From assembly GCA_020724775.1 (NCBI GenBank), contig DYGG01000016.1, positions 1-61,767 of the forward strand: a DNA stretch of 61,767 nucleotides, read 5' to 3'. The translations under genes were made by a program, and so were the position numbers. The notes under the pieces are model-generated. The model ran no database searches, had not been told where the DNA came from, and saw nothing but the letters and a program-made list of their open reading frames with translations. This DNA comes from Ignavibacterium sp. (lineage in GTDB: Bacteria; Zixibacteria; MSB-5A5; GN15; PGXB01). Positions 1-61,767 of the stretch are shown piece after piece. Each line of letters opens with the position of its first letter. Within the stretch, counting starts at the first letter, position 1.

Positions 1-18
1 TCCCAAAAATGGCAAAAT

Positions 19-52
19 AAAAAAAGGGCGTCGACCATTTTGTCAACACCCT
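19..52 (-). terminator. Rho-independent terminator of the giant repeat protein gene
   Basis: Read on the minus strand, positions 52-42 (AGGGTGTTGAC) pair with 35-25 (GTCGACGCCCT) over 11 bp including two U-G wobbles. The loop is 6 nt and a run of seven or eight U follows. The wobbles only pair in minus-strand RNA, so the direction fits the upstream minus-strand gene ending at 110. Confidence 0.85.
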
Positions 53-54
53 GA

Positions 55-79
55 CGGGTCGGCTTCAGCAGCCGACCCG
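55..79. repeat. Perfect inverted repeat, second hairpin in tandem with the terminator
   Basis: CGGGTCGGC (55-63) and GCCGACCCG (71-79) are perfect 9-bp arms around a 7-nt loop. The hairpin lies between the stop of the giant gene and its terminator, has no U-tract of its own, and probably protects the 3' end or assists termination. Confidence 0.7.
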
Positions 80-109
80 CCTTAATGCATCAAACAAAGG
101 GGCAGATCT

Positions 110-3100
110 TTATTTGAGCAACATCATTTTCTTTGTGGCGCTGAACTGAGCCGCTTCGGCGCGGTATAAATAAATCCCCGAGGTGACCATCTGGCCGCTT
201 TCATTCCGCCCATCCCAGTTAACTGTAACAACCCCGGCTTCGCATTCTCCGGCATACCGCTTCACTATCTGACCGTTGACATTAAATATCGTAATCTGCC
301 ACGTAGACGCCACCGGCATCGTCATCTCGATAGCCGTGGAAGGATTAAACGGATTGGGGTAATTCTGCGCCAGGTCAAACGATCGGGGCATGATGGCGCT
401 TCCATACTTGGTAGAGAGAAGTTCTCCGTAATAAGTGCTGAATGATGCCTCTGAGAGCGCTATCGTGCCATCGCCATCATAACTCAATTCCAGGATATTT
501 TCTAAACCCTCTTTAATCATTACTCCGGCGTCATAACTGTAAATCAATACTCTGACTTCATTTTCAGTTATAGTAAACTTCATATCCATAAGCGATGCGC
601 CTGAGGCAAGAACCGGATTATGCGGAGTTACGCCCTCATAGCGGAAAACCAGAAGTCCCGCGCCGATTGGGTGCTCGCTATCAAGCGATAGCGAAACGCG
701 GTTATCTTTATCAATGGCGCTGAGCGCTACCGCCGCCTGATAGGGCGATATCTTCAGAAGCGGCGGAGCATCTCCGGTAATGACTCGCACCAGATACACC
801 AGATCGGCCACCGTAAGGACCATACCGTCGGCGTTGACATCCGAAGCGGCTGTCTGACCGGCAACATTCACCGTGAAGGCTTTCAATCCATATAGGAAGT
901 AGTTGGTCAGAACCACGGCATCACCTATTTCATAAGCAACGCCGTTAAGATTGACGTCGCCGCGGGCATCAATGGAATCGGGATGTTTGACACAGATGCC
1001 GCCGTTGAACAGATCAAGACATCTAATCGGCGTAATCTTATCCCCACCCATGCAGGTATCGACCGCTCCCATGCCATCGGGCCGTGAGGATTCCGGAAAG
1101 TGGGTATCGTCCCCTTCGTCCCATAAAATCAAGCCGCTGCTGTTATATATGCGGGCATCCAGGTAAAGGTAGGTTCCGGTAGGGTCAGTGAAGGCGTTGT
1201 CGCCGCAATCCTGCCAGTAGAAATTAATCGGCAGGAAGTACCCGCCAAGATTCTGGTCGTTGGCAATGCGCATGGTCATAATCGCCAGCAGTCCCTGCGG
1301 GCTAAGTTGTTGCTGTGGAGGATGATTGGGACCGTCATTCTGGTCGGCAATTCCGACAATTCGCACCAACCCGGGGGGGCAGGCGATGCAGCCGCCGGCT
1401 GTTCCGACTCGATATGTGAAGTATTCCCAACCGCTGATGGCCGTTCCTTTAGTCACATGCAGGAATGACATAACTGAAGCGTCAAAACTAATCAGGAGGT
1501 CAAACCCACCAATCGGCTCCATCGTCTCTACCATAAGTTTTACCGGCACGGTCGCCCCGACAATATAGCAGGAGTCGGTCTTGATCGCAATTTCGACACA
1601 GGTCGCGCAGGTACTCGAGGGGTAAATCGTCACACTGAACGCCTTGGTTACTTTGTTGCAGCCGTCGGTCGCTTCAAAGCAGAACTCATAAGTGGTATCA
1701 ATGGTGGTCGGAGTAAAGCAAACACGTCCACTGTCGCTTGTGACACTCTGATATATGCCCGGTCCGCAAACTTTGGTTATCGTCAGATTATCACCGTCAG
1801 GGTCATCGGCAAATATTCCGTCGATACATATCTCTTCAATATTCTCCAGACATCCCGGAGTAAGCATATTCTCAGGAACCGTTAAAGATGGAGCCTGATT
1901 GCCGTGGACCACAATGTTAAAGTCACAGGTATCGGCGCCGCAAGTAGTCGCGGCAATCGCCCGCACCGGGTATGTCCCGGCGCCGTTAATCGGTATGCAT
2001 CCAATTCCGCCGCCATAATTCCCCGAGGGGGTAATCGTTACGGTCGCGCCGGCAGGAGTCACCTGAAGCGGGAAACAGATCTGGGACGTAGTCGCCAGGC
2101 AAACCGTGGTATCAATATTGCCCGGGCAGGTAATCTGAGCGGCCGAGCCAATAGTCACGACTGCCGTAACTACACAAGTATCGGCTCCGCAAGGGGCGGT
2201 CGCTATAACGCGCAGTCGATAAGTGCCGCTGGTGTCGGCAAAGAAGACAACCCGACTGGTGACGGAATTGTAGTACCCTATCGGGGACACGGTCACAGCG
2301 GCGTTCGAGGGCGTTATCGGCAGAAGCACACGAACCGTGTCTTTCTTGCAGAGGGATACTGAAGTCGGGCTATCGGGACAGGTTATATCTGCTTTCGGGT
2401 CAAAGACAACATTGACTGTTATTAGACAGGTATCGGAACCGCACGGCGCCGTTGCGATAGCGGTTATTCTATATGTTCCGGCAGTATCGGCACGGAAACA
2501 GACCTGGCCATTACTGTAGGTGCCGTAAGAGACTAAAATAGCAGCCGTGCTCGGAGTGAATACGAGCGGAACGCAGATATTTCCTGCGCCGCACGCATGT
2601 CTTGTGTAGGGACCGATAGCGCATTCGATATTTGCCACCGCTCCGGTAGTGACTGTAATGCAGACTGTATCCTTATCGGAAAGTCCGCAAGCATCGGTGG
2701 CGGTCACCACCAGACAGTACTGCCCGGCTGCGGTAGGAGTGAAGCAAATGTTCCCTGTCTCGACATTATATCTCCCTGGAGCGGAAACGGTAATACTCTG
2801 GATATTATTATTGGGGTCTATTACTGATATCGGTCTGCAAATTTCAGAGAAGGTACACTGAAAGTAAGTTGTATCCAAACCAGCATTGACGGTCGGTCCC
2901 TCGTTTATTTCGACCGTTACCCTGAAGGAACAACTATCAGCACCGCAATCACTGACCGCCACGACGGTTATCTCATACAAGCCTGATGTGTCGGCACTAA
3001 AGCAGACGGCGCCATTTTCGTAAGTACCAATCGGCGACACTGTCACCGATGAATTGGGCGGGATTACACCAACCGGACGGCACACATTGCCCGGGGAACA

Positions 3101-6100
3101 AAGGAAGATAGTTGTATCCGGCGGGCATTGCAGACTTGCCGCCGTTCCGAAAGTGACACGGACGAAAGTTGAATCATTCCCTATCAGGCCGCAGGAGTCA
3201 TACGCCGTGATACTAAAGATGTACAGACCGGCCGAATCTGGCGTAAAACAGATGGAGCCAGTTTGCGAATTATATATCCCCGGCCGCGACACGGTTACGT
3301 TAGCAATATTGTTGTCCTTATCAGTAATCTGCACCGGGAAGCAGACTTCCTCGGGAGCGCAAAGATTTATATCGAGATTTTCCGAAGAGACCACCGATGG
3401 AAAGTCATTCTGTATCACATTGACTCGAACGAAGTCCAGTCCGCTCTTGCCGCAGGAATCGGTCGCCACCAGCATCAGAGTATACCAGCCTGGAGCCGAA
3501 GGGAGAAAACAGACCGTTCCTGTTATCGGATTGTAACTTGAACCCGGTCCCACCGAAATCTGCATAATATTATTGTCCTGGTCGTACACACCGGCCGGCA
3601 CACAGATATGCTGCAACTGACAGAGCCAAATGCTGGTGTCGCGACCCAGCATCACGACCGGGTTGGAGTTCATAGTAACATTGACCTGAGCCATGCAACT
3701 GTCGGCACCGCAATCACTCTGAACTTTGATTTTCAGATTTTTTACCACTGAGCAGTTAGTATAGAAGCAAACAGAACCGCTGGCCGCGTCGTACCATGCC
3801 GAAGCCGGCGAAACTGTTACCTGCGAGCCTTCAGGTATCCCCCCGATGGGGAGACAGATAGTGTCCGGCGCGCAGATGAATATAGCGGTATCGCCGGGGC
3901 ACTCGAGCGCTACCGACGCCCCATGTGTGACCGTTACCAAGGTCGTATCGCTATCTTTTTCGCCGCAACTGTCAGTTACAGTAGCTATCAGATAGTACAT
4001 TCCCGGCTGTTCCGGCGTGAAGCAAATGACCCCTCGCCCTTCGACATAATGACCATTCTGAATCTCGACCGAAGAAATGTTGCCGTCATTGTCGTAGTAG
4101 TCAAAGGGGATACATATTTCATTTAAGAAACACTGGCTGACTGTACTGTCCGGTCCCAATGTAACTACCGGAGCCGAATTTCTTGACACGGTGACCCTGA
4201 TTTCTGCGGTATCACTGCTGCAACCGTCAAAAACGGCAACCAGCAATATACAGGCGGAGTCTTCCAGGAAAGTTACTAATCCGGTTCCGGCGTCAATCGC
4301 TCCCGGACCATGAATCAATTCATAAGTCAGCGGCATCCCTTCGGGGTCAGTTGCTTTTATCTGATAAAGAAGCGTATCCCGGATGTCGCAGATGAAGTAA
4401 TTTACCTCCTCTGCAGTTATACTGGGAGGCAAGTCACTACTAACATCAACTCTGATTAGACAGGTGTCAGCGCTGCATTCCGTGCTCGCAATGATTTCAA
4501 TTTCATACCTGCCGGCGGTGTCGGCGACAAAACAGACTGCCCCTTCGGTAAAGGTGCCTATCGGGGATACTGTCACCGACGCATTAAGAAAATTGAGCCC
4601 TACCGGTCGACATATTGTTGTCGGTTCGCAGATGGTGATTGTCGTATCATCAGGACAGGTGAGTTCTACATCCGGAGCCACAATGATGTTAAATGAAAGA
4701 TTGCAGGTGTCGGCACCGCAAATGTTGGAGGCTATAATTTGCACCTCATTCAGCCCTGCCGATTGCGGTGTGAAACAAAAAAGTCCGTTTGTCCAACTTC
4801 CCACGCTGGCGTTCACGGTAGTGGCATATTCAATGGGCAATTCTATGCAGACTTGAGATAACTCGCATTGCGCGATATCGGTCACTTCGCTCGGACAACT
4901 AATGGCCGGAAGTGGAATCTGGGTCGCACTGATGGTCACTTCGCATGTATCTGCGCCGCAATTATTGCGGGCAATCACACGCACGCTGGTAAGTCCCGGC
5001 TCCGTGATTTCCACACAAATCTGACCGTTCTTCCATTCGCCTCCCTCTACAATAACCGTATCGCTGTTAAAGATTCCCAATTCGAAGCAAGCAGTATCTG
5101 CGTCGCAGAACAGGAATCCAAACGGTTCGGTGGGACAGGCGATTGACGGCAATCCGGTAATCGCCACGTTCACCATAACCAGACAGGTTTCCGACCCGCA
5201 ATTATTCCAGGCTACTACTTGCATCTCGTAAAGTCCGGCGCTGTCAGCCGTGAAGCAGAGCGTTCCTTCCGACCAACGTCCGCCTGATACTGTCACCGAA
5301 TCAAAATCGGTAATCGGAAGACTGATACAGACTTCACCTGGAGCGCAAAGAGTCTTCCCAATCACACTCTCGTAACAGGCAATACTTGGCCACGGCCGAA
5401 TCTCGACATCAGCCTCTACCTGGCAAGTATCCACTCCGCACTCGTTGGCGGCAATAATTGTCAGTGTATAATGGCCCGATGTCGGCGCAAAGAAACAGAC
5501 TTCTCCGTTCCTATATTCGCCGCCGACTACCGTAATTTCAGCCAATTCCGGAGAGACTGAAACCGGAATGCAGAAACTATCCGGGACGCAAGTCTGAAAA
5601 CTCGCCGGCTCAACCGGGCATGAAATAGATGGTAATTCGCCCAGTATCACAGAAACTATAACGGTATCGGTATCGAAGGCAAAACATTGGTCGCTTATGG
5701 TGACAACAATGGTGTCCTCACCGCTTACTGCAGGCTGGTAACAGACCTGTCCGGTCTCGGCATCATAAAAACCGATATTGGTCGCTATATCTGAAATGTT
5801 TTCATCGAGATCATAACTGTTCAGATCTATACATATTAATGTCGCGGGAGGGCATCGAAATGCCGTAAAATCATCACCCAGGTTAACTACTGGCGACGAG
5901 TTTATTGTTACATTAACTACCCCCGTGTCAACGGCCGTCAATCCGCAGGAATCAACAACGGTAACTATGAACTGATATTCTCCCGTTCCGGACGTAGTAA
6001 AACAGATATAACCGTCGACATATTCGGCCCCGCCTCTAACCGACACCGACATCAGATTGCCGTCGATATCGCCGACAGCGGTCGGAAGACATATATTTTC

Positions 6101-7942
6101 AGGGCGGCAGAGGAAGACACTGCTATCTGCCACCGAGACGGTGGGGGCAGAATTCGGCACAACCGTCACCTTTATTGAGTCATATCCAGTCGCGCCGCAA
6201 CTGTCGGTTGCTCTCAGTTCAAACTCGTAAACCCCCGCTCCATCGGGTTCAAAACAAACCTTTTGTAAGACGGAATCATATATGCCAAAAGGCGATACCA
6301 TTATTGATACTATGTCCCTGTCGCCGGAAACCGAAGCGTCAAAACAGATTTCTTCCATATCACAAAGAAAAACGGTGGTATCGGGGCCAACAGTCACCTT
6401 CGGCGGCTCATTGCGATTCACGGTCACATTCAGAAAGTCAATCCCTTTGGCGCCGCAGGCGTCGGTGGCAAGAACCATCAGCACATTTACATGGTTTGCC
6501 GGGTAAAAACAGACCATCCCGGTGATTGGATTATAGTAGCCGCTCTGATTTACAGTAATGCTTACTATATTATTGTCCGGATCAATGATTCCGGCCGGAA
6601 TACAAACTTCTCCGGTCTCGCACAGATAAATACTGGTATCCCTGCCCAACATCACCGTCGGCGGACGATTCATTGTCACATGTACCATAAACGAACAGGT
6701 ATCGGCTCCACACTCATTCTCCACTATCAAACTCAAATTCTTATTGACCGTGCAGTTAGTGTAGAAACAAATCGACTGTGTGGCGGCGTTATACCACGCC
6801 GAAGACGGCGTTACAGTCACATTCGCCCCTTCCGGAATTCCCTGAACCGGGATACATAGGGTCTCGGGCTGACAGATAAAAATGCTGGTATCGGCACAGG
6901 ACAATTCCGGCGGCGGCCCTGTAACAACCGTTATGATAACCGTATCTTCCACACAGGGAGGTATCCTCAGACCGCCGTCAGTGTCACCGCGCAGGCAGCG
7001 GTCGGTCATGCAGTAGACGAAGATATAGTCAGCGGAATCAACCGCCTCCGGATAGAAGCAGGTTGTACCGGTGGTGGCATCGGTCATGACAAAGCTGCCC
7101 GGTCCCTCCACCTGTACTATCTGAATAGAATCCCCCGGGTCAGGGTCAATTGCGGTCACTTCGAAGCAGATTGTATCGGGACCGCATAATTCAAACTTGC
7201 GATGGAATCCGTACATTTCGGGGGGAGTGTTGACCGTAATCGAAAGGCAGATTACGGCGGTATCAGCACCACAGATGTCGGAGACCTCAACTGTGAAACA
7301 GCGAACTGATGACAAATTTTCGGAAAACGTGATTAGTCCGGTTTGACTGTCAATTGAGCCGTAGTCGGAAAGGAGCCTGAAGGTAAGCGGGTCATTTTCA
7401 GGGTCCGTGGCAACGACCACATATTGATACAATTCTCTCGGAAAACACTCAACAAAACTGCTATCGCCAGTCAGAATTGACGGCGGCTGATTCAAAAAGA
7501 CCACATAACTTTTGGTTGCCACCGCCGTTCGGTTGTAGTCGTCTCGTGCTTCATAGACCACATCGTAGGTCCCTGACGAATCCGGCGTGAAGTCGAAATA
7601 GCCATAGGCCGGCGGATGTGACGGTTCCGAACTGAAATCGCCCGGACCGCTCAATTTGCTCATGGTGATTATCCGCTCGGAATGTATGCTGGTGGCGACA
7701 ATGGTGTCGTGGATGGTCGAGCCCAGGCAAATATAAAAAGTATCAACCGGGTCAAAAGAAAAGAACTCCGGAGGCCAGTACAGATTGGGCGTCTGCACAT
7801 CACTGGATGAAACCGGCGCCGCCTGACCCGTGCTTTTATAACTGGGGGAGGTTGTTACCTGTCCAAAAGCATTGACGGTGGATAGAAGAATTATTAATAA
7901 CAGGGAAACCGCTCCCGCTGACAGCAGTTTCGTTTTATTCAT
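110..7942 (-). CDS. Giant secreted multi-repeat surface protein with dockerin and type IX-like sorting tail
   Basis: Encodes 2,610 residues. I start at 7942 (MNKTKLLSAG...) because GGAGGA sits 5 nt upstream and a clear signal peptide ends near NAFGQ; the frame stays open 22 codons further upstream. After an N-terminal region come about two dozen tandem modules of roughly 80-95 residues. Each has paired cysteines, a ..VCF(T/X)P.. strand and a closing C-G-A-D-T-C or C-G-x-x-x-x-D signature, suggesting Ig/cadherin-like folds with one or two disulfides each. Then follow a cohesin-like beta domain (GGFDLLISFD), a dockerin-like pair (RGDVNLNG and SDVNADGM) and a C-terminal FlgD-like tail beginning NYPNPFNPSTAIEM, typical of Por secretion/T9SS-sorted proteins in FCB bacteria. 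Role is inferred to be adhesion or surface-layer structure; no catalytic motif was seen. A long leader and a promoter lie upstream. Confidence 0.9.
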   Translation of the reverse strand: MNKTKLLSAGAVSLLLIILLSTVNAFGQVTTSPSYKSTGQAAPVSSSDVQTPNLYWPPEFFSFDPVDTFYICLGSTIHDTIVATSIHSERIITMSKLSGPGDFSSEPSHPPAYGYFDFTPDSSGTYDVVYEARDDYNRTAVATKSYVVFLNQPPSILTGDSSFVECFPRELYQYVVVATDPENDPLTFRLLSDYGSIDSQTGLITFSENLSSVRCFTVEVSDICGADTAVICLSITVNTPPEMYGFHRKFELCGPDTICFEVTAIDPDPGDSIQIVQVEGPGSFVMTDATTGTTCFYPEAVDSADYIFVYCMTDRCLRGDTDGGLRIPPCVEDTVIITVVTGPPPELSCADTSIFICQPETLCIPVQGIPEGANVTVTPSSAWYNAATQSICFYTNCTVNKNLSLIVENECGADTCSFMVHVTMNRPPTVMLGRDTSIYLCETGEVCIPAGIIDPDNNIVSITVNQSGYYNPITGMVCFYPANHVNVLMVLATDACGAKGIDFLNVTVNRNEPPKVTVGPDTTVFLCDMEEICFDASVSGDRDIVSIMVSPFGIYDSVLQKVCFEPDGAGVYEFELRATDSCGATGYDSIKVTVVPNSAPTVSVADSSVFLCRPENICLPTAVGDIDGNLMSVSVRGGAEYVDGYICFTTSGTGEYQFIVTVVDSCGLTAVDTGVVNVTINSSPVVNLGDDFTAFRCPPATLICIDLNSYDLDENISDIATNIGFYDAETGQVCYQPAVSGEDTIVVTISDQCFAFDTDTVIVSVILGELPSISCPVEPASFQTCVPDSFCIPVSVSPELAEITVVGGEYRNGEVCFFAPTSGHYTLTIIAANECGVDTCQVEADVEIRPWPSIACYESVIGKTLCAPGEVCISLPITDFDSVTVSGGRWSEGTLCFTADSAGLYEMQVVAWNNCGSETCLVMVNVAITGLPSIACPTEPFGFLFCDADTACFELGIFNSDTVIVEGGEWKNGQICVEITEPGLTSVRVIARNNCGADTCEVTISATQIPLPAISCPSEVTDIAQCELSQVCIELPIEYATTVNASVGSWTNGLFCFTPQSAGLNEVQIIASNICGADTCNLSFNIIVAPDVELTCPDDTTITICEPTTICRPVGLNFLNASVTVSPIGTFTEGAVCFVADTAGRYEIEIIASTECSADTCLIRVDVSSDLPPSITAEEVNYFICDIRDTLLYQIKATDPEGMPLTYELIHGPGAIDAGTGLVTFLEDSACILLVAVFDGCSSDTAEIRVTVSRNSAPVVTLGPDSTVSQCFLNEICIPFDYYDNDGNISSVEIQNGHYVEGRGVICFTPEQPGMYYLIATVTDSCGEKDSDTTLVTVTHGASVALECPGDTAIFICAPDTICLPIGGIPEGSQVTVSPASAWYDAASGSVCFYTNCSVVKNLKIKVQSDCGADSCMAQVNVTMNSNPVVMLGRDTSIWLCQLQHICVPAGVYDQDNNIMQISVGPGSSYNPITGTVCFLPSAPGWYTLMLVATDSCGKSGLDFVRVNVIQNDFPSVVSSENLDINLCAPEEVCFPVQITDKDNNIANVTVSRPGIYNSQTGSICFTPDSAGLYIFSITAYDSCGLIGNDSTFVRVTFGTAASLQCPPDTTIFLCSPGNVCRPVGVIPPNSSVTVSPIGTYENGAVCFSADTSGLYEITVVAVSDCGADSCSFRVTVEINEGPTVNAGLDTTYFQCTFSEICRPISVIDPNNNIQSITVSAPGRYNVETGNICFTPTAAGQYCLVVTATDACGLSDKDTVCITVTTGAVANIECAIGPYTRHACGAGNICVPLVFTPSTAAILVSYGTYSNGQVCFRADTAGTYRITAIATAPCGSDTCLITVNVVFDPKADITCPDSPTSVSLCKKDTVRVLLPITPSNAAVTVSPIGYYNSVTSRVVFFADTSGTYRLRVIATAPCGADTCVVTAVVTIGSAAQITCPGNIDTTVCLATTSQICFPLQVTPAGATVTITPSGNYGGGIGCIPINGAGTYPVRAIAATTCGADTCDFNIVVHGNQAPSLTVPENMLTPGCLENIEEICIDGIFADDPDGDNLTITKVCGPGIYQSVTSDSGRVCFTPTTIDTTYEFCFEATDGCNKVTKAFSVTIYPSSTCATCVEIAIKTDSCYIVGATVPVKLMVETMEPIGGFDLLISFDASVMSFLHVTKGTAISGWEYFTYRVGTAGGCIACPPGLVRIVGIADQNDGPNHPPQQQLSPQGLLAIMTMRIANDQNLGGYFLPINFYWQDCGDNAFTDPTGTYLYLDARIYNSSGLILWDEGDDTHFPESSRPDGMGAVDTCMGGDKITPIRCLDLFNGGICVKHPDSIDARGDVNLNGVAYEIGDAVVLTNYFLYGLKAFTVNVAGQTAASDVNADGMVLTVADLVYLVRVITGDAPPLLKISPYQAAVALSAIDKDNRVSLSLDSEHPIGAGLLVFRYEGVTPHNPVLASGASLMDMKFTITENEVRVLIYSYDAGVMIKEGLENILELSYDGDGTIALSEASFSTYYGELLSTKYGSAIMPRSFDLAQNYPNPFNPSTAIEMTMPVASTWQITIFNVNGQIVKRYAGECEAGVVTVNWDGRNESGQMVTSGIYLYRAEAAQFSATKKMMLLK
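3425..3905 (-). repeat. Copy B of an internal two-module duplication in the giant gene
   Basis: The protein here (IPEGSQVTVSPASAWYD, FYTNCSV, VMLGRDTSIWLC, DQDNNI) matches copy A about 3.0 kb away in order and spacing. The similarity is visible at DNA level, for example the shared gcagttagt and accg/cctg-rich stretches. Ends are approximate. Confidence 0.7.
6425..6910 (-). repeat. Copy A of an internal two-module duplication in the giant gene
   Basis: The protein here (IPEGANVTVTPSSAWYN, FYTNCTV, VMLGRDTSIYLC, DPDNNI) matches copy B at 3425-3905. These pairs are closer to each other than to neighbouring modules, which points to block duplication after the single-module array had formed. Confidence 0.7.
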
Positions 7943-8625
7943 TATTCCTCCGCTGGACATTTTTCTCTGTGAACCGTAAAGCAACAAAACCGGCGGCAGA
8001 GTACCCAAAGGCAGGATTCAATCTGTCAAGTGAGGATAGAAAAAGGATCCAATCCAGCCCATTTATCTTCTTGACTAATTTACAATTATATCTTGTAAGT
8101 ACTATTAGCAGTCGTCCAATTAAATTCAAGGTTAATATACCTTGCATCCTGCCTAAGTCAAGATTTTTTCTGGCGATACTCAGCGTAATGGTCGTTCTCC
8201 TTACCTATTCGAAATCAATCATTCTAACATGCGACTTACCATTTCATAAATCCCGTCCCAAACCGGCGGACTTCCAAATTTCCAGGTAAAATGATGTAAT
8301 CCGCCGCCCTGAATCCACGCAATTTCCTTGCCTTAATAGTCCCCAATTATCTTTTGTCTGCGGTTCTGGCCGAAAGACGATGGAGCCGCGCTTACGCGCG
8401 GCACCCGATTGATATGCACCAGTCTAACTGCATATATTACAAAAGCATACGGTCGAGAGATAAATATGTACATTAAGCCCCTAAGGGTGCTTGGAGTCGA
8501 CTGATGAATATAGTCCTCCGTGCGCCCAAAAACTTCAGTCGTTTCGCAGTACTCTAATATTTCATCTTATCTGCAACGCGGTGCATTTAAGACTTTAATA
8601 GTCGATTTTGCAGATTCCGGGGATT
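7943..8625. other. 683-nt non-coding stretch
   Basis: No convincing gene on either strand; the short open frames lack ribosome sites and typical composition. It holds the promoter at 8134-8161 and a 7-bp perfect hairpin GCCGCGC-TTAC-GCGCGGC at 8385-8402. The hairpin is not followed by a T-run in either direction. I recognise no riboswitch or RNA family in it. Confidence 0.6.
8134..8161 (-). promoter_or_regulatory. Sigma-70-like promoter of the giant gene
   Basis: On the minus strand TTGACT (8161-8156), a 16-nt spacer and TATATT (8139-8134). The implied start near 8127 gives a leader of about 185 nt before the ATG at 7942. Confidence 0.55.
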
Positions 8626-9444
8626 CTACTTCTCCGTCGCATCAAGTATCACCGGAAGTCCGTTTTTGGAGTTTCCGATTACAATCACCTTGGTATTAGG
8701 CGATTCCGCTAATTTCTGCGTCGCCTCGATTCCTTTCCAGGTCAGGAGTGATGGCGTAACTCCTGAGGCTACTATTTTCTGAAAATCGGCTATCCCCTGC
8801 GCTTCGATTCGTTTCCTTTCCGCCTCCTGCTTCTCCTTGGTTAGGATAAACTGCATCTTCTGGGATTCCTGGTCGGCTTCCAGTTTGGCGTTTATCGCCT
8901 CCGATATTTTCTGCGGAAGCCCCACATCGCGGATAATCACATTCTCCACCGTCACATATTTATCTTTCAACTGCTCGCGCATCCCGTTGAGAATTTCCGA
9001 GGCGATAGTTTCCCGCTTGGTCGAATAGAGTTCTTCCGGTTTGTATCGGCCTACCACGCTCCGCGCCTGCCCCCGTAAGGCCGGGGCTACGGCAACGTCA
9101 AAAAACTGGGGACCTATTGTTACCTGCAGCGAATCCAGTTTATCGACTATCGGGCGGTACCAGATGCTGACTTCCAGTCCAATGGTCGCCCCATCGGCCG
9201 AAAGCACCCGCAAATCTTCCTTTCGCTCATCCAGCTGAATCTTGAAGACAAAAACATTGTTCCAGGGGAAATGAAATATAAACCCTTCCGGATATATCTT
9301 CCCCATTTCGGTGCCGTCGCCAAACTTGTAGTAAAAGACACCTCGGTGCCCCGATGGTATCTGCGAACCGCACCCGACCAGACCGGAGATGAGAATTGCT
9401 CCCATCAGTATTAACAGTCCCGAATTGCTCCAGCGATTTTTCAT
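8626..9444 (-). CDS. SPFH/prohibitin-family (Band 7) lipoprotein
   Basis: 272 residues. The N-terminus is a lipoprotein signal with lipobox LVGC (Cys25) rather than the usual transmembrane anchor. The SPFH domain follows (about 30-190: HRGVFYYKFGDG, IYPEGFIFHFPW, FDVAVAPALRGQARSVVG, VENVIIRDVGLP). A charged coiled-coil helix follows (KLEADQESQ...TKEKQEAERKRIEAQGI). This is the prohibitin subgroup, which forms ring-like membrane scaffolds and modulates membrane proteases. A strong AGGAGGAGAGG site precedes the ATG. It sits downstream of the unknown lipoprotein gene with a 127-nt gap. Which membrane it occupies cannot be told from sequence; the residue after Cys is Gly, not Asp. Confidence 0.88.
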   Translation of the reverse strand: MKNRWSNSGLLILMGAILISGLVGCGSQIPSGHRGVFYYKFGDGTEMGKIYPEGFIFHFPWNNVFVFKIQLDERKEDLRVLSADGATIGLEVSIWYRPIVDKLDSLQVTIGPQFFDVAVAPALRGQARSVVGRYKPEELYSTKRETIASEILNGMREQLKDKYVTVENVIIRDVGLPQKISEAINAKLEADQESQKMQFILTKEKQEAERKRIEAQGIADFQKIVASGVTPSLLTWKGIEATQKLAESPNTKVIVIGNSKNGLPVILDATEK

Positions 9445-9571
9445 TCCTCTCCTCCTCGAAATGTTTCATGAATCTGCGAGTGAAAGCAATCTAAGACGTC
9501 TCAACCTGTTATCACAAGCAAAATCTGACGCCCCCGTCGTCTTTCTGATAAACAAACTCTATCGCGACGGT

Positions 9572-10453
9572 TCAGTTTCCAATCGAGACCGGAATGATAA
9601 AATCCAATCGTTTCACCAGGGTTGTCTCCGGCGGAGATAAAGTGGAATCAATCGCAAAAATTCCCGGCATCTGGAACGTCAGCAGATGATAATACCTGCT
9701 GGTGGCTCCGGGAAGTTTCCAGCCGGCCCTAAATGTACTCCCCTGTAACCGGCATTCTACGGCAGTCAGACTATCCTGAGCATTACGAACTGATATTATA
9801 TCACGGTTGCTGGAGACCAGAGTCAGCGAATCGGCAAACGGGAAATTAGGTATATCATCGACCGGCAGGTAGTTGGCTAAATTCAGCAACTGAGTCGGAG
9901 AGGCGTTGATATCAAACCTGATAAGTTCAGCGGCGCTGAAGATTTTTCCCGATGAGGCTTCTATTCTCCGCGTCGCATTGGCGCCGTTAAATCCCCAGAA
10001 GCGCCATCCTCTGTATTCATAGGCATCACCGTACAATTTGAGAAAGTAAGCATGTCGAACGACATTGCTTTTAAAGAGATAGGATGGCTCTAAATTCGTT
10101 CCGACAATCCTGGATAACCTTCCGAAATAGTCATCATCTACCCGCGCCGAGGCGTCATAGATCGATTCGTACGGTGGCACATCTTTCTGCGAGGTGCCAA
10201 TCAAAACTTTTATTTTTCGTTTGACTGAATCAATTGTCAGGAGATATTTGACGGTGGTGTCACCAAGAGAAAACGGACCCCGGGCATAAATTTCCTGAGA
10301 GAAGAGTTCTTTGCCGTTTTCCGAGTCGACTATAAAACTTTCTATCTCTTCCGCGTAGGTGCTGTCAGTGGTAAAGGTTTTCTTGTCGCAGGAAACGGAC
10401 AGTAACATCATTATCACAAAGACTATGAACCTTGAGACCCTGTGTAATTTCAT
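9572..10453 (-). CDS. Hypothetical lipoprotein, translationally coupled to uvrB
   Basis: 293 residues. I do not recognise the family. The N-terminus is a signal sequence with lipobox LSVSC (Cys22), so the product should be a lipid-anchored envelope protein. The remainder looks like a soluble, mostly beta protein, with many aromatic residues around [12 protein letters not shown] and no obvious catalytic motif. Its ATG overlaps the uvrB stop by four bases (ATGA), so it is probably translated from the uvrB message, although a functional link to DNA repair is not implied. Confidence 0.75.
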
Positions 10454-12498
10454 TTTCGGCTCCGGCTCTTCTTGAGGTTCATTTTCAGATTCTTAAGTTC
10501 ATCACGGATGGCTGCTGCCGTTTCAAATTCAAGATTATCGGCCGCCCTGCGCATCGCTTTCAGCAGAAACGCTATCTTCCCCTCTGCCGTCATATCCGCG
10601 AAATGGTCCGGTCTCTCGAATGTTTTCTCTTCAACCGTTTTAGAGTCCGCAAAGCGGGTCGCCTGCAAAATCTCCTCCCGTGTCTTATGTATTGTCTCCG
10701 GATTGATATTGTGCTCCTTATTGTATGCCAGTTGTTTTAGTCTCCGGCGCTCCGTCTCATCCATCGCCTTGCGCATGGAATCGGTAATTCTGTCGGCATA
10801 GAAAATGACCTCTCCGTTCTTATGGCGTGCCGCCCTTCCGGCGGTCTGTATCAACGAACGCTCCGAGCGCAAAAAACCCTCCTTGTCGGCATCCAGTATT
10901 GCCACCAGGGAGACTTCCGGAAGGTCCAACCCTTCACGCAGCAAATTGATACCGACCAGGACGTCAAACTCCGCCAGACGCAGGTCGCGAATAATCTCGG
11001 TGCGGTCGATGGCGTCTATCTCACTATGTAAATAACGCACTCGCATCCCCAGTTTGTTCAAATATTCCGATAGGTCCTCCGCCATTCGCTTGGTCAGAGT
11101 CGTCACCAGCGTCCTTTCGCCGGCGACGACACGGTTTCTGATTTCGGCTATCAAGTCGTCAACCTGGGTGCCCAGAGGACGGACCGAAATCTTGGGGTCG
11201 CATAGTCCGGTAGGTCGAATCACCTGCTCCACTACGACTCCCTGCGATTTCTCCAATTCGTAATCGCCCGGGGTCGCCGACACGAATATCACCCGGTCTA
11301 TATGCGATTCAAATTCATCAAAGAAAAGGGGACGATTATCCAGCGCCGACGGCAGCCGAAAACCATGCTCCACCAGAATCTCTTTGCGGGAGCGGTCCCC
11401 GGCGTACATCCCTCGTATCTGCGGCACCGTCTGATGCGATTCATCTATTATCATCAGAAAGTCTTTGGGAAAGAAATCAATCAGGGTGGCGGGAGCCTCT
11501 CCGGGAACCCGACCTGATATATGGCGGGAGTAGTTCTCGATACCGCTGCAGTACCCCACTTCCTTGAGCATTTCGAGGTCATATTTGGTTCGCGATTCCA
11601 GCCGCTGCGCTTCCAGCAATTTCCCCTGCGACCGAAATTCTTCCAGGCGCGCCTTCAGTTCCTCTTCTATCGCCACCACCGCTCTCTCCATCTGCGGCTG
11701 GGTCGTTACAAAATGTTTAGCAGGATATATCGCCGCTCGGGCACGCTCCGTAATTATCTCGCCGGTCAACGGATTCAGTTCGGTAATCCTTTCAATCTCA
11801 TCGCCAAACAGTTCAATCCGGAGAGCCGTTTCCTGATAAGCCGGTATCAATTCCAGGGTGTCGCCCCGCACTCGGAAATTACCGCGCGAAAAATCGATGT
11901 CGTTCCGGTTATAATGAATGTCAATTAACTGTCTAATTATCACATCCCGCTCGATTGACTGCCCCACCTCCAGAAACAACAGCAGGTCCTTGTAATCCTG
12001 CGGTGAGCCTAAACCATAAATGCACGACACTGAAGCCACAATTATGACATCTTCCCGCTCCAGGAGCGATGCCGTTGCCCGAAGCCGCAGACGGTCGATG
12101 TCTTCATTCATCGAGGTATCTTTTTCTATATAAGTATCGGTGGTGGGAAGATATGCCTCCGGTTGATAGTAATCATAGTAACTGATGAAAAATTCCACCG
12201 CATTCTTAGGAAAAAACGCCCTCAATTCCCCGTATAACTGGGCCGCCAGGGTTTTATTGTGAGAAATGACCAGCGTCGGACGGCGATACTGCTCAATTAC
12301 ATTGGCGACGGAAAAGGTCTTCCCGGAACCGGTAACACCCAGCAGAGTTTGAAATCGGTCCCCCCTGTTCAAGCCTTCAGCCAGTTGTCTAATTGCTTCC
12401 GGCTGGTCTCCTCTGGGCGAAAAACTGGATACCAGTTGAAACTTTTCTGCACTTCCGGTTCCTGCCGGCTCAATCCTGGATAGATTGTTTTTCTTCAT
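10450..12498 (-). CDS. uvrB: Excinuclease ABC subunit B
   Basis: 682 residues, the usual length. UvrB is the damage-verifying helicase-like subunit of nucleotide excision repair, loaded by UvrA and partnered by UvrC. Visible are Walker A GVTGSGKT (about 54-61), the tyrosine-rich beta-hairpin [12 protein letters not shown] that clamps DNA, the DESHQT Walker B, the GRAARH helicase motif and a C-terminal UVR domain ([16 protein letters not shown]) that binds UvrC. I start at the ATG at 12498 (MKKNNLS); the frame is open 26 codons further, but no start or ribosome site there is better. It is divergent from rplU and overlaps the downstream lipoprotein gene by 4 nt. Confidence 0.97.
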
Positions 12499-12659
12499 AG
12501 TAAATCCGTATCCAATATACGTTCTCCCCTTTAATTCACAATCATATTTCGTATAATTCCGGACTCCTGCGCGCATTTATGGAACCGTTAATGAGTTGAA
12601 ACGTTTAAAGTTTAGCAGCGACGGCATCTTTTGCCGAAGAAAGTAAGTTTAATTTTTGC

Positions 12660-12687
12660 TTGACAGACGGCATAAATCGGATAAGTT
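12660..12687 (+). promoter_or_regulatory. Candidate promoter of rplU-bamA-skp-lpxD
   Basis: TTGACA (12660-12665), a 16-nt spacer and TAAGTT (12682-12687). The -35 is perfect and the -10 is weak. It lies about 57 nt before the rplU ATG. Confidence 0.45.
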
Positions 12688-12743
12688 TAGTTTTCCGTTC
12701 GTAAGATTTTAATAGGTTTTGACTTAGGTTGAAGGAGACTCTT

Positions 12744-13064
12744 ATGCTCGCCATATTCGAATCAGGCGGACTTCAGTTCAACGCCGAAGTCGGCTCGGTC
12801 CTGAAAATCCCGTATCTTGGCGCCGCTCCCGGTTCTACCGTGACTCTCGACAAAGTCCTTCTCTTGAAGGATGGCGAAAATGCCCTGGTGGGAAAACCGT
12901 ATGTACCTTCCGCCCGCATCGAAGCGGAAGTTATCAAAGAAGGACTTGCGGAAAAAGTGGCAATCTATAAATTCAAGAAAAGAACTAAGTATCGTCGGCA
13001 CCGAGGACATCGCCAGCAGTACTCTGAGATTAAGATTAACAAGATTATACCTCCGCAAAATTGA
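12744..13064 (+). CDS. rplU: 50S ribosomal protein L21
   Basis: 106 residues, normal for L21, which binds 23S rRNA and neighbours L20. The sequence shows the typical FESGGLQF start, the LLLKDGENALVGKPYV strand and the basic RTKYRRHRGHRQ segment of the L21 signature. ATG 12744 is preferred to the TTG five codons upstream because GAAGGAG lies 6 nt before it. The usual partner gene for L27 is missing: the stop TGA overlaps the TTG start of bamA (TTGA). Confidence 0.95.
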   Translation: MLAIFESGGLQFNAEVGSVLKIPYLGAAPGSTVTLDKVLLLKDGENALVGKPYVPSARIEAEVIKEGLAEKVAIYKFKKRTKYRRHRGHRQQYSEIKINKIIPPQN

Positions 13065-15559
13065 TTTCCGGCAGGGACGCCATATTTTTCATTACACCGG
13101 AGTCGCGCTCTTCCCGGCTTCTACTGATATGGGCAATTCTTCTGGTCATCGGTCTGACATCCAATAAGTCCGGGGCGCAATCCTTTAATGTCGTTTCAGT
13201 TGAGGTGGAAGGGAATAAAGCGGCTTCTACCTCCCTGATTCTCTCGGTTGCCGGTATAAAGCCGGGCGACCAGCTTTCCTCGTCAACTACCCAGGATGCT
13301 GTCCGCCGGCTTTACGGCCTGCAGTTTTTTCAGGATGTTGCCATTGAAGCCGAAGAGGTAACGGGCGGACTTAAAATAATCATTGGAGTTCGGGAACTAC
13401 CCCGTTTGTCCGGAGTCGAGTTTGACGGCAACTCCAAGATAAAATCCAAAGACCTGCAGGAGAAACTGAAACTTGAACCTGGGGCTTATTTGTCTCCTCA
13501 GTTGATATTTGACAAGAAGATTGAGATTATCAACCTTTACGGCGAAAAGGGCTACTTTCTTGCCCGCGCCATTCCCCATCTGACATATTCTGCCGATTCC
13601 TCCGAAGTGGTGTTGAAATATGAAATCGAGGAAGGCTCCAAGGTCAAGGTTGAAAGCGTGGTCCTTTCCGGAAACGAGCAAGTCCCGGCAAAAGAAATTA
13701 TTGGCAAAATGCGCAACCGCAAACGAGGCTTTCTTAAGTCATCTAATTTCGATAAAGAAAAGTACCCCGAAGACAAAGATAAGATTGTTGAGTACCTGCA
13801 TAAGGAAGGGTATGTTGACGCCTATCTCAAGTCTGATTCTATCGCTATTGACTCCGCCCGCAATCGGATGACCATCTTCCTTGATATTCATGAGGGGCCA
13901 CGGTACTACTTCGGTAAAACGGAATGGAAAGGGAATGAAGTATTTGCTGCCCGTGACCTTCAACGAGTTCTCAAATTTAGAGAGGGAGCGGTTTTCAATC
14001 AAGAAAAATATGACGAATCAACTTACGAGATCTATTATCTCTATCAGGAGAAGGGGTACCTGCATGTTCGTCTCATCGATGACCTCCGTACCCGCGACTC
14101 GGTAATTGACATCAATTTTGACATCGTCGAAGGACTTCCCTCGGAAGTGAACCTGGTAAAGATCATCGGCAACAATAAGACTAAGGAAAAGGTTATTCGC
14201 CGCGAGATGAAAATGCGCCCGGGCCAGATTTACCGTCGTTCCCTGATGATGCGTTCTATCCGCGACATCATGCAACTCAATTATTTCGCCAAGGTCGAAC
14301 CGGATATACAGCCGCTGGCGTCAGGCGATGTCGACGTCATCATGAAAGTGGAAGAGAAACCGACCGGACAGGTTTCGGCCGGCGCCGGTTATTCCGCCCA
14401 GGATAAATTTGTAGGCACTTTCGGACTGGGTATCCCCAATTTCCGCGGTATGGGTCAGAATCTAAATTTCAATGTCGATATTGGAAGCCGTGTCAATTCC
14501 TACTCTATATCTTTTACCGAACCGTGGCTTTTCTCCACCCCCACTCAGTTGGGCGCTGACCTTTATTACACCAATCGCCGTTGGTACGAAGATTATACGG
14601 AGGGACGTCGCGGCGGCTCCCTGCGGATTGGACGTCGTCTCCACTGGCCCGATAACTATTTCCGCGTCTATGCCCGCTATCGCTTTGAAGGGGACCGCTA
14701 TTATGATTTCAGTGACGGGTATGCTAACAACTACCGGAAACTTCGGATAAATTATTACTTTCTCCCCGGTGGGACCGCCCCCTACGATACCACCGCCTCC
14801 TTTGAAGATATTATCCCCGGCTCCCTTCTTGATTACGGCGAGGACTGGTTTAATGCCTCCAGTCTCCAGTTGACACTGGAGCGTGACAGTCGCAACATGC
14901 CTGAGTTCGCCACCTCCGGCTCTATTCTTTCATATTCTTTCGAGAATACCGGCAAGGCTCTCGGCGGCTATTGGGAATATCAGAAACATCTTTTCTCCGG
15001 CGCCAAGTTCATACCTGTATTCTGGAAATTGGCTCTGGCTGGCAATGTAACCTTCGGCGCCATTCACGCCCCCAACGGTGATGAAAAAATACTCGAATTC
15101 GATCGCTTCAGCCCCGGCGGAGTCGGCTATCTTGGAACCGTACGTGGATATGATGACGGCTCCCTCACGCCTGACACCGGCGCTGTCTCCACTACCGAGT
15201 ATAATTGGCTGACTTATATAGATGATACCACCGCGATTCGCGATTCGACCACAACCAGCAGGAGAGTCTATACCGCCAATGTGCGCGGTAAATATCTGCT
15301 GGTCGGAAACCTGGAATTACAGTTGCCGATAATTGAAAATCAGCTTTATCTGCTCGCCTTTTATGACATAGGTAACTCCTGGTTGAAATCAGGTCAGATA
15401 CGACTGGATGACCTCTACGCCGGGGTAGGTATCGGTTTCCGTCTCAGCGTCCCCGGTATCGGGACTATTGGTTTCGATTTCGGATATCCTCTGGATGACC
15501 GACGGGGTCAAACGCGCGGTTGGAAACCACATTTTCAGGTTGGGACAACCATTAGATAG
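13061..15559 (+). CDS. bamA: Outer-membrane protein assembly factor BamA (Omp85)
   Basis: 832 residues. BamA folds and inserts beta-barrel proteins into the outer membrane. A signal peptide (LLLIWAILLVIGL ... SGAQ) is followed by about five POTRA repeats (to about residue 420, for example VEVEGNKAAS, VEFDGNSKIKSKDL, VVLSGNEQVPAKEI, VKIIGNNKTKEKVI). A 16-strand barrel follows, with SFTEPWLF and the late RGYDDGSLTPDTG loop carrying the conserved V/I-R-G-(F/Y). The start is TTG at 13061, overlapping the rplU stop; there is no in-frame ATG before the POTRA region, so the start is inferred. skp and lpxD follow, the classical envelope-biogenesis neighbourhood. Confidence 0.95.
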   Translation: MISGRDAIFFITPESRSSRLLLIWAILLVIGLTSNKSGAQSFNVVSVEVEGNKAASTSLILSVAGIKPGDQLSSSTTQDAVRRLYGLQFFQDVAIEAEEVTGGLKIIIGVRELPRLSGVEFDGNSKIKSKDLQEKLKLEPGAYLSPQLIFDKKIEIINLYGEKGYFLARAIPHLTYSADSSEVVLKYEIEEGSKVKVESVVLSGNEQVPAKEIIGKMRNRKRGFLKSSNFDKEKYPEDKDKIVEYLHKEGYVDAYLKSDSIAIDSARNRMTIFLDIHEGPRYYFGKTEWKGNEVFAARDLQRVLKFREGAVFNQEKYDESTYEIYYLYQEKGYLHVRLIDDLRTRDSVIDINFDIVEGLPSEVNLVKIIGNNKTKEKVIRREMKMRPGQIYRRSLMMRSIRDIMQLNYFAKVEPDIQPLASGDVDVIMKVEEKPTGQVSAGAGYSAQDKFVGTFGLGIPNFRGMGQNLNFNVDIGSRVNSYSISFTEPWLFSTPTQLGADLYYTNRRWYEDYTEGRRGGSLRIGRRLHWPDNYFRVYARYRFEGDRYYDFSDGYANNYRKLRINYYFLPGGTAPYDTTASFEDIIPGSLLDYGEDWFNASSLQLTLERDSRNMPEFATSGSILSYSFENTGKALGGYWEYQKHLFSGAKFIPVFWKLALAGNVTFGAIHAPNGDEKILEFDRFSPGGVGYLGTVRGYDDGSLTPDTGAVSTTEYNWLTYIDDTTAIRDSTTTSRRVYTANVRGKYLLVGNLELQLPIIENQLYLLAFYDIGNSWLKSGQIRLDDLYAGVGIGFRLSVPGIGTIGFDFGYPLDDRRGQTRGWKPHFQVGTTIR

Positions 15560-15581
15560 TATAATTTAAAGGAGTGTTTAC

Positions 15582-16109
15582 ATGAGGAGTAAGAAGGCTT
15601 TTGCAATCATTATCGCCACCTTAGCGGGTAGCATTATTTTAGCATCGGCCGTTTCGGCACAAGTTGGAAAATACGGTTATGTCGATTCCGACAAAATCTT
15701 CGCCGAATACAAAGCCTGGGTGAAAGCGCAAGAGGAATTCAATACCGAGTACAAAGCCTGGGATGATGAAGCCAAGAAGATGCAGAAAGAACTGGAAGAC
15801 CTGGTGGCGGAATATGAGAAACAGAAATTGATACTATCGGCTGATAAGAAAAAAGAGAGGGAAGCCCAGATCCAGGCTAAGCGGAGCGCTCTTGACGCCT
15901 ACACCAAGGAAATCTTCGGTCCTGCCGGCACGGCTGAAAGAAAGAACAACGAGTTGGTTCGTCCATTGCTGGAAAGAATCAACGCCGCCATTGAGCGGGT
16001 CGCGACCGAAGGGAACTACGATTTCATTTATAATTCCGCCGGCCTTGCTTACGCAAAAAAAGATTATGACGTAACCGACAAAGTCCTTCAGATTCTGGAG
16101 GAAGAGTAA
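15582..16109 (+). CDS. skp: Periplasmic chaperone Skp/OmpH family
   Basis: 175 residues. An N-terminal signal peptide (KKAFAIIIATLAGSIILASAVSAQ) leads to a small core and two long charged helices (about 45-125, KMQKELEDLVAEYEKQKL), the tentacles of the trimeric Skp holdase that escorts unfolded outer-membrane proteins to BamA. AAAGGAG lies about 9 nt before the ATG. It follows bamA by 22 nt and precedes lpxD by 14 nt, so the three are one transcription unit. Confidence 0.92.
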   Translation: MRSKKAFAIIIATLAGSIILASAVSAQVGKYGYVDSDKIFAEYKAWVKAQEEFNTEYKAWDDEAKKMQKELEDLVAEYEKQKLILSADKKKEREAQIQAKRSALDAYTKEIFGPAGTAERKNNELVRPLLERINAAIERVATEGNYDFIYNSAGLAYAKKDYDVTDKVLQILEEE

Positions 16110-16123
16110 AAGGGTGTCCCGGT

Positions 16124-17137
16124 TTGAGTTTCACGCTTAAAGAATTGGCAGAACTGGTCGAGGGGGATTTGCGCGGTAACCCCGATATCGAAGTCAATGC
16201 CGCTGCCCCCATCGATTCTGCCCGACCCGGGCAGATCACCTTTCTGGCAAACAGCAAATATCAACCGTTTCTGAATACGACCGCCGCTTCGGCGGTCATA
16301 TTGCATCCGGACATATCGTACGACCGCACCGCCTCCATTCGCCATCCCAATCCCTATTTCGCCTTCGCCGTTATTCTCGACCTTCTCTATCCCGAAGATG
16401 ACTATTATCGTTCCGGTATCTCTAATCTGGCACATCTCGCGCCCACCGCAATCCTGGGAAACGATTGTTCTGTCGGCGCCTTCACCGTAGTGGGTGACCA
16501 CAGTACTATCGGAAGCGACACGGTCATCATGCCGGCCGCCTTTATAGGAAGAAATGTCACTATCGGCGCCCATTGTAAAATCTACCCCAATGTCTCAATT
16601 CTTGATGATACCCGTATTGGCGACCATGTTATTATCCACAGCGGTACCGTCATCGGTTCCGATGGTTTCGGTTTTGCCCGACATCCCGGCGGCATCAAGA
16701 AAGTCAGGCAGGTCGGTTGGGTCGAAATTGGATATGATGTTGAAATTGGCGCCAACTGTGGCATAGACCGGGGCGCCCTGGGCGCTACACGAATTGGCAA
16801 TGGTGTCAAGATTGATAATCTGGTACAGATTGCCCACAATGTCCAGATCGGAGATTACAGCATAATCGTCGCGCAGGTTGGGATTTCCGGCTCCACAAAA
16901 TTAGGCAAGGGGGTAATCCTCGCCGGACAGGTCGGCCTGGTGGGGCATATTGAGGTCGGAGATGGCGCCACTGTTGGCGCTCAATCCGGGGTCGGCAAGG
17001 ATATTCCTGCCGGAAAGATATATTTCGGTTACCCGGCGCGTGAAGCGATGCTTGCCAAGCGAATTGAAGCCTGCCTCTCGCGCCTGCCGGACCTATTCAA
17101 ACGGGTCCGCGGTCTCGAAGAGAAAATTAAAGATTGA
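16124..17137 (+). CDS. lpxD: UDP-3-O-(hydroxyacyl)glucosamine N-acyltransferase
   Basis: 337 residues, typical. LpxD adds the N-linked hydroxyacyl chain in the third committed step of lipid A synthesis, using acyl-ACP. An N-terminal uridine-binding domain (LAELVEGDLRGNPDIEV) is followed by a left-handed beta-helix of hexapeptide repeats (about 100-300, IGAHCKIYPNVSI, IGNGVKIDNLVQIAHNV). The QIAHNVQIG segment carries the catalytic His. A TTG start is used, with AAAAGGG upstream. Its presence shows that the organism makes lipid A and so has an LPS-type outer membrane; lpxA and fabZ are not adjacent. Confidence 0.96.
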   Translation: MSFTLKELAELVEGDLRGNPDIEVNAAAPIDSARPGQITFLANSKYQPFLNTTAASAVILHPDISYDRTASIRHPNPYFAFAVILDLLYPEDDYYRSGISNLAHLAPTAILGNDCSVGAFTVVGDHSTIGSDTVIMPAAFIGRNVTIGAHCKIYPNVSILDDTRIGDHVIIHSGTVIGSDGFGFARHPGGIKKVRQVGWVEIGYDVEIGANCGIDRGALGATRIGNGVKIDNLVQIAHNVQIGDYSIIVAQVGISGSTKLGKGVILAGQVGLVGHIEVGDGATVGAQSGVGKDIPAGKIYFGYPAREAMLAKRIEACLSRLPDLFKRVRGLEEKIKD

Positions 17138-17160
17138 ATTTTATAGACCTGAGTCCCCGT

Positions 17161-17481
17161 TCAGCCAGCGATTTCACACCAGTTTTTCTTTCCACAAACA
17201 GGACAGCGCAATTTTTTCTTATCAGGAGTATGCGGGCTTAAGAAATCAACCATAATAGGTAGTCGAAAAGTCACTCCACAGGCGGGGCATTTGCAAGAAG
17301 TACTCTTAGAATGATGCTTAACAATAATGAAAATCAATGCCACCACCATTGACAACCAGACAATTACCCCCACCGTCCCAAACTTCGGAATAAATATTAT
17401 TCCCAATGGAATAATCACTATTAAGAGAAAGGAAATTCCGGCTGCCGTTTTCAATCGGCTGCCATTTCCGCTCTTGGTCAT
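17161..17481 (-). CDS. Small two-helix membrane protein with C-terminal zinc ribbon
   Basis: 106 residues, no family recognised. Two hydrophobic segments (about 13-31 and 37-54) are followed by a cytoplasmic-looking zinc ribbon: CPAC at about 70-73 and CPVC at about 93-96. The spacing is right for a four-Cys site. GGAGGAGGGAG lies just before the ATG. It is downstream of ssb on the same strand with a 38-nt gap and convergent with lpxD. Confidence 0.75.
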   Translation of the reverse strand: MTKSGNGSRLKTAAGISFLLIVIIPLGIIFIPKFGTVGVIVWLSMVVALIFIIVKHHSKSTSCKCPACGVTFRLPIMVDFLSPHTPDKKKLRCPVCGKKNWCEIAG

Positions 17482-17519
17482 TCTCCCTCCTCCAGAACGG
17501 AAAGACTATACCGTTTCAA

Positions 17520-17945
17520 TTAGAACGGAAGGTCATCATCTTCGGCGCCGATATCATTCACCGGCGGAGCGCCCGCAACGGCGCCGGTAGTTGTCACTTC
17601 CTTCTCGGCTCCACCTTTACTTCCCAGGAACTGAATCCGCAGCGCCACGATTTCGGTGGTATATCGCTTGTTGCCGTCTTTATCATCCCAGTTGCGCGTC
17701 TGAATCCGCCCTTCTATATAGACCTGCCGTCCCTTGGAGAGATATTCTTTTGCCATTTCCGCCGGTTTGCCCCAAACGACAATGTTATGCCATTCTGTCC
17801 TGTCTTGCATGACTCCATCTTTGTCGCGCCATTTCTCCGACGTTGCCAATGAAAAGGTGGCAACCGGCTGTCCCCCGGGCGTATACCGCAGGTCCGGATC
17901 TTTTCCCAGATTTCCGATAAGTATCACTTTGTTCACGCCTGCCAT
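17520..17945 (-). CDS. ssb: Single-stranded DNA-binding protein
   Basis: 141 residues. The OB-fold covers about 1-110 ([21 protein letters not shown] is the classical opening, then ATSEKWRD and [13 protein letters not shown]). A short linker ends in the acidic tip AEDDDLPF, which recruits repair and replication proteins. ATG 17945 is chosen over the longer frame because the SSB family begins here and AGGAAAGG lies upstream. A good promoter precedes it. No rpsF or rpsR flanks it, unlike the common S6-SSB-S18 arrangement. Confidence 0.96.
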
Positions 17946-17985
17946 ACGATACCTTTCCTGAATATGTAATAGATTGTAATTATGT

Positions 17986-18014
17986 AATATAATCCCATCA
18001 TTTCCCGCTGTCAA
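17986..18014 (-). promoter_or_regulatory. Sigma-70-like promoter of ssb
   Basis: On the minus strand TTGACA (18014-18009), a 17-nt spacer and TATATT (17991-17986): perfect -35 and spacing. The start would be near 17979, about 35 nt before the ssb ATG. Confidence 0.75.
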
Positions 18015-18095
18015 TAACTACCCCACCGCCATATTTTCACTTGAAACGGTGACTCCTTAATATTATTATCAGTCAATTCATGAGTAAAATATAGT

Positions 18096-18902
18096 ATGGA
18101 ACTACATATCAACGAAATCGAATCGGCGGCAACGCTGGAGAGATTCCTCTCGGAGAAACTGAAGCGTTCCGGTCTGTCCGGATATATCATCGGTCTGTCC
18201 GGAGGTATCGATTCCTCCCTCTCTGCCGCCGTTGCCGTAAGGGCGGTTGGGTCTGAGAAAGTTCTGGGGCTCATTCTACCTTACTCCCGATCGCACCAGG
18301 AGTCTGAAAAAGACGCACTTCTCTGCGCCGCCAAATTCCAGTTCAAAACCGAAAAAATCGATATCACACCTATGCTTGAGGCATACTTTGGCAATATCGA
18401 CAATGTTGAACCGGTGCGGGCAGGAAATAAGATGGCGCGCGAGCGGATGTCAATCCTCTTTGACAAAGCCTCCCTGTACGGTTGTTTGGTTCTCGGAACC
18501 TCCAACCGCACCGAAATCTGCCTCGGTTACGGAACCTGGTACGGCGATGTAGCCTGCTCGGTCAATCCCCTTGGGATGCTTTACAAATCACAGGTAAGGC
18601 AGTTAGCCAGTTACTACCAGATTCCGGAGTCAATAATCTCCAAGCCTCCTACCGCCGACCTCTGGCCCGGGCAAACCGATGAAGGTGAACTGGGGCTTGA
18701 ATATGAAAAGGTTGACAGGCTTTTATTTCTTCTGATTGAAAAACAGATACGCGAGCGGAAGGCGTTGAATGACGTTGGCTTTGATGACCGCTTCATCGAC
18801 CGTACTTTGCTACTTCTGAACAGAAGTTATTTCAAGCGCCACCTGCCGGAAATCGCCGATATCGGCTATCCTCCCATCCCTGACAATATCACTCTTGACT
18901 GA
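18096..18902 (+). CDS. nadE: NH3-dependent NAD+ synthetase
   Basis: 268 residues, the length of the ammonia-dependent form with no glutaminase domain. It adenylates and amidates nicotinic acid adenine dinucleotide to NAD+. The PP-loop GLSGGIDSSLSAAVA (about 34-48) binds ATP. GTSNRTEICLGYGTWYGD is the substrate-binding region and KPPTADLWPGQTDE is the conserved C-terminal loop. No clear ribosome site precedes the ATG. It is followed 1 nt later by rsmI. Together with nadA (22299-23378) it gives two steps of de novo NAD synthesis in this window. Confidence 0.95.
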   Translation: MELHINEIESAATLERFLSEKLKRSGLSGYIIGLSGGIDSSLSAAVAVRAVGSEKVLGLILPYSRSHQESEKDALLCAAKFQFKTEKIDITPMLEAYFGNIDNVEPVRAGNKMARERMSILFDKASLYGCLVLGTSNRTEICLGYGTWYGDVACSVNPLGMLYKSQVRQLASYYQIPESIISKPPTADLWPGQTDEGELGLEYEKVDRLLFLLIEKQIRERKALNDVGFDDRFIDRTLLLLNRSYFKRHLPEIADIGYPPIPDNITLD

Positions 18903-18903
18903 T

Positions 18904-19614
18904 ATGACCGAGACCGATACTGAAAAGCGGGGCACTCTTTATCTTGTTCCCACTCCCATAGGGAATCTGGGTGATATTACTAACCGTGCCCTTGAAATCA
19001 TAAAGTCGGTGGAGTTGATAGCCTGTGAGGACACCCGCATCACCGGGAAACTTCTCTCTTTATATGGCGTCAAAAAGAAAATGCTGAGTTATCACAATTT
19101 TAATGAGCAGGCGCGCCTTCCGCAATTATTGAGCATTTTGACTGGCGGCGGTGATGTCGCGGTTATCTCTGATGCCGGCTCTCCCGGTCTTTCCGACCCT
19201 GCCTATAGAATTATCCGCGCCGCCATAGAAAGCGGCATCAGAGTCTCGCCCCTCCCGGGCGCCAATTCCGTCATCCCGGCTCTTACCGCCTCCGGTCTCC
19301 CCCTCGATCGTTTCTTTTTTGAAGGTTTTCTTCCGCACAAGTCAACCGCCCGGAAAAACCGTATCGCCAGACTCCGAGAACTTGACCATACTCTTGTCTT
19401 TTTCGAATCCCCATTCCGGATTGAAAAGACCGTTGCTGACCTGCTGGAGGTCCTCGGCAACCGCCCGGCCTGCCTTGCCCGTGAGATTTCTAAAATTTAC
19501 GAAGAGTTCATTCGCGGAAGACTGTCGGAAATATTGGCGGAGGTCGCCCGTCGCCGCATGAAAGGGGAACTTGTGATTGTGGTAGCGGGGCAGTCCCGAA
19601 AGGATTCGACATGA
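18904..19614 (+). CDS. rsmI: 16S rRNA (cytidine-1402 2'-O) methyltransferase
   Basis: 236 residues. RsmI methylates the ribose of C1402 in the decoding centre using SAM. The N-terminus LYLVPTPIGNLGDIT and the loops CEDTRITGKLL, SYHNFNEQ and ISDAGSPGLSDPA are diagnostic of this tetrapyrrole-methylase-fold family. PLPGANSV and the EEFIRGRL segment are also conserved. I use ATG 18904, one base after the nadE stop; a TTG three codons earlier is possible. The stop overlaps the next ATG (ATGA). Confidence 0.95.
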   Translation: MTETDTEKRGTLYLVPTPIGNLGDITNRALEIIKSVELIACEDTRITGKLLSLYGVKKKMLSYHNFNEQARLPQLLSILTGGGDVAVISDAGSPGLSDPAYRIIRAAIESGIRVSPLPGANSVIPALTASGLPLDRFFFEGFLPHKSTARKNRIARLRELDHTLVFFESPFRIEKTVADLLEVLGNRPACLAREISKIYEEFIRGRLSEILAEVARRRMKGELVIVVAGQSRKDST

Positions 19615-20525
19615 CTCGTCGCCCGCACCTTTATCCCTTTGATTATGCTGTCCTGGTCTATCTTTTCCTAATGATAACTTTGATGCTTATCTTTGGCCGT
19701 CCACTGCGCCATTATACCGAAGAAATCTTCACCAATGTAATCATCGCCGCCTCTGTCATTGGACTGACATATTTCCTCCGTCCCGACCTCGGTAAAGTCG
19801 CCCTTTTTTTTCGTCTGCTTTATCCCGGAATCTTATTCACATTCTTCTATCGACAAACACAGAGTTTCATTTTCTTGATTTTCAAGAGATTCTTTGACCC
19901 GGACCTGACCGCGTTCGAGCAGTCATTATTCGGTATTGACCCGACCCTCTGGCTCGACCGCAATTTCCTGCATGTCTGGCTTACCGAACTTCTCAGTTTC
20001 GCTTATTTCTCTTATTATTTCATGATGCCTTTTCTCCTTTTGACCCTCTTTTTCATGAAAAGATACAATCCTCTCAAGGAAGCCCTTTTCGCTATCTGTG
20101 TCACCTTCTTCATCTCCTATCTTCTATTCGCCCTCTATCCACTGGAAGGTCCACGTTACCATTTCGCCGGACAGTATATCAACAATATCTCCGGTCCCAT
20201 TTTCCGTCCCCTGGTTGACCTTGCTATAAATAAGGGGGCGGTCCATGGCGGCTGCATGCCCTCATCTCATGTCGCCGTCGCTCTCATTGTCCTTTTTTAT
20301 TCGCTCAAACATGTCTCGGTGGCAGGGTATATTCTAATTCCGATAAATATTTTCCTTGCCGCAGGAACGGTGTATGGACGATTCCATTATGTTTCGGATG
20401 TTGTTGTCGGAGCCGTTATCGCCATTGTTGTTCTTTATCTCACACGGCGATGGCACCATCGTTTATGCAAAAGTCTTCCCCTAAAGCCCACCTTAAAGAA
20501 GGAGACTGCACCATATGTATCCTGA
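19611..20525 (+). CDS. PAP2-superfamily membrane phosphatase/phosphotransferase
   Basis: 304 residues with about six to eight membrane helices. The PAP2 active site is visible in the second half: a KGAVHGGCMPSSHVA motif (PSSH, catalytic His) and GRFHYVSDVVVGA (second catalytic His with Asp). The first motif is degenerate, with LEGPRYHF at the expected place. This size fits inositolphosphotransferase/PAP2 proteins acting on lipid phosphates or undecaprenyl pyrophosphate, but the substrate cannot be told. It overlaps rsmI by 4 nt and lgt by 11 nt. Confidence 0.85.
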   Translation: MTRRPHLYPFDYAVLVYLFLMITLMLIFGRPLRHYTEEIFTNVIIAASVIGLTYFLRPDLGKVALFFRLLYPGILFTFFYRQTQSFIFLIFKRFFDPDLTAFEQSLFGIDPTLWLDRNFLHVWLTELLSFAYFSYYFMMPFLLLTLFFMKRYNPLKEALFAICVTFFISYLLFALYPLEGPRYHFAGQYINNISGPIFRPLVDLAINKGAVHGGCMPSSHVAVALIVLFYSLKHVSVAGYILIPINIFLAAGTVYGRFHYVSDVVVGAVIAIVVLYLTRRWHHRLCKSLPLKPTLKKETAPYVS

Positions 20526-21333
20526 ACTTTTCAAGATCGGACCGATTTCGATACGCGGCTATGGCTTAATGCTGACCATATCCTTTTTGTTGGGGGTTTA
20601 CTATGTTTACAGCGCTGCCCGGAAAAATAAGGTTCCCTTTGAACCTCTCATGACCATCGCCTATATTATAATATTCAGCGGTGTCATCGGCGCCCGCCTA
20701 TTCTACGTGCTTTTTCATCTTGAAGAATTCCAGGGACGGTGGCTTGATACCATCAATCCCTTTCAGTCAGGGCAGGTGGGTATTGCCGGCTTGAATCTGT
20801 ATGGTGGCATCGTTCTCGCGGTGATTTGTACTTACCTTTATATCAGGGCAAAAAGACTGCCGCTGCTTCAGACGCTGGACCTTTTTGCCCCCACGGTCGG
20901 TATTGGCTTAATATTTACCCGCGTCGGCTGCTTTCTGAATGGCTGCTGTTTCGGTGTTCCCACCGAACTACCCTGGGGTGTTGTCTTTCCCCCCGAATCG
21001 ATACCCTATTATATCTTCGGAGATGCCCATCTCCATCCCACGCAATTGTACAGTTCCCTTTATGGCTTACTGCTCTTCCTGGTCTTGCACTGGCGACTCC
21101 AGCACAAACTGTTCGACGGTCAGGTCCTTGCCCTTTTCTTTATGATTGAAGCCGTTTTCAGATTCTTTATTGAATATGTCCGTTATTACGAGAGTGAGAT
21201 GCACTTCACATTTGACGGCATTCTACCGACATATAACCAACTGATTGCCCTCGCTCTCTTCTTAACCGGATTGATACTTTATATCAAATTGAATCGCCGG
21301 ACACCGGCGAAAGCGATGGCTCCGGATAAATGA
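20515..21333 (+). CDS. lgt: Prolipoprotein diacylglyceryl transferase
   Basis: 272 residues, seven membrane helices. Lgt moves diacylglycerol from phosphatidylglycerol onto the lipobox Cys of prolipoproteins, the first step for the lipoproteins at 8626 and 9572. The N-terminus ISIRGYGLMLTISFLLG, the Lgt signature region with GLIFTRVGCFLNGCCFG, and HPTQLYSSLY near the C-terminus are conserved. AAGGAG lies before the ATG although it is inside the upstream gene. It overlaps the following transporter by 4 nt. Confidence 0.95.
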   Translation: MYPELFKIGPISIRGYGLMLTISFLLGVYYVYSAARKNKVPFEPLMTIAYIIIFSGVIGARLFYVLFHLEEFQGRWLDTINPFQSGQVGIAGLNLYGGIVLAVICTYLYIRAKRLPLLQTLDLFAPTVGIGLIFTRVGCFLNGCCFGVPTELPWGVVFPPESIPYYIFGDAHLHPTQLYSSLYGLLLFLVLHWRLQHKLFDGQVLALFFMIEAVFRFFIEYVRYYESEMHFTFDGILPTYNQLIALALFLTGLILYIKLNRRTPAKAMAPDK

Positions 21334-22247
21334 ATCTGAAACGAAGCGGCGATCTGGCCGCTCTGACCTGCGCTCTGGCCTGCGGGCTGGGAAATATCCC
21401 GGCAAAAGTGGGGCTTAAGAATATCTCCCCGGAACTGTTCAATTTCTTTCTATTTTTGGCGGCATCGGTTTTCTCCGCCCTGCCTTTATTCAAAGCCCGC
21501 TATCGCGCTGAGGTCTCCCAAATTCGTTCCTCGACTCTGGCGCTGATATTTGTGCTTTCCCTACTTTTCGCCATCGCCTTGACTCTGAATATGACCGCGC
21601 TGAAATTATTGGAGCCCGCCACGGCGTCGTTCCTTTCCCGCTTCGAGGTCATTCTCACCATTGGCCTGGCTTATTTTATTCTGCGAGAGAAATTGGGGTT
21701 CATGGAAATTTTAGGCGGCGTAATCGCTCTCGCGGGCGTTTTTGTCCTCCGCTTTAAGACCAATTTAGTCATTTCTCAGGGGTCCACCTTGATGATTCTC
21801 TCCGGCTTATTCTTTGCCGCCTCCGAAATAATCATCAAGAAAAATATCGCTACGATATCAACGGTAAGTTTCCTATTTTATCGCAATATCTTCCTGATTC
21901 CGATTCTACTGGGCATCATCCTGTTCCAGGGACAGCCACTTTACATGCCTCCCGGCAAAACTGTCTTGCTCATTGTCGCAACCTCCCTGCTTCTGCCCGT
22001 TATCGGACGGGCGACTTACCAGATGGCACTGAAGCGGATTGATATTTCCCGCGCCGCCTTGATTACCCAGACCACCCCGCTTTTTACTGCGCTCTTTGCT
22101 TTCCTCTTGCTGCGGACACTCCCCTCATCGACCGAATGGCTCGGTAGCGGCTTAATCATTCTGGGCGCGTCTGTGGTGAGTTTCTCCCATTATCTCTCCC
22201 GCATCCGCGTGGGAGCGATGCTAAAGCCCTTTATCTCGAAGTTGTAA
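21330..22247 (+). CDS. EamA-family (DMT) transporter
   Basis: 305 residues with ten predicted membrane helices in two similar halves, as in drug/metabolite exporters. The conserved segment ending each half, with FLSRFEVILTIGLAYFILREKL and ITQTTPLFTALFAFLLLRTL, marks the EamA repeat. Substrate unknown. It is the last gene of the overlapping nadE-to-EamA run, with 51 nt before the convergent nadA stop. Confidence 0.88.
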   Translation: MNLKRSGDLAALTCALACGLGNIPAKVGLKNISPELFNFFLFLAASVFSALPLFKARYRAEVSQIRSSTLALIFVLSLLFAIALTLNMTALKLLEPATASFLSRFEVILTIGLAYFILREKLGFMEILGGVIALAGVFVLRFKTNLVISQGSTLMILSGLFFAASEIIIKKNIATISTVSFLFYRNIFLIPILLGIILFQGQPLYMPPGKTVLLIVATSLLLPVIGRATYQMALKRIDISRAALITQTTPLFTALFAFLLLRTLPSSTEWLGSGLIILGASVVSFSHYLSRIRVGAMLKPFISKL

Positions 22248-22298
22248 GATGTTATAACATATTATATTGGGGTAAATATCTGAAGCGTTAGATGATTC

Positions 22299-23378
22299 TT
22301 AATGCACTTCCAGCATCCGCTCCAGAGCCACCAAGGCGTAGGTCTTGGTGTCGTCCGGCACCGTAATAGGTTTCATCGACTCAAAGTTTTCAAGACAATA
22401 GGTCAAATCATTAACCGTGGTACGATACATATTGGCGCAAACCGGGCAGGTCTGTCCGGAGAGTTCAAAAATCTTCATATCAGGATGGGCATGCGCCAGA
22501 CGATGGATTAAATTTATCTCCGTCCCGACCGCCAGAATTGAACCGGGCGGCTGAGAATTGACATACTTCACAATAAAACTGGTTGACCCGACTGCGTCGG
22601 CATGCTTGACCACTTCATATGGGCATTCCGGATGAACCACCACTTTCACCCCCGGATACTGCTCCCGCACCTGAAAAATATGCTCTTCCTTGAAATTAGT
22701 ATGGACATGGCAATGCCCCTTCCATAATATCACCTTGGCCCGCTCGATCTGGTCTTCTGACAGTCCCCCATTCTCCTTGGAAAAGTCCCAGACCACCATG
22801 TCGCTGTCTTTTAGACCAAACTTGATACCGGTGTTGTATCCCAGGTGGCGGTCGGGGAAGAAGAAAAGTTTCTCACGTCTTTCAAAACCCCAGCGGTAGG
22901 CGGCATCGGCATTGGATGAGGTGCATATCAGCCCCCCGCGCCGCCCGCAGAACGCTTTTAGTCCGGCGGCAGAATTCATATAAGAAATTGGCATAATTCT
23001 TTGGTCGCCACCGAAGTTCTCCAGCACTTCCCAGGCTTCAAAGACATCAGCCATTTCCGCCATATCTGCCATCGGGCAGCCGGCGAGAGGATTTGGCAGG
23101 TAGACTCTCTGGTGCTCTTTCCGAAGAATATAAGCCGCTTCCGCCATGAAATGCACGCCGCAAAAGAATATCAAGTCAACGTCGGATCGGGATGCCGCAA
23201 TCTTGGAAAGCCCGTACGAATCCCCCACAGCATCACCCAGTTCCACTACTTCCAGACGCTGGTAATGGTGGGTCAAAATTATCGCTCTTTTCCCCAGACG
23301 TTCTTTCGCGGCCAGCGCTCGGATTTTCAATTCCTCCACGCTGGTCTCGCGATACTCTTTAGGAAGCGCAAAATACAT
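22299..23378 (-). CDS. nadA: Quinolinate synthase A
   Basis: 359 residues from ATG 23378 (MYFALPKEYRE). NadA condenses iminoaspartate with dihydroxyacetone phosphate to quinolinate using a [4Fe-4S] cluster. The three expected Cys regions are present: FCGVHFMAEAA, LICTSSNADA and TCPVCANMYRTTV. LTHHYQRLEV, HPECPYEVV and VGTEINLI are further family motifs. The frame is open upstream to 23525, but that part does not match the family and a promoter lies inside it, so the shorter start is right. No nadB or nadC is adjacent. Confidence 0.95.
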   Translation of the reverse strand: MYFALPKEYRETSVEELKIRALAAKERLGKRAIILTHHYQRLEVVELGDAVGDSYGLSKIAASRSDVDLIFFCGVHFMAEAAYILRKEHQRVYLPNPLAGCPMADMAEMADVFEAWEVLENFGGDQRIMPISYMNSAAGLKAFCGRRGGLICTSSNADAAYRWGFERREKLFFFPDRHLGYNTGIKFGLKDSDMVVWDFSKENGGLSEDQIERAKVILWKGHCHVHTNFKEEHIFQVREQYPGVKVVVHPECPYEVVKHADAVGSTSFIVKYVNSQPPGSILAVGTEINLIHRLAHAHPDMKIFELSGQTCPVCANMYRTTVNDLTYCLENFESMKPITVPDDTKTYALVALERMLEVH

Positions 23379-23433
23379 ATTCTTTTCTAATACCTCAGAC
23401 TGCAAAACGTTATACGCTTGAATGAAGTTCCTT

Positions 23434-23462
23434 ATTATACGAAAGTGCCCTAACGGATGCAA
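23434..23462 (-). promoter_or_regulatory. Promoter of nadA
   Basis: On the minus strand TTGCAT (23462-23457), a 17-nt spacer and perfect TATAAT (23439-23434). The predicted start near 23427 gives a leader of about 50 nt, so nadA can be expressed separately from the peroxiredoxin gene upstream. Confidence 0.65.
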
Positions 23463-23536
23463 ATCATTAGCCCCGGAATTCGGCAGATTTCTGTCTGATA
23501 ACGAGGGCTCTATTCCGCCGCTCAAGGTCGCTACGA

Positions 23537-24022
23537 CTAACTTCCCTGGATGTTAGCCAATTTCGCCATCGTTTTGGAATTATCCGGGATATTTGCCAGC
23601 CCCACTACTTCGATGTCACGAATCATTCCGCCGGTGTCGATGATGACTATTACACGGTCGCTGTATCCCGATTTGGTCAATACCCCGTACTTCCGGCAGA
23701 CCTCCCCGTGAGGCCACTGATCGGAAAGTAGAGGATAGGTAATCCCCCCCAGACTTTTCTGCCAGGCCTGATGACACGGTATGGAGTCAACCGATATACC
23801 CAGCACCTGGGTATTATACCGTTCGAATTCGGGCAAGTCCCGCTCGTATGACGGTATCTGGTTGGTTCAGACCGGCGTCCAGTCTAGAGGGTAGAAAGCC
23901 AGCAAGACGTTTTTCTTGCCTCTATAACTGGAAAGCCGAATTCGTCCCCCCAGGTGAGACGGCAGAGAAAATTCGGGCGCCTTTTGCCCCACCTTCACTT
24001 TTTTTCGGAGTAAGCCGAACAC
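23537..24022 (-). CDS. Selenocysteine-containing peroxiredoxin (in-frame TGA at 23867-23869)
   Basis: 161 residues if TGA is decoded as Sec. The peroxiredoxin reduces peroxides at a peroxidatic Cys. Here the thioredoxin-fold N-terminus (VKVGQKAPEFSLPS...KNVLLAFYPLDWTPV) runs into TGA exactly where that Cys belongs (T-P-V-C-T). It continues in frame with TNQIPSYERDLPEFERY, ISVDSIPCHQAW, YPLLSDQWPHG and DRVIVIIDTGG to a TAG/TAA-independent normal end. No other lesion is seen and both halves are well conserved. I number from GTG 24022, 8 nt after the upstream rubredoxin stop, which makes the Sec residue 52; GTG 23998 is the alternative start. Cys in SIPCHQAW may resolve the selenenic acid. A SECIS-like hairpin follows the TGA. 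The alternative, a nonsense pseudogene, is less likely given the exact codon position and the second selenoprotein in the window. Confidence 0.87.
23816..23857 (-). promoter_or_regulatory. Candidate bacterial SECIS element of the peroxiredoxin
   Basis: On the minus strand ATACCGT (23857-23851) pairs with ACGGTAT (23822-23816). Inside it CGGG (23842-23839) pairs with CCCG (23833-23830) around the loop ACUUG. The apical loop begins 28 nt after the UGA, inside the range known for bacterial SECIS. The loop itself has G only if the closing G-C pair opens (GACUUGC), so the fit is good but not ideal. Confidence 0.65.
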
Positions 24023-24029
24023 CGCAAAA

Positions 24030-24140
24030 TTATCCCTCGAATTTGGAGAACTTATCTGTCGGAGCGCCGCAAACCGGGCAATTCTCCGGCGGGGTTTCCC
24101 CGCTGTGCACATATCCGCAAACTTCGCAAACCCATTCCAT
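24030..24140 (-). CDS. Minimal rubredoxin-like protein (36 residues)
   Basis: Encodes 36 residues: Met-Glu-Trp-Val then CEVCGYVHSGETPPENCPVC at positions 5-24, so CxxC-x12-CxxC, ending GAPTDKFSKFEG. This is the isolated rubredoxin-like Fe(SCys)4 domain normally found at the C-terminus of rubrerythrin. AGGGGGAAAG precedes the ATG. It begins 12 nt after the stop of the ferritin-like gene, and its stop is followed within 8 nt by the peroxiredoxin start, so the three are co-transcribed. It probably passes electrons to the diiron protein and perhaps to the peroxiredoxin (inference). Confidence 0.88.
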   Translation of the reverse strand: MEWVCEVCGYVHSGETPPENCPVCGAPTDKFSKFEG

Positions 24141-24152
24141 AACTTTCCCCCT

Positions 24153-24656
24153 TCAATCTTCCATCGGAGCGCTGTCTTCGGTCGAAAACCAATAATAATT
24201 TCCCGACATTGCCTCCCGCTCCGCCATCAAGAGTTCATAATGGCTGTGCTCTTCGTCCTCTAATTGCTCCATAATCTGCCGAAATTCTGTATCCTCAACC
24301 AGTTGCTTACCTTCTTTATAAAACCTTGTCGCGGCCAGTTCGGCATCGATGGCAAGATTAATATAGTCAATTTCGGAGCGAAGTCTCTTTAGCCGTCCCT
24401 TCTCAAATACTTGCGCCAGGGCGTTTATCCCTTTTGCCGGCAACTCCCCTATTTCATCGCCAACAAATTTCTTATACAGATTAATTAAGACCGCTTTGTG
24501 ACGCTTTTCGTCGTTTCGAAGATTCTCCAGACGTCTCTTTGCCTCCAGATTGGTCGCCTTCTCCGCCAATAAATTATAAAAGATATACCCGTCTTCTTCC
24601 CCTTTTATAGCGCTCTTGAGTATCCCGGCTTTATCCTTGTACTGCTCGCTTTGCAT
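24153..24656 (-). CDS. Rubrerythrin-like ferritin-fold diiron protein
   Basis: 167 residues from ATG 24656, which has AGGAGCGG upstream. It is a four-helix ferritin-like domain with two carboxylate/His motifs: KGEEDGYIFY with RNDEKRHKAVL (E20/E21, E50xxH53) and AIDAELAATRFY with LEDEEHSHYELL. Such proteins bind a diiron centre and reduce hydrogen peroxide with electrons from rubredoxin. The C-terminal rubredoxin domain of classical rubrerythrin is absent and encoded separately 12 nt downstream. The short C-terminal tail GNYYWFSTEDSAPMED is typical of the YhjR/rubrerythrin-like group. It leads a three-gene peroxide-defence cassette. Confidence 0.86.
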   Translation of the reverse strand: MQSEQYKDKAGILKSAIKGEEDGYIFYNLLAEKATNLEAKRRLENLRNDEKRHKAVLINLYKKFVGDEIGELPAKGINALAQVFEKGRLKRLRSEIDYINLAIDAELAATRFYKEGKQLVEDTEFRQIMEQLEDEEHSHYELLMAEREAMSGNYYWFSTEDSAPMED

Positions 24657-24721
24657 CAGTCCGCTCCTGAATGTATGTTTCAATTCTGACTCAATATAGC
24701 AAATCACTCCCCCAAAATCTC

Positions 24722-24889
24722 TTACTTTTTCCCCTTTTTAGTGAGATTTTCCAATTCTTTGCGGAGTTTTTGCAAGCGATTCATATTCCGCTTCTGCGTT
24801 GTGCGGTCGAAAAGTCCCCCAAAATGGTCTTTCTCCATCTTCTTTTCAAGTTCCGCTATTTCCTTTTCCAGTTTGGCTTTCTTATCCAT
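24722..24889 (-). CDS. Small charged coiled-coil protein downstream of gltX
   Basis: 55 residues from ATG 24889 (MDKKAKLEKEIAELEKKM), which has AGGAG upstream. Two lysine/glutamate-rich helices are separated by HFGGLFDRTTQKRN. There are no cysteines or enzyme motifs and no family is recognised. It starts 10 nt after the gltX stop, so it is in the gltX operon. Confidence 0.65.
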   Translation of the reverse strand: MDKKAKLEKEIAELEKKMEKDHFGGLFDRTTQKRNMNRLQKLRKELENLTKKGKK

Positions 24890-24899
24890 ATTTGACTCC

Positions 24900-26333
24900 T
24901 CACTTCTCAATTGTATCTATCAATCTTTGAAGTCTCGCCAGTATCTCAGACTTGCCCAACAATTCCAGCATATCATACAGCCCCGGGCCCACGGTCATCC
25001 CTGAAACCGCCAGCCGGGTGGGGTGAATTAGGTCCCCTTTTTTCACTCCCAATTCCAATGCCACTTCGTTGAGCGCCTCTTCCAGACTTTCCTTTCGAAA
25101 ATTCATTACCCCTTCCAGGCGGTCTTTCAATCTCCTCAAGGCTCGCGCCGTCTTCTCATTTCTGTGCTTCTCCAAAGCCTCCTGGTCATAGCGGTACTCG
25201 GCATGGAAGAAGTATTCACTGAGCGATACAAAATCAGTAGTCCGACGGCACCGCTCCTTGAGCAAACCGATAATTTTCAAAAAGTAGTCCCACCTTGTTT
25301 CCAACCAGTATTTGGTGGTATGCCCCGCTTGAACAATCAGCGGCGCCACTATCTCCGCCAGTTTGTAATCCGGATACAGTTTAATATATTCCTTGTTCAG
25401 CGCCAGAAGTTTTTCTTCGTTGAAAATCGGATTAGCGGCATTGACATTCTCCAGGGCGAATATTTGAACCAGTTCCTCTTTTCGCACAAGTTCACGGTTG
25501 TCTTTCGGCGACCAACCGAGAAGGCAGAGAAAATTGAACAGGGCTTCGGGCAATATCCCCTCCTTGCCATACTCCGCGACATCTTTATCTCCCAGGCGCT
25601 TCGAGACTTTCTTTCTGTCGGGGCGCAGGATAAGTGGCAGATGTCCAAACCGCGGCTGTTTAATACCTAATCCGCGATAGATATGAATCTGTTTAAAAGT
25701 ATTGCTGATATGGTCATTCCCTCTGATAACATGAGTTATTCCCATCTCAAAATCATCCACCACCACCGCCATATTATAGACCGCCCTCCCGTCAGCCCGG
25801 CTGATTACCAGGTCCTCAATCTCTGTGTTCTGGCGAGTAATCTTTCCCAGGACCAAATCGTCGTAACTTGTTTCCCCATCGGGAATCTGAAGACGAATCG
25901 CAAAGGGCGTATTCTTCTCCAGCAAAGCCTTTGCTTCCGCTTCGGAACGATTTAGACATTTCCTGTCATATTTCGGGGGACGTTTCTCCGCCATCGCTTT
26001 CTGCCGCTCCGCTTCCAATTCATCCGGTGTACAGTAACAGCGATAAGCATATCCTGACTCCAGCAGTTTATTCACATATACTTTATAACGGTCAAGTCGC
26101 TGCGACTGATATATCGGTTCTTCATCCCAGTCAAGCCCGAGCCATTTGAGAGCGTCCAGAATTGGGCCTATCAAGTCGGCATCGGAACGGGCTGTATCCG
26201 TATCTTCTATTCGAACCAGGAACTTCCCGCCATGATGACGCGCAAAAAGCCAGTTGAAAATCGCCGTTCGCGCCGTCCCGACATGCAGATATCCCGAGGG
26301 GGAGGGCGCAATTCTTACTCTTATTTCAGGCAC
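24900..26333 (-). CDS. gltX: Glutamyl-tRNA synthetase
   Basis: 477 residues with a GTG start. It is a class I synthetase charging tRNA-Glu. The HIGH-type motif is in APSPSGYLHVGTARTA and the KMSKS-type motif is KKVSKRLGD. DRKCLNRSEAEA, FEMGITHVIRGNDHI and LCLLGWSPKDNRE are standard GluRS blocks, and the C-terminal anticodon-binding helices follow. No gatCAB or glnS is in the window, so whether it also charges tRNA-Gln cannot be judged. There is no clear ribosome site; it follows the membrane-protein gene by 21 nt. Confidence 0.96.
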   Translation of the reverse strand: MPEIRVRIAPSPSGYLHVGTARTAIFNWLFARHHGGKFLVRIEDTDTARSDADLIGPILDALKWLGLDWDEEPIYQSQRLDRYKVYVNKLLESGYAYRCYCTPDELEAERQKAMAEKRPPKYDRKCLNRSEAEAKALLEKNTPFAIRLQIPDGETSYDDLVLGKITRQNTEIEDLVISRADGRAVYNMAVVVDDFEMGITHVIRGNDHISNTFKQIHIYRGLGIKQPRFGHLPLILRPDRKKVSKRLGDKDVAEYGKEGILPEALFNFLCLLGWSPKDNRELVRKEELVQIFALENVNAANPIFNEEKLLALNKEYIKLYPDYKLAEIVAPLIVQAGHTTKYWLETRWDYFLKIIGLLKERCRRTTDFVSLSEYFFHAEYRYDQEALEKHRNEKTARALRRLKDRLEGVMNFRKESLEEALNEVALELGVKKGDLIHPTRLAVSGMTVGPGLYDMLELLGKSEILARLQRLIDTIEK

Positions 26334-26354
26334 AAAAAAACCGGCAAATAAGCT

Positions 26355-26834
26355 CTAATTTTGTTTCCGCGGCTCGTTTTCGTCAGGCGGCGGCGTGATA
26401 TCAGGCGGAAGCGGCTCCACTGGCGGCGGGGGAGGCGGCGGTGTCGGATGGTACAGATGTGACTGCACATAAGCCTGCGGGGGCGTTGAGACCGGTGCCA
26501 TTACCCGCATCTGATTCAACTCCACTTCAATCCCCCCTAACAGTTTCGCAGTCAGATTGTAAACAAAAGCGATAATGACCATGAAAATAGTGCCGAAAAA
26601 TGCCCCGCCAAATCCCAGCATAATCGGGTACATTGCCAGTAGAATTCCCATCGGCGGCATCTCCTCAGTCGGAAAAGGCATACCTCCCAGTTCACCCACA
26701 TTGGCGATTAACGACAGCATCAAGCCCATAAACAGCGCGAAAATAATTCCGATCGCAAAACCGGCAATAAGATGTACCACAAAGGAGATTTTTATCAACG
26801 ACCAGTAACCAATTTGTTTCAACTCGAATTTCAT
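26355..26834 (-). CDS. Membrane protein with DUF3566-like core and proline-rich tail
   Basis: 159 residues. The opening KQIGYWSLIKISFVVH followed by a strongly hydrophobic helix (about 20-45), an acidic Pro/Met loop and a second hydrophobic hairpin (about 66-92) resembles the DUF3566 transmembrane family. Assignment is by eye. The tail from about 115 is rich in proline, including a run of seven, and ends in charged residues, probably cytosolic and extended. AGGAGG precedes the ATG. It lies between the acyl-CoA synthetase gene and gltX. Confidence 0.7.
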   Translation of the reverse strand: MKFELKQIGYWSLIKISFVVHLIAGFAIGIIFALFMGLMLSLIANVGELGGMPFPTEEMPPMGILLAMYPIMLGFGGAFFGTIFMVIIAFVYNLTAKLLGGIEVELNQMRVMAPVSTPPQAYVQSHLYHPTPPPPPPPVEPLPPDITPPPDENEPRKQN

Positions 26835-26865
26835 GACCGCCTCCTGTCAATCTACTATCCCTGAT

Positions 26866-28974
26866 TTATGACTCGCGCAATATGAACCTGGCATCGACCG
26901 CCTTCGATTTCCCTTTCGCCGAGCAGGCTATGAAGGGATTTATATCTATTTCCGAAATCTGGTCAAAATCGGAGACCAACTGCGACAGCCGCAGAAGCGA
27001 CTCCTTGAGCGTATCCATCTCCACCGGTTCTGACCCCCGGAATCCTGTTAGTAGCGGATACGACTTCAGGCTCTTCATCATTTCATCAACGTTATTATCC
27101 GTCAGGGGATTAATCCGGAACGTCACATCTTTGAGAATCTCCACATAGATTCCTCCTAACCCGAACATTATCAGCGGTCCAAACGATGGGTCCGTGGTCA
27201 TGCCGATTACGGTTTCAATCCCGCCGGTCACCATTTCCTGTACGACAACAGAAAACTTCTCCCCTTTCTTTATCGCGGGGATTTTCTTCCGAAGACCTTG
27301 AAATGAATCCCGCACCTCTTTGGCAGTTCGCAAATCGACCACCACTCCCCCGAATTCTGTTTTATGAAGAATCTGGGGAGTATTTATCTTAAGTACCACC
27401 GGATACCCTATCTTCTCCGCTGCCGTCACCGCCTCCTTTTCCGCATATGCCACGGCGCACTTGGTGGTCGGAATTCCGTACGCCTCCAGTATATCCAGAG
27501 CATCCTGGCTAACTACCGCCTTTTCCCCTTTCTTGAGGGCTCTGTCTATCCTCTCCTGCACCTGTTTTTTATCGACCCGGAAAGTCTTGAACTGCCCCCG
27601 TGGCCGCTCCAGCCATCGACGATACCCGTCAATTAACGACAATGTCTTCGCCACCGCCTCGGGAAAGATATATACTGGCACATTGCGGCTCTTGAGATAC
27701 TCCACCGCCGCCGACCCCTCCCCCGCGCCCATGAAGCATGTCAGTACCGTTTTCTTGCACCCCTCAATGCCGGCCAGAATCGAATTGGCGACATCCATCT
27801 GATTAATCGTTACCGGCGGCACGCAAATGGTGAATATCGAATCGAAGTTCTTATCGTTCTTTACCACACTCAGGGCTTTTTTGAATGCTTCCCCACCGGC
27901 GCCCGCCACCAGGTCGAGAGGATTGTGCACCTCTCCCTGGCCGGTAAGCGCCTTTTTCAACTTAGCCTTTGTTTCGCCGGTGTACTGAGGAAGTTCCATC
28001 CCCAGACTCACCAAGGCATCGGTCGCCAGAAGCGCCGGTCCGCCGGCATTGCTGACTATGGCTACTTTGTTCCCCTTCGGCATCGGCTGGTTGGATAAGG
28101 CGGCGCCGACATCAAATAATTCCTCAATCGATGACACCCGAATCACTCCGCACTGGTCGAATAGCGCATCCACCCCCACATCCAGTTCCGCCAGAGCGCC
28201 GGTATGCGATGATGCCGCCGCTGCTCCCTGACGGGTTCTTCCCGATTTCACCGCCACGATTGGCTTGCTGCGTGATATCTCACGGGCAATCTTGGTGAAA
28301 TGACGCGGATTTCCGAAATTCTCCAGATAAAGAAGAATAATATCGGTGTCCGGGTCATCTTTCAAGAACTCTAAAACGTCATTGGCTGACACATCCGCTT
28401 TATTTCCTATCGATGCCACCATCGAAAAACCGAGCCCCAGTTCCCGGGCATGAATCATAATTGCCTCTCCCAATGCCCCTGATTGCGAAATAAACCCAAC
28501 CCTTCCTGTCAAAGCCCGGGTCTTACCGAAGGTACAATTAAGACTGTACTCCGGATGAGTATTCACTATGCCGAAACAGTTTGGCCCAATCATCCGCATT
28601 TCATATTTTCTGACGATTCCGACCAACTGGTCTTCCAGTTCAATTCCCTTTCCGCCTACTTCTTTGAATCCAGCCGAAATGACCACCAAGCCCTTCACCC
28701 CTTTTTGCCCGCACTGCTCGGCTACCATCGGCACGATTTCGCGGGGGACCGCGATTATCGCCATGTCGACCATATCAGGGACGTCCAGAATAGTTGAATA
28801 ACACTTTATCGAATGAATAACGGACGCTTTTGGATTGACCGGAAAGACCTTCCCGTTAAATTCATTGACAATAATATTATGCAGGATTTCTCGTCCGATA
28901 GTCCCCTTCTGTGTCGATGCTCCAATTACCGCCACAGATTTGGGCTTAAATATATTTTCCAGTCCCTTCATCAT
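26866..28974 (-). CDS. ADP-forming acetyl/acyl-CoA synthetase, alpha and beta parts fused
   Basis: 702 residues from ATG 28974, which has AAGGTGA upstream; an adjacent ATG at 28971 is equivalent. The enzyme converts acyl-CoA, ADP and Pi to acid, CoA and ATP, conserving energy in fermentation, and is reversible. The N-terminal alpha part has a CoA-binding Rossmann domain (SVAVIGASTQKGTIGREIL), a succinyl-CoA ligase-like domain with ISQSGALGEA, and the phospho-His loop ASSHTGALAELD. The C-terminal ATP-grasp beta part (about 480-700) carries EKIGYPVVLKINTPQILHKT and GGIETVIGMTTDPSFGPLI. It differs from AMP-forming Acs. Confidence 0.93.
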   Translation of the reverse strand: MMKGLENIFKPKSVAVIGASTQKGTIGREILHNIIVNEFNGKVFPVNPKASVIHSIKCYSTILDVPDMVDMAIIAVPREIVPMVAEQCGQKGVKGLVVISAGFKEVGGKGIELEDQLVGIVRKYEMRMIGPNCFGIVNTHPEYSLNCTFGKTRALTGRVGFISQSGALGEAIMIHARELGLGFSMVASIGNKADVSANDVLEFLKDDPDTDIILLYLENFGNPRHFTKIAREISRSKPIVAVKSGRTRQGAAAASSHTGALAELDVGVDALFDQCGVIRVSSIEELFDVGAALSNQPMPKGNKVAIVSNAGGPALLATDALVSLGMELPQYTGETKAKLKKALTGQGEVHNPLDLVAGAGGEAFKKALSVVKNDKNFDSIFTICVPPVTINQMDVANSILAGIEGCKKTVLTCFMGAGEGSAAVEYLKSRNVPVYIFPEAVAKTLSLIDGYRRWLERPRGQFKTFRVDKKQVQERIDRALKKGEKAVVSQDALDILEAYGIPTTKCAVAYAEKEAVTAAEKIGYPVVLKINTPQILHKTEFGGVVVDLRTAKEVRDSFQGLRKKIPAIKKGEKFSVVVQEMVTGGIETVIGMTTDPSFGPLIMFGLGGIYVEILKDVTFRINPLTDNNVDEMMKSLKSYPLLTGFRGSEPVEMDTLKESLLRLSQLVSDFDQISEIDINPFIACSAKGKSKAVDARFILRES

Positions 28975-29128
28975 ATGCCTGTCACCTTTATTCTCTTGAA
29001 GTTTTCTAACCGTGTCCGCAGGTCGAAACCTGTTTGCTGCCGACATCATTATGCTGTCCGCTACCCCGCCTGGAATCTTCTCCTGGGCGGATTTCGTCAT
29101 ACCCGGACTAATAAGTTATCAGTGTGTC

Positions 29129-29157
29129 AATAAACCACTTACATACGCCGCAGTCAA
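29129..29157 (-). promoter_or_regulatory. Weak promoter candidate for the acyl-CoA synthetase operon
   Basis: On the minus strand TTGACT (29157-29152), a 17-nt spacer and TTTATT (29134-29129). A second TTGACA lies just downstream without a good -10. The rest of 28975-29240 holds nothing I recognise. Confidence 0.35.
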
Positions 29158-29240
29158 GCACAAAAGAATCGCAGAGACCGTCAGACCGCACAAGCGTTTC
29201 AGTTAGTTGAATCCCGCTACGGTCTGAGGGGGCGCCGCTG

Positions 29241-29275
29241 CAAAAATTAAGGCCGCCCGTCTAGAACGAGCGGCC
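29241..29275 (-). terminator. Rho-independent terminator of the GAF/DHp protein gene
   Basis: Arms 29251-29260 and 29266-29275 (GGCCGCCCGT / ACGAGCGGCC) pair with one mismatch that becomes a G-U wobble only in minus-strand RNA. A 5-nt loop is used, and TTAATTTTTG follows on the minus strand. It lies 30 nt past the stop at 29306. Confidence 0.85.
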
Positions 29276-29305
29276 CCGCTGAGTGAGGTAGGGATAAGAG
29301 GGGAA

Positions 29306-30091
29306 CTAAGGTGCCTTTTCCTCATCGGTGAGGTCGATCATTTTTGTCCCGTTGATATATTCCGTCACTCGCTCTTGAGTTATTGATATTAACTTCTGAG
29401 TTACATCCTTTATCCGCAGCGCCGATTCCTCAATCACCTTCAATTTCTTCTTCAACTCTTCATCCAGGTCGTTCCGCTTCATCAACAGCAGTTGCACATT
29501 CCCCAGAACTGCCGTCAGCGGATTATTTATCTCGTGCGCTATGGTAGTCGCGATTTCCGTAATGGCATCGAGCCGCTCTTTTCTGATTTGTGCCGCGATA
29601 TCCACCGCTTTCGGTTCGGCCGCGCCGCCGGCAATCATGGTCAACGAGAGCGCCGCCGCCAGCGCCTCCAGAAACTCCCCATCGCTCACCAGCGAACCGC
29701 TCCCGGCCTGCACCCCCATTACCGCCCCAAAAATCTTATCCCCTTTTCTTAATGGCAGGGTAAAAGTGGCCACCGGCTTCTCTCCCCCAAAGGAGAGATA
29801 TGCTGAAACCAGATGTCTCTTTCGTCGGAGACTTAGAAACAACTCCTCTTCCAACTGAAGCAGCGCTTCCCGCTCCTGAAGCGTCTCCGAATGAGTGACC
29901 GTTAGTATTGGTGTGAAGTTGTCATCCCACATCGACAGCATCCCGGCTGACAGTCCCACCAGTTTCATCGCTCCTTTAAGCGCCGCTTCGGCGGTCTCTT
30001 GCGGTTCTCGTCCCGATACCCCTGACAGCGCTATGTCGCGCATTATTTCAAACTGGCGAAATTCCTTCTTTTCCATATTTTCCCGGGGCAT
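29306..30091 (-). CDS. GAF-DHp protein: histidine-kinase front half lacking the ATPase domain
   Basis: 261 residues from ATG 30091, which has AAGGAAG 5 nt upstream. A GAF-like sensory domain (about 20-165: GAMKLVGLSAGMLSMWDD, KGDKIFGAVMGVQ) is followed by a dimerisation/phosphoacceptor helix pair. The H-box is AHEINNPLTAVLGNVQLL (phospho-His near residue 190). The protein then ends at TDEEKAP with a TAG stop; no N, G1 or G2 box follows. A terminator comes 30 nt later and no frameshifted ATPase remnant is visible, so this looks like a designed short protein. It may serve as a phosphotransfer or heterodimer partner, or be a vestigial kinase. Confidence 0.8.
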   Translation of the reverse strand: MPRENMEKKEFRQFEIMRDIALSGVSGREPQETAEAALKGAMKLVGLSAGMLSMWDDNFTPILTVTHSETLQEREALLQLEEELFLSLRRKRHLVSAYLSFGGEKPVATFTLPLRKGDKIFGAVMGVQAGSGSLVSDGEFLEALAAALSLTMIAGGAAEPKAVDIAAQIRKERLDAITEIATTIAHEINNPLTAVLGNVQLLLMKRNDLDEELKKKLKVIEESALRIKDVTQKLISITQERVTEYINGTKMIDLTDEEKAP

Positions 30092-30197
30092 AATCTTCCT
30101 TGGCAGGTAATACCGCAAAATATATGCCCTTCCCCGGAATAGCAACTCATTATCAATACTTAACACGCCACGTGCACGCATTCCTCTAATTTAATGT

Positions 30198-30226
30198 AAT
30201 ATAATGATTTACCAAATCATAGCCAA
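30198..30226 (-). promoter_or_regulatory. Promoter with palindromic operator for the GAF/DHp gene
   Basis: On the minus strand TTGGCT (30226-30221), a 17-nt spacer and TATATT (30203-30198). The spacer itself is a perfect inverted repeat, ATGATTT-GGT-AAATCAT (30220-30204), filling exactly the -35/-10 gap, where a repressor or MerR-type activator would bind. The transcript leader would be about 100 nt. Confidence 0.55.
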
Positions 30227-30307
30227 ATCTAGCTGTGTCAGTTTAATTTGAAACTTAACTTCCTTGCAATCTGTTTCACATTTATGACGGTGATGTTATC
30301 GATACCC

Positions 30308-30336
30308 TTGACAAGTCGCTATAAGACGATTAAATT
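30308..30336 (+). promoter_or_regulatory. Promoter of purF
   Basis: TTGACA (30308-30313), a 17-nt spacer and TAAATT (30331-30336). The start near 30343 leaves a leader of about 18 nt carrying the ribosome site GGGAAGGTAGGG. Confidence 0.7.
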
Positions 30337-30360
30337 GTCCGCTTTTCGGGAAGGTAGGGT

Positions 30361-31764
30361 ATGATTGAGTCGCATCTGATGCACGACAACTGCGGCATAT
30401 TCGGTATCTATGGGAACAACCGTGCCGCCGAATTGACCTATTTTGGCCTCTATTCTCTTCAGCACCGCGGACAGGAATCGGCCGGCATTGTTACATCGGG
30501 CAACGGTCAGGTATATATTTATAAAGGGATGGGTGAGGTTAATGACGTCTTCGCCAACAAAAAATATATCGACCGCCTTAAGGGGAATATTGCTATTGGG
30601 CATACCCGCTATTCCACTACGGGGGCCTCATCGCTCACCAATATCCAGCCGTTGCTTATTACCAATCGCAGTCAAAAACTGGCTATTGCGCACAACGGCA
30701 ACCTCACCAACTCTTATAGCCTGCGGATGCAACTGGAGCGCACCGGCTCCATCTTTCAAACCACTTCCGACACCGAAATCATTCTTCATCTGGCGGCGCA
30801 ATCTCGAAATCGGAACTGGGTCAATCGTATCTGTGAAGCCCTCAGCCGTGTGGAAGGGGCATATTCCCTACTCTTTTTGACTGATGAATCTTTAATCGCC
30901 GCGCGTGACCCATACGGTTTTCGTCCCCTGGCGCTCGGCAAGTATAACGGAAGTTATATCGTCGCATCCGAAACTTGCGCCTTCGATATTATAGGAGCCA
31001 AATATCTCCGCGATATCGAGCCGGGTGAGGTTCTTGAAATCGGACCCAAAGGACTCAAATCGGTGCGTTTCGAGAGAAAACATCGTCATGCTTTCTGCAT
31101 TTTTGAATTCATTTATTTTGCTCGTCCCGATTCGATGATTTTCGGGGAAAATGTCGATAAAGTTCGCCGTCGCCTGGGCCGTCAATTGGCAATCGAGCAT
31201 CCTGCCGACGCCGATATTGTCATCGCCATACCGGACTCTGCGAATACCGCCGCTCTCGGATACTCCGAAAAGTCAGGACTAAAATTCGAAATCGGGTTGA
31301 TTCGCAATCATTATGTCGGACGCACTTTTATCGACCCCGAGCAGACCATCCGTGACCTTGACGTCAAAGTGAAATTTAATCCGGTGAAAGGTGTTTTGAA
31401 AGATAAGAGAGTCGTTGTAGTTGATGATTCTATTGTCCGCGGAACCACATCCAAGAAACTGGTCAAACTGATTCGCTCTGCCGGCGCCAGAGAGATTCAT
31501 TTCCGCGTCTCCTCTCCCCCTATAATCTCGCCCTGCTTTTTCGGCATCGACATGCCCACAAAAAAAGAACTGATTGCGTCGTCAAAGAAAATCAAAGAGA
31601 TCAAAGAATATCTTGAAGTTGACTCCCTGAGGTACCTTTCTATCGAAGGAATGCTCTCCATGCCTTCCCTCCCTAATGACAACTTCTGCGTCAGTTGTTT
31701 TTCCGGTCGCTATCCAGTGAAAATTGAGAAGATAAACGATAAACTTCGTCTTGAAAAAGTCTGA
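30361..31764 (+). CDS. purF: Amidophosphoribosyltransferase
   Basis: 467 residues. It makes 5-phosphoribosylamine from PRPP and glutamine, the committed step of purine synthesis. A 10-residue propeptide precedes the catalytic Cys11 (CGIFGIYGN), which must be exposed by self-cleavage. The glutaminase domain shows LQHRGQESAGI and GHTRYSTTG, and the PRPP loop is VVVVDDSIVRGTTSKKL. The C-terminal NFCVSCFSG and Cys near HAFCIFEF and SPCFFGIDMP fit the Bacillus-type enzyme with a structural, oxygen-sensitive [4Fe-4S] cluster. No other pur genes are adjacent. Confidence 0.96.
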   Translation: MIESHLMHDNCGIFGIYGNNRAAELTYFGLYSLQHRGQESAGIVTSGNGQVYIYKGMGEVNDVFANKKYIDRLKGNIAIGHTRYSTTGASSLTNIQPLLITNRSQKLAIAHNGNLTNSYSLRMQLERTGSIFQTTSDTEIILHLAAQSRNRNWVNRICEALSRVEGAYSLLFLTDESLIAARDPYGFRPLALGKYNGSYIVASETCAFDIIGAKYLRDIEPGEVLEIGPKGLKSVRFERKHRHAFCIFEFIYFARPDSMIFGENVDKVRRRLGRQLAIEHPADADIVIAIPDSANTAALGYSEKSGLKFEIGLIRNHYVGRTFIDPEQTIRDLDVKVKFNPVKGVLKDKRVVVVDDSIVRGTTSKKLVKLIRSAGAREIHFRVSSPPIISPCFFGIDMPTKKELIASSKKIKEIKEYLEVDSLRYLSIEGMLSMPSLPNDNFCVSCFSGRYPVKIEKINDKLRLEKV

Positions 31765-31874
31765 GAGCGCCCGTATCCGGCTGAAACCGTCCAGTAGATT
31801 CTTGATTGCCAAATTGAGGGGCAACGGATATATTAGCGTGTCTTTAGGCTCTTTATCTGATAAGGAGAATTCTG

Positions 31875-32210
31875 ATGAAAGTAAAAACTGAAATCAAAGG
31901 CGACGCCGTTATATTTCACCTCTCCGGAAAAATTATGGGCGGTGAAGATTCGACTCGATTTCACGGGCAGATTCATGAGCAGATCGATGCCGGCAAGAAG
32001 AAAATTGTTATCGCTATGGGCGAAGTGGAATGGATGAATTCCTCCGGAATCGGCATGCTTATCTCCATTCTCACCACTGTCAAGAATGACAAAGGGGAAC
32101 TGCGCATTGCCAACACCCCGAAAAAAGTGCAAAATCTGATTAACATAGTCCAGATTGAGCGGATACTCAAGTCTTACGATACCGTTGAAGACGCCCTCAA
32201 TTCGTTTTAA
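31875..32210 (+). CDS. STAS-domain anti-anti-sigma factor
   Basis: 111 residues, one STAS domain. These proteins bind or release anti-sigma kinases depending on serine phosphorylation. The phosphorylation loop WMNSSGIGMLIS has the expected Ser-Ser-Gly (Ser57 by comparison with SpoIIAA), with Asn replacing the usual Asp before it. AAGGAG lies upstream of the ATG. No kinase or phosphatase partner is adjacent, so the regulated sigma factor is unknown. Confidence 0.9.
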   Translation: MKVKTEIKGDAVIFHLSGKIMGGEDSTRFHGQIHEQIDAGKKKIVIAMGEVEWMNSSGIGMLISILTTVKNDKGELRIANTPKKVQNLINIVQIERILKSYDTVEDALNSF

Positions 32211-32326
32211 TTGGCGTCAACGTAAATGACTATCCGCAGCGGTGGGCAATCCTTGCCACCTGCTCCACACTGCTGCGCAACTTTGGCGTACAGAAATCTC
32301 CCTCCTGTCCGATAAAATAAGAATAG

Positions 32327-32354
32327 TTGACAGAATTTGACATCACAGTATATT
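32327..32354 (+). promoter_or_regulatory. Promoter of the subtilase gene
   Basis: TTGACA (32327-32332), a 16-nt spacer and TATATT (32349-32354). An overlapping second pair, TTGACA at 32337 with TATAAG, is possible. The leader would be about 75-80 nt. The rest of 32211-32438 contains an imperfect hairpin (32241-32260) without a U-tract. Confidence 0.6.
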
Positions 32355-32438
32355 AGATTATAAGAAATCAAATTACTCCTCTTTGCCTTAGCATTGGGAA
32401 GAATAGAAACGTATTATTGAATAAAGACCGGAGGCAAG

Positions 32439-35162
32439 ATGTTCAGACACCGCGCCCAACTTTTCGCCTTTGCACTGCTTTCAACTCTCATTCTGTCGAG
32501 TATAGCCAGTTCCGAGACGGCATCAAGAGATTCCTCAACAGGCGATATCCGCTACCTTAAGAACCGCGTCGTTCCGGAAAAACCTAAGAACTTCAAGATT
32601 GCCTTCGATGCCTCCCTTCGTTATGTAGTCGTCAAATTTCAGGAGGGTTCCTCGGTCAGACTGCGCGGCAATAATCTCACTGCCGAGGCAAAACACTTTA
32701 ACTCCGTCAGACAGGCTGAAAAACTACTTTCCCCCTATATCAATAGCCAAATGGAGCGGCACTTCAAGATTAAATCCGAGCAAGAGTTGGAACGCGCCCG
32801 AGTCATAGCCGAGGCATCATCCAAGCACCAACTTGCCGACCTCAACCTTTACTATAGAATTCAGGTTGCCTCCGCGGCTGAAGGGGAAGATTTGGTCAAC
32901 CGTCTTAATCAATTGGACATTGTCGAGATTGCATATATCGAGCCGGTACCTGAACCGGCCGGAGATATCGCGCCGCCAACACCGGACTACGAATTTTATC
33001 AGGACTACCTGTTTGCCGCGCCCGGTGGTGTCGATGCCGAGTATGCCAAGACCCAGCCGGGCGGCGACGGCACCGGTGTCAAGATTATCGATATCGAATT
33101 TGAATGGACCGAGACCCATGAAGACCTGGAAAAGGCGCTGGGCGGAACCATTGTTGGCGGTGGCGCTCCCTTTGGCGATCACGGCACTGCTGTGATTGGC
33201 GAGATGATTGCCGGTGATAACGGCTATGGCGTTACCGGCATCTGCCCCGGCGCGGATATCGGAATGGTCTCGGTGGCGACCATCAGCACCGCCGAAGCGA
33301 TACTTGTTGCCGCAGACAATTTGCAGCCGGGCGACCTGATTCTGATTGAACTTCACGCTCCCGGCCCGCACTACAATTTCCAGGTTCGTTCCGACCAGCG
33401 CGGATATGTCTGTATGGAGTATTGGCAGGATAATTTTGATGCTATTCAATATGCCTGGGCAAAGGGTATTATCGTGGTCGAGGCGGCCGGCAACGGCGCT
33501 GAGAATTTTGATGACCCTGTATTGTATGGACAGATTTTTGATACTACCTACCGTAATTCCCACGCCATCATCGTAGGCGCCGGAGCGCCACCCAGCGGTG
33601 CCTACGGCACCGACCGCGCACGGCTCTCATTTTCCAATTACGGCGAGAGAGTCAATCTGCAGGGATATGGCGCCGGTGTCTATACCACCGGGTACGGCGG
33701 ACTCTTTGATGGTGGCGGGGACTATAACCAGCATTATACCGCAACTTTTTCCGGGACATCATCTGCTTCGCCCATAGTCACCGGCGCCGTGGCATGCCTT
33801 CAGGGTTACTACAAAGCAACTTACGGTGTTCCCATGACTGCCGACGCCGCTCGCACTCTACTCTATGCCACCGGCTCACCGCAGCAGGGTGTGCTATCAC
33901 AGCATATTGGTCCCCGTCCGGACCTGGCTTCCGCCTTTCCGGCAATAACTCCACCCTCCTCCCTTTACTCCAACCCGATATTTATCGACACTACCGTAGA
34001 GGGCGGAACCGTTGTAAATATACCGGTCTGGTTGCATAATCGCTCTATCTCGGCAGCCCTCGATTTTAACCTTATTGGGAATGACTCCCTTCCCAAAATG
34101 ACTATCGGAAATTGGCTGAACGCTTCCCCCGGCTCCGGCTCGATTCCCGCGCTTGACTCTATAGCGATTTCCGTTACTATCGATGCCACCATTATTCCCA
34201 CCAGTCTGATTAGATATAAAGGAATCGTTGAAATCTCCTGGGGGGAAGCCGGCAATCCGCTTGATTCCATCATTTATTTGCCGGTTTTTCTGACCGTTCC
34301 CTGCGCGACTGATACCACCTTTGCCGCCATGTCAAGTAACGACAGCGGCCCGGCATTTAATTGGATTGATATAACCGGCATCGGAACCTTAATTCCCAAG
34401 AATACCTATTACAATACTTTTTCGCCGACTACTCCTCTGGATGACGGCTCCGCCGGGCCTTTCAATCTCCCCTTCACCTTTAAATTCTTTGGAAACAATT
34501 ACACTCAATTCTATGTCGGGGTGAATGGCGCTATCTCCTTTACCGAATCAGAAGTCAACAGCAACGGTTACTTCAGTGGCTTAAATATCCCGGGAAATCC
34601 CTTTACTACCTTCGTATCCGCTTTCTGGAACGACCTGACCATCGATTCGGTACGAGGCGGACACGGTAACATCTATTATTATTTCAGCCCCACTCATGAT
34701 ACCGCGATAATTGAATGGTACCGGGTCGGAAACTTCAACTCCGCCAGTGATACTCTGACCACCTTTGAGATCATTCTCACCAAAAGAGGCGATATCATGT
34801 TTCAGTATCTTTCGGTCGGTAATTCAGGGTTGCAGAATACGGCATTGATAGGCCTTAGCGCCGTTGACTGCCAGGCCTCACCATACCTGGACAATTCCGT
34901 ACCGGCTAATCATCAGATTGGAAACGCTGATGCCGTTCTCTTTGTGAGACAGAATCTGGTCATGGCGGGTGATGCCAATAACAACGGCATCACAAATATT
35001 CTCGATGCCACCTATTTGCTTGCTTATATGTACCGAAGCGGACCGGCCCCGATACCGATGGAAGCCGGAGATGTCAACTGTAGCGGGGCGATTAATATTC
35101 TTGATGTGACCGCCCTGATTGGCTACCTCTACAAGTCCGGCGCGGCGCCATGCTTTTTCTGA
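32439..35162 (+). CDS. Secreted subtilisin-like (S8) protease with dockerin repeats
   Basis: 907 residues. A signal peptide (LFAFALLSTLILSSIASS) is followed by an inhibitor-like propeptide, then the S8 catalytic domain at about 200-500. The catalytic residues are Asp in VKIIDIEFEW (where most have D-T/S-G), His in FGDHGTAVIGEM and Ser in FSGTSSASPIVTGAV. The oxyanion Asn is in VEAAGNGAENF. A beta-rich middle follows, with a domain around LPFTFKFFGNNYTQFYVGVN. Two dockerin-type repeats end the protein (GDANNNGITNILDATYLLAY and GDVNCSGAINILDVTALIGY). AGGCAAG-type site GGAGG precedes the ATG. It is a probable extracellular or surface-attached protease. Confidence 0.92.
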   Translation: MFRHRAQLFAFALLSTLILSSIASSETASRDSSTGDIRYLKNRVVPEKPKNFKIAFDASLRYVVVKFQEGSSVRLRGNNLTAEAKHFNSVRQAEKLLSPYINSQMERHFKIKSEQELERARVIAEASSKHQLADLNLYYRIQVASAAEGEDLVNRLNQLDIVEIAYIEPVPEPAGDIAPPTPDYEFYQDYLFAAPGGVDAEYAKTQPGGDGTGVKIIDIEFEWTETHEDLEKALGGTIVGGGAPFGDHGTAVIGEMIAGDNGYGVTGICPGADIGMVSVATISTAEAILVAADNLQPGDLILIELHAPGPHYNFQVRSDQRGYVCMEYWQDNFDAIQYAWAKGIIVVEAAGNGAENFDDPVLYGQIFDTTYRNSHAIIVGAGAPPSGAYGTDRARLSFSNYGERVNLQGYGAGVYTTGYGGLFDGGGDYNQHYTATFSGTSSASPIVTGAVACLQGYYKATYGVPMTADAARTLLYATGSPQQGVLSQHIGPRPDLASAFPAITPPSSLYSNPIFIDTTVEGGTVVNIPVWLHNRSISAALDFNLIGNDSLPKMTIGNWLNASPGSGSIPALDSIAISVTIDATIIPTSLIRYKGIVEISWGEAGNPLDSIIYLPVFLTVPCATDTTFAAMSSNDSGPAFNWIDITGIGTLIPKNTYYNTFSPTTPLDDGSAGPFNLPFTFKFFGNNYTQFYVGVNGAISFTESEVNSNGYFSGLNIPGNPFTTFVSAFWNDLTIDSVRGGHGNIYYYFSPTHDTAIIEWYRVGNFNSASDTLTTFEIILTKRGDIMFQYLSVGNSGLQNTALIGLSAVDCQASPYLDNSVPANHQIGNADAVLFVRQNLVMAGDANNNGITNILDATYLLAYMYRSGPAPIPMEAGDVNCSGAINILDVTALIGYLYKSGAAPCFF

Positions 35163-35190
35163 TCTGGCTCGATTGATTAAGCAAAATTCA

Positions 35191-35228
35191 AAAACTCCGT
35201 CCACCCTTGCGGTGCACGGAGTTTTCTT
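35191..35228. terminator. Bidirectional terminator between the subtilase and nuoN
   Basis: AAAACTCCGT (35191-35200) pairs perfectly with ACGGAGTTTT (35216-35225), with a further CACC/GGTG inner pairing. The A/T ends give a U-tract in both directions, as expected between two convergent genes. Confidence 0.88.
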
Positions 35229-35242
35229 ATTTTATATCGGTA

Positions 35243-36688
35243 TTAAATCAGCGAAAAGAAACTGAGGCGAGTGAGCGCCACCCAGTATTGCGGAAACAAT
35301 CCGAGCGCCACGGTTCCTGCCGCCGTAATCAGAAGAACGATGGCCATTGCCGGCTTCAGCGATAGAGGCGCAAATTCCATATCTGTTTTGCCGAAGTACG
35401 CTGCCACGACAACCCGCAGGTAATAATAGACGGAGAGAAAGCTGTTCATGACGCCGATAATTGCCAGCCAGATATAACCCTGCTTGATAGCCTCGGAAAA
35501 AATATAGAATTTCCCAAAAAACCCTGCGGTTGGCGGAAACCCGGCGAGGGATAACATGAAAAACGCCATAAGGGCTGCCAGATATGGATGTCGCGCGGAG
35601 AGCCCTTTGATTTCGTCAATAGATGCCGTACTTCCCTCCCGGCTGTCCAACATCGTTACCAGCGCAAAACCACCCAGATTGAAAAAGGAGTAAGCCAGAA
35701 GATAGAAAAGGGCCGATGATACCGCTCCTTGGCCGCCGGCTGTGAGCGCCACCAGTATGTAACCGGCGTGTGCTATAGAAGAATATGCTAATAGTCTCTT
35801 AATATTGTCCTGGTAAATTGCCAGAATGTTGCCGACTGTCATTGTTAATACCGCCACCACCCAGAAGAGCCACTGCAAATCTTCTATTCCCCCCAAACCG
35901 AAGACAAATATTCGCAGAAGTGCGGCGAAGCCGGCCGCTTTTGGCGCCACCGAAAAGAAAGCCGTAACCGGCGTAGGAGCCCCCTGGTACACATCCGGCA
36001 CCCACATATGAAAAGGCACCGCGGCTACCTTGAACCCAAATCCAATCAGCACCAAGACCGCTCCGGAATAGAGGAAAAGTCCCGAATGCATCGCCAGGAA
36101 GCCAAAATCCATCACAATACGCCTCAGATCGGTCGTGCCGGCGGCGCCGTAAATGAAGGCAATTCCAAGCAGCAAGAACCCGGTTGCAAAGGCTCCCATC
36201 ATGAAGTACTTAATTCCGGCCTCGTTTGATTCTGCGCTGTGTCGGGCGAATCCCGCCATAACATAAAGCGGCACCGACATTATTTCCAGTCCGAGGAATA
36301 TAACAACCAGGTCGGAACTTCCCGCCATCGTCATCATCCCCATTGCCGAAAACAACAATAGCGGATAAAATTCAAATCGTTCAATACCGCGTGATATCAA
36401 ATAGTTGCGCGACATCAAGAGCGACACCCCGGTGGCAATCAGGAAAATGATTTTGAAGAAAACCGCGAAGTTGTCCACCTGCACCATCCCGTAAAATCCT
36501 GATGAAAGTCCATCCCACTGCCGTAAAGTCAGAATCAGCGCTACCGCCAGGCCCGCCAGAGCGAGGTAGGCGATTATTCCCTTGTTTCTCACAAAATTTC
36601 CGACAAGAAGCAACGCCATCGCCACTGCCAATATCACCAATTCCGGTGCAATAATTCCAAAATCGAGTGCCGCTGATTTTATATCCAT
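35243..36688 (-). CDS. nuoN: NADH-quinone oxidoreductase subunit N
   Basis: 481 residues, about 14 membrane helices. It is one of three antiporter-like proton-pumping subunits of complex I. Recognisable segments are LFSAMGMMTMAGSSDLVVIFLGLE (E in helix 5 region), KVAAVPFHMWVPDVYQGAPT and DNIKRLLAYSSIAHAGYIL with the conserved channel lysines. It is the last gene of the nuo operon, separated from nuoM by the selenoprotein glutaredoxin gene. The bidirectional terminator follows. Confidence 0.96.
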   Translation of the reverse strand: MDIKSAALDFGIIAPELVILAVAMALLLVGNFVRNKGIIAYLALAGLAVALILTLRQWDGLSSGFYGMVQVDNFAVFFKIIFLIATGVSLLMSRNYLISRGIERFEFYPLLLFSAMGMMTMAGSSDLVVIFLGLEIMSVPLYVMAGFARHSAESNEAGIKYFMMGAFATGFLLLGIAFIYGAAGTTDLRRIVMDFGFLAMHSGLFLYSGAVLVLIGFGFKVAAVPFHMWVPDVYQGAPTPVTAFFSVAPKAAGFAALLRIFVFGLGGIEDLQWLFWVVAVLTMTVGNILAIYQDNIKRLLAYSSIAHAGYILVALTAGGQGAVSSALFYLLAYSFFNLGGFALVTMLDSREGSTASIDEIKGLSARHPYLAALMAFFMLSLAGFPPTAGFFGKFYIFSEAIKQGYIWLAIIGVMNSFLSVYYYLRVVVAAYFGKTDMEFAPLSLKPAMAIVLLITAAGTVALGLFPQYWVALTRLSFFSLI

Positions 36689-36704
36689 ATTCGCTTTTTA
36701 CCTT

Positions 36705-36725
36705 AAAACGCCTCCCGGGCGTTCC
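36705..36725 (-). promoter_or_regulatory. Candidate bacterial SECIS element of the glutaredoxin-like gene
   Basis: On the minus strand AACGCC (36723-36718) pairs perfectly with GGCGTT (36712-36707), extended by two G-U wobbles. The loop is CGGGA with G at its second position, as the bacterial consensus asks. The loop starts 20 nt after the UGA. It lies mostly past the TAG stop, in the gap before nuoN. Confidence 0.72.
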
Positions 36726-36727
36726 TG

Positions 36728-36949
36728 CTAAATGCCTCAGCCTCCGCCAAAACCAACTTTGACCGCACCATCTTCAATAATGACCGGAACGATCGCCTTC
36801 CCGCCTGCAACACGTATCGCCTCTTCTTTTGCGCCTTTCACGGAGTAGACGTCAATTTCCTTAAAAGGTATCCCCTCCTGAGTATAATGCTCCTTTGCCG
36901 CAGCGCAGTAAGGACATCCCGGTTTGGTGTAAATGGTAACCTCGGGCAT
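36728..36949 (-). CDS. Glutaredoxin-like selenoprotein with C-terminal Sec-Gly-Ile (Uxx-stop type)
   Basis: 73 residues if TGA 36737-36739 is Sec. The thioredoxin fold opens MPEVTIYTKPGCPYCAAAKE with an intact CPYC site (Cys12/Cys15), then IPFKEIDVYS and the cis-Pro segment KAIVPVIIE. The tail VKVGFGGG runs into TGA and would read GGC ATT TAG, giving U71-G72-I73-stop. From memory, a glutaredoxin-like (seleno)protein family is named for exactly this Sec-x-x-stop ending; I could not check it. A penultimate Sec on a flexible glycine tail resembles the redox arm of thioredoxin reductase. ATG 36949 has GGAGG upstream inside the nuoM stop region. It sits between nuoM and nuoN in the complex I operon. 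If TGA is only a stop, the product is 70 residues. Confidence 0.82.
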
Positions 36950-36950
36950 T

Positions 36951-38531
36951 TCATCCTCCATCTACATTCAAGGTGTAACATTCCTTCGTTCCCAGGCGAA
37001 AAGCAAACCTCTCCGCCCTCGCCTTTACATTGTCCCGGTCGACCTGCTCAGCACGTTTCACCATTCCCAGAATATTCTTAACAGCCGGCTCCATCCTGAC
37101 GAAAAACGGTTTGGGATAAATCCCGATCCAGAAAATAAGGAGCACCAGCGGTACTAGCACCAGTTTTTCGCGGCCATAAAGGTCGTGAAGATTTTCATTT
37201 ACGGTCTGCGTAATCTTTCCAAAAATCACTCTCTGAAGCATCCAGAGCATATAGCAGGCGGCAAGAATTACCCCGGTCGCCGCCAAAACTGCGTATGTCA
37301 CATTTGCCTTAAACGTACCCAGCAGTATCAGAAATTCTCCCACAAAGCCGTTAGTCAGCGGCAGCCCGATTGACGATAGCGCCACAATCATAAAGAAGAC
37401 CGAGAAAACCGGCATCGATTTCGCCAGTCCGCCGAATTCCGATATCAAGCGGGTATGCCGCCGCTCATATAACATGCCGACAATCAAAAAGAGCGCTCCG
37501 GTGGAGATGCCGTGATTAATCATCTGGATCACGGCTCCTTCCATCCCCTGGACATTAAGGGCCATCATCCCCAGCATAACAAAACCGAGATGGGACACCG
37601 AGGAAAATGCCACCAGCGATTTCACATCCCGCTGCACCATCGCCACCAGCGCCCCATAGATAATCCCGATTATCGCCAGAATCGAAATGAGCGGCACAAA
37701 TTTCAAAGTTGCCTCGGGAAACAGAGGCAGGCAAATTCGGATGAAGCCGTAGGTCCCCATTTTGAGAAGAACTCCGGCCAGTATTACCGAGCCGGCTGTA
37801 GGCGCCTCCACATGGGCATCGGGCAGCCACGTATGGAAGGGCCAGATCGGCACTTTAATTGCAAACGCCAGCGCGAAAGCCAAAAACATGTAGGTCTGCG
37901 CTCCCAGCGGAATCGGCATCTGATAAATCTTCAAAAGGTCAAAACTGTACTCTCCGGCGTATCCGTGGTACATAAAAAACAAATAAAGAAGCGCCACCAG
38001 CATCAGAAGCGAACCGAACATCGTAAAAAGCACAAATTTTATCGCCGCATAAATCTTTCTTGGTCCGCCCCAGACACCTATGAGGAAATACATCGGTATC
38101 AACATCGCTTCCCAGAAGACATAAAACAGAAAGAGGTCGAGAGCGACAAAAACTCCCAGCATCCCTGTCTCCAGAAGCAGCATTGATATATAGTACCCCT
38201 TGACTCCGGTCGTAATGGCGCCCCATGAAGAGACAATCGCCAGCAGAGACAACACCGTTGTCAGTAGAATCAAAAGGAGCGAAATGCCGTCGATGCCCAG
38301 ATGATAATTGATTCCAAAGGCCGCCACCCAGGGCAGATTTATTTCGAACTGCATCCCGTTGGCAAAGGGGTCAAACTGGGCATACAAGAAAAAGGAGAGC
38401 AGCATGGTGATGAAAGAAATAATAATGGCAATCCCTTTTATCGAATCTTTCGCCTCCTTGGGGACCACAATCAAGAGCGCCGCTCCCAAAAGCGGAAAGA
38501 ACGTTACCAAAGTCAGAATATCTATACCCAT
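36951..38531 (-). CDS. nuoM: NADH-quinone oxidoreductase subunit M
   Basis: 526 residues, about 14 membrane helices, a proton-pumping antiporter-like subunit. Key segments are the FYVFWEAMLIPMYFLIG helix-5 Glu region, AIKVPIWPFHTWLPDAHVEAP with the central Lys, and DVKSLVAFSSVSHLGFVMLG. The C-terminus carries a soluble extension, ending near TLNVDGG. It is followed 1 nt after its stop by the glutaredoxin start, so the two are translationally linked. Confidence 0.96.
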   Translation of the reverse strand: MGIDILTLVTFFPLLGAALLIVVPKEAKDSIKGIAIIISFITMLLSFFLYAQFDPFANGMQFEINLPWVAAFGINYHLGIDGISLLLILLTTVLSLLAIVSSWGAITTGVKGYYISMLLLETGMLGVFVALDLFLFYVFWEAMLIPMYFLIGVWGGPRKIYAAIKFVLFTMFGSLLMLVALLYLFFMYHGYAGEYSFDLLKIYQMPIPLGAQTYMFLAFALAFAIKVPIWPFHTWLPDAHVEAPTAGSVILAGVLLKMGTYGFIRICLPLFPEATLKFVPLISILAIIGIIYGALVAMVQRDVKSLVAFSSVSHLGFVMLGMMALNVQGMEGAVIQMINHGISTGALFLIVGMLYERRHTRLISEFGGLAKSMPVFSVFFMIVALSSIGLPLTNGFVGEFLILLGTFKANVTYAVLAATGVILAACYMLWMLQRVIFGKITQTVNENLHDLYGREKLVLVPLVLLIFWIGIYPKPFFVRMEPAVKNILGMVKRAEQVDRDNVKARAERFAFRLGTKECYTLNVDGG

Positions 38532-38532
38532 C

Positions 38533-40470
38533 TTACCTGAATATGAAAATTCCCATAATAATAATTACACCGAGCGCAAACACCGTAACATAACTTCGTA
38601 AACGGCCGGTCTGTATCTGACGAAATCCTCGGGATATATCTCCCACCAGATAGGCTAAACCGTTCAAGATACCATCGATGAGAATCACATCGACTATCTT
38701 CCATAGGAAAATTGACCCGTTTATCAGAGGTCTCACAATTACCGCTCCATACAATTCATCCACAAAGTATTTGCCATACAGAATCCGGTATATTCCGGAA
38801 AATGATTTTTGCACCCGTCCCGCCAAGGCGGTATTCTTCAAATAAAAATAGTACGCCATATATATCGAAAAGAGGACTAATGCGACCGAGAGGAGCATCA
38901 ACAGAAGTTCCGTCGTAGCGCTGTGCCCCGCCGACATATGAATCTCTTCCGATGTCGCCGTATGAGTCGCCCCCATCACCGGCTCCAGGAATTTTTCGAA
39001 CTGATTACCGCCTCCGAGAACATGCGGAATCCCGACATATCCGCCAATTATCGAAAGAACCGCCAGTATGGAAAGCGGAACTGTCATAACCTTGGGGGAT
39101 TCATGAATATGCTCTTTGGTATGAGCATCCATTCGCTCCAAGCCGTAGAAAGTCAGGTACAACAATCGGAACATATAGAACGCGGTCAGCATCGCCGTAA
39201 AGACCGCCGCCATCCACAGCCACGGCGAGCCGTATGGGGAAGAAAAGGCTTTCCATAGAATTTCATCTTTGGAGAAGAAACCGGAAAGTCCCGGAATTCC
39301 GGCAATGGCGAGAGTCGCTATCAAAAACGTAAGATAGGTCGTCCTCAGCCTGCTTTTCAGTCCTCCCATATTACGCATATCCTGCTGTCCCGATAAGGCA
39401 TGAATCACCGAACCGGCGCCGAGGAAAAGGAGCGCCTTGAAAAAGGCATGGGTCATCAAATGAAATATTCCCGCGGCGAACGCGGCGACTCCGCAGGCGG
39501 TGAACATATATCCCAGTTGACTGATAGTGGAATATGCCAGAACTCGCTTTATATCATTCTGGGTCAGGGCGATGGTGGCGGCCAAAAGCGCGGTAGCCAT
39601 GCCGACAATTGCCACTATCATGAGAGTCGTCGGAGCCATAATGTAGAGAACATTAGAGCGCGCAATCATATAAACGCCGGCGGTAACCATCGTTGCCGCG
39701 TGAATCAACGCCGAGACGGGCGTGGGACCTTCCATAGCGTCCGGCAACCAGACATAAAGCGGAATCTGCGCCGATTTGCCGGTCGCGCCCAAAAACAGCA
39801 ACAGCGTCGCCGCCGTAATCAATCCGCCGCCGGCAACGAATACTTCAGGCGCCCGCTCAAAGACGGCAGTGAAATTAAGCGAGCCGACCTGCCAGAAGAT
39901 AATGAACATCCCCAGCAGAAATCCGAAATCGCCGATGCGATTGACAATAAACGCTTTTTTCCCGGCGTCGCTGGCTGACTGCTTTTCAAACCAGAATCCT
40001 ATCAACAGGTAACTACAAAGCCCTACCCCTTCCCAGCCCACAAACATTAACAAATAGTTATTGGCCAAGACCAGGGTCAGCATCGAAAATACAAAGAGGT
40101 TAAGATATGTGAAATATCTCCCGTATCCTTTGTCATCGTGCATGTAACCGACCGAATAAACATGAATCAAGAATCCGACTCCCGTAACAACCAGCGCCAT
40201 GACGGCTGAAAGGGGGTCAAATAGAAAACCAATATTGACGGAGAGTTCCCCTGAAGGAATCCAGGAAAAAAGCACTTCTTCTACCTGACGCTCTGTCTGT
40301 GGCAGCGCCAGCAAATTGATAAACGACTTCAGACTCCAGAGAAATGAAAGCCCCACCGAACCGCATCCGATAAGGGAGATAATCCTTTTATTCAGCCGTC
40401 CCAGAAGCAGGCCATTAAGCAGGAATCCTGCCAGAGGAAAGAGTACTATCAAATATAGCGAATATTCCAT
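38533..40470 (-). CDS. nuoL: NADH-quinone oxidoreductase subunit L
   Basis: 645 residues. It is the distal antiporter-like subunit with the long lateral helix at its C-terminus that braces the membrane arm. Seen are MFVGWEGVGLCSYLLIGFWF, GKSAQIPLYVWLPDAMEGPTP, DIKRVLAYSTISQLGYMF and LSGFFSKDEILW. The soluble loop near THTATSEEIHMSAGH before the last helices is of usual size. It abuts nuoM with 1 nt between stop and start. Confidence 0.96.
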   Translation of the reverse strand: MEYSLYLIVLFPLAGFLLNGLLLGRLNKRIISLIGCGSVGLSFLWSLKSFINLLALPQTERQVEEVLFSWIPSGELSVNIGFLFDPLSAVMALVVTGVGFLIHVYSVGYMHDDKGYGRYFTYLNLFVFSMLTLVLANNYLLMFVGWEGVGLCSYLLIGFWFEKQSASDAGKKAFIVNRIGDFGFLLGMFIIFWQVGSLNFTAVFERAPEVFVAGGGLITAATLLLFLGATGKSAQIPLYVWLPDAMEGPTPVSALIHAATMVTAGVYMIARSNVLYIMAPTTLMIVAIVGMATALLAATIALTQNDIKRVLAYSTISQLGYMFTACGVAAFAAGIFHLMTHAFFKALLFLGAGSVIHALSGQQDMRNMGGLKSRLRTTYLTFLIATLAIAGIPGLSGFFSKDEILWKAFSSPYGSPWLWMAAVFTAMLTAFYMFRLLYLTFYGLERMDAHTKEHIHESPKVMTVPLSILAVLSIIGGYVGIPHVLGGGNQFEKFLEPVMGATHTATSEEIHMSAGHSATTELLLMLLSVALVLFSIYMAYYFYLKNTALAGRVQKSFSGIYRILYGKYFVDELYGAVIVRPLINGSIFLWKIVDVILIDGILNGLAYLVGDISRGFRQIQTGRLRSYVTVFALGVIIIMGIFIFR

Positions 40471-40483
40471 CCCGCTTATTGCC

Positions 40484-40786
40484 TTACCATTTTAGTAAAC
40501 TGAACCGATCAGCATCAATGCTGTTTTTATTGCGAAATATGGTTATAATCATTGCCAGTCCAACAGCCGCTTCCGCCGCCGCCACCGCCAGAACCAGAAA
40601 TACAAATACATGTCCGTCCATCAGATTCAAAAACCGCGAAAAGACCACAATCGCCAGATTGGCCGCGTTCAACATCAGTTCTATCGACATAAACATGATT
40701 ATCAGATTCCGCGATAGAATCACCCCGGCCACTCCTATCGAAAACAGAAAGATGCTCACAATCAAATAATGCGGCATCGGTATCAT
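40484..40786 (-). CDS. nuoK: NADH-quinone oxidoreductase subunit K
   Basis: 100 residues, three membrane helices. The two conserved Glu residues of the proton path are in FMSIELMLNAANLAIV and LAVAAAEAAVGLAMI. It starts directly after the nuoJ stop; MIPMPHYL offers a second ATG three codons on. Normal family length. Confidence 0.95.
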   Translation of the reverse strand: MIPMPHYLIVSIFLFSIGVAGVILSRNLIIMFMSIELMLNAANLAIVVFSRFLNLMDGHVFVFLVLAVAAAEAAVGLAMIITIFRNKNSIDADRFSLLKW

Positions 40787-41326
40787 TTATTTATCCTCCT
40801 CATCGTGGTCGGTCCGGCCCCTCTTTGCCATAATCACGGCGCCCACAATCGCCACCAGAAGCAAAATTGAGGTCAGTTCAAAAGGATATAAATATTGTGT
40901 GTACAGTAATTCCGCCACCGGCTTGACACTTCCGAAATCAGGCGTCGCCTCCACCATCAGTCTATCCATCCGTTCGGGAAAAGCGGTTTGCTTGACTATC
41001 ATGAGAAGTTCTACCAGAAGCGCCAGGGAAATTACCATTTTGGTCGCGCGCCCCAGCCGGGGACGTTTTTCTTCAAATTGTTCGCCTCGAAGATTTAAAA
41101 GCATTATCACAAAGAGGAACAGGACCAGAATGGCGCCGGCATAAACAATGACCAGTATGGCGCCCACAAACATTGCGCTCAACTGAATATACAGCGTAGC
41201 CTGCGCCAGAAGCGACACAATCAGATACAACACCGACGCCACCGGATTGCGCTGTAGAATCATCAGCAATGCCGCGCCAATTGCAAAGACCGCGGCAACA
41301 TAAAATATGACCAGTTCCAGTAGCAC
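40787..41326 (-). CDS. nuoJ: NADH-quinone oxidoreductase subunit J
   Basis: 179 residues, five membrane helices, GTG start. The conserved VLYLIVSLLAQATLYIQL and AMFVGAILVIVYAGAILVLFLF segments identify it; the latter forms the pi-bulge helix involved in coupling. It begins right after the nuoI stop and abuts nuoK. Confidence 0.95.
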   Translation of the reverse strand: MLLELVIFYVAAVFAIGAALLMILQRNPVASVLYLIVSLLAQATLYIQLSAMFVGAILVIVYAGAILVLFLFVIMLLNLRGEQFEEKRPRLGRATKMVISLALLVELLMIVKQTAFPERMDRLMVEATPDFGSVKPVAELLYTQYLYPFELTSILLLVAIVGAVIMAKRGRTDHDEEDK

Positions 41327-41803
41327 TTAGAATATCCTTCGCACGCGCCGGATTATCCGTTTAAACGGTTTCTCTTTTTTGGGGCGATTGGCAAGCATCT
41401 GTTCCTTAGTAAATATAAACACGTCCCGATTGTCATTAGAAAACTCATATTCGTGTCCCAGAAAAATCGCTTCCTCTGGGCAGGCTTCTTCGCAGAAACC
41501 GCAGTAAATGCAACGGAGCAGATTTATCTCGTAAATTTTGGCGTATCGTTCCCCTTTTTCGTTTTCGGCTCCCTCCATATAAATCGCATCCGCCGGGCAG
41601 GCTGCCGCGCACAGACCGCAACAAACACACCGGTCTGTTCCGTCCTCATAGACTTCCAGATAGTGCAAACCACGATACCGCGGCGCCATCTCTCTTTTCA
41701 CCTTCGGATACTGAATGGTAACCGGCTTCTTGAAGAGATGCTTGAGGGTTGTATAGAAACCCTTGGGCAATGCTATGAATACTGTTCTAATGACATCGAC
41801 CAT
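41327..41803 (-). CDS. nuoI: NADH-quinone oxidoreductase subunit I
   Basis: 158 residues. It is an 8Fe ferredoxin-like subunit holding clusters N6a and N6b. Two CxxCxxCxxxCP sites are present: CVCCGLCAAACPADAIYMEG and CIYCGFCEEACPEEAIFLG. An N-terminal amphipathic part (TTLKHLFKKPVTIQYP) binds the membrane arm. It has the weak site AGGAAAATT before its ATG and lies 7 nt from the nuoH stop. Confidence 0.96.
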   Translation of the reverse strand: MVDVIRTVFIALPKGFYTTLKHLFKKPVTIQYPKVKREMAPRYRGLHYLEVYEDGTDRCVCCGLCAAACPADAIYMEGAENEKGERYAKIYEINLLRCIYCGFCEEACPEEAIFLGHEYEFSNDNRDVFIFTKEQMLANRPKKEKPFKRIIRRVRRIF

Positions 41804-41810
41804 AATTTTC

Positions 41811-42800
41811 CTACAGACGATATATCAGCGCCGTTACCATTACATTCAATAGCGCCAGTGGAAATAAGACTTTCCATCCAAAATTCATCAGCTGGTCATA
41901 CCGCAGACGTGGAAGTGTCGCCCGAAGCCAGATATAAAATGACATAAACAGCGCCACTTTTATAGCAAACCAGATTATAGGAGGCAGCAGCGGTCCTTGC
42001 CAGCCACCGAGAAATATCGTTGTCGCCACACAAGAGACCGCCAGCATATTGGCATATTCCCCGATAAAGAACATGGCAAATCGCATTGAGGAATACTCGG
42101 TATGGTACCCCGCCACCAGTTCCGACTCCGCCTCCGGAAGGTCAAAGGGGGCGCGATTGGTCTCGGCGATAGCGCAGATTACATAAAGCACAAACCCGAC
42201 CGGCTGTCTGAATATGAACCAGTCAAAGAAGGAACTCTGTTGCGCCACCAGTTCCTTCATAGAAAGAGTCCCGGCGATGACCAGAACTCCGATAATAGAA
42301 AGGCCATAGGCAACCTCATATGAAATCATCTGCGCCGACGACCGAACCCCCCCCAGCAGTGAATACTTGGAACCTGATGACCATCCCGCCAGGACTATTC
42401 CATAGACGCCCAGTGATGTTACCGCGAAAACAAACAGCACCCCGATATCCAGGTCGGATATAACCATATCAATCTGGTATCCGAACATCGTTACCTTGTC
42501 GCCGAAAGGCACTACCGCAAAAGATAGAAGCGCGGGGATGAACACTACAATCGGCGCCAGGGCATAAGTGATACGCTCAACATTATTGGGGACAATATCT
42601 TCCTTGAACACCAATTTTATCGCATCCGCTATCGGCTGCAACAAGCCAAAAGGACCGGCGACATTGGGTCCGATACGATGCTGAAAATGCCCGACAAGTT
42701 TCCGCTCTAACCAGGTACTGTAGGCGCATCCGGTTAGAACCGCCAGTACGACTACAATTACCTTGATGGAGGAAATCAACATTATTTCGGTGTAACTCAT
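41811..42800 (-). CDS. nuoH: NADH-quinone oxidoreductase subunit H
   Basis: 329 residues, eight to nine membrane helices. It forms the quinone-entry chamber and E-channel. Diagnostic are RIGPNVAGPFGLLQPIADA, FKEDIVPN, ETNRAPFDLPEAESELVAG and YHTEYSSMRFAMFFIGEY. ATG overlaps the nuoG stop by 4 nt (ATGA). Confidence 0.97.
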   Translation of the reverse strand: MSYTEIMLISSIKVIVVVLAVLTGCAYSTWLERKLVGHFQHRIGPNVAGPFGLLQPIADAIKLVFKEDIVPNNVERITYALAPIVVFIPALLSFAVVPFGDKVTMFGYQIDMVISDLDIGVLFVFAVTSLGVYGIVLAGWSSGSKYSLLGGVRSSAQMISYEVAYGLSIIGVLVIAGTLSMKELVAQQSSFFDWFIFRQPVGFVLYVICAIAETNRAPFDLPEAESELVAGYHTEYSSMRFAMFFIGEYANMLAVSCVATTIFLGGWQGPLLPPIIWFAIKVALFMSFYIWLRATLPRLRYDQLMNFGWKVLFPLALLNVMVTALIYRL

Positions 42801-45331
42801 TTTTCGTCCACTCGAATCAGACGCACCCGGTCGATTCTCTTCTTTCGCATCTGCAGCATATTAGCGGCAGTTCCCGAGAAATTTCTGCTTATCAGAATCA
42901 CATCGTTATCCAGCATCTCCGATATTTTCGCCGGCAGCACCAGTTTGCCTGTTTCTGATTCGAGGCGGACCAACGAACCGTTTTCAATCTGTAGTTTTTC
43001 CGCCAGCGACGGGGAAATCTCCACTTGGGCTTCGGCGGCAAACGCCGCCAGAGAACGACTCCGCTCGGTCAGGTGTCCAAAGTGATGCATCTCATCCACC
43101 ACAAACAGCGGATAAGGATAATCTTTCTCAATCTTTTCTTCTGCGAACTTCACTTCCGCCACCGCGTCAGGAAAACTTGGACGCGGCTCTACATTCAATA
43201 GTTCCTGCATCTCGCGAGCGATTTCGTGGGCGTCCGCAAACAACCCTCCTTTGAACTCCCGGGCAATATCCTCAATAATTTGCCGTCCCGGGCGAGAATT
43301 TCCCACCGGCTTGATTGCCGCCTCAAATCGCTGCATTGTTCCTTCCAGATTTATAAAGTGCCCGCTCTGCTCCACCCAACTTGACAGGGGAAGCACCACA
43401 TCGGCTTTCTCCGTTGTCTCCGTTTCATAGAGGTCCGCCACGACGGTAAAATCGAGTTTGTCCAGTCCTTCTCGGACAAACTGGCCGTCCGGAAAAGATG
43501 CCACCGGATTGGCGCCTATTATTAGAAGAGCATCCAGTTCCTCTTTCTTTGCCGCATGTATCATCCGGTCGGTGGCGCGCCCTTCCGTCTCAGGAAATCC
43601 ACCCCACATCGATTTTAACTTCTGCTGGAGTTCCTTTGAAAGGCTCGGCATGACTCCCAGCCTTTCGGCTCCTTTGCTGTTGGCCGCTCTCGACAGTATC
43701 GCCGCCTGTCCTCGCTCGTTCAGATTCAGAACGACCGTCAGATTATGAATCGCCGCCGCAATCGCTTCGCGCGCCGGCGACCCGCTGACAAGTTCTCCAA
43801 CGATTATGCTGATTTTCTTGGCGCTCCTCAATGCCTCAGCCAAATCATTGAGCCTCGCTTCAGAAATGCCGCAAATCTCAGCGGCCTTTGCCGTCGTATT
43901 TGGCTCCAGCCTCGCTTTCAATTCTGCCGCTCGGACATTCCCCTCCCCGTCCGCCTTCTCGGCGAGGCCGATGCAGAGACCATTTAAAAACGCCTCAAGT
44001 GTGCCGGGAACATGAACTATTTCATCACGCGAGAGGTCACCCGATTTCGTAGTGAAGGGATTCAGCGTGTATAATTTTGCTCCCTTTTGATTGACCGCCT
44101 TTCGCACTCTTAAATGAACGATGGGATGTTCTTTAATCAGGTTAGTACCGACCACCAGAATAGTGTCCGAGTTCTCTATGTCGGCAATCCGGAACGACGC
44201 AGAGGTCAGGCGGCTATAATATGGGCTTTCCTTTTCCGGAAGCATCTTATATTCGGTCCTGAAGTCGATATTATTGGAATGAAGTTGCGTCCGGAAGAAT
44301 TTTGAGAACGCCAGCAGCGCTTCGCAATCCTGCTGAGGAGATATCAAGCCTCCGATACATACTCCCCCCTTCTTATCTTTTATTTCACGAAATTTCCGCG
44401 CAATGAGCCCGATCGCTTCCTCCCACGTCGCCGCAACCTGCTTATCCCCCTTCTTGATCAGCGGTGTGGTCAATCGTCCTTCGACCGAGGCTAACTGATA
44501 TCCGTACCGCCCCACATCGCATATCCACCCTTCATCGATGACGTCATTTCTTCGTGACGTCACCCGGTAAACTTTGTCGCGCTCTTTCCAGAGAGTAAGA
44601 TTACAGCCATCGGCGCAATACGAACAAACCGACTTCACCTGCTGTGTTTTCCAGACCCGGATTTTGTATCGCCAATCGGTATTGGTCAGCGCACCCACCG
44701 GGCATATTTCGACCAGGTTACCAGAATATATTGAGTCCACTTTCTCACCGGGAGCCGTATCAATTTCACTAATGTTCCCCCCCTGAAAAACCCCCAGGTC
44801 ATATTCTCCGAATATCTCTTTATTGGCGCGCACGCATTTGAAGCACAGGATACAGCGGTTCTGATTTCTGACTATCTCCGGACCAATGCGATAATCGTCA
44901 AAGGTCGATTTCCGCTCGCGGATGAAACGGTATTTGTTAAAATCAAAGCGGGAATCATCGATTCCATGCGCAAAAGTATTATCCTGTAAATCGCACTCCC
45001 CGCCTTTATCGCAGGTGGGGCAGTCGAGCGGATGATTAATAAGAATGAACTCCAGCACCGCCTTGCGCCCCTCCTTGACTTTTTCGCTCTCGGTGTTTAC
45101 TACCATTCCCGGCATCGCTTCCGTGGCGCAAGAGACCTGAAGTTTCGGCATCTTCTCTATCTCGACATAACAGATACGGCATGCCCCCACCGGTTTCAAT
45201 TTAGGATGCCAGCAGAAGGTCGGTATCTCTATCCCGACCGACTTTGCCGCCTCCAGCACCGTCGTCCCTTTAGGCACGGTCACTTCCCGGCCATTTATTG
45301 TCAAAGTTACTGTCGCTACCGTATCAGCCAT
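42797..45331 (-). CDS. nuoG: NADH-quinone oxidoreductase subunit G
   Basis: 844 residues. An N-terminal [2Fe-2S] domain (GACRICYVEIE, CDKGGECDLQD with a His-ligated cluster) is followed by a ferredoxin-like pair (RCILCFKCVRANKE, EICPVGAL). A molybdopterin-oxidoreductase-like body follows. The CSYCADGC plus WICDVGRYGY set supplies four Cys for the extra cluster N7, as in E. coli and Thermus. It shares one base with the nuoF stop. Confidence 0.96.
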   Translation of the reverse strand: MADTVATVTLTINGREVTVPKGTTVLEAAKSVGIEIPTFCWHPKLKPVGACRICYVEIEKMPKLQVSCATEAMPGMVVNTESEKVKEGRKAVLEFILINHPLDCPTCDKGGECDLQDNTFAHGIDDSRFDFNKYRFIRERKSTFDDYRIGPEIVRNQNRCILCFKCVRANKEIFGEYDLGVFQGGNISEIDTAPGEKVDSIYSGNLVEICPVGALTNTDWRYKIRVWKTQQVKSVCSYCADGCNLTLWKERDKVYRVTSRRNDVIDEGWICDVGRYGYQLASVEGRLTTPLIKKGDKQVAATWEEAIGLIARKFREIKDKKGGVCIGGLISPQQDCEALLAFSKFFRTQLHSNNIDFRTEYKMLPEKESPYYSRLTSASFRIADIENSDTILVVGTNLIKEHPIVHLRVRKAVNQKGAKLYTLNPFTTKSGDLSRDEIVHVPGTLEAFLNGLCIGLAEKADGEGNVRAAELKARLEPNTTAKAAEICGISEARLNDLAEALRSAKKISIIVGELVSGSPAREAIAAAIHNLTVVLNLNERGQAAILSRAANSKGAERLGVMPSLSKELQQKLKSMWGGFPETEGRATDRMIHAAKKEELDALLIIGANPVASFPDGQFVREGLDKLDFTVVADLYETETTEKADVVLPLSSWVEQSGHFINLEGTMQRFEAAIKPVGNSRPGRQIIEDIAREFKGGLFADAHEIAREMQELLNVEPRPSFPDAVAEVKFAEEKIEKDYPYPLFVVDEMHHFGHLTERSRSLAAFAAEAQVEISPSLAEKLQIENGSLVRLESETGKLVLPAKISEMLDNDVILISRNFSGTAANMLQMRKKRIDRVRLIRVDEK

Positions 45332-46614
45332 TACTTAAACTCGAACTCCGACTTAACCAGGCATTTTTTGTGGTCAATATGGTATTGAAATTCATCACGG
45401 AACAACTTCAGCGCCGATTGAATTGGCATCACCGCCGCATCACCGAGAGGGCAGATGGTCCTTCCCAGAATATTATCACATATTGAGTCAATTTTCTCCA
45501 GGTCTCCCGGCTTTCCTTCGCCCCTTTCTATCCGTGAAATCAACTGCTCCAGCCATCCTGTTCCTTCCCGGCATGGTGTGCACTTGCCACATGATTCATG
45601 ACGATAAAAATGTATCAGTCTCTCAATGACCCAGACCATGCAGGTCCGCTCATCCATTACAATGACGGCTCCCGAACCGAGCATCGACCCGGCCGCCGCG
45701 ATCGATTCATAATCCAGCGGCGCGTCAATTTGACTGGGAAGAAGAAATGGCGTCGATGACCCTCCCGGAATAATCGCTTTTATTTTGTGTCCATCGAGAG
45801 GTCCTCCACCCAGTTCACTTATCAGGTAAGAGAGCGGCGTTCCCATCTCCACTTCGTAGTTGCCCGGTTTTTTAACATGCCCCGATAATGAAAATATCTT
45901 AGTCCCCTTTGATTTTTCCGTTCCCATCGACGCGTACCATTCACCGCCGTTGTTGATTATATGCGGCACTGCCGCCAGTGTCTCCACATTGTTCACCACG
46001 GTGGGGCAGGCGTACAATCCTTCAACAGCCGGAAAGGGAGGACGAATTCGCGACATGCCCCGCTCCCCTTCCAGGGAATTCAGAAGCGCAGTTTCTTCTC
46101 CGCATATATATGCTCCGCCGCCGGTATGCACGACCATATTCAGGTCATAGCCGGTGCCGAAGATATTTTTTCCCAGCATTTTTTTATCATAAGCCTCTTT
46201 TACCGCCTGCTCCATTAAAGCCGCCGGTTTGACAAATTCCCCTCGCACATAACAAAACGCCAAATGACTTCCAATCGCATATGCCGCTATCGCCATCCCT
46301 TCCACTACTCCATGCGGGTCCTGCTCCATCAGCACCCGGTCTTTGCAGGTGCCCGGCTCCGATTCATCGGCGTTGCAAATCAGGTAGCGCGGTTTAGGGC
46401 TGTCTTTAGGGACAAAATTCCATTTCATTCCCGCCGGGAAACCGGCGCCGCCACGACCCCTCAGACCTGATTTCTTTACTTCATCAATTACCTGCGCCGG
46501 TTGCATGGTCTTCAGCGTTTTCTCCCATGCCTTATAACCGCCGTGAGCGATATAGGTATCGATATGAATCTGGTTAGGATCATCGATGTACTTGAAGAGT
46601 ATCCGTTTCTCCAT
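45331..46614 (-). CDS. nuoF: NADH-quinone oxidoreductase subunit F
   Basis: 427 residues from ATG 46614, which has GGAGGCAGGG upstream. It binds NADH and FMN and cluster N3. Motifs are GLRGRGGAGFPAGMKW (NADH), GAYICGEETALLNSLEG (FMN/NAD) and the cluster loop ESCGKCTPCREGTGWL with a further Cys in NILGRTICPLGDAA. The start is at the nuoE stop; the longer frame inside nuoE is rejected. Confidence 0.97.
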   Translation of the reverse strand: MEKRILFKYIDDPNQIHIDTYIAHGGYKAWEKTLKTMQPAQVIDEVKKSGLRGRGGAGFPAGMKWNFVPKDSPKPRYLICNADESEPGTCKDRVLMEQDPHGVVEGMAIAAYAIGSHLAFCYVRGEFVKPAALMEQAVKEAYDKKMLGKNIFGTGYDLNMVVHTGGGAYICGEETALLNSLEGERGMSRIRPPFPAVEGLYACPTVVNNVETLAAVPHIINNGGEWYASMGTEKSKGTKIFSLSGHVKKPGNYEVEMGTPLSYLISELGGGPLDGHKIKAIIPGGSSTPFLLPSQIDAPLDYESIAAAGSMLGSGAVIVMDERTCMVWVIERLIHFYRHESCGKCTPCREGTGWLEQLISRIERGEGKPGDLEKIDSICDNILGRTICPLGDAAVMPIQSALKLFRDEFQYHIDHKKCLVKSEFEFK

Positions 46615-46615
46615 T

Positions 46616-47092
46616 TTATCCCTGCCTCCGCAACTCCTCAAGAATCCTATCTACTTTTTCCCGTGTCAAATTCTCATAATATTTATCGTTTATCTGCATC
46701 ATCGGCGCGCTGGCGCAACTGCCGAGACATTCCACTGAAATCAAGGTAAATAGGTTGTCCGGGGTGGTCTCCCCTTTCTTAATCCCCAATTTTTCTTCCA
46801 GGTACCCCACCAGGCTGTCGGCGCCTAACAGGGCGCAACTGATATTATGACAGACCTGAATCAGGTACTTGCCCACCGGCTCCTTGGGAAACATGGTATA
46901 GAAACTTGCCGCCTCGGCAACTTCAATATACGGCACCTCAATAATGTCCGAGATCTCCCTGTAAATCTGGTCGCTCAGATGCCCCACCTGGCGGTAAGCG
47001 ACCGTCAATGCCGGAAGTATCACCGATTTTCGTCGAGGATACTTCACCATTCGCTCTTTTATTTCCGCTATCGATATCTTATTAAGAATCAC
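46616..47092 (-). CDS. nuoE: NADH-quinone oxidoreductase subunit E
   Basis: 158 residues with a GTG start overlapping nuoD by 4 nt. It has a thioredoxin-like [2Fe-2S] fold (cluster N1a). The four ligands are in QVCHNISCALLG and SVECLGSCASAPMMQIND. The N-terminal helical bundle around HLSDQIYREISDII is typical. Confidence 0.96.
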   Translation of the reverse strand: MILNKISIAEIKERMVKYPRRKSVILPALTVAYRQVGHLSDQIYREISDIIEVPYIEVAEAASFYTMFPKEPVGKYLIQVCHNISCALLGADSLVGYLEEKLGIKKGETTPDNLFTLISVECLGSCASAPMMQINDKYYENLTREKVDRILEELRRQG

Positions 47093-48270
47093 CGGTCCAC
47101 CTCACCCAGCACAATATCGATTGAACCGATAACGGCGATGACATCCGCCATCAGCCGTCCTTCCACCATCTCAGGCAATGCCGACAGATTTATGAACGAC
47201 GGCGGTCGCACCCGCATCCGATGAGGCTTATTCGTCCCATCCGAGGATATGTAATATCCCAGTTCCCCTTTGGGGGATTCAATCGCTTGATATACCGCCC
47301 CCCGCGGCGGTTTAAATCCTTCCGTTATAATTTTGAAATGAAATATCAGCGATTCCATCTTCGAGAGGACATCTTCTTTGGGAGGAAGCACTATCCCCGG
47401 GGCATGAACCCGATAAGGTCCCGGCGGCATCCCCTCCAGCGCCTGTTTGACAATCCGCAGCGACTGCCGCATCTCTTCCATTCTGATCAGATACCGGTCA
47501 TAGACATCGCCATTCTTTCCCAACGGTACTTCAAAGTCAAACTTATCATAACCGCAATACGGATTTGCTTTGCGCACATCATAGTTAACCCCGGAACCGC
47601 GCAAACATGGTCCTGACAGACTGCAGTTAATCGCATCTTCCGCCGATATCACGCCCACTCCAATTGTCCGGCTTCGGAAAATCTTGTTGTCATTTAAGAG
47701 TCGCTCGTAATCTTTCAGCCTCTCCGGAATCACTTTCAATATATTTTTCACCCGTTTTTCGAAATCGTCCGGAAGGTCATACGCCAGTCCACCGATTCTG
47801 AAATAGGTTGACATCATTCGCTGGCCCGAGCATGCCTCATAGATGTCAAGGATCATCTCCCGCTCACGGAAGGCGTAAAGCAGCATCGACATCGCTCCCA
47901 GGTCAAGGGCGTGTGTGCCGACCCAGACCAGGTGTGACGCGATTCTGGTCAACTCCGTCAGGATAACCCGCGCATAAACCACCCTCTCCGGCATCTCCAA
48001 TCCGAGAAGTTTTTCTACTGCCAGACAGAATCCCAGATTATTCGACATTGGCGCCAGATAATCCATCCGGTCGGTCATCGGAATCACTTTATAGTAGAGT
48101 TTCGATTCTGCCGTCTTCTCTATGCCGGTATGCAGATACCCGACATGAGGTGTCGCCTTGACCACCGTTTCGCCGTCAAGTTCCAACTCCACCCGAAGCA
48201 CCCCGTGGGTCGCCGGATGCTGCGGACCCATATTAAGAGTCATGGTCTTCTTACCGGCGGCTTCTGTCAC
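47089..48270 (-). CDS. nuoD: NADH-quinone oxidoreductase subunit D
   Basis: 393 residues, GTG start overlapping the nuoC stop (GTGA). It is the 49-kDa hydrogenase-like subunit lining the quinone site. Seen are NMGPQHPATHGVLR (the quinone-site His), YLHTGIEKTAE and the C-terminal IGSIDIVLGEVDR. PCLRGSGVNYDVRKANPYCGY is also typical. Confidence 0.97.
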   Translation of the reverse strand: MTEAAGKKTMTLNMGPQHPATHGVLRVELELDGETVVKATPHVGYLHTGIEKTAESKLYYKVIPMTDRMDYLAPMSNNLGFCLAVEKLLGLEMPERVVYARVILTELTRIASHLVWVGTHALDLGAMSMLLYAFREREMILDIYEACSGQRMMSTYFRIGGLAYDLPDDFEKRVKNILKVIPERLKDYERLLNDNKIFRSRTIGVGVISAEDAINCSLSGPCLRGSGVNYDVRKANPYCGYDKFDFEVPLGKNGDVYDRYLIRMEEMRQSLRIVKQALEGMPPGPYRVHAPGIVLPPKEDVLSKMESLIFHFKIITEGFKPPRGAVYQAIESPKGELGYYISSDGTNKPHRMRVRPPSFINLSALPEMVEGRLMADVIAVIGSIDIVLGEVDR

Positions 48271-48785
48271 AGTATTACCTCCGGCGGTTCGGTCTTGTTG
48301 TAAGAGAACTGCGGCACTTCATAGGTAAGCGGATAATCTTTCCTAAGCGGATACCCCTCCAGTTCATCCGGGGTCACAATCTTTCGCAGGTCGGGATGCC
48401 CGATAAATACTATCCCCATCAAATCAAACACTTCCCGCTCCATCCAGTTTGCCCCCTGCCAGATGGTCGTCACAGTGTCAATAGCCGGCTCACTCTCCGG
48501 AAGTCGCACTTTGAGAAGTAGCCGATACTTCGACTTGAGAGAATACAGATTGTATATAACTTCGAATCGCCCTTCTTTTTCTTCAATATCCCCCAGCCAG
48601 TCCAGAGAGCAGATATCGGACAGGAAAACAAATTCAAGTTCCGGCGCGGTATTCAGCGCCCGGCAAATGTCATAGAGATATTCTTTCTTGATAAAAAAAG
48701 ACTGCTGATTCCGGAAATTATGTTCCCGGATTATCGCGTCTTCAAAGTTCTTCTTAAGAAACTCTCTTACTTTATCTTCCAGCAT
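48267..48785 (-). CDS. nuoC: NADH-quinone oxidoreductase subunit C
   Basis: 172 residues from ATG 48785 (MLEDKVREFL), which has AAGGA close upstream; a GTG at 48806 is the alternative. It is the 30-kDa subunit. ICSLDWLGD, FEVIYNLYSLKSKYRLLLKV and the C-terminal ANWMEREVFDLMGIVFIGH with EGYPLRKDYPLT are diagnostic. It is separate from nuoD, unlike the fused NuoCD of E. coli. Confidence 0.95.
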   Translation of the reverse strand: MLEDKVREFLKKNFEDAIIREHNFRNQQSFFIKKEYLYDICRALNTAPELEFVFLSDICSLDWLGDIEEKEGRFEVIYNLYSLKSKYRLLLKVRLPESEPAIDTVTTIWQGANWMEREVFDLMGIVFIGHPDLRKIVTPDELEGYPLRKDYPLTYEVPQFSYNKTEPPEVIL

Positions 48786-48860
48786 GGTCCTTGTGCCAAA
48801 ATTCACAAATCAAGTCATTCAAAAGTCCGATATCTTATTTCTGACCGGCAGTACTTCTTC

Positions 48861-49358
48861 TCAGGCTTCTTTTTTTGACAGTTTCCTGCTTGAAACCGAT
48901 TCGTTCTTTACTTTCTCAAAAAGTTTCAGAATCCCTTCCATTAACTGCTCCGGACGGGGCGGGCAGCCCGGCACATAGATATCAACCGGGATTATCTTAT
49001 CAACTCCCTGAACTATCGCATAATTATTGAAGACTCCACCGCAAGAGGCGCAGGCGCCCATTGATATCACCCATTTCGGATTGGGCATCTGTTCATAAAG
49101 ACGCTTCACCACTGGAGCCATCTTTACCGAGACTCGACCGGCAACAATCATCAAGTCTGCCTGCCGCGGAGATGGTCTCATCACCTCCATCCCGAATCGG
49201 GCAAGGTCAAAATGCGCGGCAAAAGTTGATATCATTTCAATGGCACAGCAGGCAAGCCCGAAACCTAAGGGCCACATGGACCTTGTTCGCGCCCAATTGA
49301 CCATCTTATCCAGACTGGTGAGAATGATTGAATCTGGAATCTTCGCCTCTATTCCCAC
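48861..49358 (-). CDS. nuoB: NADH-quinone oxidoreductase subunit B
   Basis: 165 residues with a GTG start overlapping nuoA by 10 nt. It carries cluster N2, which reduces the quinone. The tandem Cys and other ligands are in [30 protein letters not shown] and [15 protein letters not shown]. The C-terminal lysine-rich tail is short. Confidence 0.97.
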
Positions 49359-49705
49359 TTCAGGGCTCCTTTTCCCAAGATGTAAAAGTAACCGACTGAA
49401 AGGATTACGATGAAGACCAGCATTTCAATAAACCCAAACAGCCCCAGACTCTGGTAGATGACCGCCCAGGGATAGAGAAAGACAACTTCTAAGTCAAATA
49501 TTATAAATAGGATAGCAATCATGTAAAACTTCACCGGCACCCGCCCGCGAGTATCCCCCTTCGGCTTCATACCGCTTTCATAGGGATCCCCTTTGGCTCC
49601 TTCGGAACTTCTCCGCCCGAAAATTACCGATATAAAAGCCATTGCGACCGCCAGTATGGTCGCAAACAGGATCAGGAAGAATATCGGGTAAAGCGTCTCA
49701 AACAT
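49349..49705 (-). CDS. nuoA: NADH-quinone oxidoreductase subunit A
   Basis: 118 residues, three membrane helices. The loop with [20 protein letters not shown] holds the conserved E-S-G near the quinone site, and [19 protein letters not shown] is the signature helix with the Asp/Glu pair. It is the first gene of the nuo operon, with a strong promoter about 20-30 nt upstream and AAGG as ribosome site. Confidence 0.96.
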
Positions 49706-49731
49706 ATATGAGCCTTAATATTTAATTGGCT

Positions 49732-49760
49732 ATTATAAAATCAGGACCCGTTGTAGTCAA
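49732..49760 (-). promoter_or_regulatory. Promoter of the nuo operon
   Basis: On the minus strand TTGACT (49760-49755), a 17-nt spacer and perfect TATAAT (49737-49732). The start near 49725 leaves a leader of about 20 nt before nuoA. Confidence 0.8.
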
Positions 49761-49854
49761 CAATTATTTGTGAAACTTTTAACAATCACGAATGTAAGAG
49801 TCCTCTAATAATTGGTCTTCCATATTTAATTTACGATGGAATCGCTCGGGCTGT

Positions 49855-50907
49855 TTATACTCCGACCCGGATATGATTCGAGAAAATCCATCCCCGTTCC
49901 CCCTTATAGACCTCGACTCGATACAAACCTGGCTCGGTCGCCTTAAAATCCAATGATTTCCCCTCCGTCATCGACACCGTTCTTCCATTCACCACCATCC
50001 TGATTCCTCCTCGTTCCGGAATCTTCACCGCAAGGATGGTATCCGGCGAAAATTCCAGGCTTTCACCTGAAATAACCTCTTCATTTGTGCCCAGTCCCCT
50101 AAACTCAAACCCTGAGGCGTCTCCCCAGCGATAATTGGAAACAAAGAGACGGCAATCTCGGATGGCATCATAAACCTGTCTCTTGGCGGTTTCCAAGTCT
50201 CTTGAAAGCGGCTCAGGAATGAGGACATGTGTCCTCAATGAACGAAATTGGACTTTATATGGAAATATCGTAATCCGTATCGGACCGGCTCTGTATGGGT
50301 ACCCGTGAACATCGATCGCCCCCAGTCCGGCAACTTTTCTTTTCTGATTCAGGTCATCCCACTTTTGCAGTATCCTGTCGGTCGGCGAGCGCATAAATTT
50401 CCGGGGAGAGAAAACCATCTTCAGTTTGTTGTAAGGCTTCAGATTCTCCATCCACTCCGACATCTGATTCCAAATCTCCAGACCATCGAAGCCCTCGGCA
50501 TCCCAGGCGAGCCAGGGGTATGACGGATATTTCCCCAGTCTCGGGCGGATTTCATCCGGATGGGCGATAATTCCCAGTCCCCCCTGCCTTTTCCCTTCCG
50601 CCACATATTCCTGCGGTGACAATTCGGGCGACAGGACATCTTCAGTATTAAACAATAAATAATGATTGCAGTCCTCCTTGTCATTATGCTCATAACCGAT
50701 AAGCACCAGAGTATTCTTATAGAACCCCTCTTTCCCTTCTCTTCTTGCCTTCAATGTCATATGGTCTGTCACCAGGATAAAATCAAGCCCGGTAGCGGAA
50801 GCGATGTCGGCCACTTCTTCCAGCGGTTTGGTTCCATCTGAGTCTGTGGTATGAATATGGATACATCCGCAGTACTCGTGGTATCCGTCGCTTCTCTTAC
50901 TTATCAT
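49855..50907 (-). CDS. PHP-domain metal-dependent phosphoesterase-like protein
   Basis: 350 residues. The PHP metal ligands are visible in order: CIHIHTTDSDG, FILVTDH, VLIGYEHND, LGIIAHPDE and LGAIDVHGYPY. Such proteins hydrolyse phosphoesters (histidinol phosphate, nucleotides, polymerase proofreading). The C-terminal 100 residues (ILAVKIPERGGIRMVVNGR) look like a beta-sandwich. No substrate can be named. It overlaps the transporter gene by 11 nt and is the last gene of the HD-MFS-PHP operon. Confidence 0.85.
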   Translation of the reverse strand: MISKRSDGYHEYCGCIHIHTTDSDGTKPLEEVADIASATGLDFILVTDHMTLKARREGKEGFYKNTLVLIGYEHNDKEDCNHYLLFNTEDVLSPELSPQEYVAEGKRQGGLGIIAHPDEIRPRLGKYPSYPWLAWDAEGFDGLEIWNQMSEWMENLKPYNKLKMVFSPRKFMRSPTDRILQKWDDLNQKRKVAGLGAIDVHGYPYRAGPIRITIFPYKVQFRSLRTHVLIPEPLSRDLETAKRQVYDAIRDCRLFVSNYRWGDASGFEFRGLGTNEEVISGESLEFSPDTILAVKIPERGGIRMVVNGRTVSMTEGKSLDFKATEPGLYRVEVYKGERGWIFSNHIRVGV

Positions 50908-52228
50908 CGAACGCCTGAGTCCTTTCCGGCAGTTTTCTGAAGATTATCAAACCGATACTCATCATAATCATCAATGAAATTACGGCGCAGCGATACGGCA
51001 ATTTGGCGGCCTGCGCGTCGTTCAATCCAAATATCGCCGCCAGCGTTTTGCCGGCCACCCTATCCGGCGAGAAGAAATAGACCGTTACGCCCCAAATTAT
51101 CGGACCGAGAACCGCGGCGGCTCTTCCCGACAGAGAATAGAGCCCAAAAAACCGGCCCAGTTCCTCTCTTGGCACCCGCTCGGCCAAAAGCGGTCGCGAA
51201 ACTGTCCATAAACCGCCCAGGAGGACTCCTAAAGCCGATCCCAAAAGATATATGACCACCTGGTCCTCGACTACAATAAAAAGCCCCAGGGTCAAGAGCC
51301 ATCCCCATATTATCAAGAACATCAACCGCTTCAAACTGCGCCCCTGAGACAGTTTCCCTATTGCAAAGGAACCTACCATTGCCGACAGGGTTGAAACAAT
51401 CAGGAAAACTGTCAAGTCGGCGTCCGAGAATCCAAGCACCAGCGATGAGAATATCCCGATATTCAGTATCACCGTGGCGACCGCATCTTCGAAAAAATAA
51501 TCGGCAACTATGAATCTCATTACCCCGGGATATTTCCCGGTCTCTTTTATCCCCTGCCAGACCTCCTGATATGCCTTCTTTATCTTGATTTTACTTTCTT
51601 TGAGAATCGATTTCCGCTCCTTCACCCAGAGGAAGAGAGGAATCGAGAATAGGAAGAAAAAAATCGCGGTCGGAAGAAACGCCCCGGCTTTTCCGTATCC
51701 CTCAATCCCCGGAATTTTCTGCCCGAACAAAGAGCCGGTTACGGCCGGTAGCACCAGAATCATTCCAACGATCGAACCAAGATACCCCCATGCCACTCCC
51801 ACTCCTGAAATCAGACGGGCTCTTTCCCCTTCCGCAACGGAATAGAGAAGAGAGTTATAAAAGACCATTCCCCCCTCATAGAAGAAATTCGAGGCGGCAA
51901 ATAAGATTAGAAGAACGGCGAATGCCGAAAGCGGAATCAGAGGCAAGAGTCCGGTGCTTAAGCAGCAGAAAAAAGTGAATAGAAAGAGAAATAATTTCTT
52001 TTTTCCGGAGTGGTCCGAGATAGCCCCCAGCGCCGGCATCAGGATCCCGGTCAGGAGCATTGAGCCGGAAAAGGCAATGTCATAATATAATCCTTCACGC
52101 CCCAAATCCTCTACAATCCACCGCTTCAGATATAATGATAGGATATTCATCGAATAGATGGTGTTGGCAAAATCGTACAGCGACCAGCCGACCACATCCT
52201 TGCGAAAAATATCTTTGATTGAACTCAA
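50897..52228 (-). CDS. MFS transporter of the UMF1 type
   Basis: 443 residues, 12 membrane helices, TTG start overlapping the HD gene stop (TTGA). The opening DVVGWSLYDFANTIYSMNIL is the hallmark of UMF1/Atg22-like permeases, followed by GAISDHSGKKKLFLFLF. Substrate unknown; yeast Atg22 exports amino acids from the vacuole. It lies between the HD and PHP hydrolase genes. Confidence 0.9.
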   Translation of the reverse strand: MSSIKDIFRKDVVGWSLYDFANTIYSMNILSLYLKRWIVEDLGREGLYYDIAFSGSMLLTGILMPALGAISDHSGKKKLFLFLFTFFCCLSTGLLPLIPLSAFAVLLILFAASNFFYEGGMVFYNSLLYSVAEGERARLISGVGVAWGYLGSIVGMILVLPAVTGSLFGQKIPGIEGYGKAGAFLPTAIFFFLFSIPLFLWVKERKSILKESKIKIKKAYQEVWQGIKETGKYPGVMRFIVADYFFEDAVATVILNIGIFSSLVLGFSDADLTVFLIVSTLSAMVGSFAIGKLSQGRSLKRLMFLIIWGWLLTLGLFIVVEDQVVIYLLGSALGVLLGGLWTVSRPLLAERVPREELGRFFGLYSLSGRAAAVLGPIIWGVTVYFFSPDRVAGKTLAAIFGLNDAQAAKLPYRCAVISLMIMMSIGLIIFRKLPERTQAFDDK

Positions 52229-52773
52229 AGCTCGAGGATATCCGCTATGCTTAACATTCCGTCTCTTACCAACATCAGAAAGTCAGCCAACTCCAGCCCC
52301 AGATAGGAACAGGCGGCGATATTTTCACGGCTTGCCCCGGCCGCAAAACGTCTCTCTTTAAAGCGGCGCAGCATGAATTCTGCGTCAATGTTTATCAGTT
52401 TCTTTGATGGGTGCATCAAGGCGCAGGCGACAATGAAGCCGGTGGTTGGGTCGGTCGTATAAAGGGCCCAATCAAGACTAGTGCGGCATGGCGCATGCCC
52501 CGGATGGCACCGGATGGCATAAATCATCTCCGCCGGCAGATTATACGGCTTCAGCCATTCTTCGGTAATGAAAGTATGTTGCGGCGCAATTTCGGCGGTA
52601 ACATCGTAATCCAGGTCATGCAGCAGTCCTGTCAGACCCCAGATATTTTCGTCTTCGCCAAAATGTTTCGCCAGGCGGACCATGCCGGCTTCTACTGAAT
52701 AGATGTGTTTTCGAAGATTCTTGTTGGCAATCTTCGATTCCATCAAGCGTAACGCTTCTGCGCGCTCAATCAT
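52225..52773 (-). CDS. HD-domain metal-dependent phosphohydrolase
   Basis: 182 residues. HD ligands appear as RKHIYSVEAGM (His), GLLHDLDYD (His-Asp) and PQHTFITEEW with AIRCHPGH further on and a late Asp in YTTDPTTGF. This is the short HDIG-like form acting on nucleotides or related phosphates. GAGGAGAG precedes the ATG. It is the first gene of a three-gene operon under a consensus promoter. Confidence 0.88.
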   Translation of the reverse strand: MIERAEALRLMESKIANKNLRKHIYSVEAGMVRLAKHFGEDENIWGLTGLLHDLDYDVTAEIAPQHTFITEEWLKPYNLPAEMIYAIRCHPGHAPCRTSLDWALYTTDPTTGFIVACALMHPSKKLINIDAEFMLRRFKERRFAAGASRENIAACSYLGLELADFLMLVRDGMLSIADILEL

Positions 52774-52797
52774 CTCTCTCCTCGAATTTGATTGCCT

Positions 52798-52826
52798 ATT
52801 ATATACGATACCGGCGTAAATGTCAA
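52798..52826 (-). promoter_or_regulatory. Consensus promoter of the HD-UMF1-PHP operon
   Basis: On the minus strand TTGACA (52826-52821), a 17-nt spacer and TATAAT (52803-52798), a perfect sigma-70 consensus. The leader is about 20 nt. Confidence 0.85.
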
Positions 52827-52879
52827 AATCAGGCGCGACAGTAAAATTGCGAATATTCGTAATCCCATCATAATCGTTA

Positions 52880-52918
52880 TTGAATTGCCCGCCCAGTTTA
52901 CCTATAATCTGAGATTAT
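52880..52918 (+). promoter_or_regulatory. Promoter and palindrome at the TPR membrane gene start
   Basis: TTGAAT (52880-52885), a 17-nt spacer and TATAAT (52903-52908). The predicted start at about 52915 is within 2-3 nt of the ATG 52917. A perfect inverted repeat ATAATCT-G-AGATTAT (52904-52918) runs from the -10 to the start codon. Confidence 0.6.
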
Positions 52919-54833
52919 GAAAAAGTCTGAGCGTGACCGATTCCAGACCGGGCGGATTATCATACTCGCCATTGCCATGCTCTATCTGCTGGCTGGGCCT
53001 TTGCATCTGGAAATGCTCTGGGGAATCAATCATCTTAAATATCTTCCCGGGTACGCCCCTTTTGTTATTGCATTGGCGGTAGTCGTCGGAATTTTCAACG
53101 GCCCGCTCACCTCTTTGCTTGGCGCCTTTCAATTTCTCAACCGGAAATTTTCTTCCCTTTCTCTTCGAACACGATTGATTCTCGTGACAGTGGCTGCCGC
53201 CGGGCTTTTCTATCTCCTGCGGGTAAAGGTTCACGCCCTGGGCGATGGCTATCAGCGAATCTATCAGATCGAGCGCGGATATTACTTTTATCCCACCGAA
53301 GCCCTCGACTTCTTCCTTCACGCCGCTTTTTTTCGATTGTTCCGCCTGTTCACTGCCGTTCCCGCCGAAACAATATACATTGCATTCAGCATTCTCTGCG
53401 GTACCGTCTTTATCCTTCTGCTTTATCGGCTGTACTCTTCCATTAAATCGTCTGACCAGGCAACCCTGCTGCTTCCCATTCTGCTTTCCGCTCTGGGAGG
53501 TTCTGTCCTCTTTTTTGGATATGTCGAATCCTATTCCTTATATTATCCGGCCGTATTGCTCTATCTTCTGTATTCACTCCACTATTTGGATAGGGGACGA
53601 TATCTCTATCCCGGAGCGGTCTGCTTATCAGTCGCCGTCCTATCTCATCAAAGCGCCCTTTTTCTTCTACCTTCCTTTGTGCTTCTGATGTTGCATTATC
53701 ATCGAAAAACCACGGCGCCATTATCCCGTTTGCTTGCCGCCGCGCCGGTCGTTATTTCTCTTACCATTTTGATTGGAATTGAAATTTACAATCGTTTGAA
53801 TTACTCCGAATATCTCAAGAGTTTTGGTGAGAATTTCCTGCCCCTATTCTCTGGCGAATATCCTGCCTTATCACTGATGCATTTTCTCGACCTTGCCAAT
53901 CTTCTCCTGCTGATATTTCCCCTTACTCCACTTTTTATTCATCTGGCGCTAAGATATGCCGTTCCTCAAGTGAAATTTCCTGACGGCTCTCGATGGTTCC
54001 TCTGGGCGGTCTTGGCTGGCGCTCTCTTCTTCCTTATCTTTGTCGACCCCAAACTTGGTATGCCTCGAGACTGGGACCTATTCGCCACACCGACGGCGGC
54101 GCTCTCTTTCGTTCTTATAGCATTTGCCGTTAGACGATCTCAGATGGGAAGTCTGGAGCGGTTCCGCGTGGGATATTTCGCCCTCCTTTTCTTTTCTCTC
54201 TGGGTTGCCGTCAATGCCTCCGAGCCGCGACAACTGGAGCGCGCCGAATCGGTCTTAAAATTGAGCCCAAAGGGACAGGATTACGGCACCGAACTACTTG
54301 CCTTCCATTACCGAAACAAACTGAATAATAGTCCCAAGGCGCTGGCGCTCTTTCAGAGCATTAAAGGGAGAGGGCGTAACGCCCGTGTCCTCAGTACTAT
54401 CGCCCAGATGCAACTCGAACTGGGCCAGGTCAATCAGGCTTTATCGACGGCGCGCGAGGGCCTTCCGCTCGACAGCAGCGGCGCTCTTCACGCTGTAATC
54501 GGCTCCATCCTTCTCCGCCTCGACAGCGTCCCCTCTGCGCTGCCGCATCTGATGAAGGCCATCGAATTGAGTCCCCAGACCGCCCGCAATTTCTATCTTC
54601 TGGGGCAAGCATATTACCGACTCGAAAATGATACCGCCGCCATCAGCGCCTTCAAATCATCCCTGACGCTTGACCCTTCCGCCTTCCCTGCCATGTTCAG
54701 CATAGGCCAGGCGTACCTGCGCCAGGGGCTTCTTGATTCGGCTTACGTCTATATCGAAGCAGGTCTCAAATTGAACCCCAAAGACCAGCAGGCATGGGAA
54801 CTTATGAATTTCATCCGCAGTCAGAGGCGATAG
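52917..54833 (+). CDS. Polytopic membrane protein with C-terminal TPR repeats
   Basis: 638 residues. About ten to eleven hydrophobic helices (to about residue 435) resemble a GT-C-like or O-antigen-ligase-like membrane body, with periplasmic segments such as KVHALGDGYQRIYQIERGYY and KLGMPRDWDLFATP. From about 440 to the end come five to six TPR units (for example AVIGSILLRLDSVPSALPHL, YLLGQAYYRLENDTAAISAF, FSIGQAYLRQGLLDSAYVYI). Glycan or lipid-linked sugar transfer is only a guess. There is no ribosome site and the promoter is almost at the ATG. Confidence 0.78.
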   Translation: MKKSERDRFQTGRIIILAIAMLYLLAGPLHLEMLWGINHLKYLPGYAPFVIALAVVVGIFNGPLTSLLGAFQFLNRKFSSLSLRTRLILVTVAAAGLFYLLRVKVHALGDGYQRIYQIERGYYFYPTEALDFFLHAAFFRLFRLFTAVPAETIYIAFSILCGTVFILLLYRLYSSIKSSDQATLLLPILLSALGGSVLFFGYVESYSLYYPAVLLYLLYSLHYLDRGRYLYPGAVCLSVAVLSHQSALFLLPSFVLLMLHYHRKTTAPLSRLLAAAPVVISLTILIGIEIYNRLNYSEYLKSFGENFLPLFSGEYPALSLMHFLDLANLLLLIFPLTPLFIHLALRYAVPQVKFPDGSRWFLWAVLAGALFFLIFVDPKLGMPRDWDLFATPTAALSFVLIAFAVRRSQMGSLERFRVGYFALLFFSLWVAVNASEPRQLERAESVLKLSPKGQDYGTELLAFHYRNKLNNSPKALALFQSIKGRGRNARVLSTIAQMQLELGQVNQALSTAREGLPLDSSGALHAVIGSILLRLDSVPSALPHLMKAIELSPQTARNFYLLGQAYYRLENDTAAISAFKSSLTLDPSAFPAMFSIGQAYLRQGLLDSAYVYIEAGLKLNPKDQQAWELMNFIRSQRR

Positions 54834-54867
54834 TCTTATCGCAGATGTATCAGTTACCTTAAAGGGC

Positions 54868-54896
54868 TTGACTTTGCTGCCGATTCGGTATAAAAT
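54868..54896 (+). promoter_or_regulatory. Promoter of tRNA-His
   Basis: TTGACT (54868-54873), a 17-nt spacer and TAAAAT (54891-54896). The start would be near 54903, two or three bases before the mature tRNA end. Confidence 0.7.
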
Positions 54897-54905
54897 AGCC
54901 CAGAC

Positions 54906-54980
54906 GCTGGGGTAGCTCAGTTGGTATAGAGCGCCTGACTGTGGATCAGGAGGTCGGGAGTTCGACTCTCCCCCCCAGTA
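54906..54980 (+). tRNA. tRNA-His (GTG), no G-1, U72, A73
   Basis: A 75-nt cloverleaf: acceptor GCTGGGG/CCCCAGT (54906-54912 with 54973-54979, G1-U72 wobble at the end), D stem GCTC/GAGC, anticodon stem CCTGA/TCAGG with loop CTGTGGA (anticodon GTG 54941-54943), T stem GGGAG/CTCCC. The discriminator is A (54980) and the 3' CCA is not encoded. The base before position 1 is C, so the G-1:C73 pair of normal bacterial tRNA-His is absent. Confidence 0.95.
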
Positions 54981-55085
54981 GTTGATATTTCTTCGGTGAA
55001 TCCTTAATTCCTTCCATCATTCAAAAAAAATTGTTTCCGAATTCCAAAAATCTCTTAAATTCAACTACTTAACTTTGCGATAAAT

Positions 55086-56522
55086 ATGGGAAACCTGAAA
55101 TCAAACCGACGAATCGAGCCTCGCCTCCTGAAAGGATTCCGCGATTACCCGCCGGAAGAGGAAATGGCGCGTCAGACTCTCATTGCAAGAGTCCGCTCCA
55201 TTTATGAAAGGCATGGTTTTCTTCCGCTGCAGACCCCCGCGCTGGAATATGCCGAAACCCTGCTCGGCGCTGACTACACCGCCGATAATCTGAAAGATCT
55301 CTTCGGTTTCCGTGGTCCGGATGACGTCGATATGGCTCTTCGTTATGAGTTCACCGTTTCCCTCGCTCGTTACATTGCGGTCAATCCGGAACTGGCTTTA
55401 CCGTTCAGACGATACCAGTACGGTCCGGTTTGGCGGGTTGACAAACCGGGACCGGGACGGTTCCGAGAATTCATGCAGTGCGATTTTGATATTGTCGGCA
55501 CCTCATCGATGCTTGCCGACGCTGAAATTATCGCCGTTATGGTCGAAGTAATGAGCGCTCTGGGAATAAGAAATTTCTTAGTGCGATACTCAAACAGGAA
55601 ATTGATAAACGGCCTTTCTACATTTGCCGGCATTCCCGATAACCGTCTCCAGGATGTCTTCCGCGTCATCGACAAACTGGAAAAACAGGGTCAGGAGGCG
55701 GTCGCATTGGAACTGGGACCGGGTCGAACCGACAGGTCTGGCGATAAAATACCGGGATTGAATCTTGAAAAAAAGCAGATTGACTATCTGATGCGCTTTA
55801 TTGATATCGCCTCCGCTCCGCCTTCCGACCTTCTCGACAGCGTCGAAAAACTATTAGGAAATATCGAGGTCTCCCGCCAGGGGCTTACGGAGTTGCGCCT
55901 GATAGCGCAGTATCTTTCTCGCATGGAGGTCCCTGCCGATAAGACCAGAATTGATATCACCATAGTCCGCGGCCTGGGGTACTATACCGGTCCGGTATAT
56001 GAAACCACTTTGCTCGATCTTCCTGAATATGGTTCTGTTTTCTCCGGTGGACGATACGACAACCTAATTGAGCGATTCTCCAGCAAGTCGTTACCAGCCA
56101 CCGGTTCTTCTTTTGGCGTTGACCGAATGCTTGCCGCGCTCATTGCCCTCAATGCCGTTACCCTCACCAAAGCAACATCTCAGGTACTCGTGACAGCCAT
56201 GGACAAGACTCTGCTCGACAACTATATTTCCCTTGTTTCTGAAATCCGGCGCGCCGGAATCAATGCCGAACTTTTTATGGGGGAGACTAAGAATTTGAAC
56301 AAGCAACTCAAATATGCTGACCGCATCGGTATCCCCCTGGCAGTGATTTCCGGCTCTGATGAATTCCAGTCCGGCACCGTTACCGTTAAAGACCTTCGTG
56401 CCGGCGCCGAAAGAGCCCGCAATCTGACCGACCGCAAAGATTGGCTCAAAGCCGAGCAGGTGCAGGAAACCATTGACCGTTCTCAATTAATCCCCTATCT
56501 GAAGAGTAAACTATCGGGGTGA
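55086..56522 (+). CDS. hisS: Histidyl-tRNA synthetase, divergent (Caulobacter-like) type
   Basis: 478 residues. It is a class II synthetase: motif 1 region PLQTPALEYAETLLG, motif 2 FRRYQYGPVWRVDKPGPG, histidine-specific VRGLGYYTGPVYE and motif 3 SSFGVDRMLAAL. The motif-2 loop reads KPGPGRFREFMQ (about 120-131) where ordinary HisRS has Q-A-G-R-x-R-x-F-H-Q. This is the form known in a group of alphaproteobacteria whose tRNA-His lacks G-1. The C-terminal anticodon domain (VLVTAMDKTLLDNYISLV) is present. It lies 105 nt after the matching tRNA-His gene. HisZ is excluded because the catalytic residues are kept. Confidence 0.93.
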   Translation: MGNLKSNRRIEPRLLKGFRDYPPEEEMARQTLIARVRSIYERHGFLPLQTPALEYAETLLGADYTADNLKDLFGFRGPDDVDMALRYEFTVSLARYIAVNPELALPFRRYQYGPVWRVDKPGPGRFREFMQCDFDIVGTSSMLADAEIIAVMVEVMSALGIRNFLVRYSNRKLINGLSTFAGIPDNRLQDVFRVIDKLEKQGQEAVALELGPGRTDRSGDKIPGLNLEKKQIDYLMRFIDIASAPPSDLLDSVEKLLGNIEVSRQGLTELRLIAQYLSRMEVPADKTRIDITIVRGLGYYTGPVYETTLLDLPEYGSVFSGGRYDNLIERFSSKSLPATGSSFGVDRMLAALIALNAVTLTKATSQVLVTAMDKTLLDNYISLVSEIRRAGINAELFMGETKNLNKQLKYADRIGIPLAVISGSDEFQSGTVTVKDLRAGAERARNLTDRKDWLKAEQVQETIDRSQLIPYLKSKLSG

Positions 56523-56588
56523 TCACTCCTTGTATGCCTCATTATTCCTCCGTTTCTGCCGATAATTCGTATAGAAATGGAGGCGTAA

Positions 56589-57269
56589 ATGAACGGCATA
56601 GTCACTGTATTTGACGATGAATTAGCCGCCCTCAAAGATTACAGTCTTGTCGATGATATCATCAAGCATGCCGGCGCCAAGTTCTACCGCGGTCGTCTCA
56701 ACGAGCAAAATATTATATTCACCAAAATCGCCAACAATCCTCTCGAAGCCGCTCTGGCAGCGCAACTTCTGGCGGATCGATATGATGTCACCCGCCTCTT
56801 TTTCAGCGGAATCGCCCTTCCATTGGCTCCTTTCATTAATGACGGTGACCTCATAATCGCCAACTATTTTATCGAGGTTTCCGCCCCCGACCGGACTATT
56901 ATGTTTGAAGCCGATGAGAAAATGCTTTCAACAATTCGCACCGTGAGTACGGTCCCGCATCGCGGGCGCAACCCCCATATCTTCGGCGCGCTTTCGAAAA
57001 CGATATCAGATCCAAACGGGCAAACCCGCGCCAAGACCTTCCAGCGGGAGTACGGCATAATCGCCGCGAATGAAACCGGCGCTGCCTTTGCCTTTGCCTG
57101 TCGGCGAAACAACCTCCCCTTTGCCGTCATTGATGTTGCCGTAAGGTCTGACGATTCCGAGGAGAAAAATCTGAATGAAAAATATCATTCCTCCATCCTC
57201 GACCTTTTCGAAATCAAGGGATTGACTCTGGTGGAATTGACTCTCACTGCACTGACTTCCGACTTATAA
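56589..57269 (+). CDS. Nucleoside phosphorylase/MTAN-superfamily protein
   Basis: 226 residues. The Rossmann-like PNP_UDP_1 fold is suggested by TKIANNPLEAALAAQLLADR, LFFSGIALPLAPFINDGDLI and the C-terminal ANETGAAFAFACRRNNLPFAVIDVAVRSDDSEE, where Glu and Asp sit where the nucleosidase ribose- and base-binding residues lie. The usual glycine-rich GxAG is altered to SGIAL. Substrate (methylthioadenosine, adenosylhomocysteine, futalosine or another nucleoside) cannot be decided. GGAGG precedes the ATG. It has 66 nt to hisS. Confidence 0.8.
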   Translation: MNGIVTVFDDELAALKDYSLVDDIIKHAGAKFYRGRLNEQNIIFTKIANNPLEAALAAQLLADRYDVTRLFFSGIALPLAPFINDGDLIIANYFIEVSAPDRTIMFEADEKMLSTIRTVSTVPHRGRNPHIFGALSKTISDPNGQTRAKTFQREYGIIAANETGAAFAFACRRNNLPFAVIDVAVRSDDSEEKNLNEKYHSSILDLFEIKGLTLVELTLTALTSDL

Positions 57270-57274
57270 TTTCA

Positions 57275-57302
57275 TTGACTAATTCCCCTCCGGTAATATT
57301 AT
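57275..57302 (+). promoter_or_regulatory. Promoter at the start of the PrsW-like gene
   Basis: TTGACT (57275-57280), a 16-nt spacer and TATTAT (57297-57302). The predicted start falls on or next to the ATG at 57309, and no ribosome site is visible, so the transcript may be leaderless. Confidence 0.5.
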
Positions 57303-57308
57303 ATACCT

Positions 57309-58841
57309 ATGCGAAAAAATACCATTCGTTTACTTTCACTTCTGATACCGATACTTCCGCTCGTTTTCACACCGAGTCTGGTACATTCGCAAACTTCTGC
57401 GGCGATAAAGTCAATTAAACTTTTTCGCGCCGAAAATTCCAAACGAACATATCAGTTTCTTATTAATTCGGAGCCGTTTGGCTCACTTGAATCGGTGTAC
57501 GATGGCACCGCGCGCTTCGAAGGCTCCCGCGGCCATCGCTTCATCGAAAAACTGAATCTCGACTTTTCGTCTTTCGCCAATCCTTATACTCTCAAAATCG
57601 AGAATGAGCATTACTGCGACGATTCCGGCCGGTATCTGGGAGATGAAATGAGTCTCAAAATTGATAGTATTTCGCAGGAACTGTTTCTTCGTTACGGAAA
57701 TGGAAAGATTTCCGGTCATCTCAAGCGCGACAGACGAGAGGAGAATATCGAACGGGATGCTCCCCGTACCTATTTCGCAATTGATAACTATCTGGTTGAC
57801 CAACTTGAGTCTTTCCTCGCCTTTCACGACCTCAAAGTAGGCGATACTATTGCCGATTCCTTCTTCATACCTCAGACGGCGACCTTCTCTCAGGCTCGTT
57901 ATGTCGTTGAGGGATTCGCTCGGATACCGTACGGCAATATGGTTGACTCCGCCTTTGTCTGCCGCTTTCTGGAACCGCTGGAGCAAACCGCTTATATCAC
58001 CCGTGACCGGCGGCTAATAAAAGTGATACAGCCCTTTCAAAACATCACCATTGTTCTCAAGGAGACGATTCTGGACCGCCTGCGCCCGCCCAAGAAATCT
58101 CTATCTATTTTAGACCATACCCGCCGTCTTCCTCTCTACCTGTTTTTTCTTGGGATAGGTGTCGTCCTCACCGCCCCCTTCTGGTTCAAATATCGCCGTC
58201 AGTATAGCATATTCTTTGCCTTTATAGTTGGCGCCTTTGTTTACCTTCTTGTCGGGGTCACCCATATACCTCTCCAGGAATGGTATTCTAATCGCGTCGT
58301 CTTCCCTGCCATTCAGCAGGGCGGCTCTATTTATGCTTTCACAATCGGCAATGCTCTCATGACCGGATTTGTCAAAGAATTGCTTAAAATTCTGCCGGTA
58401 ATTCTTTTCTTCTTATTTCGGAAATCAAACATGCCGCCCTTATATATTTTCGGAATCTTTTGCGGCGCCGGTTTTGGAATAATCGAATCCGGCGCTTTGA
58501 CCGGCGACGCTTATCAAGCCGGTGCCATGAAATTCCTCTCCTGGGGCGCCTTCGAGCGAATTACCGCTCTGGTTTTTCATATGACTTCAGGCGCCCTATA
58601 CGGCTGGGCGCTTCGCCATTCTCTGCCCCGTACAGTTTCCATTTTCATCGCTCTCTTTACCCTTCACTCTTTCACCACTTACCTCATTGTGTTCGTTCAG
58701 AAAAAAATCATCGATATAGCCCTCTTTGAACTTCTGGTTGCCCTCATCTATCTGATTCTGCTTCTCATCGCCTATCTGAAAATTTCCGGCAGTTCCCTTT
58801 TCAACAAACCTACGGGTCACAAAAAGTCAGTTAAGAGTTGA
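57309..58841 (+). CDS. PrsW-like intramembrane protease with N-terminal periplasmic domain
   Basis: 510 residues. A signal or anchor (LLSLLIPILPLVF) leads into an extracytoplasmic beta-rich region of about 230 residues resembling DUF3108 proteins (for example YQFLINSEPFGSLESVYDG). About eight helices follow from residue 275. The PrsW signature appears as TGFVKELLKILPVILF, CGAGFGIIESGALTG and ERITALVFHMTSGALYGW. These Glu, Glu and His residues form the presumed active site of PrsW/CPBP-clan glutamic proteases. The substrate is unknown; fusion to a sensory domain suggests regulated cleavage. Confidence 0.8.
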   Translation: MRKNTIRLLSLLIPILPLVFTPSLVHSQTSAAIKSIKLFRAENSKRTYQFLINSEPFGSLESVYDGTARFEGSRGHRFIEKLNLDFSSFANPYTLKIENEHYCDDSGRYLGDEMSLKIDSISQELFLRYGNGKISGHLKRDRREENIERDAPRTYFAIDNYLVDQLESFLAFHDLKVGDTIADSFFIPQTATFSQARYVVEGFARIPYGNMVDSAFVCRFLEPLEQTAYITRDRRLIKVIQPFQNITIVLKETILDRLRPPKKSLSILDHTRRLPLYLFFLGIGVVLTAPFWFKYRRQYSIFFAFIVGAFVYLLVGVTHIPLQEWYSNRVVFPAIQQGGSIYAFTIGNALMTGFVKELLKILPVILFFLFRKSNMPPLYIFGIFCGAGFGIIESGALTGDAYQAGAMKFLSWGAFERITALVFHMTSGALYGWALRHSLPRTVSIFIALFTLHSFTTYLIVFVQKKIIDIALFELLVALIYLILLLIAYLKISGSSLFNKPTGHKKSVKS

Positions 58842-58884
58842 TAACTTTCGGAATCTTTATCCTTGCTAGTCCTGAAAAATCGGT

Positions 58885-58913
58885 TTGACATCTAGTCAAA
58901 CAGTTGCTATGTT
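58885..58913 (+). promoter_or_regulatory. Promoter of the aminotransferase gene
   Basis: TTGACA (58885-58890), a 17-nt spacer and TATGTT (58908-58913). The leader is about 65 nt. Confidence 0.7.
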
Positions 58914-58986
58914 CTCTTCAAAGTGATTGGAAGGAACACAATAGACCTTTTTGTATTGGCGACAAATAGATGAAAGGCAATAAAAT

Positions 58987-60225
58987 ATGAGAGGGGCAGT
59001 AGGGACTGACGACAATATCCAGAAAACCGCCGTGAGTATTTCCGCCCGCGGTAAGGCGCTTCCCGCGTCACCCATACGAAAACTGATTCCCCTCGCCGAG
59101 CAGGCTAAAGCGCGCGGCATAAAGATTTACCACCTTAATATCGGGCAGCCTGATATCGAGACCCCGCCTGAATTCTGGGCGGCTGTAAAGAATTACTCCA
59201 ACAAGGTTCTTGCCTACGGCAACTCGCAGGGAATGGCTGACTATTTGAAGAAGCTGTCGCATTATTACCACCGGCGCGGACTTGATATCGACCCCGATAA
59301 CATCATTGTCACCACCGGCGGCTCTGAGGCTATCATCTTCGCCATGACTATCATCTGTGAGCCGGGAGATGAACTGCTCGTCTTTGAGCCGTTTTACACC
59401 AACTACAACGGCTTTGCGGTGCAGGCCGGAATAAAATTGGTTCCCCTGATAACGCGGGCTGAGGATGGTTTCCATCTTCCCTCAGAATCCGCGATTGAAA
59501 AAGTCATCACTGCCAGGACCCGCGGAATTCTCTACTGCAATCCCAACAACCCTACCGGAACAATATACACTGATTTGGAACTGGAGATGCTCCGCCGCAT
59601 CGTCCTGAAGCATGACTTGTTCCTTCTGGCTGATGAAGTTTATCGCGAATTTGTTTATGAAGGCAAACACAAAAGTATTATGTCTCTTGAGGGTCTCTCT
59701 GACCGCGCCATAATGCTCGATTCGATAAGCAAACGGTTTTCTGCCTGCGGCGCCCGGGTCGGCAACCTCGTCACTCGGAATCGTGATGTCTATCAAGCGT
59801 CGCTTTATCTCGGGCAGGCGCGCCTTTGCTCACCTACTTTGGAGCAGGTCGGAGCCGCTGCCGCCTATGACCTTGACGACAGTTATTTTATGAAAACTAT
59901 CGATGAATACCGCCGCCGGCGCGATGTCGTCTATAAAGGCTTGATGCAGATTCCTGGAACTGTTTGCATCAATCCCGGCGGGGCATTTTATATCATGGCA
60001 AAACTCCCAATTAATGACGCTGAGAAATTCGCTTCATTCCTTCTTACGGAATTCCAGCTCAACGGTAAAACCGTAATGATTGCCCCCGGACCCGGTTTTT
60101 ACGCCACTCCCGGGCTGGGACAGAAGGAGTGCCGAATCGCCTATGTGCTGAACACCGATGACCTCAAAGACGCTATGCTGCTTCTGAAAGCGGGCGTTGA
60201 TGCCTACAACTCTAAGGGGAAATGA
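58987..60225 (+). CDS. Class I/II PLP-dependent aminotransferase
   Basis: 412 residues, fold type I. Recognised are HLNIGQPDIETP, ITVTTGGSEAI-type VTTGGSEAIIFAM, LYCNPNNPTGTIYT (PLP/substrate-binding Asn), LLADEVYREFVYEG (PLP pyridine Asp) and LDSISKRFSACGARVG with the Schiff-base Lys. The C-terminal Arg for the substrate carboxylate is in KECRIAYVLN. It is an aspartate/aromatic-type transaminase but the amino acid cannot be set. AAAGG lies upstream of the ATG; GTG at 59032 is an alternative start. Confidence 0.92.
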   Translation: MRGAVGTDDNIQKTAVSISARGKALPASPIRKLIPLAEQAKARGIKIYHLNIGQPDIETPPEFWAAVKNYSNKVLAYGNSQGMADYLKKLSHYYHRRGLDIDPDNIIVTTGGSEAIIFAMTIICEPGDELLVFEPFYTNYNGFAVQAGIKLVPLITRAEDGFHLPSESAIEKVITARTRGILYCNPNNPTGTIYTDLELEMLRRIVLKHDLFLLADEVYREFVYEGKHKSIMSLEGLSDRAIMLDSISKRFSACGARVGNLVTRNRDVYQASLYLGQARLCSPTLEQVGAAAAYDLDDSYFMKTIDEYRRRRDVVYKGLMQIPGTVCINPGGAFYIMAKLPINDAEKFASFLLTEFQLNGKTVMIAPGPGFYATPGLGQKECRIAYVLNTDDLKDAMLLLKAGVDAYNSKGK

Positions 60226-60230
60226 CCCGC

Positions 60231-60250
60231 TTGATCGTGATTAGGATCAA
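60231..60250. repeat. Inverted repeat upstream of the ROK kinase gene
   Basis: TTGATC-gtgattag-GATCAA, perfect 6-bp arms around 8 nt, 36 nt before the ATG at 60286. There is no U-tract, so it is not a terminator; it might be an operator. Confidence 0.4.
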
Positions 60251-60285
60251 CCTCTCAAACCACAAACCTTGCTTAGCGACTCCCC

Positions 60286-61263
60286 ATGAAAACCGTTGAC
60301 CATTACGCCGGCATCGATATAGGGGCGACCAATATCAAGTACGGCCTTTTCGATTCCACCGGCAAAATTATTTATCGTGACCAGAAACCGGCCTTAGTCG
60401 AAAAAGGAGCCACGCCACTGCTGCATCTGGTTACTAACATAGGTGAAAATCTTCTTCTCCGCGCTGCAGAGGAGGAGATGAATGTCCGGTGGCTGGGAGT
60501 TGGCTCCCCCGGCATCATTAACAACGTTACGGGGGAGGTTGCCGGCGCCTGCCCCAATATTCCCGGCTGGGTCGGAATCAAGATTGGTTCTCATCTGAAA
60601 GAATATCTCAATCTGCCGATTTATGTCGACAATGATGCCAACGCCATGGCATTGGCGGAACTTCGCTTCGGCGCCGGGAAACGATTCAGTTCTGCCGTTT
60701 GTATAACGGTCGGAACCGGAATCGGCGGCGGCATTATTATAGATAAGAACCTCTGGCGCGGGAGCAACTTTTCCGCCGGAGAAATTGGACATATTGTTAT
60801 AAAGTACGATGGTAAAGAGTGCCGTTGCGGAAACCGCGGCTGCCTGGAAGCCTACTGCGCCTCGCAGGCTATTATCGACCGCACTAAAGATAAAATGAAA
60901 AACGGCTTGACCCCCATCTTTGAGGAAGTCCTTTCCGGTGATATCCAGAACTTGAATATCAAGAAACTCTTTATGGCTGCCCGGAAAGGGGATGAACTGG
61001 CGCTGGAAGTTATTGAAGAAACCGGCGAAATTCTTGGGGCCGGTCTCTCCGGGATAATAAACTTGTTGAATCCTGAAGCGATAATTTTCGGCGGCGGCAT
61101 AGTTGATGGTGGCGCCGGCTTTGTCGAAGCCACCGGAGCCGCTATCAGGAAACGGGCTTTCCCTATGGCGGCCGAAAACCTCCGCATCCTCAAGGCGGAA
61201 CTTGGGAATGACGCCGGTTTTATCGGCGCCGGATTGCTCGGCGAATATAAATCCCGAAAGTAA
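60286..61263 (+). CDS. ROK-family sugar kinase, probable glucokinase
   Basis: 325 residues. The ATP-phosphate loop GIDIGATNIKYGLFD opens the protein. NDANAMALAELRFGAGK contains the catalytic Asp, ITVGTGIGGGIIID is the second phosphate loop, and GHIVIKYDGKECRCGNRGC with LEAYCA gives the zinc-binding HX..CXCGXXGCLE ROK signature. Length fits glucokinases of the ROK type; N-acetylglucosamine or allose kinase are possible. No ribosome site is obvious. Confidence 0.9.
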   Translation: MKTVDHYAGIDIGATNIKYGLFDSTGKIIYRDQKPALVEKGATPLLHLVTNIGENLLLRAAEEEMNVRWLGVGSPGIINNVTGEVAGACPNIPGWVGIKIGSHLKEYLNLPIYVDNDANAMALAELRFGAGKRFSSAVCITVGTGIGGGIIIDKNLWRGSNFSAGEIGHIVIKYDGKECRCGNRGCLEAYCASQAIIDRTKDKMKNGLTPIFEEVLSGDIQNLNIKKLFMAARKGDELALEVIEETGEILGAGLSGIINLLNPEAIIFGGGIVDGGAGFVEATGAAIRKRAFPMAAENLRILKAELGNDAGFIGAGLLGEYKSRK

Positions 61264-61277
61264 GGAGGAATTACATC

Positions 61278-61652
61278 ATGACTTCCGACCAGAAAGACCG
61301 CCAACCGCTTGCTGTCAGAATGCTCGCCTACTACGGTATAATCTTCGGGGTGATGTATATTCTTGTTGCTGTGGTCAGCATAGTTCTTGCCATTCTTGAC
61401 CGAAGTTACAAGGATATCGACAAGAACTTTCTCATCGGGCTGTACGGTATCCCCGCGGTCGTCTTCGGACTCGGTTTCAAAAATCTTAAGCGATGGGCTT
61501 GGATCGGATACTCTCTTTTTCTGCTGCTTGTGGTCATCCTTTCTCTCTTCAATCTGAAAGACAGTTATCGACTTGCCGTCGGCGTGATCTCTCTGGTAGT
61601 GCTTGCCGCCCTTTTCCTCCCGGCCGTTAAACGTCATTTCTTCGCCGCCTAA
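61278..61652 (+). CDS. Small four-helix membrane protein, unknown
   Basis: 124 residues with hydrophobic stretches at about 15-40, 50-65, 75-90 and 95-115, no recognisable motif. GGAGG lies 9 nt before the ATG. It follows the ROK gene by 14 nt in the same orientation, so it is probably co-transcribed. Confidence 0.75.
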   Translation: MTSDQKDRQPLAVRMLAYYGIIFGVMYILVAVVSIVLAILDRSYKDIDKNFLIGLYGIPAVVFGLGFKNLKRWAWIGYSLFLLLVVILSLFNLKDSYRLAVGVISLVVLAALFLPAVKRHFFAA

Positions 61653-61659
61653 AAAGAAG

Positions 61660-61687
61660 TTGACATCCGACGATTTTTTCCTTAATT
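61660..61687 (+). promoter_or_regulatory. Promoter candidate for tRNA-Phe
   Basis: TTGACA (61660-61665), a 16-nt spacer and TTAATT (61682-61687), with the start about 20 nt before the tRNA. The -35 is perfect, the -10 weak. Confidence 0.4.
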
Positions 61688-61713
61688 GGCTTAACTTTTG
61701 ACAAAATTTGTCT

Positions 61714-61767
<54 letters not shown>

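Follow-up and report, generated by a model that had tools for sequence, protein, structure and literature searches.

A predicted Uxx-star glutaredoxin-like selenoprotein encoded between nuoM and nuoN in Zixibacteria

A small gene lying between nuoM and nuoN in the window, the 61,767-nucleotide stretch of DNA analysed here, almost certainly encodes a selenoprotein in which selenocysteine (Sec) is inserted at a UGA codon. This confidence covers the selenoprotein identity of the product and the insertion of Sec; the chemistry of the residue and a role in complex I are separate matters, graded below. Its product is a member of Uxx-star, a family already on record. Starting from raw sequence, the analysis could confirm a selenoprotein that has its key residue at an apparent stop codon.

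The UGA codon and the selenocysteine machinery

Translation bore out the original prediction both in its coordinates and in its reading of a 70-residue product whose GFGGG end is followed by TGA, two sense codons and TAG (Table 1). In the minus-strand frame opened by the ATG at 36949, the 70 codons before UGA translate to MPEVTIYTKPGCPYCAAAKEHYTQEGIPFKEIDVYSVKGAKEEAIRVAGGKAIVPVIIEDGAVKVGFGGG. After UGA come GGC and ATT, and then TAG at 36730-36728.

Table 1. Features of the Uxx-star locus, with positions numbered along the window.
Feature	Position	Strand	Description and basis
Uxx-star glutaredoxin-like selenoprotein gene	36728..36949	(-)	73 residues, MPEV...GFGGG-Sec-Gly-Ile-stop(UAG), as predicted; translation and NF041212 match
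UGA, predicted Sec71 codon	36739-36737	(-)	codon 71; TGA kept here in 80/80 relatives
CPYC redox site, Cys12-Pro-Tyr-Cys15	36905..36916	(-)	translation
GGAGG, Shine-Dalgarno-like	36955..36959	(-)	5 nt ahead of ATG 36949; from sequence
Bacterial SECIS-like hairpin	36705..36725	(-)	8-bp stem, loop CGGGA; 3' of the real stop
nuoM (complex I subunit M)	36951..38531	(-)	ORF, and relatives have homologs at this position; ends 1 nt short of the Uxx-star start
nuoN (complex I subunit N)	35243..36688	(-)	ORF, and homologs in the same place in relatives; starts 39 nt past the Uxx-star stop

The scan covered 84,980 species, each by one genome, with a query alignment that ended before the UGA, and kept the 80 best loci. 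They come from Zixibacteria and from records labelled Actinomycetes or Thermoleophilia, Chloroflexota, Acidobacteriota, Eremiobacterota, Bacillota and others. With the query cut ahead of the codon, TGA was nevertheless found at the tail position in all 80 best relatives. It had been asked whether homologs end in C-x-x or U-x-x, and these 80 all carry TGA at the tail position and Cys in none; nor did any end at GGG, an outcome that would have argued against Sec. A stop follows exactly three codons past TGA in 72 of the 80 loci, as TAA (44), TAG (14) or TGA (14). Sec coding predicts just this pattern, in which TGA stays fixed and the true stop after it varies freely. Matches without an internal stop in four genomes (G061, G064, G065 and G066) were considered as Cys forms and rejected: their UGA lies one residue further, and they are thus Sec forms.

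The genome itself encodes the Sec machinery, the absence of which would likewise have told against the prediction. The genes selA and selB adjoin on contig 75, a tRNA-Sec is present (73 bits), and selD lies on contig 25. A single in-frame TGA lies within this selD, which probably codes for a selenoprotein too. Given the conservation of the codon and the machinery encoded alongside it, Sec insertion at this UGA is well supported.

The hairpin past the true stop

The stem-loop downstream of UAG reads GGAACGCC-CGGGA-GGCGUUUU, with an inner 6 bp that are Watson-Crick. Its core, AACGCC-CGGGA-GGCGTT, is perfect over these 6 bp, and the stem reaches 8 bp when two G-U pairs are counted. Both the perfect 6-bp stem and the G at loop position 2 are as first described; the spacing from UGA to the loop is 19 nt, next to 20 nt in that description. 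These are the marks of a bacterial SECIS element, namely a stem-loop that stands at SelB distance and has a G among its first two loop bases, and SelB would be expected to bind this hairpin, just past the real stop, so that Sec is inserted at UGA. By itself the window hairpin does not stand out from chance (z -0.9 to -1.6; 15 to 41 of 200 shuffles equal it), so the case for SECIS rests on comparison. An Rfam search of the window returned one tRNA only and no match to a SECIS family.

Taking the best hairpin of each relative, G occupies loop position 1 or 2 in all 91 distinct 3' regions. The loop lies 16-24 nt from UGA in 89 of them, 26 nt in one and 13 nt in one, and the mean hairpin score is 17.8 vs 9.8 for dinucleotide shuffles of these regions. 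An alignment of the 3' regions with MAFFT was dropped because it misaligned loops of different classes, and the stem was therefore tested on 3' regions anchored on the GGTC loop motif, with pairing not used for anchoring. In register, 84% of stem cells were paired, each position showing 2 to 4 kinds of Watson-Crick pair, compared with 26-43% in five of the six slid registers used as control. Register -3 was also 74% paired, probably owing to GTC repeats around the loop, which leaves the other five as controls. In 14 relatives (L078, L093, L099, L102, L111 and others) UGA appears both as Sec codon and as true stop; the two UGAs, three codons apart, differ in their distance to the SECIS hairpin and offer a natural case of one codon in both positions.

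It could be argued that UGA is the true stop of a 70-residue glutaredoxin ending in GGG, and that the hairpin is a terminator or an mRNA-stability element of the nuo operon. The hairpin does sit in the intergenic stretch ahead of nuoN, and the shuffles of the window hairpin taken alone would allow such a reading. However, the codon is TGA, never TAA or TAG, in every one of the 80 relatives, whereas the stop that comes three codons later may be any of the three; the loop G and the spacing are conserved among relatives as well, and a full Sec system is encoded in the genome. A terminator is further disfavored by what follows the hairpin, only a short T-run and then, 16 nt on, nuoN on the same strand. 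Termination at UGA is therefore very improbable, and Sec insertion is the reading retained in what follows.

The redox site and the nuo operon

In glutaredoxin structures the residues that follow VP...GF are close to the active site, and ordinary members then have a last helix. The AlphaFold2 model, built with Cys replacing Sec, has a mean pLDDT of 92 and a glutaredoxin/NrdH fold, and its best PDB matches are BC3987 (3zij), glutaredoxins and NrdH. The 73-residue Uxx-star protein would thus have an NrdH/YruB-type fold with the C-terminal helix swapped for a short GGG-Sec-Gly-Ile tail. The CPYC site is intact, as claimed from the start, with Cys12 and Cys15 present in the translation, and Cys12 is invariant across the aligned set. 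Two loci carry CPYS for CPYC (Cys15 to Ser) and keep the near-terminal Sec (L198:3019-3225 and L199:23-226); the two genomes with this variant belong to a single genus of the class. Within that small sample, retention of Sec beside CPYS favors a role for Sec71 as resolving partner or co-ligand of Cys12. The sequences suggest that Sec can partner Cys12, and a putative redox role for the tail Sec is plausible. With moderate confidence, we infer for the predicted protein a chemistry of the Cys12-Sec71 tail in which the tail Sec and Cys12 of CPYC most likely constitute a redox or a metal/metalloid-binding pair; as an example, a disulfide could be reduced with formation of a Cys12-Sec71 selenenylsulfide.

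In Zixibacteria the gene is embedded in the operon of complex I. The gene directly upstream is nuoM in 53 of the 80 loci (Zixibacteria or near-unlabelled records), and nuoN is directly downstream in 50 of those 53, the contig ending in the other three. The remaining 27 loci, from other phyla, have no nuo genes around Uxx-star. Further families of the class have the nuo arrangement in 16/16 loci, on both sides in 14 and up to a contig end in 2; a seventeenth locus, L193, stands outside this count as a different glutaredoxin. A Uxx-star match above cut-off was obtained in 88 of 132 genomes from across the phylum. In G011 and G014, which lack the gene, nuoM is joined to nuoN and there is no Cys version. 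Since G011 has selA and no Uxx-star gene, Uxx-star is dispensable even where Sec machinery is present. In G008 (L155) the gene is frameshifted within the nuo operon, with selA present, as a result of either pseudogene formation or an assembly error. The presence of selA and of Uxx-star was compared over 60 genomes, and because many of these are incomplete their co-occurrence is weakly informative. Next to the nuo operon, the translation of window positions 32439-35162 reads, on inspection by eye, as a large subtilase-like protein (907 aa) that has dockerin-like repeats at its C-terminus.

What the tail does, and why the gene is where it is, may each be read in more than one way. One possibility is that Sec is inserted and the tail chiefly binds a metal or metalloid together with the CPYC cysteines, and does not act as a catalytic redox residue. 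A 2026 review, in which UXX-star selenoproteins figure as one of the predicted prokaryotic families, their suggested role being metal-binding or unknown, says that the UXX-star Sec may be a metal-binding ligand (PMC13188914). Placed at the end of a glycine tail, Sec would be accessible for this purpose, and the failure to find a Cys form in the 80 nearest relatives also speaks for it. On the other side, the nuo context in Zixibacteria points equally to thiol redox, as does a gene for a ResA-like thiol-disulfide oxidoreductase that adjoins Uxx-star in L112, and metal-resistance neighbors were seen in none of the few loci examined. We hold a tail given over mainly to metal binding to be possible, if on the unlikely side. 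As to location, the nuo position could be a historical insertion common to the phylum, expressed along with nuo but functionally unconnected with complex I. Loci of the Actinomycetota type have glycolysis genes and a ResA-like gene nearby, aldehyde dehydrogenase genes lie upstream in L117 and L139, and the second nuo operons of three genomes (L163, L164 and L166) are without the gene, all of which would suit such an insertion. Against it, the position is kept in all sampled families of the class, even though NuoN there is only about 48-71% identical to that of the window. Historical insertion falls only a little short of an even chance.

A functional link with complex I in Zixibacteria, as we infer it from gene position, would mean that Uxx-star is probably made off the nuo mRNA along with complex I, and that it may act in the maturation or repair of the complex or in its redox protection. 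Such a role could not be the general one, as the gene lies outside nuo operons in other phyla. The most specific proposal, that Uxx-star of Zixibacteria is dedicated to complex I and serves its assembly, repair or redox control, with Cys12 and Sec as the working redox pair and Cys15 dispensable, is put forward tentatively and is, as a whole, unlikely. The nuoM-uxx-nuoN arrangement across the phylum and the CPYS variants nonetheless provide testable clues to what the family does.

Relation to known families

With UGA read as Sec, the window protein scores 112.8 bits against NCBIfam NF041212, "Uxx-star family glutaredoxin-like (seleno)protein", over profile positions 1-70 of 70, the curated cut-off being 66 bits. 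Its tail UGA GGC AUU UAG has the Uxx-star form of an in-frame UGA, two sense codons and a stop. The expectation that automated annotation would miss the Sec probably does not hold for current NCBI annotation, as the family is already catalogued. Because UXX-star selenoprotein family 1 (NF041114) gave 69.6 bits, just under its cut-off of 72, the protein is filed under the general subfamily only; family 2 (NF041211) gave 71.2 bits vs a cut-off of 100, and family 3 (NF047338) 63.1 vs 97. The window protein shares with NF041212 the terminal Sec-x-x, the CPYC glutaredoxin-like domain and the stop two residues past Sec, and in the protein itself there is no difference. What sets it apart is the nuoM-nuoN position in Zixibacteria, no description of which was found in the UXX-star review, the paper that this comparison covers.

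The HUGP/GUXX-star fusion selenoprotein (NF045501) has a C-terminal Uxx-star domain with the same type of tail. An example from a Chloroflexota record (L153:3114-3716) places this domain behind a C_GCAxxG_C_C-type domain, and the window protein is without that N-terminal C_GCAxxG_C_C-like domain. Active-site Sec glutaredoxins (UxxC) likewise carry Sec in a glutaredoxin, but there it takes the place of the first Cys of CxxC, whereas in the window protein CPYC is intact and the predicted Sec is near the C-terminus. The locus L193:2019-2210 encodes a glutaredoxin of another sort, whose UGA falls within the active site (GUIFC) and whose C-terminal helix is normal, and weak UGA-containing matches in other genomes may be of this kind. 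Finally, the fold and CPYC are common to the NrdH and YruB-type redoxins and to glutaredoxin 3 (TIGR02194, TIGR02196, TIGR02181). The nearest family without Sec is YruB, at 56 bits; glutaredoxin 3 (TIGR02181) gave 45.1 bits vs a cut-off of 90 and NrdH (TIGR02194) 36.7 vs 85.75. The window protein differs from all of these in scoring under their cut-offs and in the GGG-Sec-Gly-Ile tail that would replace the missing last helix.

Follow-up and report, generated by a model that had tools for sequence, protein, structure and literature searches.

How does a bacterium outside the alphaproteobacteria decode histidine with a tRNA-His that lacks G at position -1, and where did it come by the synthetase encoded beside that tRNA? 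These questions are raised by a locus in a 61,767-nucleotide stretch of DNA from a member of the Zixibacteria (the window, in what follows). Among bacteria, tRNA-His without G-1 has been reported from a group of alphaproteobacteria, unlike all other bacteria (PMC4284800, PMC6471195), and in Caulobacter crescentus histidine identity rests instead on A73, U72 and the anticodon (PMC9976931). The corresponding pair of the RRCH clade of alphaproteobacteria goes back to Ardell & Andersson 2006, Wang 2007 and Yuan 2011, as related in PMC9976931, PMC3937112 and PMC5370408. A single bacterial origin of the trait is considered likely (PMC3937112), and the source of the alphaproteobacterial histidyl-tRNA synthetase (HisRS) is debated between eukaryotic transfer and convergence (PMC5370408). 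We assign a probability of roughly 0.88 to the following reading: the window encodes a Caulobacter-type, G-1-independent pair that is the sole histidine decoder of its host, and whose HisRS lineage has a single origin outside the alphaproteobacteria, was inherited mostly vertically within the host's order, and was co-transferred with its tRNA elsewhere. The features on which this reading is built are as follows.

54868..54896, + strand: promoter-like TTGACT-17-TAAAAT immediately 5' of the tRNA-His gene (consensus scan only, 10/12 matches).
54906-54980, + strand: tRNA-His(GUG), the sole tRNA gene of the window (ARAGORN; Rfam RF00005, 70.8 bits, E 1.8e-13; whole-genome tRNA scan).
54981..55085, + strand: gap of 105 bases between tRNA-His and hisS, scanned for terminators.
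55086..56522, + strand: hisS, histidyl-tRNA synthetase of 478 aa, of the divergent G-1-independent type (TIGR00442, PF13393 + PF03129, tree).
55443-55478, + strand: motif 2 loop of HisRS, residues 120-131, KPGPGRFREFMQ (73-row alignment).

Direct reading of the sequence bears out the acceptor end described in the initial annotation. Position -1 (54905, + strand) is C rather than G, the acceptor arms read GCTGGGG and CCCCAGT, G1 (54906) stands opposite U72 (54979; T in the DNA), and the discriminator is A73 (54980); the CCA end is absent from the gene sequence. The divergent HisRS annotated beside this tRNA is also there, 105 bases downstream. It scores 357.9 bits against the NCBIfam model TIGR00442 (cut-off 286.75) and combines the Pfam HisRS catalytic core (PF13393) with the C-terminal HGTP anticodon-binding domain (PF03129). 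This score and the presence of both domains rule out a HisZ paralogue. Its motif 2 loop contains KPGPGR against the RPQKGR of ordinary bacterial enzymes, and in the 73-row alignment Gly122 occupies the position of the canonical Gln, a residue said to contact the G-1:C73 pair (PMC3937112). The absence of a + strand terminator-like site from the 105-base gap makes co-transcription of tRNA-His and hisS possible. The promoter-like TTGACT-17-TAAAAT is a weak prediction (1 observed against 0.5 expected in shuffles); it would be compatible with joint transcription of tRNA and hisS from a start only a few bases before G1, leaving a very short leader. Further along the window lie a membrane-rich ORF of 510 aa (57309-58841, + strand) with no Pfam or NCBIfam match at E 0.001 and, at 47089-49358 on the - strand, ORFs that, judged from their translations only, resemble the NADH-quinone oxidoreductase subunits NuoD, NuoC and NuoB.

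The pair appears to be the only one in its genome. There is a single PF13393 match genome-wide, and just one of the 39 tRNAs is a tRNA-His; none of the 39 has G at -1, and none has C73. The whole-genome scan, covering 87 contigs of an assembly that is 95.66% complete, thus found no second tRNA-His. As tRNA-Ile, -Phe and -Tyr were likewise not found in it, the assembly is incomplete, and the case against a second tRNA-His, though strong, is not absolute. Since the canonical pair is absent, we propose that the window pair does all of the histidine decoding. In the genome G004, a partial second hisS match (C131:11711-12055; 115 aa, 81% identical) occurs on another contig than the complete gene, and may reflect strain variation or a duplication.

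With the canonical bacterial pair, which is found in other Zixibacteria families, the window pair shares the class II enzyme and the GUG anticodon; missing are G-1, C73, G1:C72 and the loop Gln. With the Caulobacter/RRCH pair it shares the lack of G-1, G1:U72, A73, the Gln-to-Gly replacement in the loop (KPGPGR) and the HisRS clade. The same anatomy and the same enzyme clade as in Caulobacter make the same mechanism likely. RNase P would cut the precursor at +1, with loss of C-1, and the mature tRNA-His would begin at G1, paired with U72, and bear A73. The HisRS, devoid of the loop Gln, would then charge this tRNA through the GUG anticodon, via its C-terminal domain, and through U72 and A73, as we infer from Caulobacter biochemistry. 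By the same analogy, the window pair is predicted to charge without G-1 and to be orthogonal to the E. coli pair. Charging of a G-1-less tRNA-His such as we propose here is also known from Trypanosoma brucei and Acanthamoeba, where it is reported as a separate solution, the enzymes being described as dissimilar in sequence from those of bacteria (PMC6471195, PMC4284800).

The phylogeny of HisRS supports the affinity to the alphaproteobacterial pair. We aligned 73 rows, with the eukaryotes represented by one sequence (human HARS), and removed the columns of the motif 2 loop before building the tree. All 53 of the 53 enzymes of the derived type nonetheless form one clade (support 100/99); the window protein falls within it together with the divergent enzymes of the alphaproteobacteria, not with ordinary bacterial ones, and the loop state changes once on the tree. 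The 12 alphaproteobacterial enzymes constitute a single branch (100/96) nested in a subclade (100/100) that otherwise consists of Planctomycetota, some Zixibacteria and bacteria of no given phylum, and a tree placing them outside the other derived HisRS is rejected (p-AU 1.4e-5). The tested clades were partly picked after inspection of the tree, and this and the following p-value are hence guides. In distinction to the Caulobacter/RRCH version, the window pair thus has a host of another phylum, the Zixibacteria (which NCBI places in the FCB group, as the initial annotation had surmised), and an enzyme ~36-41% identical to, and outside the branch of, the alphaproteobacterial ones, which are a nested branch and not the root. 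The tandem of tRNA-His and hisS in the window was also not seen in the alphaproteobacterial loci that were read.

Within the derived clade, the window HisRS belongs to a 16-row clade of Zixibacteria (100/99). Members of a family lie together there, a pattern that fits predominantly vertical inheritance. Other branches are held by families f14 and f17, part of f3, and the genome G100, and a single clade of all Zixibacteria derived HisRS is rejected (p-AU 4e-48); since these enzymes do not form one clade, the pair was acquired or exchanged several times in the phylum. The initial annotation had left the choice between co-transfer and an ancestral origin. In the window's own lineage the pair is old and its inheritance mostly vertical; the co-transfer of an adjacent pair is encountered elsewhere, in G100 (see below).

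A scan of a collection of 84,980 species genomes, in which the matches listed give a lower bound on the phyla, extends this distribution. Among these matches, the derived HisRS type is found in MAGs labelled Acidobacteria, Planctomycetota, Hydrogenedentes, Nitrospiraceae and Bacteroidetes (one), in addition to alphaproteobacteria (the phylum labels of MAGs outside the Zixibacteria are those of their record titles). Where readable, the tRNA-His of these MAGs is U72-A73, except for one planctomycete MAG with C1:G72 and A73; among the matches listed, the Gln-type enzymes with a readable tRNA-His go with C73 (3/3 genomes). The exceptional Planctomycetaceae MAG (L173/L245) has a loop with an extra residue, KKPGPGR, and a HisRS branch adjoining that of the alphaproteobacteria. 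On the evidence of the sequences, the presumptive G-1-less pair spans no fewer than five or six phyla. Outside the Zixibacteria, which are its stronghold, the derived tRNA-His is rare: in evenly drawn samples, it occurs in 5/130 Planctomycetota genomes with a match and in 3 of ~84 credible tRNA-His matches from Acidobacteriota. Some Planctomycetota (e.g., G192, G168 and G221) have C73 tRNA-His with the odd 3' ends GAAC, CCGC and TGGC, a sign that the acceptor end may have drifted further in this phylum.

Such patchy spread is what might be expected had G-1 been lost separately from ordinary pairs in Zixibacteria and alphaproteobacteria, and convergence has indeed been put forward in PMC5370408, though between alphaproteobacteria and eukaryotes. 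We regard such independent losses as quite improbable: the grouping of the enzymes in one clade even without the loop columns, the single change of loop state and the nested position of the alphaproteobacteria all speak against them, as do the tRNAs themselves, because derived tRNA bodies are more alike across phyla than derived and canonical ones are within one phylum. The single bacterial origin of the derived HisRS lineage that we favor would lie outside the alphaproteobacteria.

A second alternative is a eukaryote-like route, in which an A73 tRNA receives G-1 post-transcriptionally from a Thg1-like enzyme. A73 is the eukaryotic discriminator, and by sequence the window HisRS falls into the eukaryote-like half of the HisRS family, with human HARS among its best PDB matches. 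However, neither the window genome nor any of the 97 Zixibacteria genomes yields a Thg1/TLP match, while a Methanosarcina genome used as a control does. Accordingly, the eukaryotic form of histidine identity, with a Thg1-added G-1 opposite A73, is not what is seen in the window. Furthermore, its motif 2 loop is unlike the human one, and the derived clade is separate from human HARS; we consider this route a shade less credible even than independent loss. The tree lends no support to a eukaryotic source for the derived clade either, with the single eukaryotic sequence, human HARS, lying outside on a long branch. A closer outgroup is formed by the eukaryote-like HisRS of Bacteroidota, Nostoc, Anaerolineales and the Zixibacteria families f7 and f8. 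Unlike the window enzyme, these have RPQK or KPQK loops (RAKD in Nostoc), and their tRNA-His, wherever readable, has C73. The Zixibacteria examples, L115 (G045, f7) and L114 (G047, f8), are Bacteroidota-like enzymes with the Gln loop RPQKGR or KPQKGR, the f7 genomes having C73; with them, the Zixibacteria hold at least three HisRS lineages.

Misbinning of an alphaproteobacterial contig, conceivable in a draft assembly of 87 contigs, is refuted by the 93% identical HisRS and same tRNA of the same-genus genome G001, by the occurrence of the derived type throughout the window's order, and by the mere ~36-41% identity to alphaproteobacterial enzymes noted above.

The Caulobacter-type reading gains further weight from the covariation of the two genes. 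With a search pattern built to show the 3' acceptor end, a readable tRNA-His was obtained from 83 of the 97 Zixibacteria genomes, 59 of which have a derived type (57 with U72/A73 and two with U72/U73) and 24 the canonical C73. In the 79 genomes with both genes, HisRS type matches tRNA-His type without exception (57 derived, 22 C73, 0 crossed), with HisRS typed in most of these by similarity to the window protein and not by loop reading. Where Zixibacteria loops were read, KP[G/D]xGR accompanies derived tRNAs, and RPQ[KA]GR or KPQKGR accompanies C73. Across all genomes with a loop read, K-P-[G/D/A] pairs with U72 (one exception, G72) and a non-C73 discriminator, and Gln with C73. An in-frame TAA in the otherwise intact HisRS gene L056 (G039) is possibly a sequencing or assembly error.

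The 5' ends follow the same division. All 16 distinct canonical tRNA-His sequences with a readable 5' end (13 from Zixibacteria) have G-1 and G1:C72, and 60 of the 61 comparable derived sequences from all phyla have G1:U72. Position -1 in these 61 is T in 51, C in five, A in two and G in three. Although U is the commonest base at this position both in the derived A73 sequences (51/59) and in all tRNAs of the window genome (18/39), its higher frequency in the former, where it could pair with A73, suggests that the base at -1 is perhaps not entirely neutral; in the window it is C. Both available genomes of family f17, L125 (G095) and L107 (G096), have a tRNA-His with G-1, U73 and G1:U72, and their HisRS fall on different branches of the tree. 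Read from sequence, this G-1/U73 combination is apparently either intermediate between the two known states or a further one alongside them, and, with it, the identity rule would not be uniform across the derived clade.

The tandem of tRNA-His immediately 5' of a co-oriented hisS recurs in part of f1, in f2, f9, f10 and f14, in one genome each of f17 and f3, and in G100, as well as in a Bacteroidetes-labelled MAG (L151) and two planctomycete MAGs (L156, L173); it is absent from all canonical Zixibacteria genomes surveyed. In G100, an adjacent derived pair on a 514-kb contig is the only pair found, whereas only the canonical pair is present in the congeneric G098 and G099. The tRNA-His body of G100 matches the one of G099 at 75% identity, whereas its identity to derived tRNAs of other phyla reaches 91%, the 91% match being with the Bacteroidetes MAG. 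Hence, an adjacent derived pair has replaced the canonical pair kept by the congeners, implying that co-transfer happens. To judge from these comparisons, the whole tRNA gene of G100 most likely arrived with HisRS, and not through mutation of the resident tRNA. Within the window's order the pair would have been passed on mostly vertically, and elsewhere the side-by-side arrangement of the two genes would have allowed joint transfer, including between phyla.

The window pair belongs to the known Caulobacter kind; what is surprising is its wider distribution, its origin elsewhere and the travelling together of its two genes. It is probable, in our estimation, that the pair was not invented in the alphaproteobacteria, that it represents an older HisRS-tRNA-His lineage with an evolution of its own, that it moves between phyla as a tandem unit, the alphaproteobacteria being recipients, probably from a Planctomycetota-like source, and that further identity states exist (the G-1/U73 of f17 and the C1:G72/A73 of the planctomycete). 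In the literature covered, the pairing in bacteria is described only from alphaproteobacteria, and an earlier report elsewhere is possible; a search of mostly open-access papers for the trait in Planctomycetes found nothing, and by title and abstract none of the papers naming Zixibacteria with tRNA synthetases is about HisRS.

These observations uphold a single bacterial origin of the trait, but not one in the alphaproteobacteria, which are here a side branch, and the wider spread makes the source of the alphaproteobacterial enzyme (PMC5370408) directly testable. They add to the candidate orthogonal histidine pairs available for work on the genetic code, in which alphaproteobacterial pairs are used in the literature, and the coupled tRNA and loop changes form a naturally occurring series in which the switching of a tRNA identity rule can be studied. 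The pair is also a rare case of a tRNA and its cognate synthetase that are transferable as a working unit.
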